Below, piece by piece: positions 1-38,850 of a stretch of 38,850 nucleotides of DNA. The notes beneath the pieces were generated by a model. That model ran no database searches, was not told where the DNA came from, and was given only the letters and a program-made list of their open reading frames with translations. The stretch spans positions 646,328-685,177 of the forward strand of contig CP070648.1 of assembly GCA_020354555.1 (NCBI GenBank), written 5' to 3'. This DNA is from Armatimonadota bacterium. Lineage in GTDB: Bacteria; Armatimonadota; Hebobacteria; GCA-020354555; CP070648. Numbering within the stretch: the first letter of the stretch is position 1; each line of letters opens with the position of its first letter. The translations under genes were made by a program, and so were the position numbers.

Positions 1-930
1 GCGACCGACAGAGCCGATATTCTGATTTCGTGGTTGATCGAGGAGCGCATGGAGCCGAGTGGGACGACGCTAGGCCTGGGAGGAGGAGACATAAACAGCG
101 GGTACATCATGTCCCAGATCATCATGTCTCTGGTTGAACTTGGGGATCCGCTGCTCGTGCTGGAAGTAGCGACGTCGTCGCACCTGGCTTCCGTTGACGA
201 CAACGTGCGGGACGCCATGCGGATCACGCTGGGCCTCATGGGGGATGGCGACCAGGCCCGCGAGCTGATGCGTATTCTCGACACGCACGCAGAACCGTAT
301 TTCCGCGCTCTCGCAGCGAAGGCCCTTGGGCGTGTGGGTGCGGCCGAAGCCAGACCCAGGCTCAAGCGGGCACTCGAAGACCCATTCACGGTACGCGCTG
401 GCAACTCCGTCAGAGGGCTTTACACAGCCTATCCAGTGCGCGAAGGCGCCGAGACTGCGCTCCGCATGTTGGATGACCCTGCCAGATTTACCCACGCCAA
501 GCAACGCGCCGAGATGTTTGCGCAGCGACTGGATAATGCGCGCAAGCAAGCTATTGCACGTGGAATGTCACCCCCCGCTAGCGGCATAAGGGAAGACATG
601 AGCCGAGTAGCTGCCGCGCAGGAGTCCACGGCTGATCGGCCGGGTGGGAACGAACCCGGCGCCTCGGTTCGCGTTTCACCCTCGTCCACCTCCGGCTCCA
701 GCGCCACTCAGGTCGCTGGAGCGACGAAGTTGCGGGAAGGTAGTCGGGAGGTGGCCTCCGCGCCTTCGGAAGCTGCCCGCCCCGAGCGCACAGCGGAGTG
801 CCGAGTGCTCCTAGCAAGTGGTGGGATCGCGACACTGATCGCCGTCGCCGCCTTGCTCGTGTTCTGGTTGCGGACGATGCGCGGCACTGGTCGTAAGCGT
901 GACGCCTCGGCCGATAGCGCGGCACTCTAG
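1..930 (+). CDS. HEAT-repeat protein with C-terminal membrane anchor (5' end outside window)
   Basis: The reading frame is open from the first base, so the true start probably lies upstream; the first in-window start codon is a TTG at 34. The N-terminal third reads as helical HEAT or PBS-lyase-like repeats, with segments such as DAMRITLGLMGDGDQARELM and FRALAAKALGRVGAAEARP. Such repeats usually mediate protein-protein contacts. A Ser/Ala/Pro-rich linker follows (about residues 190-260 counted from position 34). Then comes one hydrophobic helix (LLASGGIATLIAVAALLVFW), a basic stop-transfer stretch (RTMRGTGRKR) and a short tail. This suggests a protein tethered to the membrane with its repeat domain on one side. 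The exact partner and role cannot be read from the sequence. No operon partner is visible downstream on the same strand. Confidence 0.6.
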   Translation, partial: ATDRADILISWLIEERMEPSGTTLGLGGGDINSGYIMSQIIMSLVELGDPLLVLEVATSSHLASVDDNVRDAMRITLGLMGDGDQARELMRILDTHAEPYFRALAAKALGRVGAAEARPRLKRALEDPFTVRAGNSVRGLYTAYPVREGAETALRMLDDPARFTHAKQRAEMFAQRLDNARKQAIARGMSPPASGIREDMSRVAAAQESTADRPGGNEPGASVRVSPSSTSGSSATQVAGATKLREGSREVASAPSEAARPERTAECRVLLASGGIATLIAVAALLVFWLRTMRGTGRKRDASADSAAL

Positions 931-1262
931 CGGCCGCACGGCGACGGCGACTCGGTGCCGGATGCACAGGAGCCAGCTCTGGGTGGCACTCAAGAGAATG
1001 CCATCAACAGCAGGTTGGTCACGCAGGCAAGCATTATAGGTGCGGGGATGGGCGCAAGAGTGCTCGGGAAGTGTGCGATGGTCCCGGTGGAGGAACGACT
1101 GGCGCCAATTCCAGAACGGTTCGAATTGGAGTCTGCTCCGGCCGAGTGACAGACAAGAATCCGTCGGCTGTCCTACAGGGCACACAGAGGATAGCTCCAC
1201 CCGTCCTCACGCCCCGAGCCGCTCGCCCACGATTACGACGGCGCCGACGAGTCCGGGGGGCG
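931..1262. other. Intergenic gap between convergent genes
   Basis: This 332-bp gap separates the plus-strand HEAT gene from the end of the minus-strand barrel gene. I see no convincing gene. A small open frame at 955-1149 shows no recognisable motif. There is a 7-bp inverted repeat (CCAATTC at 1105-1111, GAATTGG at 1123-1129) that contains a shorter GAAC/GTTC pair. No T-rich terminator tail is visible for either flanking gene. Confidence 0.4.
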
Positions 1263-3251
1263 TCAGAATCCGCGGGGGGCGAACTCGACCCAGAGCGTCT
1301 TGCCGCGGCCGTAGCCGTAGCCGTAGCTGCCGTAGCCGTAGCTCGCCGTCGGGGAGTAACAGAGGAGTGCTTCGTAATCGCCGACGGCGCGGCCGACGGC
1401 GATGCGCGAGTTGACGGATTCGGCGGTGCCGAAGCGGGCGAAGCTGCCGCGCAAGTCGACGCGCCACGGCCCCGCGCCGACGGCGGGTCGCTCGATGGGC
1501 AAGGCGTAGCTGACGCTGCCCGAGGCGAAGAGACTCTTGCGGTCGAGGCTGTAGCTGGCGTATCCCGAGGCGCGCCAGTCGAGCCCCTTGCCCAGGTAGG
1601 CATTGAGGCTGACCTGCTCGCGGCCGTAGGAGCTATAGTACCCGCCGCGCGAGAGGTTGTAGTTGTACGCGAGGGTCGCGCTGCCCAGGCTGCCTAGGCC
1701 CTGGCGGACGATGGCCCGGGCATCGAAGGTGGTGCGCTGGCCGCCGATCTGCGCCCAGGTGAACTGCTGGAACAGGTCGAGCGTGGCGCTGGTGCTGTTG
1801 CCGATCCTCCAGGCGGGCGGTGCAAGGCCGACGCCGCAGCCCGCGAGGAGGCCGCCGCCGTAGCCATATTGGCCGCCGCCGTAGCCGAGGGTGCCGCTGA
1901 CATCGTAGGCGAAGCCGGTGCGCCCGACGGGGCGGTCGCGCCAGTGCATGTTGCTATCCACCGACCAACTGGACATGCCCCCGATGGAGCTGCCGAGGGC
2001 GATGATGTTGAGGTCGGCGTCGGACAGCCGGCGATTGTAGAACGCGCGCGCGGTGAGCGCTCCCGGGTAATCGGGGTTGTAGCGATAGTAGTTGAAGCCC
2101 ATGTTGAGGCGGCTGCCGGCATCGAACTCGACCTGATGGTCGAGGCGGACGCTGCGGGTGCTCTCCGTGATGTCGTCGAGGGCGAGCGTCCCCTTGGAGC
2201 GCGGGGTGAGGAGGTACTGCTCCTCGACGCCGAGCGACCACCCGCTGCGCCCGTAGCCGTAGCTGCCGCGCGCGCGGCGGCGGATATGGAGCGAGCCGAC
2301 GTGGGTCTCGTTGGCGGCGTAGTAGAACGGCAGGTCGAGGTTGAGGCCGCCGGTGGAGCTGAGGCTGAAGATCTGATTGAGCAGGCTGCGCTGGCCGCGC
2401 AGAGGCGCGACGTAGTAGGGCAAGGAGAAGACGCGCTTCTCCCCGACGTATAGTGTGGCATCGGTGAACTGGATGCGGTCGCGCGGGAACACGACGGCGT
2501 CGCGCGCGACGACCCAGGTGTTGGTATCGCCGGTGTCGGTGGGCAGGAAATCGGCGCCGCCGGCGGGCGCGGCCTCGGTGACGCTCAAATCGTCGGCGCT
2601 GAACGCGATGCGTTCAATGGAGTCCTTCGCGCTCAAGAGCACGCCGCGGCAGCGCGACACGTGGTAGCAGGCGCGCTCGCCCTCGAGCGTCGCGGCGCCA
2701 CTGGTCACGCGCACCGCGTGCTGCGCCTTGAGGACGCCGCGGGAGACCTCGTATTGGATGTTGCCCGCCTCGACGACGAGCTTGCCGTGCTCGGCGCGCG
2801 CGTGGTCGCTGGCGGTGATGCAGTCGTAATCGGCGCTGTACGCGACGTATCTCCCTGCGACCCGCACCATCGGCGCGGGCTCGGACGGGGCGGGAGCCTT
2901 CGCTGCGGCGCCGGTGAACTCGACAGCGACGACCTCGCGCTGGCCGCCGACGATGATGGAGACCTCCGCCGTGCCCGGGGCCGGGCTGGACAGCTCGGCG
3001 CGGGCCATGCCCGCAGCGGTGAGGGCGATCTGTGGCTCGACGGTGCCGAGGGTGGTGACGAAGGTGACTTCGGTGCCGTCGGGCGCCGGCGCGCCAAGGG
3101 AATCGGTGAGGCGGACGGTGATGGCGCAGGGCTGGTCGCCGTCGGCGCCGAGGCGCTGCGGCTGGGCGTCCACGTCAATGCCGTAGGTGTCAGCGACGGC
3201 TGCGGCGGCGGAGAGCAAGATCGCCGCGACGGCCGCGATGCGGATGGTCAT
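1263..3251 (-). CDS. LptD/OstA-like outer-membrane beta-barrel with N-terminal Big-1 domain
   Basis: I take the ATG at 3251, which gives a clean signal peptide (MTIRIAAVAAILLSAAAAVA); the frame also allows a start at 3299, 16 codons earlier. After the signal there is a bacterial Ig-like Big-1 domain (about residues 24-115), with the typical run GAPAPDGTEVTFVTTLGTV. An OstA/LptA-like beta-jellyroll region follows (about 135-285), with repeated GxxxxEG strands. The remaining 370 residues alternate polar and aromatic residues like a transmembrane barrel and end in APRGF, a terminal Phe typical of BAM substrates. The fold order resembles LptD, which inserts lipopolysaccharide into the outer membrane, but the Big-1 domain is not part of standard LptD. 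The C-terminal strands are rich in Gly-Tyr, encoded by a GTAGCC hexamer repeat around 1309-1341. This is the last gene of a four-gene minus-strand block. It could serve LPS assembly or export of the Big-1 protein encoded upstream. Confidence 0.65.
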   Translation of the reverse strand: MTIRIAAVAAILLSAAAAVADTYGIDVDAQPQRLGADGDQPCAITVRLTDSLGAPAPDGTEVTFVTTLGTVEPQIALTAAGMARAELSSPAPGTAEVSIIVGGQREVVAVEFTGAAAKAPAPSEPAPMVRVAGRYVAYSADYDCITASDHARAEHGKLVVEAGNIQYEVSRGVLKAQHAVRVTSGAATLEGERACYHVSRCRGVLLSAKDSIERIAFSADDLSVTEAAPAGGADFLPTDTGDTNTWVVARDAVVFPRDRIQFTDATLYVGEKRVFSLPYYVAPLRGQRSLLNQIFSLSSTGGLNLDLPFYYAANETHVGSLHIRRRARGSYGYGRSGWSLGVEEQYLLTPRSKGTLALDDITESTRSVRLDHQVEFDAGSRLNMGFNYYRYNPDYPGALTARAFYNRRLSDADLNIIALGSSIGGMSSWSVDSNMHWRDRPVGRTGFAYDVSGTLGYGGGQYGYGGGLLAGCGVGLAPPAWRIGNSTSATLDLFQQFTWAQIGGQRTTFDARAIVRQGLGSLGSATLAYNYNLSRGGYYSSYGREQVSLNAYLGKGLDWRASGYASYSLDRKSLFASGSVSYALPIERPAVGAGPWRVDLRGSFARFGTAESVNSRIAVGRAVGDYEALLCYSPTASYGYGSYGYGYGRGKTLWVEFAPRGF
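1309..1341. repeat. Short hexamer repeat coding for Gly-Tyr pairs
   Basis: Near-perfect GTAGCC repeats (CCGTAG on the same strand) lie inside the barrel gene and encode alternating Gly and Tyr on the minus strand close to the C-terminus. Such slippage-prone tracts can vary in length between strains. Confidence 0.5.
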
Positions 3252-3307
3252 GCTCGCGGCGGATCGCGTATATCGCTCTGGCCAGCCCATGCAAGTCATC
3301 TCACGCC

Positions 3308-3335
3308 CGCGCCGCGCAGAGGCGCGGCCGCGGGT
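3308..3335. other. GC-rich stem-loop between subtilase and barrel genes
   Basis: CCGCGCCGCGC and GCGCGGCCGCGG flank an AGAG loop and form a near-perfect GC-rich hairpin with one bulged base, in the 90-bp gap between the two minus-strand genes. No T-run follows on the minus strand, so it does not look like a standard terminator. It may be an RNA processing or stability element. Confidence 0.35.
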
Positions 3336-3341
3336 CGCCCC

Positions 3342-6300
3342 CTACTGCGGCATCGCCCAGTAGTCCTGGCGCCCGTTGGGGTACTGGTACGCGAAGTCAC
3401 GCGCGACCATGAATGTGAAGTCCCAGATATTCCCGTCGTACCCACCAAACTCGTACGCGGTGTAGAGGATCGCCAGATAGGGCCACGGGGTGAACGCGGG
3501 CGGCCCAGCCTTCATCCACGGCTCGTAAGCCGGATCCGGCCAGCCGGTGGTTGGGTCAACCGGGGTGAGTTCCCATCCCGACTTCTCGACAGCGACACTG
3601 TAGATATCGGCGGGCATGCCGGTCTGGTAGTAATAACCATTCGAGCGTGTCCGGGTATGGAACACGCGACCCGTGGACTGGCCGGTTAACGTCACCGCAA
3701 CGTCGGGCACGGGGCGGTCCCACTGAGTGCGGATGAGGCCGCTGGCAGCATAGGTCGGCACCGGCGAGCCGCCCCAGAAGTAGAAGGCGGCGATCGTGCC
3801 GGTTAATTCGAAAATATTCCACGGGCCGTTCGGAGGGTGCCAACCTTCGACGGAGTCCTCGAGCGCGTTGACCTGGAAGGTGTACCCGCGCTTGCTCACT
3901 GATATCCTGTAGTACCCCTCGCGCAGGATCTGGTTGCCCTGAGCGTCCTGGCCGCCGAGGCGGACGAAGCCCTGTGAGTTGGTCTGGCGCGTCTGCACGA
4001 CGACCCAATCGCCCTCGAAGCGCTCTACCGTCACCGTCGAGCTTGGGATCGGGTTCTTGGCCGGGTCGAGGCTGTACACGTCAATTAAGCTGTACCACAG
4101 GGGGCTGATCCAGAAGTTCTGCGAGTTCGCCTCGCGGCTCGGCAAGGCCAGCAGATTGTATGGCGGTGTGATGAAACGGTCGAGGACCTGCTCCGGCTCG
4201 ATATAGTAGAACCCGGGCTCGAGCCCGGTCACGCGGTAGCGCCCGTCGGCGCCGGTGACTGCCGGGTAGACAGCGAGTATGTCTTCGGCGAAGAATGGCG
4301 GATACCGGGAGGCTACCTCATATACGTTGACGGCAATCCCGGGCACTCCCCGCCGGAACTGGTCCCACACGTATCCGCTGATCTGCAGGGTCACGCTGAC
4401 CGTCGCCGTGAAGTCAACGCCGGTGACGTCCGCCGCGACGATCTCCGGTCGCCGATCAACGGGCGTGAAGGCGTGGTACTCCTTGCTCGGCGTGACGCGA
4501 TACCTGCCGGGGAGGAGATTGGTGATCTCGTAGGTACCGTCGGCGCGGGTGCCGCCGGTGACCCGGCGGCCGGGGACTGTATTGATCCCCTCCACAGTGA
4601 CCGCGACGCCGCTGACGGGCCGGTCGCGCACGTCGGTGATGCGCCCCGAGATACTGTAGGTGGTGGCGGTAGTACCGGTCACGACCATGGAGTAGGGCTG
4701 CGGGCCCCGGGGGACGTTGTTGCCCCAGATCTGGATGTAATAGTTGCCGACGACGGGCGTGGGAAACTCCAGCCGCTCGACGTTGTTGACGCGGTCGTTG
4801 TAGGGTTGGGCGCCGAAGTTCCCGCGGTAGCGCACGCCGCGGGGATCAACGACGACGAGGTTGAGGTCGTTGACCAGGGCTTCGTACACATATGGCGCGC
4901 CGGGGTAGTCGGTCCACGCGAGGGTAATGGCAAGCGGTGTGCCGGCGCTGGTGACGACCACGGGGTGGATGTCCACCGCCCCAGTCTCCTGGATCATGCC
5001 ATAGTCGTGGAAGATGAGGCTGATGCCGGGGTGGATTCTCTCGGGATGGACGCTGGCGCCGATGCTCGGCCGACCCCAGCCCTGGGACTGGTCGGGGCGG
5101 GGTTGAATCTCCTGCTTGGGCCCGGTGCCGTACTGGCCGGGAGCCAGATCAACCGCACCGTGGATGAGCGTCGCTTTGATGAGCGATCCGGTGGGTTCGG
5201 CGTGGCCGCGGACGACCTCATAGTACTCGCGCACCAGGGCCGCGGCACCGGCGGTGAGGGGAGTCGCCATGCTGGTGCCGCCGCCGTAGAGATACCAGTC
5301 GTCGTAGACACCCCAGCCTTCGTCCACGCCGGAGTAGTCGCCGTACTTGCCGCGCGAGCGACAGGAGATGATGTTGGTGCCGGGGGTGACCACATCCGGT
5401 TTGATGCGCCCGTCCAGGCACGGCCCGCGGCTGCTGAAGGCGGCCATGCCCGAGGGATCATCTGAGGTGTAGTCCGACGCTATCGGATCCGCGGGGTACC
5501 ACCACAGCTCGCCCCACGTGAAGTCCGCATACCCGCCCCAGCCGGACAACGGCGGGCGATAGCTCTCGGTGGCGCCGACGGTGACGCAGTTCTTCGCGGT
5601 CGCGGGTTGGCCGATGCTCACCGAATCGACCACGCCGTCCGCGTCCCAGTCATATCCATCGTTGCCGGCGGAATAGAGAATGGTCATCTCGGGGCGGCGC
5701 CAGAGGTAGTCATCCACGGTGAAAGACTCGTACGTGTACCCACCGAAGTAGTACGACGCACCCCAACTGTTGGTGTGAATGCGCGCCCCCGCGCCGTACG
5801 CCCGGTCGAAGAGCTGGCCGTAGTTTGACGGTACGCCGGTAAGCCAGCCGGCGGAATCCATGATCGATTGGAACACGAGCCGCGCCTCGGGCGCCATGCC
5901 GGCAAAGGAGCCGGTGTAGTAGGCGCCGGCGGGGTCGGAGCCGGACATCGCCCCGTTACCGAGCACGGAGCCAGCGACATGGGTGCCGTGGCTTCCGGCG
6001 GCGACCGGCGGCTCGGTGCTGTCGCTCCAGTCGTTCGGGCGTCCCCAGGCCTGCGCCGCCGCGAGGCGGGGCAGGCCGGCCGCGTCGAGGAAGTCGGGGT
6101 GGAGCGTGGCAGGGTTGCCGGTGTCGAGCCCAGTGTCCGCGACCGCAACGATCTGGCTCCCGCCGAAGAGGGAGTAATCCTGCCACACATCAATTCCCCC
6201 GGGCAAGCCCGAGACATTGCTGACGTTGAGATAGCGCTGGCCCTGGTCGTTGTGCAACTCCGGGAGCTTGTACTCCTGTATCCAGGCGACCTCCGGGAGC

Positions 6301-6881
6301 GCGGCCAGATCCGGCACCGCTCCTGCCGGCATGCGCAGACGCACCGCCGGACGCGGCGCCCAGGAGAACCCGACGCACCACAGATTGCGGTCCCTGACGA
6401 ACTGGCCCACGCGGTCGAGGATCTCACCAGGGTAGAGCTGGACGGTGACGGTCAGGCCGCGCTGCTTGTTCGCGATGAGGCTCTTGCGATACTTCCACTG
6501 GGACGGGAAGGGACCGACCCAACGAACGCACGGGAGGTTGGTGACCTGGGTCGCCTCGGCGGCCGTCATGCGAGTGACGAATGCGTAGCGCGGGATGTAG
6601 TCCAGCAACACGGCGCCGAGGTCAGCGGCCTGGCGCTTCCAGGCGGACCGCACCGGCCCCTGGAACTGCACGACATAGTAGTTGCGGTCGCTGGAGATGG
6701 TGGAGCCCATGGCCGAGGCCTGGGCTGCGCGCGCTGCGACGACGGCGGCGGGCTCGGCGCATTTCGGGTCGAACTGCGCCTCTCCCATGAGGATAGGCGC
6801 ATAAGGCGCGCCCCAGGCGGCGATGGCGGTTGCCGCCAGCAGGGCCATCACCACGCCCATGCGCCAGGCCCGTGTGTTCAT
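3342..6881 (-). CDS. Secreted KP-43-type subtilisin-like serine protease with regulatory-like beta domains
   Basis: The signal peptide is residues 1-24 (MALLAATAIAAWGA core). An N-terminal region (about 65-210) resembles the prodomain region of KP-43 subtilases. The S8 catalytic domain spans about 240-590: Asp249 in VAVADTGLDTG, His298 in GSHGTHVAGS, Ser537 in GGGTSMATP, and Asn407 in YSAGNDG as the likely oxyanion residue. All catalytic residues are present, so the protein should be active. A beta-barrel domain typical of KP-43 enzymes follows (about 630-740), with LAWTDYPG and VNDLNLVVVDP. Three carboxypeptidase-regulatory-like beta sandwiches come next, starting near 743, 833 and 1045 (SGRITD, SGYVWDQF, SGLIRTQWDRPVPDV). 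The protein is exported and probably degrades or processes proteins at or outside the cell surface. Its neighbours are two CsgG-like surface proteins upstream and a beta-barrel downstream, so it may mature these proteins; that is an inference. Confidence 0.9.
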   Translation of the reverse strand: MNTRAWRMGVVMALLAATAIAAWGAPYAPILMGEAQFDPKCAEPAAVVAARAAQASAMGSTISSDRNYYVVQFQGPVRSAWKRQAADLGAVLLDYIPRYAFVTRMTAAEATQVTNLPCVRWVGPFPSQWKYRKSLIANKQRGLTVTVQLYPGEILDRVGQFVRDRNLWCVGFSWAPRPAVRLRMPAGAVPDLAALPEVAWIQEYKLPELHNDQGQRYLNVSNVSGLPGGIDVWQDYSLFGGSQIVAVADTGLDTGNPATLHPDFLDAAGLPRLAAAQAWGRPNDWSDSTEPPVAAGSHGTHVAGSVLGNGAMSGSDPAGAYYTGSFAGMAPEARLVFQSIMDSAGWLTGVPSNYGQLFDRAYGAGARIHTNSWGASYYFGGYTYESFTVDDYLWRRPEMTILYSAGNDGYDWDADGVVDSVSIGQPATAKNCVTVGATESYRPPLSGWGGYADFTWGELWWYPADPIASDYTSDDPSGMAAFSSRGPCLDGRIKPDVVTPGTNIISCRSRGKYGDYSGVDEGWGVYDDWYLYGGGTSMATPLTAGAAALVREYYEVVRGHAEPTGSLIKATLIHGAVDLAPGQYGTGPKQEIQPRPDQSQGWGRPSIGASVHPERIHPGISLIFHDYGMIQETGAVDIHPVVVTSAGTPLAITLAWTDYPGAPYVYEALVNDLNLVVVDPRGVRYRGNFGAQPYNDRVNNVERLEFPTPVVGNYYIQIWGNNVPRGPQPYSMVVTGTTATTYSISGRITDVRDRPVSGVAVTVEGINTVPGRRVTGGTRADGTYEITNLLPGRYRVTPSKEYHAFTPVDRRPEIVAADVTGVDFTATVSVTLQISGYVWDQFRRGVPGIAVNVYEVASRYPPFFAEDILAVYPAVTGADGRYRVTGLEPGFYYIEPEQVLDRFITPPYNLLALPSREANSQNFWISPLWYSLIDVYSLDPAKNPIPSSTVTVERFEGDWVVVQTRQTNSQGFVRLGGQDAQGNQILREGYYRISVSKRGYTFQVNALEDSVEGWHPPNGPWNIFELTGTIAAFYFWGGSPVPTYAASGLIRTQWDRPVPDVAVTLTGQSTGRVFHTRTRSNGYYYQTGMPADIYSVAVEKSGWELTPVDPTTGWPDPAYEPWMKAGPPAFTPWPYLAILYTAYEFGGYDGNIWDFTFMVARDFAYQYPNGRQDYWAMPQ

Positions 6882-6910
6882 GTTCGGTCCTCCAACCTAT
6901 CCCCGGCGCA

Positions 6911-6942
6911 GCCGCGGACGCACGACGGCCCGCGTCCGCGGC
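6911..6942. other. Perfect 11-bp stem-loop between adhesin-like and subtilase genes
   Basis: GCCGCGGACGC at 6911-6921 pairs perfectly with GCGTCCGCGGC at 6932-6942 around a 10-nt loop. It lies after the stop of the Big-1 gene and before the subtilase start, both on the minus strand. No T-tract follows, so a factor-independent terminator is unlikely. An attenuator or mRNA stability hairpin is possible. Confidence 0.45.
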
Positions 6943-7022
6943 GCGTCAGCCCCGCGGTTCATTCCTGCTCAGGCCGTCGCTTGCGCTTCCGGAGATCATT
7001 CTGCTCCGGCAGACGCGCAAGC

Positions 7023-10000
7023 CTACGGCACCACTACGGCGTTGACGTTGACCGCCAGCGTGCCGACTGCGTCCGCATCCGGCGGGCCCTGCGGCGAACC
7101 AACGCTGATGGTGAAGTTGGCCGGCGCCGCCGGGTCAATGACGTGGACCGTCATTGTGGTCACCGCTTGGCCGCCGGTGGTGAACGCCGGATCGGGGTTA
7201 TAGTCCACCGAGGCGATGTTCTCGTCCGGATCCTGGACCTCGAAGAACACCGGATTGTCGTCCTGGACCGGGTTTCCAAATTCATCGAACACGTGGGCGA
7301 GAACGGTAACCGTCATCTCCGGGAAGACGGTGGTCTCGGGCGGGTCGAGGGTCAACTCGATGGTGCCAGACGGCCCCGCCGCCCCGACGTACTGGTAGAC
7401 TGGCCAGGTGTCCCAGTAGGTGTCGATGATACTCGGCACATAGACGTTAACGTCCAGCAGGGCCGCCGTGACCTGATCGGGGAAACTGGTTACGGTCGCC
7501 GAGGCCTCGGCACCGCAGTACTTGACACCGCTATAGGTATGGTACATCGTCGTCGTCGTCGATACCGTGGCGACGACGGTGCTGCCGATGGTGAAGGTGA
7601 ATGTGAGGGGCACGCCGGACGGCAGCGGGTTGTTGTTCTGATCGGCGAGGATCGCAGTTGCCCAGATCGGATCCCCCGCCTTCGGGACGAGGTTCGGCTG
7701 TTCGGCAAGGTTGCTGCTGCCGGTCGTGCGCAGCCGCCAGTCGCCGCCGAAGTCGGTCCACAGGTCGGTGTCATTGGCGCTGCCATCCCAGTTATAGGCG
7801 GCGATGTTGCCGCAGAAGATCTGGTATTCCGGTCCGGCGGTGGCCGGGCCGGCCGGGTTGCCTGCGTAGGAGGTGATGCTCGCCCAGCCGGGCCGGTAGG
7901 TGGCTTTGTTAGTGGCATCGAGGAAGCTGCCCGTGACCAGAGTCGCCTCGGCCAAGCCGTCCTCGGTGAGGGCTGAGCCATCGACCTGCCCGATATCGGT
8001 GTGGAAGAAGACCGGGGTGCCGTCAACCACCGGGTTGCCGTGCTTGTCGGTAACCCGTGCATAGACAGTGGCGGTCGGCGAGGCGCCGCTCGGGCTGGTG
8101 GTGCCGTTGGTCGCCGGCATGACGCCATTCGGCGCCAGGATGACCATCGAGACGTTCTGCGCTAGGCCTGAGGTCAGGGTCAGCGTGACAAACCCTGTGG
8201 CCCCACCCGACTTCGCGACGACGCTCGCGGTGCCAGCGGTAATGCCGGCGGTGAAGGTCGTGGTGGCGTCGCCGTTCTCGTCGGTGACGATGCGGTCCTC
8301 AGCCAGCGTGCCGAGATCCGTGTAGATGTCCACGCTGACACCGACCTTCGGCTTGCCTTCGTTATCCTGCACGCGGACGATGATGTCGGCCTGATCCTGG
8401 CCGTTGGCCTGGAGCGTGGCCGGGGAGGCGACGACGCTGATAACGGTATTCACCGGCGCGGTGAACTGCACCTCGGTGGAGCCGCTGACGAGGGCAGCGG
8501 TGCCGGTTATCGTCGCGGTACCGGTCTGTGTGGGTGCGGTCAGGAACACCGTCACCAGGCCGCCGATGGTGCGGCCGCTGGTCTGCAACGTGCCGCTGTC
8601 CACGAACTTCCCTTTGCTGGTGACGAATTCGACCAAGGTCCCGTCAGCCACGGGGCGGTAGCCTCCGGCGCTCGGGTCGGGGACGTTGGTGCGCACGTCG
8701 GCGACGATCTTGGACACGCTGCGCCCATCGGCGGGTATGCTCAGCGGCTCAGCGGTCAGGGTGATGCGGTACGGCGGATCCGTGTAGGTCACGACCGTGC
8801 TGCCGAGCATCTCCGGCGGGCCATCCCATACGCCGTCGTCGTTGATGTCAAGCCATGCCCAGACGACGTCCGAATCGCCGTTGACGAGGTCGGGCGCGCT
8901 AATCAGGGTGGAGTACGCGACGCCGTCCTGCGTGAGGGCGCGCTCGCGGCCGGCCGCGATGGTGGCTCCGGTCGTGCTCAGGCTGTCGCCGCCCTCGAAG
9001 CCGAAGCGAATGACGGTGCCGTCCTGCACGGGCATGCCGTTGGCGAACTTGGCGGTGGCCGTGATGAGGGCCGTACTGCCGAGCCCGCCTGCCGGTATGA
9101 CGTGGGGATCCACGCTCACGGTCACGCGCGGAGCGCCGACGAATTGCACGGTCACTTGCGCGGCGGGCGTTCCGGCGGGAGCGCCGACCGCGGTCGCCGT
9201 GACGGTGCACGGTCCGGTGGCGGTCCCGGCGCTGGTCAGGGTGGTCACGGCCGTGCCGTCGGCGCCGGTCACCGCGCTCGTCGGGCTGACAATGCCGATG
9301 GTCGGCGCCAGGCTGGCGAACTGAACCGTGACGTCGGGCATACCCCCGCCGCCCTGGTCGAGGACGGCGGCGGTTAGGGTGGTGCTGCTCTGGCCGTCGG
9401 CCGCGAGCATGGTGTATTCGGCCGCGAGGGTTACCGCTGCTATCTGGCGCGCGAGGAGGGTGATGTTCATAGTAACGGCGTCCACGCCCTCGCACAGCAC
9501 GGTGACTTCGGGATTGGCGCTCGGATCGGTCCCGGCCTGGAAGCGCACGGCGGTCTTGCCGTTGGCGTCGGTGATGACTCTGAGACCCGCGGGCACCGCC
9601 GTCGCGGGGTAGTCGGGATGCGGCACGAGCGTGCCGCCGTTCACGGTCAGCGAGAACACGATCTCGATGCCCGCCACCGGGTTATCCGCGGCATCGCGCG
9701 CAAAGGCATAGAGGTCCACGGTGCTGACGCCGTTTGCGACGACTGCCGGATTCGGCGGCGACGTCAGCAGGTAGGCCGGCGGATTGCTCGGGCTGATGGG
9801 CGACGGGACGGCGGGGATGCGGTCGCTTTCGACGACCGGGCTGCCCGCGATGCTCGCCACCGCGTAGGTGTAGCTACCCGGATCGAGCGGTGAATCGGTA
9901 TAAGTTGTGACGGTGCTGCCGACCTGGGCGATCTGCGCCCCGTTGCGAAAGACGCGATAGCCCGTGGCGTCGGGGCTGGCGGTCCACGTCAGGACGACCG

Positions 10001-11480
10001 CAGCGATGCGAGGTTCCGCGCGCACGTCGCTGGGGGGCATCGGTGTGCCCGGAGTGAACACCTGGCGCAATGACGCGCCGACACGCCCGTTGACGCCGGT
10101 CGCCGCGGTCACCGCGCCGACGGCGTAGAAATACGTCGTGCCGCCGACCACATTCATGTCATTGAACGTCAGGGTGCCCGCAGCGGGCGCGAGTTCCGTC
10201 CTCAGGGTGCTGCTGTCCCACGGCCCGTCGGCGGAAGTGCTGCGATAGAGGCGGTAGGAGTCAATGAAGGGCTCGGGGTTCTCGGCCCACTGGACTTCCA
10301 CGGCGCCGACGCCGTTGCGGGCGGTGGGCATCGCCGGAGCGGTGGGCCACGCCGGGCCGACCTCGACGATGCCGACGGCGCCGCGGAGTTGCTCGTAGTA
10401 GTTATAGAAGTCCACCGGCGTTGATTCAGACCCGCCGACGACGGCGCTCATCCGGTAGGCGTAGAGCGTACCCGTATTGGCCGATATGTCGGTATAGATG
10501 CGGTCGGACCTGCCGACGTTTGCGAGCAGGGAGTATCCGCTCGCCTGCCGAGTGAGGCGGACGCGGCTTTGCGGGGCGCGTCGTACGCGTCCGGCGCGGG
10601 AGGCGCCCATCTCGGCGCGGTAGATATTGAAGCTCGTGATGCTCGTGGCGGTCGGCGCAACCTCCCACGACAACTCGACGGCGTCGGCAGTCGGGATGGC
10701 TGTGGCGGAGGACACGATGCCGGGCTGCACGACCGGCGGAGCCGCACCGCCGCCGCCGTCGCTGGCGAGGGCGATGACAGCCGCGGCGGCGAGCAGCGCG
10801 CCGATCGTCTGCCAGGTCTTGTCCTTCTTTTTCCCGATCGCGGGGGCGGCCGGCCGCTCCCGCGGGGCGGCAACGATACTCACGCCCAGCACTTGCTGCA
10901 CGACCTGGGTCACGGCGTCGTCAATGGCCTCCGTCATCAGCGGGCCCTCGCCGGCGTCGAAGCCGACCTTGGCGGCGCTCTTACCGGTGAGGGCGACGGT
11001 GCTGACCTGTTCGGCGGCGAGGTCAAGCTTCTGGATCGAGAGGCCGATAGTGACCTGCTTGCCCGCCTCGTCCCAGGTGTACTCGTCAATGCTGCCCCAG
11101 AGGACGATATCGGCGCCGAGGGCGCGGCCGATGCGCTCGGCCTGCGAGCGATTAGCGGGAGGGACGATATCGAGGTCGCCGGGATCGAGTGTCATCTCGA
11201 CATCCATCGCCCTGCGGACTGCGGGCGAGGAGGGGCGAAGGTTGATGAGGCTCGCCCGATCGGACGCGGCGAGGGTGAGTTGGAGCGCCTGATGGACGCG
11301 TCCGGCGAGTTCATCGCCGCCGACTTCCGTGTTATTGGCCAGAGGTAGGGCGACGACTTTGACCCGCCCCGCGGGGGCCGCGGCGACGGTGGGAGCCGGC
11401 CCGAGTATCGGCACGGCCACCGCAAGGATGAGCCCGAAGACTAGGACGGTGACAACCCTGCCCGTCGTGAGCTTTCTCAT
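7023..11480 (-). CDS. CsgG-like N-terminal domain, FN3 and Big-1 repeat surface protein (invasin-like)
   Basis: This is a 1485-residue protein. The start ATG has a good ribosome site (GGAGG, revcomp of CCTCC). A signal peptide covers about residues 1-35. Residues 38-200 resemble the CsgG/TolB-N-type alpha-beta domain of periplasmic or outer-membrane assembly proteins (VKVVALPLANNTEV, ADIVLWGSIDEYTW). A lysine-rich stretch (GKKKDK) then precedes a second hydrophobic segment (about 225-240, IGALLAAAAVIALAS) and a Gly run. Three FN3-like domains follow (about 255-355, 380-475, 480-560). Six clear Big-1 Ig-like repeats and two more degenerate ones fill the rest, with onsets near 572, 690, 788, 909, 1014 and 1115 such as PADGRSVSKIVADV and QANGQDQADIIVRV. 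Big-1 tandems are known from invasin and intimin adhesins, where they form extracellular rods. The protein therefore looks like a surface rod or adhesin fused to an envelope anchor. It shares the N-terminal plan with the next upstream gene. Confidence 0.75.
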   Translation of the reverse strand: MRKLTTGRVVTVLVFGLILAVAVPILGPAPTVAAAPAGRVKVVALPLANNTEVGGDELAGRVHQALQLTLAASDRASLINLRPSSPAVRRAMDVEMTLDPGDLDIVPPANRSQAERIGRALGADIVLWGSIDEYTWDEAGKQVTIGLSIQKLDLAAEQVSTVALTGKSAAKVGFDAGEGPLMTEAIDDAVTQVVQQVLGVSIVAAPRERPAAPAIGKKKDKTWQTIGALLAAAAVIALASDGGGGAAPPVVQPGIVSSATAIPTADAVELSWEVAPTATSITSFNIYRAEMGASRAGRVRRAPQSRVRLTRQASGYSLLANVGRSDRIYTDISANTGTLYAYRMSAVVGGSESTPVDFYNYYEQLRGAVGIVEVGPAWPTAPAMPTARNGVGAVEVQWAENPEPFIDSYRLYRSTSADGPWDSSTLRTELAPAAGTLTFNDMNVVGGTTYFYAVGAVTAATGVNGRVGASLRQVFTPGTPMPPSDVRAEPRIAAVVLTWTASPDATGYRVFRNGAQIAQVGSTVTTYTDSPLDPGSYTYAVASIAGSPVVESDRIPAVPSPISPSNPPAYLLTSPPNPAVVANGVSTVDLYAFARDAADNPVAGIEIVFSLTVNGGTLVPHPDYPATAVPAGLRVITDANGKTAVRFQAGTDPSANPEVTVLCEGVDAVTMNITLLARQIAAVTLAAEYTMLAADGQSSTTLTAAVLDQGGGGMPDVTVQFASLAPTIGIVSPTSAVTGADGTAVTTLTSAGTATGPCTVTATAVGAPAGTPAAQVTVQFVGAPRVTVSVDPHVIPAGGLGSTALITATAKFANGMPVQDGTVIRFGFEGGDSLSTTGATIAAGRERALTQDGVAYSTLISAPDLVNGDSDVVWAWLDINDDGVWDGPPEMLGSTVVTYTDPPYRITLTAEPLSIPADGRSVSKIVADVRTNVPDPSAGGYRPVADGTLVEFVTSKGKFVDSGTLQTSGRTIGGLVTVFLTAPTQTGTATITGTAALVSGSTEVQFTAPVNTVISVVASPATLQANGQDQADIIVRVQDNEGKPKVGVSVDIYTDLGTLAEDRIVTDENGDATTTFTAGITAGTASVVAKSGGATGFVTLTLTSGLAQNVSMVILAPNGVMPATNGTTSPSGASPTATVYARVTDKHGNPVVDGTPVFFHTDIGQVDGSALTEDGLAEATLVTGSFLDATNKATYRPGWASITSYAGNPAGPATAGPEYQIFCGNIAAYNWDGSANDTDLWTDFGGDWRLRTTGSSNLAEQPNLVPKAGDPIWATAILADQNNNPLPSGVPLTFTFTIGSTVVATVSTTTTMYHTYSGVKYCGAEASATVTSFPDQVTAALLDVNVYVPSIIDTYWDTWPVYQYVGAAGPSGTIELTLDPPETTVFPEMTVTVLAHVFDEFGNPVQDDNPVFFEVQDPDENIASVDYNPDPAFTTGGQAVTTMTVHVIDPAAPANFTISVGSPQGPPDADAVGTLAVNVNAVVVP

Positions 11481-11568
11481 CCGTTCAATCCTCCGCTGCT
11501 TGATATCACCCAGCGCAGGGCCGAGGCCCAGCCCCGGCCCGGCTCGTTGTGTTGCTCGCTATCGCCCG

Positions 11569-11597
11569 GCGGGCGGCGGCGTGCCGCCGCAGCCCGC
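11569..11597. other. GC-rich stem-loop between the two CsgG-like genes
   Basis: GCGGGCGGCGGC at 11569-11580 pairs with GCCGCCGCAGCCCGC at 11583-11597 with one or two unpaired bases and a very short loop. It sits in the 171-bp gap between the two co-directional CsgG-like genes. No T-run is seen. It may be an mRNA processing or stability hairpin. Confidence 0.35.
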
Positions 11598-11651
11598 CTC
11601 TCAGCGTGTGTCAGCGGGTCCGGCCCGTGTATCAGGCCGCCCGGAACGGTG

Positions 11652-13730
11652 TTACCGAGATAGTGGCCCGAGGACGCGTATGCGCCTGGGCGCGCGTCCG
11701 TCGGCGGCAGTGCCCGTGGTCACGCCCGGCGTGTAGGTAAAGGTGGAGCTGGCCGGCCGCCCCCACACGTAGCCCTGATCCTGTGGATAGACCTCCGCGA
11801 TGCCGGGGATGGCGCGCGGGGCAACGGGATCGCGCGAATTGCGCGCCCCGACGCGCCAGCGCAGGGCCATGGTGCCGACAGTGGGCGGCGGGAAGCTCTG
11901 GGCGACATTGAGTGTCAGCGAGAGCTGCGTGCCCTCGGGCGCCTCGGCCTCATAGGCCGTAAAGGTCTTGGTGTTGACCGGCAGGAAGAACGCGTCGCGG
12001 CTGATCTGCAGTATGTACTCGTCGGCGCCCGCAACCGCGTTCCATGAGAAGATGACTTCAGTAAGGTCATCGACCTCACCACCCGCGGTGGGCGTAACAA
12101 GTTCCGGCGGCGCGACGTAGGTGGCGACGCTAGAGGCGCCGGTGTACGGCGACTCCTTGAGCACCCAGGTGCGCTCGGGCGCCTCCTGGCGGGCGGCAGC
12201 CACCTGGCGGAAGACGTCGAGCTTCGACGGCGCGGACGGCGAGTCATCCGCTCCGAATATGATGGTGCCCCCTTCTTCCTCGCCGCCTTCTTCTTCCTCG
12301 CCGCCTTCTTCTTCGCCGCCTTCTTCCTCTTCGCCGCCTGGTGACGGGCCGAACTGCACGTCGGCGACGATGGCGACCACGCGATAGACATACTGCTGGC
12401 CGGCGGTCGGGGGAATCACAGCGATAGCGCGCACGTAGCTGCTGCCGAGGGCGCCGCCGCCGCCCAGCACTGGATCATTGCCGGAATCCCAGTCGGCGTA
12501 GCTGAACGCCGTCAACACGCCTGTGGTTGCGTCAATGGTGGCGCTGACCGTCTGAGATAGGCCGGCAAATTGGTCCTCTTCGTCAATGAAGAATAGGCCG
12601 CCGCCTACGGGGTCGGAACCAACGGCCGGCTTGACCCATCTGATCTGGTCGTTGCGCCATATCTCGTAAGCGCGGACGTTGCGCCACTGGTGTCCCGCAG
12701 GGCTCCAGGTGACGAGAACGCCTTCGCGCGCGCCGGTGGGGTCGGTCAGGGCGCTGGCCTGAACGCCGGCGACCGGTTCATCGCCGGGGCTGCTCTTGGA
12801 CAGGGTGAAGAAGATACCGGCCGCAGCGGCGAGGCTGAGCAGTGTGTTATTGAGCTTAGCCTTGGCCTTGGGGCGGCGCGCTGCGGCGGGCCTGGCGGCG
12901 GCGGAGGGCGGCGCGAACACGGGGATTGCGGTGTCGCCCACGGTGACGCCGCGGTAATTCGCGGTGATACTGGCGGTGGCATAGGTCGGCTCGACGTCCA
13001 CGACGCGCAGGCGCCCGACTTTCTCGCCGAAGCGCATGACCACCAGTTCCATGCCCTCGACGAGGCCGGAGCGGCTGCCGGCGTTGAGGTAGGCGTCGCT
13101 CGGGGTGGCGCTGAGGATGGTGGCGTGGGGCATCTCGTAGCTGATCATGGTGCGGACGGCGTGATAGGTCGCCACGGTCAGCGCTTCATCGACCAGCGCG
13201 TCGTCGGCGGCGGTGTAGCCCGGCTTCGGGCTTGAGCCCTCGGTCACGCGCGCGCCGTTGACGTACTCGCCGGATTCGACACTGAGCAGACCGACGGTGA
13301 TATCCACGACGGCAATGCGTCCCTGATTGACTTGCTCGAAGTGGATGTCGTTAAGGGTGCCGGAGGCAACGTAGGGAACTTCCAGTTCCTCGCCGAGGCG
13401 CGCCTGGGCGACTTTGCCCATGGGGACGGAGAAGCCGAGGCGAGCGAGGGCCTCGTCAACCTCGGCCCGCTGCAAGGGTTCGAAGTCATCGGACTCGCTC
13501 ATGGCGAGCACCAACGCGTCGGCGGCGCTGCTGCCGAGGGCGTCGCCGCCGTAGCCGCTGCGGTTGACGAAGTCCAGGACCGCGACTGGAGCCGACTCGG
13601 CGGAAGCGAGGGATTCCTGCGCCCGCACCGCGGCCGACTGCATGCTCAGAACGGCCACGCCGATGGCGATCGCGCAAATCACGAGGGCCGCCGTAACGAT
13701 ACGACCCCGGCCGACGCTCATGGTGCCCAT
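11652..13730 (-). CDS. CsgG-like envelope protein with FN3-type domains and Glu/Gly tract
   Basis: The ATG at 13730 has an AGAGGA ribosome site 10 nt upstream. Residues 10-37 form a signal peptide or anchor. Residues 47-200 resemble a CsgG/FlgO-type alpha-beta domain (PVAVLDFVNRSGYGGD, VPYVASGTLNDI). Residues 205-272 look like an SH3-like domain as at the C-terminus of FlgT (SGLVEGMELVVMRFGEKVGR). A basic stretch (RRPKAKAK) and a hydrophobic segment (296-311) follow, exactly as in the adhesin-like neighbour. An FN3-like domain covers about 322-460 and a second, diverged one about 540-670. Between them lies a tract of 24 residues made only of Gly and Glu (about 465-488). The function is not known. 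The layout suggests an envelope protein with an assembly-type base and a projecting beta-rich part. It is the first gene of the minus-strand envelope block. Confidence 0.65.
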   Translation of the reverse strand: MGTMSVGRGRIVTAALVICAIAIGVAVLSMQSAAVRAQESLASAESAPVAVLDFVNRSGYGGDALGSSAADALVLAMSESDDFEPLQRAEVDEALARLGFSVPMGKVAQARLGEELEVPYVASGTLNDIHFEQVNQGRIAVVDITVGLLSVESGEYVNGARVTEGSSPKPGYTAADDALVDEALTVATYHAVRTMISYEMPHATILSATPSDAYLNAGSRSGLVEGMELVVMRFGEKVGRLRVVDVEPTYATASITANYRGVTVGDTAIPVFAPPSAAARPAAARRPKAKAKLNNTLLSLAAAAGIFFTLSKSSPGDEPVAGVQASALTDPTGAREGVLVTWSPAGHQWRNVRAYEIWRNDQIRWVKPAVGSDPVGGGLFFIDEEDQFAGLSQTVSATIDATTGVLTAFSYADWDSGNDPVLGGGGALGSSYVRAIAVIPPTAGQQYVYRVVAIVADVQFGPSPGGEEEEGGEEEGGEEEEGGEEEGGTIIFGADDSPSAPSKLDVFRQVAAARQEAPERTWVLKESPYTGASSVATYVAPPELVTPTAGGEVDDLTEVIFSWNAVAGADEYILQISRDAFFLPVNTKTFTAYEAEAPEGTQLSLTLNVAQSFPPPTVGTMALRWRVGARNSRDPVAPRAIPGIAEVYPQDQGYVWGRPASSTFTYTPGVTTGTAADGRAPRRIRVLGPLSR
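12270..12339. repeat. Trinucleotide-like tract encoding Gly-Glu runs
   Basis: The plus strand reads repeated CCGCCTTCTTCTTCCTCG-like units. On the coding strand they give the alternating pattern GGEEEEGGEEEGG twice. The near-identical units suggest growth by slippage or unequal recombination. The tract stays in frame. Confidence 0.7.
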
Positions 13731-14166
13731 GTGACCTTGCTCCTCTCTTCAGCGGAGAACTGTTTGTTCGGCACTGCTCGCGGCAATCGAGTGGACGCCA
13801 TTCAGGCTTGGGCGCAGTAGTAGCGTAGGTGCCATGGAGAACCGCTCGCAGCAGTAGGATAAACCCGCGAAGTGCCCTTTGGCAAGACGAGATGATCGCA
13901 ATGGATATGCAAGTGCGGGGAGACGCATTCTGCGGCGCATCCTCGCGTGCCTCCGATTCCTAAACGCCGTCACGTCGCACAAGTCCACAGCGGCGGCACA
14001 TTTTACCACAGCGGCAGGCCATTGTAAACCTGCGTGCGCTCGCCGCACCAGGCCCACGCGCCGACTCCGCGAACGGTCGCGTTGCCGCAGATGTGCTGAG
14101 GTTCACTCGGCGACCCGGCCGCGACCGTTAGACGACTGCGGACCTCGGCGCGTTCCCCGTAGAGGC
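13731..14166. other. Intergenic region upstream of the envelope block
   Basis: This 436-bp gap lies between coaE and the first envelope gene, all on the minus strand. It holds the AGAGGA ribosome site at 13741-13746 and the candidate promoter at 13856-13885. No gene, RNA or terminator with a T-run is recognisable in the remainder. Confidence 0.4.
13856..13885 (-). promoter_or_regulatory. Candidate sigma-70 promoter for the envelope block
   Basis: On the minus strand TTGCCA (13885-13880, five of six matches to TTGACA) is followed after 18 nt by TATCCT (13861-13856, four of six matches to TATAAT). Transcription would start near 13849, giving a leader of about 120 nt before the ATG at 13730. 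Confidence 0.4.
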
Positions 14167-14778
14167 CTACGTTCGCGCCCGCCCAATCAGCCACTGCCAG
14201 AGTTTCGCCGCCTGCTCGGCGGTCTCCTCTATGGTGCCGGAGGCGTCAAGCACAAAATCGGCACGCCGGCTCTTCTCATCCGCAGGGGCTTGCGCAGCGA
14301 CGCGCGCCTCGGCCTCGTGCAGGGCAAGCCCGTCTCTCGCCATGAGCCGTCGCACCTGCTCCGCGGCGGGCGCGACGACCGCGGCCACGACGTCGACTTC
14401 GCCCTCGGCGCCGGCCTCGTAGAGCAGTGGGATCAAGGCAACAGCGACCGCGGGCGGCTGCGGGCCGCGCCTCAGCGCGTCGAGTCGGCGGCGCAACTCT
14501 GCCCGAATGCTGGGATGAGTAATCTGCTCAAGCCAGCGGCGGGAGCGCTCATCGCGAAAAACGAGAGACCCCAGACGCTTGCGGTCCAGGGTCCCCTGTG
14601 GAGTGAGTATTTCCGGCCCGAAGGCCCGTGCTATCTCTTGCAATGCCGGGGTTCCCGGCTTGGTCACCTCGCGCGCGATGTCGTCGGTGTCAATGACGGC
14701 CGCGCCTTTGTCGCGGAGCATGTCAGCGACGGTGGTTTTGCCGCTGGCGATGCCCCCGGTCAGACCGACAACGATCAT
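14167..14778 (-). CDS. coaE: Dephospho-CoA kinase
   Basis: CoaE phosphorylates the 3'-hydroxyl of dephospho-CoA with ATP, the last step of coenzyme A synthesis in the cytoplasm. The 203-residue length is normal. The P-loop is GGIASGKT at residues 8-15, followed by the conserved DTDDIAREV (30-38) and the LID-region motif PLLYEAGAE. The C-terminus carries the usual ADFVLDASGT segment. It starts at an ATG 27 nt after the stop of the S1-domain gene, so the two are probably co-transcribed. Confidence 0.95.
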   Translation of the reverse strand: MIVVGLTGGIASGKTTVADMLRDKGAAVIDTDDIAREVTKPGTPALQEIARAFGPEILTPQGTLDRKRLGSLVFRDERSRRWLEQITHPSIRAELRRRLDALRRGPQPPAVAVALIPLLYEAGAEGEVDVVAAVVAPAAEQVRRLMARDGLALHEAEARVAAQAPADEKSRRADFVLDASGTIEETAEQAAKLWQWLIGRART

Positions 14779-14805
14779 ACCCCCAGTTTCGCCGTGATGA
14801 AGCGG

Positions 14806-16101
14806 TTATTCCTCCTCTTCCCGCTGTGAAAAGACATCGCCGACCAGGTCGGCCACGGTAACGCGCCCCGCGTCCTTCTGTTGATCCATGTAGTCGCGGA
14901 GCTGCTTGCGTTCCTTGTCCTGCTGGACGTGGCGGATGCTCAAGGTCATCCTGCGCTCGGGCGGGCGCATGGCGATGATCTTCGTCTGCACCTCCTGGTC
15001 CACCGCGAGCGACTCCTCGGCCTTGGCGCCCCTGCCCACCTCGGAGTTGGGGATGATGGCCTCGATGCCGCCCTCCAATTGGACGAAGGCGCCGAAGGGC
15101 ACGACGCGCGTGACGCGTCCGGTCACGATGTCGCCGACGCTGTAGTGCTCCGCGACGTGCTGCCATGGGTCGGGGAGGATCTGCTTGAGGCCGAGCGAGA
15201 CCTTGCCCGCGTCGCGGTCGAACTTCAGGATGAGGACTTCGATTTTCTCGCCCGGCTTGACGACGTCGGACGGATGCCGCACGCGCGACCACGACATCTC
15301 CGTCACATGCAGCAGCCCGTCTATGCCACCGAGGTCAACGAAGGCGCCGTAATCCGTCACCCGGCGCACGACGCCCTTGCGCACCTGGCCTTCTTCGAGC
15401 GCCGCCAGCGTCTTCTCGCGCTTCTCCTTCCGCTCTTCTTCGACGGCGAGCCGGTGCGAGACGACGACGCGCTTGCGCGCCCGGTCGACCTCGACGATCT
15501 TCATCTTCAAGGATTGTCCCACGAACCGATCGAGGGCGCGCACGTTGCGGGTCGCGACGTGCGAGGCGGGGAGGAACCCCCGCAGCCCAAGGTCCACCAC
15601 CAGGCCGCCCTTGACGCGGTCGGTCACCATCGCCGACACGGTTCCGCCGTGCTCGTACGCCTTGATGACGCCGCGCCACACGTTCTCGTAGTCGGCCTTG
15701 CGCTTCGACAGCAGCAAGCCGCCCTCCGCGGTCTCGGTTCTGACCACATAGACGTCTATGCGATCGCCGACGGCCAACTGCTGTGAGGGCTCGCCCCGCT
15801 CCCCGGCCAGGTCCGATTGTGGGATCAACCCCTCGGACTTGGTGCCCACATCCACGAGCACCCCCTGGTCGTCCACATGCACCACGAGGCCGCTGACGAT
15901 ATCGCCGGACTTCAGGGGCGAGATGGCGGAGTCGTAATGGGGCTCGTGAGGCGAAGACGGTGGGGCATCATCCGTCTGAGCGTTCTCGTCGGCGGCGGGG
16001 GAAGCTCCCTGCTCGCCGGCTTGAGCCTGCGCTTCAGGCTCGTCACTGTCCTGTGCAGCCGTCTCGTCGCCGAGCGGCTGCTGCTCGTTAGACCAAGACA
16101 T
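14806..16101 (-). CDS. rpsA: S1 RNA-binding domain protein, ribosomal protein S1 type
   Basis: Four S1 OB-fold domains are visible at about residues 64-134, 152-218, 236-307 and 321-391. The third is the most typical (GVVRRVTDYGAFVDLGGIDGLLHVTEMSW). Ribosomal protein S1 binds mRNA and helps the 30S subunit start translation. E. coli S1 has six domains; four-domain forms are usual in many other phyla. The first 55 residues are acidic and low in complexity (rich in Gln, Ala, Glu, Asp), which is unusual for this family. The C-terminal 40 residues are charged. The ATG at 16101 has an AGGAG site six nt upstream. coaE follows directly. A four-domain RNA-binding relative that is not ribosomal cannot be excluded. 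Confidence 0.88.
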   Translation of the reverse strand: MSWSNEQQPLGDETAAQDSDEPEAQAQAGEQGASPAADENAQTDDAPPSSPHEPHYDSAISPLKSGDIVSGLVVHVDDQGVLVDVGTKSEGLIPQSDLAGERGEPSQQLAVGDRIDVYVVRTETAEGGLLLSKRKADYENVWRGVIKAYEHGGTVSAMVTDRVKGGLVVDLGLRGFLPASHVATRNVRALDRFVGQSLKMKIVEVDRARKRVVVSHRLAVEEERKEKREKTLAALEEGQVRKGVVRRVTDYGAFVDLGGIDGLLHVTEMSWSRVRHPSDVVKPGEKIEVLILKFDRDAGKVSLGLKQILPDPWQHVAEHYSVGDIVTGRVTRVVPFGAFVQLEGGIEAIIPNSEVGRGAKAEESLAVDQEVQTKIIAMRPPERRMTLSIRHVQQDKERKQLRDYMDQQKDAGRVTVADLVGDVFSQREEEE

Positions 16102-16622
16102 GATTGTCTCCTAACGCGGTGTACGCGTTTGCGGCAGGCGCACGCCGATCGGCGCTGCGCGATGCCCTTGATGGTCCGGGCGCATGGCGGGCCTGACTTG
16201 GCGCGCACTCCGCGACGCCCTTGGTATTCCCCCCACACGTATTAGTTAAACTCATTCAGGGCCACACACGGTCGCCCGGCTTCTCGCCCATGCGCGACGA
16301 CAGCGGCGCGCCGTGCCGGCGTAGTCGCGGGCGAATGGTTATGTCGCCGTCACAGTGCGATCTCGCGCCGGACCTCGGGCGCTCGCGGCGCGAGACGGCC
16401 GCCGGCATGCGCGGCCGGCGACAGACCGATTATTCCACAACCCGCAGTTGGTTGGGCGCGTCAGGTGCAGTCGCGAGGGCTGGCTCGGGTGCAGGGGCGA
16501 CGGGGTTCCAGGCAGTCGGGGCCCCGGTAGTGGATTAGTGCCTGATTGCTTGCTCGACCGCAGGGTCGCTAGAGCAGACGCGGTATTATGCTGTTAGCCT
16601 GTATTATTCATACCTAATGGAA

Positions 16623-16760
16623 TCTCGGCTATGAGAGAAGCGGCCGCGATTCCTCCGCGATCCCGCTGTGCGGGATTCCGGAGTGACGCCAGGCCTCACC
16701 CGGATTCGCGAAAGTAATCCTTCGGCCTGCGGGCCTTGCGGTAGCACGCGAATCCCGTTA
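16623..16760. repeat. Dispersed palindromic repeat, module B copy 1
   Basis: About 138 nt align without gaps to 31339-31476. Over the first 89 nt I count 75 matches. The core has the hairpin ATCCCGC-TGT-GCGGGAT followed by TCCGGAGTGA and GCCAGGCCTC. The left part folds as a weaker stem around TCTCGGCT. The size and stem-loop make-up recall ERIC- or REP-type intergenic repeats, though the sequence itself is not one I recognise. Confidence 0.75.
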
Positions 16761-16813
16761 GGTCGGCGGTATCGTCCTTGCGTGAGCCATAGCCGCTGCC
16801 GGCGGATAATCAT

Positions 16814-16873
16814 AGAGTCTCGGGTATTACCGGGGCACCGGTAATGCCCGCAGACTCTTCCGGACGAGGTTCG
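16814..16873. repeat. Dispersed palindromic repeat, module A copy 1
   Basis: This 60-nt unit matches 31237-31296 at 52 of 60 positions by my count. It is a hairpin: AGAGTCT-CGGGTATTACCGG pairs with CCGGTAATGCCCG-C-AGACTCT, with one bulged C and one wobble. The 3' flank TCCGGACGAGGTTCG is identical in both copies. Confidence 0.78.
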
Positions 16874-17206
16874 GTCGGGAGGAGCGCTACCATCCCTTGC
16901 GTTCTCGCCTAATGCACGAACCTCGGCATATCGCGCCGCGCGCGATTCCGGAGCGCGGCTTGACCGCGCCAATGACTGCCGAGGCGGGCGGTCTGCCCGA
17001 AGCTTGCGCTCGTCATGAATAATCCGGGGCAGAAGCGCAACGTCAAGCGCCATTTGTCGCGATACGCGGTATCGCAGCAAACCTCTGCACTATGGATTCC
17101 GCGCCAGCGGCGGGATTCCTTCTCGGGCGCACCACTTGCCGTGCGGCAACGCGTGGGGGCTAAAGCGCGCCGGCAGGACGCGAACGGGCCCTCGTGCGGG
17201 GCGCAC

Positions 17207-17236
17207 TTGCTGGGGGCGCGGGATGTATGCTATACT
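17207..17236 (+). promoter_or_regulatory. Promoter of the rpmH cluster
   Basis: TTGCTG at 17207-17212 and TATACT at 17231-17236 are separated by 18 nt and lie just upstream of the rpmH ribosome site (GGAGG at 17249-17253). The match to a sigma-70 promoter is good and the position fits. Transcription would start near 17243, leaving a leader of only about 20 nt. Confidence 0.6.
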
Positions 17237-17262
17237 ACCGGCGAACGTGGAGGGCGGACTGA

Positions 17263-17409
17263 GTGAAGAGGACATATCAACCCAAGCGGCGACGCCGCAA
17301 GCGGGTTCACGGATTCCTGCGCCGCATGCGCACTCCGAGCGGTAGAAGGGTGTTGAGAAAACGGCGCCAGAAAGGTCGCACTCGACTGACCGTCGGCCCC
17401 GGCAGGTGA
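17263..17409 (+). CDS. rpmH: 50S ribosomal protein L34
   Basis: This is a 48-residue protein starting with GTG and preceded by GGAGG at 17249-17253. The sequence begins (M)[18 protein letters not shown] and continues with [19 protein letters not shown], the unmistakable L34 signature. L34 is a small basic protein of the large ribosomal subunit. A short GPGR tail extends it slightly beyond the usual 44-46 residues. Its stop codon overlaps the start of rnpA in a GTGA arrangement, the usual coupling of these genes. Confidence 0.97.
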
Positions 17410-17750
17410 CGCGGCTGCACGGGCAGTCCGATTTTCGGCGGGTTATGGAGCGCGGCGAGCGGCACAGCGATCATTTGCTTGCGCTGCGTGCCCTGAGGCG
17501 GGAGGCGGATGGGGGCCCCGATGCGGCGCGCGTGGCGGTTTCCGTGGGCAAGCGGTTCGGGAATGCGGTGGCGCGCAACCGTGTGCGCCGCCGGGTGCGG
17601 GAGTGTACCCGAAGCGCGCTGTCCGACACCCAAGGCGCGTGGGATCTGATCTTCATGCCGCGGGCTGCGGCCCGCGCGACCACATATGATCAACTGCGAG
17701 AATCAGTCTCACGCCTGCTGCGGCGGGCGGGAATCTGCGGTGGCGAGTGA
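17406..17750 (+). CDS. rnpA: Ribonuclease P protein component
   Basis: RnpA is the protein subunit of RNase P, which trims the 5' leader of precursor tRNAs together with the catalytic RNA. The 114 residues carry the family signature [20 protein letters not shown] and the upstream L[11 protein letters not shown] segment. The start is GTG, overlapping the rpmH stop by four bases. The 3' end overlaps yidD. No RNase P RNA gene is in the window. Confidence 0.96.
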
Positions 17751-17976
17751 CGCCGTCCGGGGGGCCGCGGCGCGCAGCGCTGTGGCGGTGTTGAGATGCT
17801 ACCAGCGCTGGATATCGCCGGTGCTCCCGCCGACGTGCCGTTTCCACCCGAGTTGTTCCGAGTACGCTCGCGAAGCGATTGCGAAATACGGCTTTGCCCG
17901 CGGCGGGTGGTTGGCGTTGAAGCGCCTGTGCCGGTGTCATGCGCTGCACCCCGGCGGCTTCGATCCGGTGCAGTGA
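17740..17976 (+). CDS. yidD: Membrane protein insertion efficiency factor YidD
   Basis: I chose the GTG at 17740, which overlaps the end of rnpA by 11 nt and gives 78 residues, the normal size. The conserved core is [20 protein letters not shown] followed by [11 protein letters not shown], and the C-terminal HPGGFDPV is also typical. YidD is a small membrane-associated protein that aids YidC in inserting inner-membrane proteins. The order rnpA-yidD-yidC is the standard one. Confidence 0.95.
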
Positions 17977-18002
17977 GCGCGCGTCACCAGACGAGATAAT
18001 AC

Positions 18003-19325
18003 GTGAAATCACTTCGTTGCCACATCAAGATCAAGCCCGGGGTTGTCGTCATCGCCCTGGTCGTGGGCCTGGGCGGCCTCGTGGCCGGCGGGTGCATGGG
18101 ACGCCCGCAGCGGCCGCTTCCCACCGGCAAGATCGAAGAGCTTGGGGTGATGCTCGAAAGCGTGGACCGGGCGAGCGACCAAAGCGTTCGTGACCAACGT
18201 CACAAGTGGGATGACGAGCTGCGCCAGTTGACGTCGACCCCAAAGCCCGACCCCGTGAAGAAGGCGAGTCTGGAGTTCGCCATCGGGTACGCCTTCGAGT
18301 GCGAGGAGCAGTACCGCGAGGCGATCGACAGCTACGCAGCTGCCGCAAAAGGGCCGCTGCAGGTGCAAGCCCGCTTCCGCATCGGCGAGATCGAACTGTT
18401 GGGCCGGCGAGAGCGTAAGGCTGCGGTAGGGGCGTACAGCCAGGCGGCGATGGCGATGCCGGAGGTGCGGGTGTGGGTGCGCACGGCGCCGGAGACGGCG
18501 CGGCCGGTGGTGGCGGAGGGGTTGGAGTGGCCCTCGGTGCTGGCGTCGGCCGGCGGGGGCAGCCTGCGAATGGAGTCGGCGGCGAAGGCGGCACAGATGC
18601 GCCTCGACCTGCTCCAGCGCGGGGACTGGCGCTACCAGGCGATATCACGCTTCGTGAACCTGCTGGGCGGCGACCATCGTTACTCGCACGCGCTGGCGCT
18701 CCTGCTCATCGCGGTCATCGTGAAACTCGTAACGACCCCCCTGACCAGTTCATCCTTCCGCTCCATTCGCGCGATGCAGAGCCTGCAGCCCCTGATTAAG
18801 GAATTACAGGAGAAGCACAAGGGGGACCGGCAGGCGATGGCCGCCGAGCAAATGCGGCTGTTCAAGAAGCACAAGATCAACCCCCTGGGCGGCTGCCTGC
18901 CGATGCTGATACAGATGCCGATCCTGATCGGGGTGTACCAGGGGATACGCTTCTACATCTACCAACTGGCGAACGCGAAGTTCCTGTGGATCAGTAACCT
19001 GGCGCTGGCAGACACGCCGCTGCTGATCATGTACGCGCTGAGCCTGTACGTGTCGCAGAAGCTGACGGCGATGCCGCAGGCGGACCCGCAGCAGCAGCAA
19101 ATGCAGAACACGATGACGATCATGATGCCGCTGATGTTGACCGTGCTGTTCGCGTCGCTGCCGGCGGCGTTCATACTTTACTGGTTCTTCTACAACATCT
19201 TGATTACCGCCCACCAGTACTACCTGATGCGTCAGCCTCCGCCGGCCTTGGCGCCGGCCAAGGAGGGCGGCGAGGGGCCGCCGGGCAAGGGCAAGGGGCG
19301 TCCGCGGCGCAAGCGGAGGAAGTAG
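18003..19325 (+). CDS. yidC: YidC/Oxa1 membrane insertase with N-terminal TPR-like domain, probable lipoprotein
   Basis: YidC inserts and folds inner-membrane proteins. The insertase core (about residues 212-410) is clear: a first core helix (ALLLIAVIVKLVTTPLTSSS) with Arg253 just after it, the cytoplasmic hairpin QPLIKELQEKHKGDRQAM, then NPLGGCLPMLIQMPILIGVY and further helices up to FILYWFFYNIL. The N-terminus is unusual. It has a signal sequence ending in VAGGC, so Cys31 may be lipidated although the lipobox is imperfect. It is followed by about 170 residues with TPR-like helices (EFAIGYAFECEEQYREAIDS) in place of the large beta-sandwich domain of Gram-negative YidC. The basic tail (KGRPRRKRRK) resembles ribosome-binding tails of other YidC proteins. 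The start is GTG, 26 nt after yidD. Confidence 0.93.
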   Translation: MKSLRCHIKIKPGVVVIALVVGLGGLVAGGCMGRPQRPLPTGKIEELGVMLESVDRASDQSVRDQRHKWDDELRQLTSTPKPDPVKKASLEFAIGYAFECEEQYREAIDSYAAAAKGPLQVQARFRIGEIELLGRRERKAAVGAYSQAAMAMPEVRVWVRTAPETARPVVAEGLEWPSVLASAGGGSLRMESAAKAAQMRLDLLQRGDWRYQAISRFVNLLGGDHRYSHALALLLIAVIVKLVTTPLTSSSFRSIRAMQSLQPLIKELQEKHKGDRQAMAAEQMRLFKKHKINPLGGCLPMLIQMPILIGVYQGIRFYIYQLANAKFLWISNLALADTPLLIMYALSLYVSQKLTAMPQADPQQQQMQNTMTIMMPLMLTVLFASLPAAFILYWFFYNILITAHQYYLMRQPPPALAPAKEGGEGPPGKGKGRPRRKRRK

Positions 19326-19421
19326 CGGATAACGGCGCGCCTCGGCACCGGCAGGGCGGCACCGGTCGTCGGCCGGTGATGATCGCCACCGAGCGCGCGC
19401 GAACGTCGGGGGATATCGTAC

Positions 19422-20216
19422 ATGGTATCGATCGAGAAGACGGCGAAGACGGCTGAGGAAGCTATCGAACTGGCGCTAGCGGAGCTCGGCGTACCGCGCG
19501 ACCGCGTCGAGGTGGAGGTGCTGGAGGAAGGGCGGGCTCTGTTCGGCATCCTGGGGTCAGCGCAGGCGCGGGTGCGGGTGACGGCGGAAACGACGATTGG
19601 CGAGCGGGCGTCGCAGGTGTTGGCGGAGATGTTGCAGCACATGGGCCTGGAGGCGACGCCCGAGGTGACGGAGGAAGACGACACGCAGGCGATCATAGAC
19701 ATTCGCGGCGAAGACCTCGGCCTCCTCATCGGCAAGCACGGGCAGACGCTGGCTGCGGTTCAGCATCTGGTGGGCTTGATGGCCAATCGGGGCGAGGAGA
19801 ACCGCAAGCGCATCATCCTGGACGCGGAGGGCTATCGCGAACGGCGCGAGGAGTCGCTGCGTCACCTCGCCATCGCGTCGGCGCGCAAGGCCAAGCAATC
19901 GGGAGAGGCGATCACCCTCGATCCGCTGCTGCCGCACGAGCGCAGAATCATCCACACCACGCTCGCGGATGATGCCGACGTCATGACGCGCAGCGTCGGC
20001 GAAGATCCGACGCGGCGCATTGTCATCGAGCCGCGCGGCGGCCGGTCCGGGGATTCCCGGCGACGCGAGCAGCCCGCGTTCGAGGAGCCTGAGGGGGAGG
20101 AACAATCCACCGCCGCCACGGACGGGTTCGACGCCGAGCGGGACCGGCCGGCCGCCGACAGCGCCGGAACAGAGGACGACGACGGCGAGATGCCCTCGGG
20201 CGAGCAGGAATCGTAG
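19422..20216 (+). CDS. jag: Jag/KhpB RNA-binding protein
   Basis: Jag (KhpB, SpoIIIJ-associated) binds RNA and is almost always found beside yidC. Three parts are visible: the Jag-N domain (residues 1-50, KTAEEAIELALAELGV), a KH domain with the GxxG-type loop LLIGKHGQTL at 101-110, and an R3H domain with PHERRIIH at 171-178. The last 60 residues are acidic and low in complexity, longer than in most homologues. The ATG at 19422 is preceded by a GGGGGA-type purine stretch. The gap to yidC is 96 nt. Confidence 0.94.
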   Translation: MVSIEKTAKTAEEAIELALAELGVPRDRVEVEVLEEGRALFGILGSAQARVRVTAETTIGERASQVLAEMLQHMGLEATPEVTEEDDTQAIIDIRGEDLGLLIGKHGQTLAAVQHLVGLMANRGEENRKRIILDAEGYRERREESLRHLAIASARKAKQSGEAITLDPLLPHERRIIHTTLADDADVMTRSVGEDPTRRIVIEPRGGRSGDSRRREQPAFEEPEGEEQSTAATDGFDAERDRPAADSAGTEDDDGEMPSGEQES

Positions 20217-20462
20217 GAACGCGCGCAGCCCATTCCGACAGCGGGAGCCGAGCGGCAGGCGATGCTCCCTGTTGCTCCGTGCTTCGTGAGTGAGCAGGCG
20301 GGCGCGCCTGTGAAGCTGTCCCTCAACCGCTCCGGCGACGGCGAGATTCCTCGCGTCGCGCCTCGCCTACGCTCAGTGCTCCGCTCTGAATGACCTTTTC
20401 GGGGCCAGCGAATCGCGAGCGAGCCGATTATGAGAGGGTCTCGTGTGTCTTCCCCCGCGGCC

Positions 20463-21041
20463 TCAGGCTTCCCACAGCGCCTCTGACTTGATGAGGCCCA
20501 TGACGGCGCGGAATTCGTCGGTGCCCGCGCGCTCGAGCAGTTGAAACAGCACGGCCTCCAACGTGCTGATGATGCCCCCGGCGGCGCGGATGTTGTCCAC
20601 GGCAAACCGGCAGTTGAAGTCGCCGCGAGCGGTGACTGCGTCGGCCGGAAGATGCACGCGATACCCGGCGTGGATCAGGTCGAGCGCGGTCTCCATGAGG
20701 CAGACGTGGGTCTCGATGCCGCACAGTATCGCGGTCTTGCGCCCGAGCGACTCGATGGCGGCGGCGAAGGCCGGTTCCGCCCAGCAACTGAAGGTCATCT
20801 TCGGGATGACCGACGCCCCCGCAAGCAGGTCCGACACCGCCGCGAGAGTGCCGCCCACCTTCGTCGGGTTCTGCTCGGTGGCGATAACGGGCAGGCCGAG
20901 GGGCTTGGCGCACTTGAGCAGCAACTGAACCGCGCGCAGGACGCGCTCCTTGTCCGAGACAAGGTTCCAGAAGGCTTGCTGCATGTCAATCACGACGAGG
21001 AAGGAGTCGTCCTTGCAGGCGAGGTTCGGGTGTCGTGTCAT
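20463..21041 (-). CDS. Isochorismatase-family cysteine hydrolase
   Basis: I chose the ATG at 21041, which has GGAG nine nt upstream; an in-frame TTG at 21050 is less likely. The catalytic triad of the family is present: Asp19 in VVIDMQQAF, Lys81 in IPKMTFSCW and Cys114 in GIETHVCLMETALDL. Members hydrolyse small amides or ethers such as nicotinamide, N-carbamoylsarcosine or isochorismate. The sequence is closest in appearance to YcaC-like hydrolases of unknown substrate. The gene stands alone, convergent with jag and divergent from proB, so the context gives no substrate hint. Confidence 0.88.
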   Translation of the reverse strand: MTRHPNLACKDDSFLVVIDMQQAFWNLVSDKERVLRAVQLLLKCAKPLGLPVIATEQNPTKVGGTLAAVSDLLAGASVIPKMTFSCWAEPAFAAAIESLGRKTAILCGIETHVCLMETALDLIHAGYRVHLPADAVTARGDFNCRFAVDNIRAAGGIISTLEAVLFQLLERAGTDEFRAVMGLIKSEALWEA

Positions 21042-21241
21042 TGGCGGCAACTCCGTGGGACATTTGACGTGACGTTCAACGGGGGCGACGCGTTGTCCTC
21101 TGCGGGTGCTGGGAGAGGCAGCGAGGACTGCGATGATCGCCGGCTTGCGACGGCGCCCGCCGCTTGATGCGCTCTGAGGGCGGGGGCGGGACCCGTCGGC
21201 TGGGTTGGTGAGTCAATCCCGGTGCGACCACGGCGGGTTCG

Positions 21242-21271
21242 TTTCGCGTCGCGGGTGGAATCTGCTATAAT
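21242..21271 (+). promoter_or_regulatory. Extended -10 promoter of proB
   Basis: A perfect TATAAT lies at 21266-21271, preceded by TGC, which makes an extended -10 element. A weak -35 (TTTCGC at 21242-21247) lies 18 nt upstream. Transcription would start about at the GGAGG ribosome site (21278-21282), so the mRNA leader is very short. Confidence 0.6.
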
Positions 21272-21290
21272 CAACCCGGAGGCTCGTTGG

Positions 21291-22424
21291 TTGGACGAAA
21301 TCCCGCGACAAGCGCTCGGTCGGGCGACTCGCATCGTCGTCAAGCTGGGGACGAACGTGGTCACGACCGCCGAAGGAGCGATCAACCGCCCGCTGCTCGC
21401 GGGCCTGGCGCAACAGATCGTCGCACTGCGGCAGGCCGGCAAGCAGGTACTGGTGATCACCTCCGGCGCGGCGAGGACCGGGCTCGCGCACCTGGGGCTG
21501 CCGAGCGACACGGAGGATGTGCCCACGCGCCAAGCGGCGGCGAGCGTCGGACAGATCGAGCTGGTCGGGTGCTATCGGGAGATCTTCGCGCGGTTCAAGC
21601 AGCCGGTGGCACAGGTGCTGCTGACGCAGGCCGACATTACCGACCCGCGGCGCTACCTTCACCTGCGCAACACGCTGTCGACGCTGCTGGCCCGAGGGGC
21701 GCTGCCGATCCTGAATGAGAACGACCCGGTGTCGATTCAAGGGGTGGCGATCGGGGAGAACGACCGCTTGGCGGCCATCGTCGCGGCGCGGATGGACGCG
21801 GAGCTATTGGTGCTGCTGTCGGATGTTGACGGCCTGTTCACGGGCGATCCGCGCACCGAGGCGGAGGCGAGTCTGATAGACACGGTGACTTCGCTGACGC
21901 GCGAGGTCGAGCGGCACGCGCGCGAATCAGGGAGCGGTTTTGGGCGCGGCGGGATGGTGGCCAAGCTCCAGGCGGCGAAGGCGGCGATGAACGCAGGGGT
22001 GTATATGGTGATCTGCCGCGGGAGCGCGCCCGACGCGTTGACGCGCGTCCTGGCGGGCGACGCGGTGGGGACGCTGTTCGTGCCGCGGCCGGGCAAGCTG
22101 CGCTCGCGCAAGCAGCGCATCGGGTTTGCGGTCACGCCGAAGGGGCACCTGGTGATTGACGACGGCGCGAAGAAAGCGCTGGTCGAGCGCGGCTCGAGTC
22201 TGCTGGCGGTAGGAATCGAGCACGTCTCCGGCCAATTCCGTCAGGGCGACGTGGTGAGCGTGGTTGACTCCAGTGACGTGGAGATCGCCCGCGGCCTGGT
22301 CAATTACCGAGCTGAGGACGTGCGCAAGATTCGGCGCTGCCGGACGAGCGAGATCGAGGCGCGGCTGGGCCATCGCCCGTTTGACGAAGTGATACACCGC
22401 GACAATCTGGTGCTTCTGCACTAG
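21291..22424 (+). CDS. proB: Glutamate 5-kinase with PUA domain
   Basis: ProB phosphorylates glutamate to gamma-glutamyl phosphate, the first step of proline synthesis. I place the start at TTG 21291, eight nt after a perfect GGAGG (21278-21282); the longer frame starting at 21222 would begin upstream of the promoter. Motifs include VVKLGTNVV (about 16-24), VITSGAARTG, LPILNENDPVS and LLSDVDGLFTGDPR, all of the amino-acid kinase fold. A PUA domain (about 278-352) forms the C-terminus. The length of 377 residues is normal. proA is not adjacent. Confidence 0.95.
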   Translation: MDEIPRQALGRATRIVVKLGTNVVTTAEGAINRPLLAGLAQQIVALRQAGKQVLVITSGAARTGLAHLGLPSDTEDVPTRQAAASVGQIELVGCYREIFARFKQPVAQVLLTQADITDPRRYLHLRNTLSTLLARGALPILNENDPVSIQGVAIGENDRLAAIVAARMDAELLVLLSDVDGLFTGDPRTEAEASLIDTVTSLTREVERHARESGSGFGRGGMVAKLQAAKAAMNAGVYMVICRGSAPDALTRVLAGDAVGTLFVPRPGKLRSRKQRIGFAVTPKGHLVIDDGAKKALVERGSSLLAVGIEHVSGQFRQGDVVSVVDSSDVEIARGLVNYRAEDVRKIRRCRTSEIEARLGHRPFDEVIHRDNLVLLH

Positions 22425-22488
22425 ACGAGCGCGGGGCGCAAGACACAGAGCCATCCGAGAGACGGGGGCAGGGCGATACAGGAGGTAG

Positions 22489-23565
22489 GTGTTGCCGAGA
22501 AAACCGAAGAGAGTGCTGATGCAGGGCAATGAGGCGGTAGCGCAAGGGGCGATTGACGCCGGCTGCCGCCATTTCTTCGGCTACCCGATCACGCCGCAGA
22601 ATCCGCTCGGCGACTACATGGCGGAGCACATGCCGAAGGTCGGGGGCGTATTTCTCCAGGCGGAGAGCGAACTCGCTGCCGCCAACATGGTGTACGGCGC
22701 GAGCGCCGCGGGCGCGCGCGCGATGACCGCGTCGAGCAGCCCCGGCATCAGCCTCAAACAAGAGGCGATTTCGTACATGGCTGAATGCGAGCTGCCGGCG
22801 GTAATCGCAAACATCGCCCGCGGCGGCTCGGGTCTGGGCAACATCGCGGCGGCGGGATCGGACTACTTCCAGACCGTGAAGGGCGGGGGGCACGGCGACT
22901 ACCGCACGATCGCCCTGGCACCGTGGTCGGTGCAAGAGATGTACGATCTGACGCGCGTCGCGTTCGACCTCGCGGACCGCTATCGGACGCCCGTCATTAT
23001 TCTCGCCGACGCCATGCTGGGGATGATGATGGAGCCGACGACGATCACCGAGCCACCGGTTGATCCGGCACGTCTGACGCCGAAGCCGTGGGCCACGACC
23101 GGGGCGAGCGGGCGACCGAAGAACGTCATCAACTCGCTCTACATCGTGCCCGAGAAGCTGGAGGCGGTGAACCTGCGCATCCAGGCGCGGCACGACGAGG
23201 CGGCGCGTAAGGAGGTGCGCTGGGAGGAGATCGAGGCCGAGGGCGGGGAGCTGGCCATCGTCGCGTTCGGGACCGCGGCGAGGGTATGCAGGACGGCGAT
23301 CGAGCGGTTGGCCGCGCGCGGCGTGCGCGTCGGCATGCTGCGGCCGATAACGCTGTGGCCGTATCCCTACGACGCAGTTCGCGAGCTGACGCAGCGAGTG
23401 AAGCGCATCCTGGTGGTCGAGCTGTCGTTGGGGCAGATGGTCGAGGACGTGCGCTTGGCGGTGGAGGGGCGCTGTCCGGTGCATTTCTTCGGGCGCACCG
23501 GCGGGATCATCCCGACGCCGAGCGAGGTGGTTGCGGAGATCGAGAAGCTGCTGGAGAACGAGTGA
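22489..23565 (+). CDS. vorB: 2-oxoacid:ferredoxin oxidoreductase, alpha subunit (VorB/KorA type)
   Basis: The enzyme oxidatively decarboxylates a 2-oxoacid to its acyl-CoA and reduces ferredoxin. This 358-residue subunit holds the pyrimidine-binding and transketolase-C-like parts: GNEAVAQGAIDAGCRHFFGY, PITPQNPLGDYM, TASSSPGISLKQEAISYM, and the C-terminal FGRTGGIIPTPSEV. The size fits VorB or KorA. A GGAGG at 22481-22485 precedes two adjacent possible starts, GTG at 22489 and TTG at 22492; spacing favours TTG. Branched-chain and 2-oxoglutarate enzymes cannot be told apart by eye. The beta and gamma genes follow at once. Confidence 0.9.
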   Translation: MLPRKPKRVLMQGNEAVAQGAIDAGCRHFFGYPITPQNPLGDYMAEHMPKVGGVFLQAESELAAANMVYGASAAGARAMTASSSPGISLKQEAISYMAECELPAVIANIARGGSGLGNIAAAGSDYFQTVKGGGHGDYRTIALAPWSVQEMYDLTRVAFDLADRYRTPVIILADAMLGMMMEPTTITEPPVDPARLTPKPWATTGASGRPKNVINSLYIVPEKLEAVNLRIQARHDEAARKEVRWEEIEAEGGELAIVAFGTAARVCRTAIERLAARGVRVGMLRPITLWPYPYDAVRELTQRVKRILVVELSLGQMVEDVRLAVEGRCPVHFFGRTGGIIPTPSEVVAEIEKLLENE

Positions 23566-23679
23566 TCTGCATGACAGGAGGCGAGGGCGATTCCACGGAC
23601 GACGCGGACGAGCAAGAAGGTTTCGGGACCTGAGGGCAAGCAAGTCTTCAGTCACCCAAGGTCGCTATGGCAGCAGCGC

Positions 23680-24383
<704 letters not shown>

Positions 24384-24384
<1 letters not shown>

Positions 24385-24956
24385 TGCGGCGCGAAATCAT
24401 CATTTCCGGCTTCGGGGGGCAAGGCATCGTGCTCACCGGCCAGTTGCTTGCGGGCGCCGCCACGTTCGAAGGGCGCAACGTCGTGTGGAGCCCGTCGCAC
24501 GGCCCGGAGATGCGCGGGGGCGAATCTAACTGCACCGTAGTCGTGGCAGATCGTCCGATCGGCTCCCCCGTGGTCGCTCATCCCGACACAGCCATCATCA
24601 TGGACCGGCCGTCGTTAGTCAGGTTGTCCGGCGTCATCGCGAGTGATGGGCTGATGATGATCAACAGCTCGCTTGCCCCGTCCGGGCCGCGGCGCAGGGA
24701 CCTGCGGGTGTGGAAAGTGCCTGCGAATCACCTGGCAGAGGAGATCGGCGACGTGCGCGTCGCCAACATCATCATGCTCGGCGCATTCATCGAGGCGGAA
24801 CATCTCGTCTCGCCCGAGTCGGTCAAGCAGGCGCTGCGCGACCGACTGCCGCATCGGCGGCGGCAGTTGCTGGAGCTGAACGAGCGCGCACTGGAGCGGG
24901 GCATGCGGCATGTCCGCGAGGCGGGGGACAAAGGAGTCGCCGCGGGAGCCCGCTGA
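24384..24956 (+). CDS. vorC: 2-oxoacid:ferredoxin oxidoreductase, gamma subunit
   Basis: The 190-residue subunit starts MRREIIISGFGGQGIVLTGQ, the hallmark of the gamma chain, followed by SHGPEMRGGESNCTVV. It completes the catalytic core and probably helps in CoA binding and domain closure. The ATG at 24384 shares one base with the stop of the beta gene and has a GGAGG-like site upstream. No ferredoxin-type delta subunit gene is found next to the three genes. The label vorC follows the alpha-beta-gamma order here; naming varies among organisms. Confidence 0.9.
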
Positions 24957-24991
24957 TTTCGACGACGCGCGTCGGCAATATTGGTGCAGCG

Positions 24992-25040
24992 GCGGGGCGT
25001 GCGGCCCCGCTCGATTTCGGGACGGTCAGGAGGCCGTCCC
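24992..25040. repeat. Two adjacent perfect 7-bp hairpins
   Basis: GCGGGGC (24992-24998) pairs with GCCCCGC (25004-25010), and GGGACGG (25019-25025) pairs with CCGTCCC (25034-25040). Both stems are perfect. They lie between the oxidoreductase operon and the acetyltransferase gene. No T-run follows. They could slow transcription, protect mRNA ends or belong to a dispersed repeat. Confidence 0.5.
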
Positions 25041-25092
25041 CTACGTTTGCCCGACGGAGGTTGCGGCGAGCGCTGCGCCGGGAGGAGACGGA

Positions 25093-26337
25093 ATGGAGAT
25101 ACGCGCGCTGCGCGAGGACGAGATCGAGGAATCCATCGAGCACGTCTGCTCCGTGTTCGGCAAGCCGGGGCACCGCCGTTTCCGGTGTCACCTCACCGAC
25201 GACTCGTCGTTCGAACTGGAGCAGGCGCGGGTGTGCGTGGAGGACGGGAGGATCGTCAGCTACGTCCGCGTCTCGGATCGGCCGATCCACATCGGCTGCG
25301 CGGTGGTGCGCATGGGCGGCATCGGGGCGGTCTCGACGCATCCGGAGTATCGCAATCGCGGATACTCCACGGCCCTGCTCTGGGACGCCGTGCGCTACAT
25401 GGAGCGTGACGGCTATGACGTGAGCATGCTGTTTACGGGCATCCCGACGCACTACGCGGAAGTCGGATGGGCGACGTTCCCCGAGCATCGCTTCAGCGTC
25501 GTCGCCGCGGAGCCACCGCCGGTGGAAACGACCTACGCGGTGCGCGACTTCGACGAGGCCCGCGACCTCGACGCGGTAATCGAGATCTACAACGTCTATA
25601 ACGAAGAGCGCACCGGCACGATGGCGCGCCCGCGGCAGTATTGGTATGACGAGCACTCGCGCACTCTCGGCGTTCTGCCGAGCTGGGTCGTTAGACATGA
25701 TGGCGCAACCGTCGCCTACCTGCGGGGGTCGGCGACCCACTTCGGCGAGGTAGCCTACCTGCCGGAGCACAGGGCAGCCGTCGAGGCGATCTGCGCGCGG
25801 GCGATGCGGGAGGCGCTGGCCCTGCCTCCGCAGACGGACGACCGCGCGCGGGGCCGGGGCTGGAAGAAGGGCGACGAGCCGCGCATCGGCGGCGAGTTGC
25901 CGAAATCGCATCCGGCGCTGGCAACGCTCGCGCGGTGGTCGCCGCGGGGCATCCACCACGAGGAGCCGGAGGGGATGATGGTGCGGGTGATCCGCCTCGT
26001 GCCGTTGATGGAGAAGGCGTCGCCGGTATTGGAGCGGCGGCTGTCGCAGTCGGGGCTGCGGCCGCGGCGGAGGGACATCTGCGTTCGGGAGCAGGGGCAG
26101 GCGATGCGGCTGGTCATTGACGGGCACCACGTGCACGCCGAGGCGGGCGAGGCGGGCGACATCGTCCTCGAACCGGGGACGCGCAACTTCTTCAAGCTCT
26201 TGTTCGGCGACAGCACGTTCAGCCAACTGCGCGAGTTGATTCCCGATGCGGATTCCGTTGCCGCAGAGGACGCCGCCTTGCTCGACATCCTGTTTCCGAA
26301 GCAAGAGCCCGTGTACCTGGGCTGCGATCATTTTTGA
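25093..26337 (+). CDS. Eis-type GNAT acetyltransferase
   Basis: The ATG at 25093 follows GGGAGGAGACGGA, a strong ribosome site. The 414 residues match the Eis plan. There is an N-terminal GNAT domain with the acetyl-CoA loop region VSTHPEYRNRGYSTALL (about 79-95). A second degenerate GNAT-like domain covers about 150-300. A C-terminal sterol-carrier-like domain ends YLGCDHF, close to the family-typical terminal CxxF carboxylate that acts as general acid/base. Known Eis enzymes acetylate amines on aminoglycosides, polyamines or peptides. The polyamine-type transporter genes directly downstream make a polyamine-related substrate attractive, but that is an inference. Confidence 0.85.
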   Translation: MEIRALREDEIEESIEHVCSVFGKPGHRRFRCHLTDDSSFELEQARVCVEDGRIVSYVRVSDRPIHIGCAVVRMGGIGAVSTHPEYRNRGYSTALLWDAVRYMERDGYDVSMLFTGIPTHYAEVGWATFPEHRFSVVAAEPPPVETTYAVRDFDEARDLDAVIEIYNVYNEERTGTMARPRQYWYDEHSRTLGVLPSWVVRHDGATVAYLRGSATHFGEVAYLPEHRAAVEAICARAMREALALPPQTDDRARGRGWKKGDEPRIGGELPKSHPALATLARWSPRGIHHEEPEGMMVRVIRLVPLMEKASPVLERRLSQSGLRPRRRDICVREQGQAMRLVIDGHHVHAEAGEAGDIVLEPGTRNFFKLLFGDSTFSQLRELIPDADSVAAEDAALLDILFPKQEPVYLGCDHF

Positions 26338-26502
26338 GCGGGGCGTCGGTCCGCAGCGAGGTCGAAAACGCGCCGCCTCGCCGCAGTTGCTGTCGCTTCC
26401 GAGTCTCCCCTCGCACGGCGCCCTCGAAGGGAAGCCGGTTTCCCGCGGCGAACAGCCCCAGGGATGGAGCGACGGCAAACACAACGCAGCGAGGTGATTC
26501 CC

Positions 26503-27675
26503 ATGGCGAGCAAGCGAAGGAATGGCGCGGCGGCAGCAGGACCGCTCAATACGCTTACGCGGCGTGAGTTCTTGACGCGCGCGGCGAGCGTTGGGGTGCT
26601 TTTGGGCGCGGGCGGTCTCACCGGCTGCGGCCGAGGGAAGGGCGGAGCCAAGCGGGACGAAATCCGCGTGCTCACGTGGAGCGGGTACGACGATCAGGAC
26701 GCGCTCAAGCCGTTCGTCGAGAAGTACGGCGTGAAGGTGCGGGCGACGTACGTCGGCGGTAATGACGAACTGTTCTCGCGGCTCAAGGCGGGCGGCCCCG
26801 GGGCGTTCGACCTCGTGACGCCGTACATGGGCTTCATCCAGCACCTGATCAACCACGACCTCCTCGCGCCGCTCGACGTTGCCCGGCTGAAGAACCTCGA
26901 CCAGGTCTTCGACCAGTTCCGCCACGGCTACTGGACGACGGCTTTCGGGGACGGCACGATCACCGGCGTGCCGTACTGCTGGGGCTCGCTGCCGCTGATC
27001 TACAACGCTGACAAGGTGCGGCCGGAGCCGACGTCGTGGAGCGCGTTGTACGACCCGCGCTATAAGGGCAAGGTCGCGGTGCTCGAAGACATGCGCGGTC
27101 TGATCTTCATCACCGCGCAGTACATCAAGGACCGCCTCGGCCCGCTCGACGACCTCGCCCACCTGACGCCGAGGCAGCTCGACATGGTGTTCGAGCAGCT
27201 CGCGAAGCTCAAGGGGCAACTGCGCACCATCGCGCCGATCGTCGGCGACTTCATCAACATGATGGAGTCGGGCGACATCTGGCTCGGCGGGGCATGGGAG
27301 CTGGCGACGGTGCAGTGCCAGCGCGACGGCTACCCGGTGAAGCAGATCATTCCCGAGGAGGGCAGCTTCGCGTGGGTGGATAGCTGGTGTCTGGTCAAGG
27401 GGGCGCAGGATCTCGACCTCGTGTACGCGTTCATAGACCACATGACGAGCATCGAGGCGCAGCAGCTTGTCGTGAAGAACCTCGGCCTGGGCTGCGTCAA
27501 CCGCGAGGCCGCGGAGGGGCTGCCGGAGGATGTCCGCGCGCTGTACAATCTCACCGATCTGGACCAGACCTTCGAGAAGTGCGTGCTGCCCGGCGTCGAG
27601 CCGACCGAGCCCGGAGGCAAGTACACGACGCTCCAGGACTGGACTCGCAAGTGGGAGGAGTGGAAGGCGCTGTAG
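26503..27675 (+). CDS. potD: Polyamine-type ABC transporter substrate-binding lipoprotein (PotD/PotF-like)
   Basis: I chose the ATG at 26503, preceded by AGGTG at good spacing; a longer frame from 26464 is possible. The N-terminus has a twin-arginine motif (TRREFLT at 19-25) and a lipobox LTGC with Cys42. Folded export by Tat followed by lipid anchoring is therefore likely. The mature part is a periplasmic binding protein of the spermidine/putrescine class: IRVLTWSGYDDQDALKPF, FDLVTPYMGFIQHLI, GVPYCWGSLPLIYNADKV, GDIWLGGAWELA. It should capture the substrate and deliver it to the permeases encoded just downstream. Polyamines are the likely ligands, although related proteins bind other compounds. 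Confidence 0.9.
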   Translation: MASKRRNGAAAAGPLNTLTRREFLTRAASVGVLLGAGGLTGCGRGKGGAKRDEIRVLTWSGYDDQDALKPFVEKYGVKVRATYVGGNDELFSRLKAGGPGAFDLVTPYMGFIQHLINHDLLAPLDVARLKNLDQVFDQFRHGYWTTAFGDGTITGVPYCWGSLPLIYNADKVRPEPTSWSALYDPRYKGKVAVLEDMRGLIFITAQYIKDRLGPLDDLAHLTPRQLDMVFEQLAKLKGQLRTIAPIVGDFINMMESGDIWLGGAWELATVQCQRDGYPVKQIIPEEGSFAWVDSWCLVKGAQDLDLVYAFIDHMTSIEAQQLVVKNLGLGCVNREAAEGLPEDVRALYNLTDLDQTFEKCVLPGVEPTEPGGKYTTLQDWTRKWEEWKAL

Positions 27676-27734
27676 TTGCCGGCCGGACGCGCGAGGGGGC
27701 GATCGTGCGGTGAGGGTGCAGTGGATGTGCGACC

Positions 27735-28808
27735 ATGGCTGATGATGGCCCCATAGTAGTCCTCGAACGCGTCACGAAACGCTTCGGCAGCGTTGTCGCG
27801 GTTGACGACGTGAGCCTGGAGGTGCGCAGGGGGGAATTCGTCTCGCTCGTCGGGCCCAGCGGGTGCGGCAAGACGACGACGCTGCGCATGATCGGCGGGT
27901 TCGAGGAGCCGACGGCGGGCCGCGTGTTCATCGAAGGGCGCGACGTCTCCGGCGTTCCCCCGAACCGGCGCTCGACGAACATGTGCTTCCAGCGCTACGC
28001 GTTGTTCCCACACCTCAACGTGTTCGATAATGTCGCTTACGGCCTGCGGGTGCGCAAGCGGCAGCGATGGGAAATCGTGGAGCGTGTCTCGCGGGCGCTT
28101 GAGCTGGTGGACCTCGCGGGATTCGAGCTGCGGCGCGTGCACGAGCTGAGCGGCGGCCAGAGCCAGCGCGTGGCTCTCGCCCGGGCGCTCGTCAACGAGC
28201 CGTCGGTGCTGCTGTTGGACGAGCCGCTGGGCGCGCTCGATCTCAAGCTGCGCCGCCAGATGCAGATCGAGTTGCGGCGGATTCAGCACGCGCTGGGGAC
28301 GACCTTCATCTACGTGACCCACGATCAAGAGGAAGCGCTGGCCATGTCGAGCCGCATCTTCATCATGAACCAGGGGCGGGTGGTGCAGGAGGGCGCGCCG
28401 GCGGAGGTGTACTCGCAGCCGGCCAACGAATTCGCGGCATCGTTCGTTGGCGAGAGCAACTTGCTGCGCGTCACGGCGACCGGGCCGCGGGAGGGCTCGT
28501 GGGGTGACGTGAAGGTCGAGATGAACGTCGGCAGCGCGCCGCCGGGATCCGAGATGCTGGTTTCCCTGCGGCCGGAGCGGATCGCCCTGCAGCCCGCGGA
28601 GGAGCCGAGCGGTGCGCCGAATCGCGCGCGGGGCCGGATTCGCGAGGCGATATTTCTCGGGCCGTTGGTGCGCTATCTTGTGGAGGTCGCAGATCGGTAC
28701 ACGCTGCGGGTCGTGCACCTCAGCTCCGGGGGCAGGACCTTCCGCGAGGGCGACGAAGTGCTGGCGGAATGGCAGGCGGACGACATGGTGGAGGTGTCGG
28801 GGGCGTGA
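27735..28808 (+). CDS. potA: Polyamine-type ABC transporter ATPase
   Basis: This ATP-hydrolysing subunit drives import. It has Walker A GPSGCGKTT (40-48), Q-loop FQRYALFPH (Gln86), signature LSGGQSQRVALARAL (138-152), Walker B VLLLDEP (158-164) and H-loop His196 in VTHDQEE. The C-terminal third is a TOBE-type regulatory domain. The length of 357 residues is usual for PotA. It lies 59 nt after the binding-protein gene and before two permease genes, so the four form one operon. Confidence 0.94.
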   Translation: MADDGPIVVLERVTKRFGSVVAVDDVSLEVRRGEFVSLVGPSGCGKTTTLRMIGGFEEPTAGRVFIEGRDVSGVPPNRRSTNMCFQRYALFPHLNVFDNVAYGLRVRKRQRWEIVERVSRALELVDLAGFELRRVHELSGGQSQRVALARALVNEPSVLLLDEPLGALDLKLRRQMQIELRRIQHALGTTFIYVTHDQEEALAMSSRIFIMNQGRVVQEGAPAEVYSQPANEFAASFVGESNLLRVTATGPREGSWGDVKVEMNVGSAPPGSEMLVSLRPERIALQPAEEPSGAPNRARGRIREAIFLGPLVRYLVEVADRYTLRVVHLSSGGRTFREGDEVLAEWQADDMVEVSGA

Positions 28809-28862
28809 GGGAGCGCCAGCCCCAACCAGGTGCCGCACGCAGCCCGTTGCCCATCACGGCCG

Positions 28863-29723
28863 ATGCGTAGAGTTCGCGCGATACTCGTCAACACACTGCC
28901 GCCGGTGCTGTATCTTGCGGCGTTCTTCTTCGTCCCGCTGGCGGTGCTCTTTCTCTACAGCTTCTGGCGTGCGGAAGCCGCGGGGCTGCGCCAGGACTTC
29001 ACGATTGCCAACTACCTCGACGTCTTCCGCGATACGGTGAACGTGACGCTGCTGATCAAGTCCGTGGTGATCGGCATCGCAGCGATGCTGGCGACGCTCG
29101 TGATCGGCTATCCCCTGGCGTACTTCATTCGCTTCCACGGCGGGCGCTACCGCAACGTGCTCCTGATGCTCGTCATCGTGTGCATGATTTCGAGCTACCT
29201 GGTGCGCGTGTATGCGTGGAAGGCGATCCTGGGCAACCGGGGCATTCTCAACTCGTTCCTCATCGCGACGGGGCTGCTAGACGAGCCGCTGTCGTTTCTC
29301 CTCTACAGCAACAGCGCGGTGCTCATTGCGTTCATCCATATCTTCACGCCGTTCATCGTCGTGCCGGTGTACTCGGCGATGAGCAGCATTGACGATTCGC
29401 TGCTGGAGGCGTCGCAGGACCTGGGCGCGTCGCCGCTGACGACGTTCCTGCGCGTCACGCTGCCGCTCAGCAAGCCGGGGATCATCGGCGGGTGTCTGCT
29501 GACGTTCATTCTCGTCGCGGGGGATTACGTGACGCCGACCCTGGTCGGCGGGGTGGACGGGATCATGATCGGCCGGACGATTCAGAGCCAGTTCGGGTTC
29601 GCGTACAACTGGCCGCTGGGGTCGGCGGTGGCGTTCGTCATGCTGCTGTGCCTGGCAGTGTGGGCGAGCGTGCTGGTGTTTGTGACGAATCTGCTGCTGC
29701 CGACGGCGGGAGGGCGGCGATGA
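28863..29723 (+). CDS. potB: Polyamine-type ABC transporter permease (PotB-like)
   Basis: About six membrane helices are visible, beginning LVNTLPPVLYLAAFFFVPLA. The permease-ATPase coupling loop (EAA motif) is EASQDLGASPLTTFLRVTLP. I favour the ATG at 28863; an in-frame GTG at 28830 is a weaker option, and neither has a strong ribosome site. The last bases overlap the start of the next permease by four (ATGA), indicating translational coupling. Confidence 0.92.
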   Translation: MRRVRAILVNTLPPVLYLAAFFFVPLAVLFLYSFWRAEAAGLRQDFTIANYLDVFRDTVNVTLLIKSVVIGIAAMLATLVIGYPLAYFIRFHGGRYRNVLLMLVIVCMISSYLVRVYAWKAILGNRGILNSFLIATGLLDEPLSFLLYSNSAVLIAFIHIFTPFIVVPVYSAMSSIDDSLLEASQDLGASPLTTFLRVTLPLSKPGIIGGCLLTFILVAGDYVTPTLVGGVDGIMIGRTIQSQFGFAYNWPLGSAVAFVMLLCLAVWASVLVFVTNLLLPTAGGRR

Positions 29724-30520
29724 AGACCGGCGCACGGCTGTGGCGCGGGTTGGCGCGGGCGCCGTTGGCGGCGTACGCGGTCGTCGCGTACATCTTCCTT
29801 TTCTTGCCGAGCCTGGTCATCGTCGTGTTCTCCTTCAACGACTCGAAGGTGACGGTGTGGCCGCCGCGCGGGTTCACGCTGCACTGGTACGCGGACATCC
29901 TGCGCGACGCGACGTTGGTCGAGTCCATCGTCAACAGCCTGATCGTCGCGTCGTTCGCCACCATCGGGGCGGTGATTCTGGGGACGATGGGCGCGCTGGC
30001 GCTGAGCCGCTATTACTTCCGCGGCAAGGGGTTGGTGAACGCGGCGATGCTCGCGCCGATTGCGATGCCGGGCTTGGTGACGGGCATCGCGATGCTGTCC
30101 TACTTCGAGTATGTGGGCTTCAACCGCTCGCTGCTGACCGTCGTCATCGCGCACGTCGTGTTCACGCTGCCGTTCGTGCTGACCATCGTCATGGCGCGCC
30201 TCAGCGATTTCGACGTCGCGGTGGAGGAGGCGGCGATGGACCTGGGCGCGTCGCCGCTGCGCTCGTTTCTGACCGTGACACTGCCCATCATCGCGCCGTC
30301 GGTGGCGGGTGCGGCGCTGATCGTGTTCGCGCTGTCGTTCGACGAATTCATCATCACGTTCTTCGTGATCGGGGCGCAGAGCACGCTGCCGCTGAAGATC
30401 TGGTCGATGATGCGCATTGGCATCGTGCCGACGATCAACGCGGTGGCGTCCATCATCATCGTGCTCTCGACGGTCGCGGTGCTGATCAGCGCGCGGTTCA
30501 TCCGCGTCGCGCGGAGCTGA
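29720..30520 (+). CDS. potC: Polyamine-type ABC transporter permease (PotC-like)
   Basis: The ATG at 29720 overlaps the potB stop by four bases. The 266 residues form about six helices. The N-terminal LFLPSLVIVVFSFNDSK and the EAA loop EEAAMDLGASPLRSFLTVTL are typical of PotC. It pairs with PotB to form the membrane channel. A 6-bp perfect hairpin (CAAGCG-AGGA-CGCTTG, 30529-30544) lies right after the stop but lacks a T-run. Confidence 0.93.
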   Translation: MKTGARLWRGLARAPLAAYAVVAYIFLFLPSLVIVVFSFNDSKVTVWPPRGFTLHWYADILRDATLVESIVNSLIVASFATIGAVILGTMGALALSRYYFRGKGLVNAAMLAPIAMPGLVTGIAMLSYFEYVGFNRSLLTVVIAHVVFTLPFVLTIVMARLSDFDVAVEEAAMDLGASPLRSFLTVTLPIIAPSVAGAALIVFALSFDEFIITFFVIGAQSTLPLKIWSMMRIGIVPTINAVASIIIVLSTVAVLISARFIRVARS

Positions 30521-30572
30521 CGAGCGGACAAGCGAGGACGCTTGCCCTACCAAGTCAAGCCGGAGGCGGACT

Positions 30573-31067
30573 ATGGATGCGATTGAGGCGATCAGGAAGC
30601 GGGCAAGCGTGCGCGCGTACAAGCCGGACCCGGTGCCGCGCGAGGTGCTGGAGGAACTGGTGGAGTGCGGCAACCGCGCGCCGTCGGCGATGGGAGTGCA
30701 CCCCTGGCATTTCGTCGTCGTGACCGAGAAGGCGATGCTGAAGAAGATCGCCGCCGCGACCGACTACGGCAAGTTCATTGCCGATGCGCCGGCGTGCATC
30801 GTGGTGCTGTGCGAGGACGGGCAGTACTTCCTTGAAGACGGCTGCGCGGCGGTGGAGAACATCCTGATCGCGGTGACGGCGCACGGGCTCGGATCATGCT
30901 GGGTCGCGGGCGATAAGAAGACGTATGCGGAGAGGATTCCTCGGATGCTCGGTGCGCCGGCCAACTACAGGCTCATCGCCTTACTGCCCGTCGGCTATCC
31001 GACGTCCACGCCCAAGCCGAAGCAGAAGCCCGGCCTGGCAGAGGTCCTGCACTGGGAGCAGTACTGA
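30573..31067 (+). CDS. Small nitroreductase-family flavoprotein
   Basis: The 164 residues fit the compact NfnB/TM1586-like nitroreductase group. The N-terminal MDAIEAIRKRASVRAYKPDP with the conserved RxSxRxY-like FMN contact, NRAPSAMGVHPWHFVVV, and GLGSCWVAGDK are characteristic. Family members use FMN and NAD(P)H to reduce nitro compounds, quinones or related substrates. The ATG is preceded by GGAGG. It lies 52 nt after potC on the same strand, so it may be read through from the transporter operon. The substrate is unknown. Confidence 0.9.
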   Translation: MDAIEAIRKRASVRAYKPDPVPREVLEELVECGNRAPSAMGVHPWHFVVVTEKAMLKKIAAATDYGKFIADAPACIVVLCEDGQYFLEDGCAAVENILIAVTAHGLGSCWVAGDKKTYAERIPRMLGAPANYRLIALLPVGYPTSTPKPKQKPGLAEVLHWEQY

Positions 31068-31236
31068 GGTCCGCGCGGCGGTGCGCGAAGCATGCGCGAG
31101 TGCTTCCGGCGCGCCAGTACCCGGCAGGAAGCCGCGTCGCCGATCCGGAAGTACAACAGTCGCCGCGGGGCTGCCTCTGAAGGCCCCTTCGCGGCCGTCT
31201 TGGGAGCATCGCCGTCAATCGGCAGCCCATGCCTGC

Positions 31237-31296
31237 AGAGTCTCGGGTGCTACCACAGCGCGGGTAATACCCGCAGACTCTTCCGGACGAGGTTCG
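31237..31296. repeat. Dispersed palindromic repeat, module A copy 2
   Basis: It matches 16814-16873 at 52 of 60 positions. The outer arms AGAGTCT and AGACTCT and the 26-nt right flank are unchanged, while most differences fall in the loop region. That pattern fits selection for the stem. Confidence 0.78.
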
Positions 31297-31338
31297 TTTT
31301 GGGCGCCGCCGCGGTCCCCGGCGTCCTTCCGCGTAGAG

Positions 31339-31476
31339 TCTCGGCTCTCAGAGAAGCAGCCGAGACTTGTCCGTGATCCTGCTGTGCGGGATTCCGGAGT
31401 GAGGCCAGGCCTCGCCAGGGTTCGTGAGCGTGGTGCCGTAGCCTGCCGGCCCCGCAGTAATACACGAACCCCATCA
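31339..31476. repeat. Dispersed palindromic repeat, module B copy 2
   Basis: It aligns to 16623-16760 without gaps. Its left part holds a perfect stem, AGTCTCGGCT pairing with AGCCGAGACT (about 31337-31367), around an 11-nt loop. The second hairpin around CTGTGCGGGATTCCGGAGTGA is shared with copy 1. Confidence 0.75.
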
Positions 31477-31705
31477 ATGCACGGACCTCGTGAGGTGATA
31501 CGGGCGTGGTTGATGTCCCTGCGAGTCGATGCCGTTCCTGCGCTGCGGGAGTCGGCCTCGGCTTTCGCTGCTGTCCTCACGGCTTGGCGAAGGTCGGCCC
31601 GCTCTTGCCTCACGAGTTTCTTCCGAGCACCCGCACATTGCCCGGCAGCGCGGTCTCGACGACGGTCGCTGTTGCGGCGAAGGCGCCGATAGGTTATCGG
31701 TCGGA

Positions 31706-31754
31706 GCGAAGTACGAGCGGACAACGGACACCCGTACTTCGCCAGGCGTCACGC
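31706..31754 (+). promoter_or_regulatory. Stem-loops in the leader of the propeller gene
   Basis: GCGAAGTACG (31706-31715) pairs perfectly with CGTACTTCGC (31733-31742) around a 17-nt loop. A second small hairpin, GGCG-TCA-CGCC, ends about five nt before the AGGAGG ribosome site (31759-31764). The position just ahead of the start suggests a role in translation or mRNA stability. It matches no riboswitch class I know. Confidence 0.4.
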
Positions 31755-31768
31755 CGTCAGGAGGAAGG

Positions 31769-34654
31769 ATGATGAGATTCGCCATTCTGGTGCTTTGCTG
31801 TTCGGTCATCGCGGCTCTGTGTATCACGCCGGCGCTAGGGGGCCAGGAGGTGCCGGTCAGTGTGACGTCCGCGACCGAGGCCTTTCCGCGGGTCTTCGGC
31901 GACACCGTGGTGTGGGGGGAGTATGGCAGCACCGGCTACGACGTCTATGCCAAGAGCCTGCGCACGGGCGCAACCACCGTCGTCGCCGCGGCGCCGGAGA
32001 GCCAGCAGCGCCCGGAGATCTGGGGCAGTCGGATCGTGTGGGAGGACTTCCGCAACGGGGATCCGGACATTTACATGTACGACCTGGCGACGGCGACGGA
32101 GACCGTGGTCTGCGGCGATGTTGCCCCCCAGTACCATCCTGCCATCTTCGGCAACCGCGTTGTCTGGCAAGACTACCGCAGCGGCAACTGGGACGTCTAC
32201 ATGTACGACCTCGCCGCGGGCGTCGAGACGCCGATTTGCACAGCGGCGAGTGATCAAGCGGATCCGGTGATCTGGGGCCATCGTATCGTGTGGCGCGACA
32301 CGCGCAACGGCAACTGGGATGTCTACATGTACGACCTCGCGACGGCGGCGGAGACGCCGATCTGCACGGATCCGACGACCCAAGCGGGGATCGCGATCTT
32401 CGGCGATCGCATCGTGTGGGAGGACCTGCGGAACGGCAACTGGGACATCTATATGTACGACCTGATGACGGCGACCGAAAGTGCGGTCTGCGTCAACCCG
32501 GCACAGCAGTATGACCCCGAGATCTGCGGCGACCGCATCGTGTGGGCGGATCAGCGCAACGGCAACATGGATGTCTACATGCACGATCTCACGGCGGATG
32601 CGGAGACCCAGGTCTGCGGCGACTCGGCCGACCAGTACAATCCGTCCATCTTCGGCGATCGCATCGCATGGCAGGATATGCGCAATCCCAGCATGGACAT
32701 CTACATGTACGACATCGACCCGTCATGGGGGGAACTGCAGATCAGCGAGCTTGTGACTCACGAGCGCTTGCCGTCCATCTCGGGCCACCGCGTCGTGGAG
32801 GAGGACTACTATTACGGCTTCTCCGATACCGACATCTGCATGTACGATCTGCCGAGCCGCACGTTCACCCACTGGTGGCGGTCGCAGCGCCAGTGCTATC
32901 CCGTGATATGGGATACCAGAATTGCGTGGCAAGACAACGGGGCGGGGAACTGGGACATCTACATGCGCGACCTCGTCAGCGGGAGCGTGAGTTCAGTGTG
33001 CACCGACGCGGCGGATCAGACGCGGCCGGCGATATTCGGCGACCGCGTGGTGTGGGAGGACGCGCGCGGCACCGACGTTGACATCTACATGTACGACTTG
33101 ACGGGGGGAAGCGAAAGCCCGATCTGCACCGCGACCGGCGACCAACTCAACCCGGTCATCTGGGGCGACCGCATCGTATGGCAGGACTACCGCGCAGGCA
33201 ACGGCGACATCTACATGTACGACCTGGCGACTGCCACCGAGATGCCCATCTGCACGAATGCCGCGCACCAGGAGCACCCCGCCATCTGGGGCGACCTGAT
33301 CGTGTGGCAAGATCTGCGCAACGGCAGTTGGGACATCTACATGTACGACCTGGCCACCGGCACCGAGACGCCGGTCAGCACGGCGGCGGCCGGCCAGACC
33401 AGCCCCGCTGTGTGGGGCGACCGCATCGTGTGGTCTGACGCGCGCAAGGGCAACTGGGACATCTACATGTACGACCTGGCGGCGGGCGCCGAGATGCCGA
33501 TCTGCGCGGCGACCGGGAACCAGGGGCTGTGCGCGATCTGGGGCGACCGCATCATATGGGAGGACTATCGCAACGGGAACGCCGACATCTACATGACGAA
33601 ATGGCCCGCGGCGTATTTCGGCAACATCGCGGGGCAGGTGCGCGTACGCGGCACGACGACCAACATCGAGGGCGCGCGCGTGGAGCTGTACCGCGACAGC
33701 CTTCTCAAATACACAGCATCGACGAACACCAACGGTCTCTACAATCTTCAGGAGGTAGCGGCCGGGGCCTACGTAGTGAAGGTGTCCGGGACGGGCTTTG
33801 TCACGCAGACGAAGGCCGGCGTCGTGATCGCGATCGGCGATACGACATACGTCAACTTCAATCTGACGGCGTCCGGGCGGCTCATGGGCCAGGTGCGCAT
33901 CCGCGGCACGACGGTGAACCTCGAGAACGCCGGCGTGTGCGCGTATCTGAACGGCCTCGAGCACGCGCTGACGTCGACCGACAGCAACGGGATCTACGTC
34001 ATTGACACCGACCTGCCGACGGGCGAGTACATGATGACCTGCGTCAAGCCCGGCTACGAGCGGCAACTGAAGGCCGGCATTGCCGTGACCTCGGGCGCGA
34101 CGACGTACGTCAACTTCAACCTGCGGTGGGTGGCGGTGAAGGGGCAGGTCAAGGATACGGGCACGGGCCTGCCGCTGATCGGCGCGGCGGTGGAGATCCG
34201 CGATGGGGATACCGTCATCGCCAACGCGACGACCACAGCGCCGTACGGCGTGTACGAGATAGACACCGCGCCCGCGCCGGGCACGTACACCGCGATCGCG
34301 CGCAAGGCCGGTTACGTGCGGCAGACGAAAACCGGCGTCGCGGTCAGCTACGGCACGACCGCGTACGTCAACTTCAACCTGCCGCGGTCGGGCACGCTCA
34401 GGGGGCAGGTCAAGGATAAGGTGGCGAACACGCCGCTCGTCGGGGCGACGGTGGTCGCGCGCAAGGACGGCATCGTGTGGGCGACGGCGACGACCGGCGC
34501 GCCGTGGGGTATCTACGAGATGGACAGCGACCTGCCGGCGGGGACCTACGTCGTTGGTGCGAGCAAAGCGGGCTACCTGGGTCAGACCAGGAAGGACATT
34601 CCCGTCACTGCGGGCGCGACGACGTACGTCAATTTCTTCCTGCAGCCGCAGTAG
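31769..34654 (+). CDS. Secreted protein with 14 beta-propeller blades and four regulatory-like beta domains
   Basis: The ATG at 31769 (or the adjacent one at 31772) follows AGGAGGAAGG and starts a signal peptide (MRFAILVLCCSVIAALCITP). Fourteen tandem repeats of about 42 residues follow (about 38-615), each with a core like GDRIVWQDYRNGNWDIYMYD. They resemble TolB/WD40-like propeller blades known from secreted proteins of Methanosarcina and some bacteria. At DNA level the unit is 126 bp, spread over 31895-33605. Blades 7-9 are the most diverged. Fourteen blades would suit two seven-bladed propellers. The rest (about 620-961) consists of four carboxypeptidase-regulatory-like beta domains of about 85 residues, each ending in TTYVNFNL-like strands. 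No catalytic motif or membrane anchor is seen. A role in surface binding is plausible but unproven. Confidence 0.85.
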   Translation: MMRFAILVLCCSVIAALCITPALGGQEVPVSVTSATEAFPRVFGDTVVWGEYGSTGYDVYAKSLRTGATTVVAAAPESQQRPEIWGSRIVWEDFRNGDPDIYMYDLATATETVVCGDVAPQYHPAIFGNRVVWQDYRSGNWDVYMYDLAAGVETPICTAASDQADPVIWGHRIVWRDTRNGNWDVYMYDLATAAETPICTDPTTQAGIAIFGDRIVWEDLRNGNWDIYMYDLMTATESAVCVNPAQQYDPEICGDRIVWADQRNGNMDVYMHDLTADAETQVCGDSADQYNPSIFGDRIAWQDMRNPSMDIYMYDIDPSWGELQISELVTHERLPSISGHRVVEEDYYYGFSDTDICMYDLPSRTFTHWWRSQRQCYPVIWDTRIAWQDNGAGNWDIYMRDLVSGSVSSVCTDAADQTRPAIFGDRVVWEDARGTDVDIYMYDLTGGSESPICTATGDQLNPVIWGDRIVWQDYRAGNGDIYMYDLATATEMPICTNAAHQEHPAIWGDLIVWQDLRNGSWDIYMYDLATGTETPVSTAAAGQTSPAVWGDRIVWSDARKGNWDIYMYDLAAGAEMPICAATGNQGLCAIWGDRIIWEDYRNGNADIYMTKWPAAYFGNIAGQVRVRGTTTNIEGARVELYRDSLLKYTASTNTNGLYNLQEVAAGAYVVKVSGTGFVTQTKAGVVIAIGDTTYVNFNLTASGRLMGQVRIRGTTVNLENAGVCAYLNGLEHALTSTDSNGIYVIDTDLPTGEYMMTCVKPGYERQLKAGIAVTSGATTYVNFNLRWVAVKGQVKDTGTGLPLIGAAVEIRDGDTVIANATTTAPYGVYEIDTAPAPGTYTAIARKAGYVRQTKTGVAVSYGTTAYVNFNLPRSGTLRGQVKDKVANTPLVGATVVARKDGIVWATATTGAPWGIYEMDSDLPAGTYVVGASKAGYLGQTRKDIPVTAGATTYVNFFLQPQ
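31895..33605 (+). repeat. Tandem 126-bp coding repeats
   Basis: Fourteen in-frame units encode the propeller blades. The stretch around GACATCTACATGTACGACCT recurs nearly unchanged in most of them. Blade starts fall at about 32023, 32149, 32275, 32401 and 32527, an exact 126-nt period. Such similarity allows gain or loss of blades by recombination. Confidence 0.8.
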
Positions 34655-34819
34655 ATTCCCGAGCCGAAAGCGGCTGCCTCACTGCAAGACTGGCTGACAT
34701 CAAGCGTGCCGGTTGGCGCGCTGCGACACCGGCGCACGCAAACCCTCGATTGGTGGACCGCGACGCAGTTGCGGACACGAGGGATGCAGTGTGAAGTACA
34801 GACGCCGCCGCGTGTGGGG

Positions 34820-35665
34820 CTACGGCGCCGCGCGTCCCGGAGCGAGGCTTTCGTCCAGGGCGCAGCGAAAGCCGGCGGCGGCGAAGCAGGCGTCGGGGTA
34901 CGCGTAGCTGCGGCAGGCGGCCTGGAAACTGTGTGGATTACCGTCGCACCAGGAGGCACCGCGAAGAACACGGCAGCCTCCGGACGTCGGCGGCTTCAGG
35001 TCACCGCGAGCGTAGCGGGCGTAGGCCTCCTTGTCGTACGAGTCGGCGCAGTACTCCCACACGTTGCCCGCCATCTGGTAGTGGCCCCACACGGAGCGTC
35101 CTTGCTCATAACGCGGGTCCCACACGATGCACGTCTGCGTCTGCCCATTGGAGCATGCGTTGTGGCACATGTCCTCCGCCCACTCGGTTCCCCACGGGTA
35201 GATCCTGCCGTCCGCGCCGCGCGCCGCCTTTTCCCACTCGAGTTCGGTCGGCAATCGCAGTCCGGCCCACTTGCAGTACGCCTGGGCTCCGTACCATGAC
35301 ACGAAGACGACGGGGTGGTTCGCCCAGCCCTCGTCGGAGTCGCGAAGCTCAGCGGGCGGGGTGTGCTCTTCGCCCTGCACTCGATAGTCCTGCTTGACCC
35401 GGACGATGCGGCAGGCAGCGTCGAAGGTGATCCACCTCTCGCGGTCAGCAGGCTTCGGCTGCACCTCATTCAGGAAGTGCGCGTATTCCCAATTCCGCAC
35501 CGGGTACTTGCCGAGGTAGAAGGCGTGCAGATGGGTTCGGAAACCGGGTGCGCTGTGTGCGTCAGCGCCGGGGGCGCACCCGCCGAAAACGGCCTCACCA
35601 GCCGGTACGAGGAGCATCTCGCAGCCGTCTTTGGGATTCACGAAGACAGCTTCGACTTCAAGCAT
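34820..35665 (-). CDS. SUMF1/FGE-fold protein (formylglycine-generating-enzyme-like)
   Basis: The 281 residues carry the FGE-sulfatase fold signature: GKYPVRNWEYAHFLNEV, HPVVFVSWYGAQAYCKWAGL, RLPTELEWEKAARG, GNVWEYCADSYD and CRVLRGASWCDG. True formylglycine-generating enzymes use two closely spaced cysteines near the C-terminus (human Cys336 and Cys341). Here that stretch reads RGASWCDGNPHSFQAACRS, without the same pair, so the sulfatase-activating role is doubtful. Relatives with this fold bind ligands or act as oxygenases such as EgtB. No signal peptide is visible. No sulfatase gene is present. The start at 35665 has only a weak purine-rich site. Confidence 0.85.
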   Translation of the reverse strand: MLEVEAVFVNPKDGCEMLLVPAGEAVFGGCAPGADAHSAPGFRTHLHAFYLGKYPVRNWEYAHFLNEVQPKPADRERWITFDAACRIVRVKQDYRVQGEEHTPPAELRDSDEGWANHPVVFVSWYGAQAYCKWAGLRLPTELEWEKAARGADGRIYPWGTEWAEDMCHNACSNGQTQTCIVWDPRYEQGRSVWGHYQMAGNVWEYCADSYDKEAYARYARGDLKPPTSGGCRVLRGASWCDGNPHSFQAACRSYAYPDACFAAAGFRCALDESLAPGRAAP

Positions 35666-36310
35666 GGCGTACTCTTGCCGTTCCCTGTAGCCCGGCCGAG
35701 GGCCGCGACACGGCCGTGCGCGCGACCAAGCCAGTGCATCTGGGGTGCGGCGGCGTCATGGCCGTTGTCGGTGTCAGTTGATATGATAGTCACTCCCATT
35801 ATTCCGCGTCTGGACGGGTTTTTCGCATGCCGAGGTCCGCGGCGCCAGCCTTGGCGCAAGCGGAACGGGCACACTCCGCGGCGTGGGGGCCGGAACGTCC
35901 GTTTGGGGCCGGCGACGTTGTCAAGCCGCCGAGATTCACGAGACGAGGCCCATGCTGCTGCCGTTGCCGCCAACCGGCTCCGGCGCTAGTTGGGAATCGC
36001 TCGTTTCAGCGTTCTGGTGCGCGTTTGCTGCGAACTCGCGCTGTGAGTCATGCCGCGGCGCGCGATGACGCGCTCCGTCCAACAGGAAACTGAGCGCGCA
36101 ACGCGAACCACGCACACTGGCTGCACGCGGTTAGAGGCTGGGGGCTTGTGCTCCATGGACGGCGCGGAGGTCGCCGCGTGCTGCGTCACCGGCGGGGGAA
36201 CTTTCCGCGTTCCTGACTAGTCCAACTCTCTGTGGAAAACACTCCTTTGGACGAGGCCTGTTGGATAGACGCCGACCTCCACGTCGGCTGAGGAGTCAGT
36301 GAGGAGAGAC
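35666..36310. other. Divergent intergenic region upstream of the macroglobulin gene
   Basis: This 645-bp gap contains no gene I can support. Near its right end is a hairpin GCCGAC-CTCCAC-GTCGGC (36271-36288), followed by two TGAGGAG motifs, the second acting as ribosome site. One isolated TGTGGAAAA (36231-36239) resembles a DnaA box but stands alone. I see no clear -10/-35 pair. Confidence 0.4.
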
Positions 36311-38850
36311 ATGATGATGAAGCGCGTTGGTGAGATCTTGCGGCGGCCGCTGTTGGTGCCGCTGGCGATTGCGCTGGCGATGGTGTCGGTTGCGGCCGCA
36401 GTCGGCCCGCGCCAACTCGGCAGCGATACGGAGATCAGTCCGCTGGAGACGCAGGTGCTCGGGCAGTCGCAGTGGCTGAGCGGGAGCACGGCGTCGCTGC
36501 GGGTTATCGTAAGCGATCATGACAGCGGCGACCCGCTGCGCGCGTGGGTGCGCATCGGCGCGCGGCCCCAGCCCACGGGCGAGGAACAGCCGGCGCCGCT
36601 GACCGCCTTGCACGACGGGCGCACCAACGAGCGCGGCACCCTCGACGCGAGCTTCGCTGTGCCCGACCTTGAGCCGGGGATGTACGAGCTCGTCGTCCAG
36701 GTCGGCGCGATGCCGCTCGGGACGGACACGATCAAGCAGCCGCTGCGGATCACCAAGCGGGCGGAGGTGCTGCTGACGACGGACAAGCCGATGTACCAGC
36801 CGGGGCACGTGATCCACCTGCGCGCGCTCGCGCTGCAGCAGCCGCAACGCCTGCCGGCGGCGGGCGAGAACGTGACGTTCGAGATCGAAGACGCCAAGGG
36901 CAATAAGGTCTTCAAGAAGTCCCTGGCGACGTCGCGCTTCGGGCTCGCCAGCACCGACTTCCAGCTCGCGAGCGAGCTGAACATGGGCCGCTGGACGGCG
37001 CGGGCGATTCTGCCGCACGGCACGGCGGAGAAGAAGTTCACCGTCGAGCGCTACGTGCTGCCGAAGTTCAAGGTCGTCATCTCGCCGGACAAGTCGTTCT
37101 ATCTGCCGGGCGAGACCGCGACGGGCAAGATTCAGGTGGACTACATCTTCGGCAAGCCGGTGGCGGGCGGTGAGGTGCTGATTGCCGCTTCGACTTTCGA
37201 TATCGGTTGGAGCGAGATCGCGGAAGTTCATGGGCGCACGGATGACAACGGGACGTATCGGTATTCCATCGAACTCCCCGAGCAGTTCGTCGGCCAGCCG
37301 CTGGAGCAGGGCAAGGCGCTGGCGAAGCTCGATGTCGAGGTGACCGACCGCGCCGACCATACCGAGCACGCAGCGAAGACCATGCCGGTAGCTCAGGATC
37401 CCATCAACATCGTTGCGGTGCCGGAGAGCAGGACGCTGCGCCCCGGCCTGCCCAACACGATTTACGTGGTGAGCGGCTATCCTGACGGCAGTCCGGCGCA
37501 GTGCCGCATCCGGGTGACCGCCCCGACGGATGTCCATGTTGGCGATCGCGTGACGCGCATCATCGCGCAGGGCCTGGCGACCGACGAGTTGGGCATTGCC
37601 GACATCACCTTCACGCCCGACGGCCCGGTGGCCATCACGGTGTCCGCCGATGACGGCAAGGGCAACACTGCGACGCGCGAGATTCCTCTCGACGTGGCGG
37701 GGGGCGAAGATGCAATACTGCTGCGGACGAGCGAGGCAATCGCGCGCGCCGGCGACAAGGTTGACCTGACCGTGCTGTGTACGCGGCAGACCGGGACGGT
37801 GTACCTCGACGCGGTGCGCAACGAGCAGACGATGATGACGAAGTCGCTCGATCTCAGCGGCGGCAAGGCGGCGATGTCGCTACCTATGACGCCGGACATG
37901 GTCGGCACGGTCGAACTGCACGCCTACAAGATACTGCCAAGCGAGGACATCATCCGCGACACGCGATTGATCTACGTCAAGCCGGCGGACGACCTACGGA
38001 TCGCGATCACGGCGGACAAGGAGACGTATCGCCCGCGCGAGCAGGCGCGGCTTGAGTTCGCGATCACCGACCAGGAGAATCATCCCGTGCTGGCGGCGCT
38101 CGGCGTGGTGGTCGTGGACGAGGCGGTGTACGCGATGCAGGAGATGCAGCCCGGGCTCGCTGAGATTTACTTCACGCTCGAACGCGAGCTGATGGAGCCG
38201 CGGTACGAGATCCACGGGCTGCGGCCGGCGGGGGTGGTGCGCGGCGAACTGCCGATCGAGAAGAGCAACGTGGAGCTGCAGCAGGAGGCGGCGCGGGTGC
38301 TGTTCGCGGCGGTGGAGCGGCCGGAGCGGATCAGAATGCGCGTTAACACATACCAGCAGCGCGTCGCGGAGATGATGGAGAAGTGGCTTGAGGCGCTGGC
38401 CCGCGATGCGGAGAAGATCAACCGGGCCCTGGAACGGTACCGCCAGGCGCACGGGCGCTACCTGGATCCGAACGCCGACCTGCAGATTCTGGTCCACGAA
38501 GGCCTGCTGAAGAGATCCGACCTCAGGGATAACTGGGGCCGGCCGTACCGCGTGCGGTTCCGCCAGGCCAACGCGTGGCTCGAAAGCCGCGGACCCGACG
38601 GGCGGTGGGATACGGCGGATGACCTGCCGGGGGCGCAACGCTGGGTGCGAGGCGGCAGAGCGATCGGCCGCGGCATGCCCATGGAGCAGCTGGGAGTGGT
38701 GGTCGAGGACGCTGCGATGCTGCGCCCCCCAGCCGTCCTCCAGGCAGGCAGGATGGAGAAGGCGGTGGCTGCGGAGGCCGCTCCTGGCGCAGCGGCGGCG
38801 GAGCCGGTGCTCGTGCGCCAGTACTTCCCGGAGACGATGTTCTTCGAGCC
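36311..38850 (+). CDS. Alpha-2-macroglobulin family protein with GspG-like insert (3' end outside window)
   Basis: The frame is open from the triple ATG at 36311 to the window end (846 codons). GAGGAG precedes the start. The signal peptide (about residues 10-31) suggests export. Macroglobulin MG domains follow, with typical segments such as TTDKPMYQPGHVIHLRAL (MG2) and RYVLPKFKVVISPDKSFYLPGE (MG3-MG4). VVVDEAVYAMQE near 600 marks the region before the bait segment, and VRQYFPETMFFE (834-845) opens the A2M domain. Between them (about 678-775) lies a helix and loop region with DNWGRPYRVRF and SRGPDGRWDTADDL. It closely resembles the C-terminal domain of type II secretion pseudopilin GspG. Bacterial macroglobulins trap foreign proteases in the periplasm. 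The thioester site would lie beyond the window, so it cannot be judged. Confidence 0.9.
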   Translation, partial: MMMKRVGEILRRPLLVPLAIALAMVSVAAAVGPRQLGSDTEISPLETQVLGQSQWLSGSTASLRVIVSDHDSGDPLRAWVRIGARPQPTGEEQPAPLTALHDGRTNERGTLDASFAVPDLEPGMYELVVQVGAMPLGTDTIKQPLRITKRAEVLLTTDKPMYQPGHVIHLRALALQQPQRLPAAGENVTFEIEDAKGNKVFKKSLATSRFGLASTDFQLASELNMGRWTARAILPHGTAEKKFTVERYVLPKFKVVISPDKSFYLPGETATGKIQVDYIFGKPVAGGEVLIAASTFDIGWSEIAEVHGRTDDNGTYRYSIELPEQFVGQPLEQGKALAKLDVEVTDRADHTEHAAKTMPVAQDPINIVAVPESRTLRPGLPNTIYVVSGYPDGSPAQCRIRVTAPTDVHVGDRVTRIIAQGLATDELGIADITFTPDGPVAITVSADDGKGNTATREIPLDVAGGEDAILLRTSEAIARAGDKVDLTVLCTRQTGTVYLDAVRNEQTMMTKSLDLSGGKAAMSLPMTPDMVGTVELHAYKILPSEDIIRDTRLIYVKPADDLRIAITADKETYRPREQARLEFAITDQENHPVLAALGVVVVDEAVYAMQEMQPGLAEIYFTLERELMEPRYEIHGLRPAGVVRGELPIEKSNVELQQEAARVLFAAVERPERIRMRVNTYQQRVAEMMEKWLEALARDAEKINRALERYRQAHGRYLDPNADLQILVHEGLLKRSDLRDNWGRPYRVRFRQANAWLESRGPDGRWDTADDLPGAQRWVRGGRAIGRGMPMEQLGVVVEDAAMLRPPAVLQAGRMEKAVAAEAAPGAAAAEPVLVRQYFPETMFFE

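Follow-up and report, generated by a model that had tools for sequence, protein, structure and literature searches.

Two sets of palindromic repeats, modules A and B, stand in the order B-A at one site of a bacterial chromosome and in the order A-B at another, which raises the question of what kind of element they are and how the two arrangements arose. The repeats lie in a stretch of 38,850 nucleotides (the whole of which we refer to as the window; G000:C1:646328-685177) from a single-contig Armatimonadota genome of 4,875,725 bp (4.88 Mb); the top relatives of one window protein come from Armatimonadetes MAGs, at 66% identity. A first interpretation made without database searches (the sequence-only reading) had described a mobile or recombining REP/ERIC-like family.

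According to Pfam matches, the cluster at 16.6 kb has an S1-domain gene (14806-16101, minus strand) on one side and the rpmH-rnpA-yidC-jag genes (17263-20216, plus strand) on the other. The YidC/Oxa1-like protein encoded at 18003-19325 (plus strand) has a 60KD_IMP domain at residues 231-410 (Pfam), and the approximately 230 residues N-terminal to that domain look, by eye, like a lipoprotein signal and tetratricopeptide-like helices. Near the second site, at 31.2 kb, the gene of a beta-propeller-like secreted protein contains tandem repeats of approximately 126 bp (31990-33620) that are 64-78% alike; the protein has four carboxypeptidase-regulatory-like domains in its C-terminal part (Pfam).

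Element A is a dispersed 114-bp unit with two hairpins

Comparison of the window with itself by blastn recovered both repeats, which are thus real: 16814-16873 matched 31237-31296 (module A; 86.7% over 60 bp, E 1e-13) and 16620-16756 matched 31336-31472 (module B; 76.6% over 137 bp, E 7e-23). When the 421-bp cluster was used as a blastn query against its own genome we obtained 48 matches, concentrated at query positions 210-324, which argues that the true unit is larger than the 60-nt module A. In particular, alignment of 27 copies chosen by hand from the 48 matches (129 columns; L002, L027, L030 and weaker matches were excluded) gave a consensus of two hairpins with a conserved TTCCGGAC linker between them. 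Element A is this 114-bp unit and module A is its 5' hairpin; what had been taken for a separate 15-nt piece after the module (TTCCGGACGAGGTTCG) is A continuing through the linker into the start of the second hairpin. The window copy of A lies at 16813..16926 (plus strand), as placed by covariance model and alignment, with hairpins GAGTCTCGGG..CCCGCAGACTC and CGAGGTTCG..CGAACCTCG.

The sequence-only reading had allowed that its repeats might have no more copies in the genome, or might all stem from one recent segmental duplication. Neither turned out to be the case. A covariance-model search found 47 copies of A in the genome at E below 1e-6, all of which were recovered again from the fetched loci, and duplications cover only the pairs L067/L071 and L037/L075, in each of which the outer flanks are common to both members. 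The copies are dispersed and intergenic, with sharp ends. Pairwise identity among the 27 aligned copies ranges from 71 to 96% (mean 83%), which argues that the spread of A was not very recent.

We examined the flanks of the 37 copies whose two ends we judged to be intact. (Left out were ten copies: L061, L067, L071, L027, L064 and L069, which are nested or interrupted; L070 and L075, which are cut; and L073 and L077, which have diverged ends.) TA was found at the left boundary of 24 of the 37 copies, at the right boundary of 33 and at both of 23, compared to a background TA frequency of 1.8%. The left TA is preceded by C or T in 33/37 copies and the right TA followed by A or G in 35/37, with no conservation apparent outside YTA/TAR in these copies. 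Among the ten left out, inspection by eye indicated that the left TA is kept in L064, L069, L070 and L073, and that L077 has no TA at either end; L070, L071 and L075 adjoin masked N. The window copy itself is flanked by CA on both sides (16811-16812 and 16927-16928), each probably a decayed TA. (Note that many coordinates of decayed TAs were placed by eye.) The ends of the A consensus are inverted repeats, identical at 15 of 20 positions. A is thus an element of about 114 bp that is multi-copy and dispersed, has terminal inverted repeats and contains no transposase, as is typical of MITEs of the RUP/Correia/ERIC type. A further hallmark of these, TA at both termini with a target duplication, is seen in the A flanks and in the three nested 2-bp gains described below, with one TA usually decayed.

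Three further families accompany element A

Beside A, the genome contains families B (approximately 140 bp), D (49-171 bp) and E (approximately 165 bp). The ends of D, CCTGGATTATTCATACC and CCCGGATTATTCATGAC, face each other as terminal inverted repeats; the D-end pattern occurs at 48 sites in the genome, compared to none for a reversed-pattern control, and D itself at 33 places. A 9-bp inverted pair, ATTATTCAT/ATGAATAAT, had been said to bracket only this cluster. The pair is indeed present at 16603/17015 and within the window is confined to the cluster; it is, however, the terminal inverted repeat of D, whose type of end is found at 48 places genome-wide. TA precedes 15 of the 30 D ends that were read, and several of the rest are an internal copy of the D-end motif. 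D copies L225 and L216 carry neither B nor A.

In the window, an end-pattern search and blastn of D copies placed a composite D at 16597..17029 (plus strand), with ends CCTGTATTATTCATACC (16598-16614) and GTCATGAATAATCCGGG (17012-17028), TA on its left (16595-16596) and, on its right, a CA (17030-17031) that is presumably a decayed TA. This D carries both A and B. The B element (16617..16758, plus strand) is approximately 142 bp long, has three hairpins and lies within the left arm of D, with TA 16615-16616 on one side and TA 16759-16760 on the other. Along with matches to other copies, it is 77% identical over its full length to the B at 31334-31474, so that the 84-87% identity counted earlier in parts of the repeats holds for A but not for the whole of B. 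We also observed a piece of 45-50 bp (ATCGCGC..GCGCGATTCCGGAGCGCGGCTTGACCGCGCCAATGAC) inside or beside D elements, in L080, L079, L081 and at 16928-16978 of the window; its copies are up to 100% identical and their surroundings differ, and it is possibly a further small unit.

Nested insertion better explains the two repeat orders

At 31.2 kb, B (31334..31474, plus strand) lies inside a second copy of A (L027), at A's own internal TA, within CCCTAATGCACG of the A consensus. The 5' part of this copy (31236..31331, plus strand) comprises module A and most of hairpin 2, and a 3' remnant (ATGCACGGACCTCG...; 31477..31491, plus strand) was read against the A consensus; the dinucleotides next to B (CG at 31332-31333 and CA at 31475-31476) would be decayed duplicates of the TA. 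What had been described as modules in the order A-B is therefore an A element split by B. The orders of A and B do differ between the two sites, as the sequence-only reading stated, but the boundaries that it gave the units did not stand, and in place of recombining modules that swapped their order, nested insertion at TA better explains what we read at 16.6 and 31.2 kb. The same site within A holds B2, a shorter relative of B, in L030, L067 and L071, and a D element in L064.

Copies with and without an insertion allowed empty and filled sites to be compared. At 16.6 kb D holds B on the left and A in the middle; L002 is a D with A but without B, L225 is a D without A, and the window A sits at the same site of D as the A in L002. 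Between the empty site in L225, GGATAATTCATGACTC, and the filled site in L002, GGGTAATCA-[A]-TAATGACTC, two bases were gained, as duplication of TA would give if the left TA had decayed to CA. Similarly, a 2-bp gain separates the empty A site CCTTCCCTAATGCACG from the site filled by B2 in L030, CCTTCCCTA-[B2]-CAATGCACG, and the empty A site CCTTCCCTAATACACG from the site filled by D in L064, CCTTCCCTA-[D]-TGATACACG. All three comparisons fit a 2-bp TA duplication, which is read by position, one of the two TAs having decayed (to CA, TG or CG) in most nested cases. TA at both ends would also be expected from a transposon that carries one TA. (Two other nested cases were not used as empty-site proof: for B in D in the window, the D copies that lack B have 5 nt more at this point, and for A in E, in L041 at genome position 1304108, the filled site exceeds by 2 nt the length that other E copies predict.)

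The composites themselves are found at more than one place. In L030 and L067 the A::B2 composites match at 94.6% identity over 221 bp, up to the outer ends of A and no further, the flanks being different; the D::A composites in the window and in L002 (81% over 273 columns) behave in the same way. Since composites at new places are bounded by the ends of the outer element, D::A and A::B2 appear to have moved as units, as expected if the outer element had transposed. Nested copies of this kind form layers of relative age, by which target duplications can be read without a close relative.

Gene context and hairpins of element A

We used gene calls from a home-made codon-usage heuristic to place the 47 copies of A. 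None lies wholly within a called gene, and five overlap one, by 2, 2, 16, 39 and 77 nt. The copies occupy divergent gaps (17) and tandem gaps (30) but no convergent gap, where 12-17% would be expected, depending on whether bases, gaps or TA or YTAR counts are used (P 2e-4 to 2e-3, against a background of 83 gaps, mostly from the same loci). B, D and E are present in convergent gaps too, and a bias of A towards the 5' side of genes, if real, would thus be its own. The median distance from A to the nearest downstream start is 119 nt; A has the orientation of the nearest downstream gene in 21/47 cases. Of 20 downstream genes that were scanned, 15 had a Pfam match, and no function was common to them.

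Within the hairpins of A, 92.8% of 945 cells pair. Changes on both sides of a pair were found in 25 cells, compared to a mean of 8.8 in shuffles, with most of them in two columns that track subfamilies. The mismatches are symmetric (30 G.T cells versus 33 A.C cells), and so do not point to selection on one RNA strand. Hairpins would be kept in such a strand-symmetric way if the arms of a palindrome were corrected against each other during DNA replication, or if a transposase recognized both arms.

Search for a mobilizing enzyme

No IS630-type transposase was detected in the genome with the DDE_3 model at E 0.001 (controls gave a signal in 3 of 14), and no DDE_Tnp_1 transposase (IS4/IS5 and relatives) was found; the absence of a transposase refers to these two models. 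Nor did the genome yield a DDE transposon sharing these ends, the mark of MITEs derived from IS630/Tc1-mariner elements. A long autonomous copy was likewise not found, in that no gene in the genome lies between two facing A ends or two facing D ends, the longest facing D-end pair being the window composite of approximately 430 bp. Reading of 16 stretches that adjoin ends without, for the most part, a partner showed at least one complete copy of B (L248), four stretches within called genes and some short ends that have diverged. Nine genes next to such ends include no transposase according to Pfam.

The sequence-only reading had pointed to a RAYT-type transposase gene. The genome contains a single Y1_Tnp (RAYT-like) gene, at 4048639 (Pfam match 4e-12), which in L031 (1350-2190) is bracketed on both sides by GGGACAGTCACCTATTT repeats, in the manner of a RAYT flanked by TIRs. 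The repeat that flanks this gene (GGGTAAATTAGGGACAGTCACCTATTT...) is a different and unrelated one, and the RAYT was therefore rejected as the mobilizer. The combination typical of REPs or BIMEs with a RAYT (a hairpin of 20-40 bp, a fixed GTAG tag and a RAYT flanked by the same repeats) does not occur here.

Discussion

The copies of these elements, their ends, their TA flanks and their nesting are directly visible in the genome, as is the absence of the DDE_3 and DDE_Tnp_1 families. Taken with these observations, the cluster is very probably a nest of non-autonomous, TA-targeting, MITE-like mobile elements. Elements A, B, D and E have imperfect terminal inverted repeats and strong internal hairpins, contain no transposase gene and insert at TA (consensus YTAR), so that a TA borders them at either end. 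An enzyme acting in trans, from a TA-specific family such as IS630/Tc1-mariner, may have recognized the ends that A and B share (TATAGAGTCTCG / TATCGAGGTTCG), excised the element and inserted it at a TA; the enzyme and the reaction are modelled on RUP and IS630 as set out in the relevant passages of PMC2229807. At 16.6 kb a D element would have received A and B, and at 31.2 kb an A element would have received B. The source of the transposase might now be lost, have diverged ends or belong to a family outside those searched. In other words, the enzyme responsible for moving A, B, D and E seems to be either gone from this genome or concealed in it.

Several other explanations were weighed. That larger blocks were spread by recombination or segmental duplication, and not by transposition, would account for the common outer flanks of L067/L071 and L037/L075 and for the D::A arrangement common to the window A and L002; the large majority of A copies, however, have unrelated flanks right up to YTA/TAR, and we regard this explanation as scarcely credible. 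Spread as REPs or BIMEs by a RAYT (HUH, Y1), an enzyme that would cut single-stranded hairpins beside a short tag and paste them without duplication, draws on the presence of the Y1_Tnp gene, the wealth of hairpins in A and D and the compensatory changes in the hairpins of A. The unrelated repeat around that gene argues against it, as do the TA-flanked, mutually inverted ends of A, a 2-bp gain that fits three nested sites and hairpins without strand bias. Moreover, no fixed GTAG tag is present, ATAG being commoner. We consider movement by a RAYT distinctly unlikely, and of the sequence-only reading the mobile and ERIC-like parts have held (dispersed intergenic copies, sharp ends, TA termini, nested insertions), whereas the REP/RAYT and recombining-module parts have not.

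The avoidance of convergent gaps by A, its proximity to downstream starts and the excess of double changes could instead be read as the work of selection on a structured RNA, or a cis-regulatory two-hairpin 5' leader, upstream of genes. Against this stand the evenness of G.T and A.C mismatches, the lack of an orientation bias, downstream genes that in our sample share no function, the nesting of copies within each other, the confinement of most double changes to two subfamily-tracking columns and the occurrence of B, D and E in convergent gaps. Rfam, moreover, had no match in the whole window at gathering scores and none at E up to 1 in 16500-17100. An RNA function of A was rejected on the grounds of strand, orientation and downstream genes, and the leader explanation as a whole seems very improbable. 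Somewhat less improbable, yet still doubtful, is that the four TA-targeting hairpin families, in a genome without DDE_3 and DDE_Tnp_1, were moved by an undescribed transposase family that recognizes paired hairpins and favours the 5' side of genes; if true, this would account as well for the double changes that preserve the hairpins and for the absence of A from convergent gaps.

Outside its own genome we found no A. The covariance model detected none in 60 relatives (the nearest genome compared being of another genus of the same family) and none in 290 other Armatimonadota among the 11 candidates scored per genome, a depth at which its own genome (G000) showed 11 of its 47 copies. The exact core of A is absent from GTDB contigs and from IMG/VR, from both of which its own genome was possibly left out, and blastn found nothing in phages and plasmids. 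In the open-licence literature we found no earlier account of MITEs in Armatimonadota; the present analysis documents an ecosystem of TA-targeting, MITE-like elements in a genome of this phylum.

Elements A, B, D and E are a new set of nested TA-targeting MITE-like families, although the kind of element is already known. By analogy, the closest known kind appears to be the TA-terminal bacterial MITEs (RUP, Correia and ERIC), the likeness in each case being one of features. REPs with a GTAG tag and a RAYT share with A that they are palindromic and multi-copy, and a RAYT-like gene is present in this genome; as defined in the passages of PMC3733652 that concern them, however, REPs are 20-40 bp long with GTAG at one end, whereas A is 114 bp long with TA and inverted ends, and the repeats flanking the RAYT-like gene differ from it. 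RUP of pneumococcus (107 bp), in the account in Delihas 2007 (PMC2229807) as far as its sections on RUP go, resembles A in a length of about 100 bp, inverted ends, a TA target, intergenic location, a copy number of the order of 50-100 and the lack of its own transposase; it differs in that its ends are common to IS630-Spn1 of the same genome, whereas no DDE_3 was detected in the Armatimonadota genome. The Correia/NEMIS elements of Neisseria, from another phylum, share TA termini with target duplication and have size classes of approximately 107 and 155 bp (according to the same sections of PMC2229807); they lie mostly just upstream of genes, as far as the relevant part of PMC10969869 describes them, a placement that A may share. 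ERIC/IRU of enterobacteria (127 bp) is, in the part of PMC2229807 devoted to it, an intergenic palindromic element of similar size with TA termini; unlike ERIC/IRU, several different families here use the TA target and nest in one another.

What the first reader, a model, noticed from the sequence alone, without database searches (positions are those of the whole stretch)
36311..38850. Alpha-2-macroglobulin with a GspG-like domain at the bait-region position
Between the DEAVYAMQE segment and the FPET motif, where proteases normally cut the bait region, the protein carries about 95 residues like a type II pseudopilin C-terminal domain (DNWGRPYRVRF, then RGPDGRWDTADDL). A folded domain with a possible calcium-type loop in place of a flexible bait could change how the trap is triggered.
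Basis: partly seen in the sequence, partly recalled or inferred. Interest (0 to 1): 0.65.

Follow-up and report, generated by a model that had tools for sequence, protein, structure and literature searches.

The report
Bacterial macroglobulin with pseudopilin-like bait domain
A bacterial relative of the blood protease trap alpha-2-macroglobulin carries a small calcium-loop domain borrowed from a secretion-system protein, set just before the stretch that proteases are expected to cut; the arrangement recurs across many phyla and parallels the extra domain of animal complement proteins.

Summary
Between the DEAVYAMQE and FPET segments lies a GspG (T2SS major pseudopilin) globular domain, window 38348-38632. 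The window sequence alone scores below Pfam's cut-off, but 65 of 76 homologues match T2SSG (best 5e-9). A family profile finds only GspG among PDB sequences below E=0.01, AlphaFold gives pLDDT 91-98 across it, and the top Foldseek hits are GspG crystal structures. The three side-chain calcium ligands of GspG 3G20 are kept in 75, 69 and 75 of 76 sequences. The prepilin signal and membrane helix are missing, so it is not a pilin.

The domain does not replace the bait. A 40-118-residue disordered, hypervariable Ala/Gly/Pro/Met-rich tail still lies between it and the invariant plug motif (RxxFPET). The domain therefore sits where complement C3 carries its anaphylatoxin domain.

The gene looked truncated because of a scaffold gap. 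Its C-terminal half, with thioester GCFEQ, lies elsewhere in the assembly, joined by an exact 141-base overlap. The architecture occurs in 72 of 291 genomes of the phylum and in about ten phyla by record title. I judge it a new variant of a known kind. How the domain acts is inferred, not shown.

The parts
36311..38850 (+). A2M gene, N-terminal 846 codons; continues beyond the window at G000:C1:2967057-2969252 (-), full length about 1532 aa
   Evidence: exact 141-base overlap between the two contig ends beside N gaps
36311..36400 (+). hydrophobic N-terminal export segment (signal peptide or signal anchor), no lipobox
   Evidence: hydropathy peak 2.44; sequence MMMKRVGEILRRPLLVPLAIALAMVSVAAA
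36767..37036 (+). MG2 domain
   Evidence: PF01835 E 1.2e-22
37049..37270 (+). MG3 domain
   Evidence: PF17791 E 9.6e-8
37724..38137 (+). A2M_BRD Pfam region (MG5/MG6 part)
   Evidence: PF07703 E 2e-13
38117..38215 (+). linker (LNK)-equivalent helices DEAVYAMQEMQPG...PRYEIH, most conserved stretch (76% mean pairwise identity)
   Evidence: equivalence to LNK inferred from PMC9352918
38348..38632 (+). GspG-like (T2SSG) globular domain: long helix, LVxxGLL, DxWGxPY, beta strands, calcium loop
38591..38623 (+). calcium loop GPDGRWDTADD (matches GxDGx(5)DD, PERCAL motif of PMC3396595)
   Evidence: ligands D117/T122/D125 of GspG 3G20 aligned and conserved 75/76, 69/76, 75/76
38633..38806 (+). disordered hypervariable tail, proposed true bait
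38807..38836 (+). alpha-prime-NT plug VLVRQYFPET; R and F positions of human A2M R732/F735 invariant in 76/76
   Evidence: PMC9352918

Best explanation
This is an exported, thioester-containing alpha-2-macroglobulin of the animal-like type. A GspG globular domain, stripped of its prepilin helix, was inserted (probably once) between the linker region and the bait. Proposed mechanism: the domain folds around a Ca2+ ion and resists proteases. It spaces and presents the disordered Ala/Gly/Met-rich tail, which is the real bait. A protease cuts the tail; the plug (VRxYFPET) retracts from the MG2-MG3-linker channel; the trap collapses and the GCFEQ thioester captures the protease. The domain stays on the N-terminal fragment, limiting productive cuts to the tail, as the anaphylatoxin domain holds the equivalent place in C3. 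Shown here: domain identity, position, calcium-ligand conservation, disordered fast-evolving tail, invariant plug and thioester motif. Inferred: calcium binding, cleavage in the tail, the spacer/shield role.
For: Complete A2M architecture MG2-MG3-BRD-[GspG]-A2M-TED-receptor domain. Family profile is closest to human A2ML1, CD109, A2M and C3 (1e-51 to 1e-48); the C3 beta chain aligns to query columns 41-549 and the C3 alpha chain picks up at alpha residues 80-88, query 778-785, just past the 77-residue anaphylatoxin domain, so the GspG domain occupies the anaphylatoxin interval (domain length from general knowledge). Foldseek of a 980-residue model gives CD109, A2ML1, C4b, C3 (E to 7.5e-46). 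GspG domain. Calcium ligands: with PMC3396595. Plug residues invariant 76/76 (PMC9352918). GCFEQ in all 73 homologous frames that reach the thioester. Tail 47% identity, 20% indel columns against 81% and 0.5% for the domain; dN below dS for the domain in all 17 pairs. Single-origin pattern: A2M-borne domains are one side of a branch, SH-aLRT 99.
Against: No experiment on any member. The window's own T2SSG score is sub-threshold. Calcium binding is read from motif conservation. The tail's role as bait rests on disorder and fast evolution, which also fit an unconstrained linker. The spacer/shield role is one of several that fit. The 980-residue model is partial (no TED) and its contacts could not be inspected.
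Confidence: 0.55

Rival explanations
1. The GspG domain is a docking or localisation module that tethers the trap to the type II secretion or type IV pilus machinery, or lets the protein be secreted by it.
For: GspG is the major pseudopilin; 27 of 31 genomes examined have a T2SSG hit above the family cut-off.
Against: Those hits occur with or without the A2M. G015 (98% complete) carries the A2M form but its best T2SSG hit is only E 0.007. The pseudopilus-building hydrophobic helix is missing. No T2SS genes recur beside the A2M.
Confidence: 0.15
2. The domain is a releasable fragment, like C3a: two cuts free it and it acts as a signal or effector.
For: Same topological position as the anaphylatoxin domain; compact and conserved fold.
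Against: A single tail cut leaves it attached to the N-terminal half; the upstream linker is conserved and predicted helical with no evident second bait; no known receptor; fold unrelated to anaphylatoxin.
Confidence: 0.08
3. The domain is a calcium switch: it is ordered and shields the bait only at high Ca2+, so the trap becomes sensitive when calcium falls.
For: All three side-chain ligands nearly invariant; calcium-free PulG misfolds in that region (PMC6692295).
Against: Conserved structural calcium is equally expected without any switching; nothing here addresses physiological calcium levels.
Confidence: 0.12
4. Neutral insertion: a hitch-hiking domain without a role of its own, tolerated because bait regions accept almost any sequence.
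For: Human A2M works after replacement of its bait with Gly/Ser (PMC9352918).
Against: Retained across about ten phyla with invariant residues D168, G189, D198 of the aligned region and dN below dS in all close pairs.
Confidence: 0.1

Closest known systems
Complement C3/C4/C5 (anaphylatoxin domain)
   Same: A2M-superfamily body; a folded domain between linker and alpha-prime-NT plug; the profile aligns on both sides of the anaphylatoxin interval
   Different: The inserted fold is GspG-like rather than the small helical anaphylatoxin; a 40-118-residue flexible tail follows; bacterial
Human A2M / A2ML1 / CD109
   Same: Closest by sequence profile and fold; plug R..F and thioester region conserved
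   Different: No GspG domain; thioester GCGEQ in human A2M (general knowledge) vs GCFEQ here
Bacterial type I A2M (E. coli ECAM/YfhM)
   Same: Bacterial thioester A2M
   Different: Far weaker profile match (4.5e-9 vs 4e-51); no lipobox in the window protein; no recurring pbpC-like neighbour; GspG domain added
GspG / PulG / EpsG, T2SS major pseudopilin
   Same: Globular fold, DPWG and GPDG..T.DD calcium loop
   Different: Lacks prepilin cleavage site and hydrophobic N-terminal helix; separate branch in the tree
Other two A2Ms of the same genome (L137, L138)
   Same: A2M thioester proteins
   Different: GCTEQ/GCIEQ thioesters, no GspG domain at the bait position

Membership tests
Alpha-2-macroglobulin superfamily | MG2, MG3, BRD, A2M, TED, receptor-binding domains in order | tested here: met
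   all above Pfam cut-offs over the two halves of the gene
Alpha-2-macroglobulin superfamily | internal thioester CxEQ | tested here: met
   PFGCFEQTSS in L030; all 73 homologues that reach it have CFEQ
Alpha-2-macroglobulin superfamily | alpha-prime-NT plug residues equivalent to human R732 and F735 | tested here: met
   76/76 each; importance of the residues from PMC9352918
Alpha-2-macroglobulin superfamily | protease-triggered trapping | not testable with these tools
   needs protein
T2SS major pseudopilin GspG | T2SSG globular domain | tested here: met
   window alone is below the gathering score
T2SS major pseudopilin GspG | calcium ligands D117, T122, D125 | tested here: met
   D 75/76, T 69/76 (+5 S), D 75/76 (ligands from PMC3396595)
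T2SS major pseudopilin GspG | prepilin signal and hydrophobic N-terminal helix | tested here: not met
   no hydrophobic window (max 0.98) anywhere in the bait interval; hence a GspG-type domain, not a pseudopilin
Bacterial type I A2M (ECAM) | lipoprotein anchor and pbpC neighbour | tested here: not met
   no lipobox in the window protein's N-terminus as read; no recurrent neighbour gene in the homologous loci
Complement C3-like with anaphylatoxin domain | anaphylatoxin fold | tested here: not met
   domain-level profile and Foldseek hits are GspG/type IV pilin only

The most novel reading that the evidence does not exclude
A widespread lineage of animal-like bacterial A2Ms independently evolved a complement-like layout in which a Ca2+-dependent pseudopilin domain gates access to, or productive cutting of, the bait; a sister lineage turned the same scaffold into membrane-embedded, anti-sigma-linked protease sensors.
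Probability: 0.2. Interest if true: 0.82.

Novelty: new variant of a known kind. Interest (0 to 1): 0.62.

Why it matters
Folded insertions at the A2M bait position were, as far as I know, typified by the complement anaphylatoxin domains. A second, unrelated fold in the same place, conserved across bacterial phyla, offers a natural test of the plug-in-channel trigger: it separates the folded insert from the cleavable bait. It also shows a pseudopilin domain used outside secretion, with its calcium site kept.

Tried and rejected
Assembly chimera as source of the insert: rejected, since the same insert is in many independent genomes. Truncated gene: rejected, the end is a 100-N scaffold gap and the rest lies at C1:2967057-2969252 with an exact 141-base overlap. 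Conserved gene neighbourhood (pbpC, T2SS): nothing recurrent; the commonest cluster was in 5 loci. Literature: no paper in the open library joins macroglobulin with a pseudopilin domain; one candidate (PMC12485934) concerns an unrelated cage. The genome was not available as a file. First pattern for canonical GspG sequences missed most because the loci were not all in one orientation; redone on both strands.

Full report
Observation. The window lies at G000:C1:646328-685177. The frame from ATG 36311 encodes an A2M N-terminal half with MG2, MG3 and A2M_BRD. RGPDGRWDTADDL). On this sequence alone Pfam T2SSG is sub-threshold (12.6 bits against 21).

The missing half. Just past the window is a run of 100 N. 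Residues 800-846 recur at C1:2969115-2969255, beside another N gap, with an exact 141-base overlap. That contig encodes the rest: A2M domain, TED and receptor-binding domain and the thioester motif PFGCFEQTSS. The intact gene would be about 1532 residues. The scaffold order is therefore a misjoin, not a truncation; close relatives have single frames of 1544-1612 aa.

Homologues. A search of 41 genomes found the same protein in many; those aligned keep the insert, apart from the sister form described below. The genome-contig scan used only the flanking motifs as patterns and gave 306 relatives, 80 kept, although ranking by similarity to the query could favour insert carriers. Record titles name Armatimonadota, Hydrogenedentota, Planctomycetota, Poribacteria, Acidobacteriota, Cloacimonadota, KSB3, TA06, Chloroflexi, Eremiobacterota and others; these are MAGs and titles may be wrong. 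In the window's phylum, 72 of 291 genomes have a match to the region profile; a few of the weakest are partial or of the sister type. From the relatives' titles (G003 = L053, G012 = L057) the phylum is Armatimonadota.

Identity of the domain. T2SSG matches 65 of 76 homologues, best 5e-9. A profile of the region finds eight PDB sequences with E<0.01, all GspG. The AlphaFold model of the window sequence has pLDDT 91-98 from region residue 111 to 200; Foldseek's best hits are GspG of E. coli (3g20) and V. vulnificus (3gn9), then a type IV pilin. The E-values there are modest because the query includes half of MG6 and a disordered tail.

Calcium loop. In 3G20 the ion is held by D117, T122 and D125 side chains and two main-chain oxygens, and the motif GxDGx(5)DD was named PERCAL (PMC3396595). 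The aligned positions here are D 75/76, T 69/76 (5 S) and D 75/76; D198 of the region is 76/76. Calcium-free PulG misfolds near this site (PMC6692295). Binding is therefore expected but not shown.

The real bait. After the domain comes a tail of 40-118 residues (median 69): 18% Ala, 16% Gly, 8% Pro, 7% Met, no Cys. It is predicted disordered in both models. In 17 close pairs the tail is 47% identical with 20% indel columns, the GspG domain 81% with 0.5%, the linker 97% and the plug 98%. This is what a bait next to a conserved trap should look like. The plug motif that follows has the residues equivalent to human A2M R732 and F735, studied in PMC9352918, in 76/76 sequences.

Position relative to complement. 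A profile of 58 longer sequences matches A2ML1, CD109, A2M and C3 at 1e-51 to 1e-48, against 4.5e-9 for E. coli YfhM. The C3 beta chain aligns to columns 41-549 and the alpha chain from alpha residues 80-88 onward to columns 778-957, so the GspG domain (646-743) lies in the interval of the anaphylatoxin domain. Foldseek of the 980-residue model (pLDDT 83, pTM 0.72) gives the same families. The folds of the two inserts differ.

Origin. In a tree of 76 A2M-borne and 27 canonical GspG domains the two sets are separated by one branch (SH-aLRT 99; 91 columns, so inner forks are weak). One ancient gain is the simplest reading, not a proof. The other A2Ms of the same genome have no such domain.

Mechanism. 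I favour a protease-resistant, calcium-stabilised spacer that presents the tail and restricts productive cuts to it. The trigger itself (plug retraction, channel collapse, thioester exposure) is taken from animal family members (PMC9352918). A T2SS docking role is weakened by G015, which has the A2M form without a clear canonical GspG. Release as a C3a-like fragment would need a second cut for which I see no site.

A sister form. Four A2Ms with the same CFEQ and FPET signatures (L140/L049, L132, L174, L175) carry hydrophobic segments at the bait position, about four in three of them, the last ending in a pilin-like string resembling ILFPVFxKAREKAR. Three have an N-terminal zf-HC2 finger (E 1e-12 in L175; just above cut-off in L174; below it in L140) followed by a membrane helix, and the same three have an ECF sigma factor gene directly upstream. 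They look like anti-sigma factors with an A2M ectodomain, possibly protease sensors. This is outside the finding but may matter more.

Novelty. No paper in the open library describes the combination; most subscription journals and preprints are not covered, so absence is weak evidence. I file it as a new variant of a known kind.

Noticed in passing
L049/L140 (G002:C159), L174 (G218:C490), L175 (G232:C47), L132 (G006:C41): Sister A2Ms with a multi-TM module ending in a pilin-like helix at the bait position; three have an N-terminal zf-HC2 anti-sigma finger plus TM and an ECF sigma gene immediately upstream (L049:10430-11059 -, L174:1386-2144 +, L175:7074-7688 -). Possible A2M-based protease sensor controlling a sigma factor.
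   Followed up: partly
L041:1758-2819 (G029:C200): After the GspG-like domain this homologue carries a dockerin-like duplicated calcium-loop segment (Pfam Dockerin_1 E 0.0069 in one member) in the bait interval.
   Followed up: no
L086:7001-7864 (same gene as L039): Tail contains a collagen-like run GPQGPVGPRGPEGPPGPK next to the plug, possibly a bait for collagenase-type proteases.
   Followed up: no
window 38850 / L002:4679-4778 and L030: Scaffold misjoin in the assembly: contigs joined by 100 N although the A2M contig end overlaps another contig end by exactly 141 bases.
   Followed up: yes
window 31529-34654: Large protein of repeated WxDxRNGxxDIYMYDL beta-propeller-like units followed by carboxypeptidase-regulatory-like repeats.
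   Followed up: no
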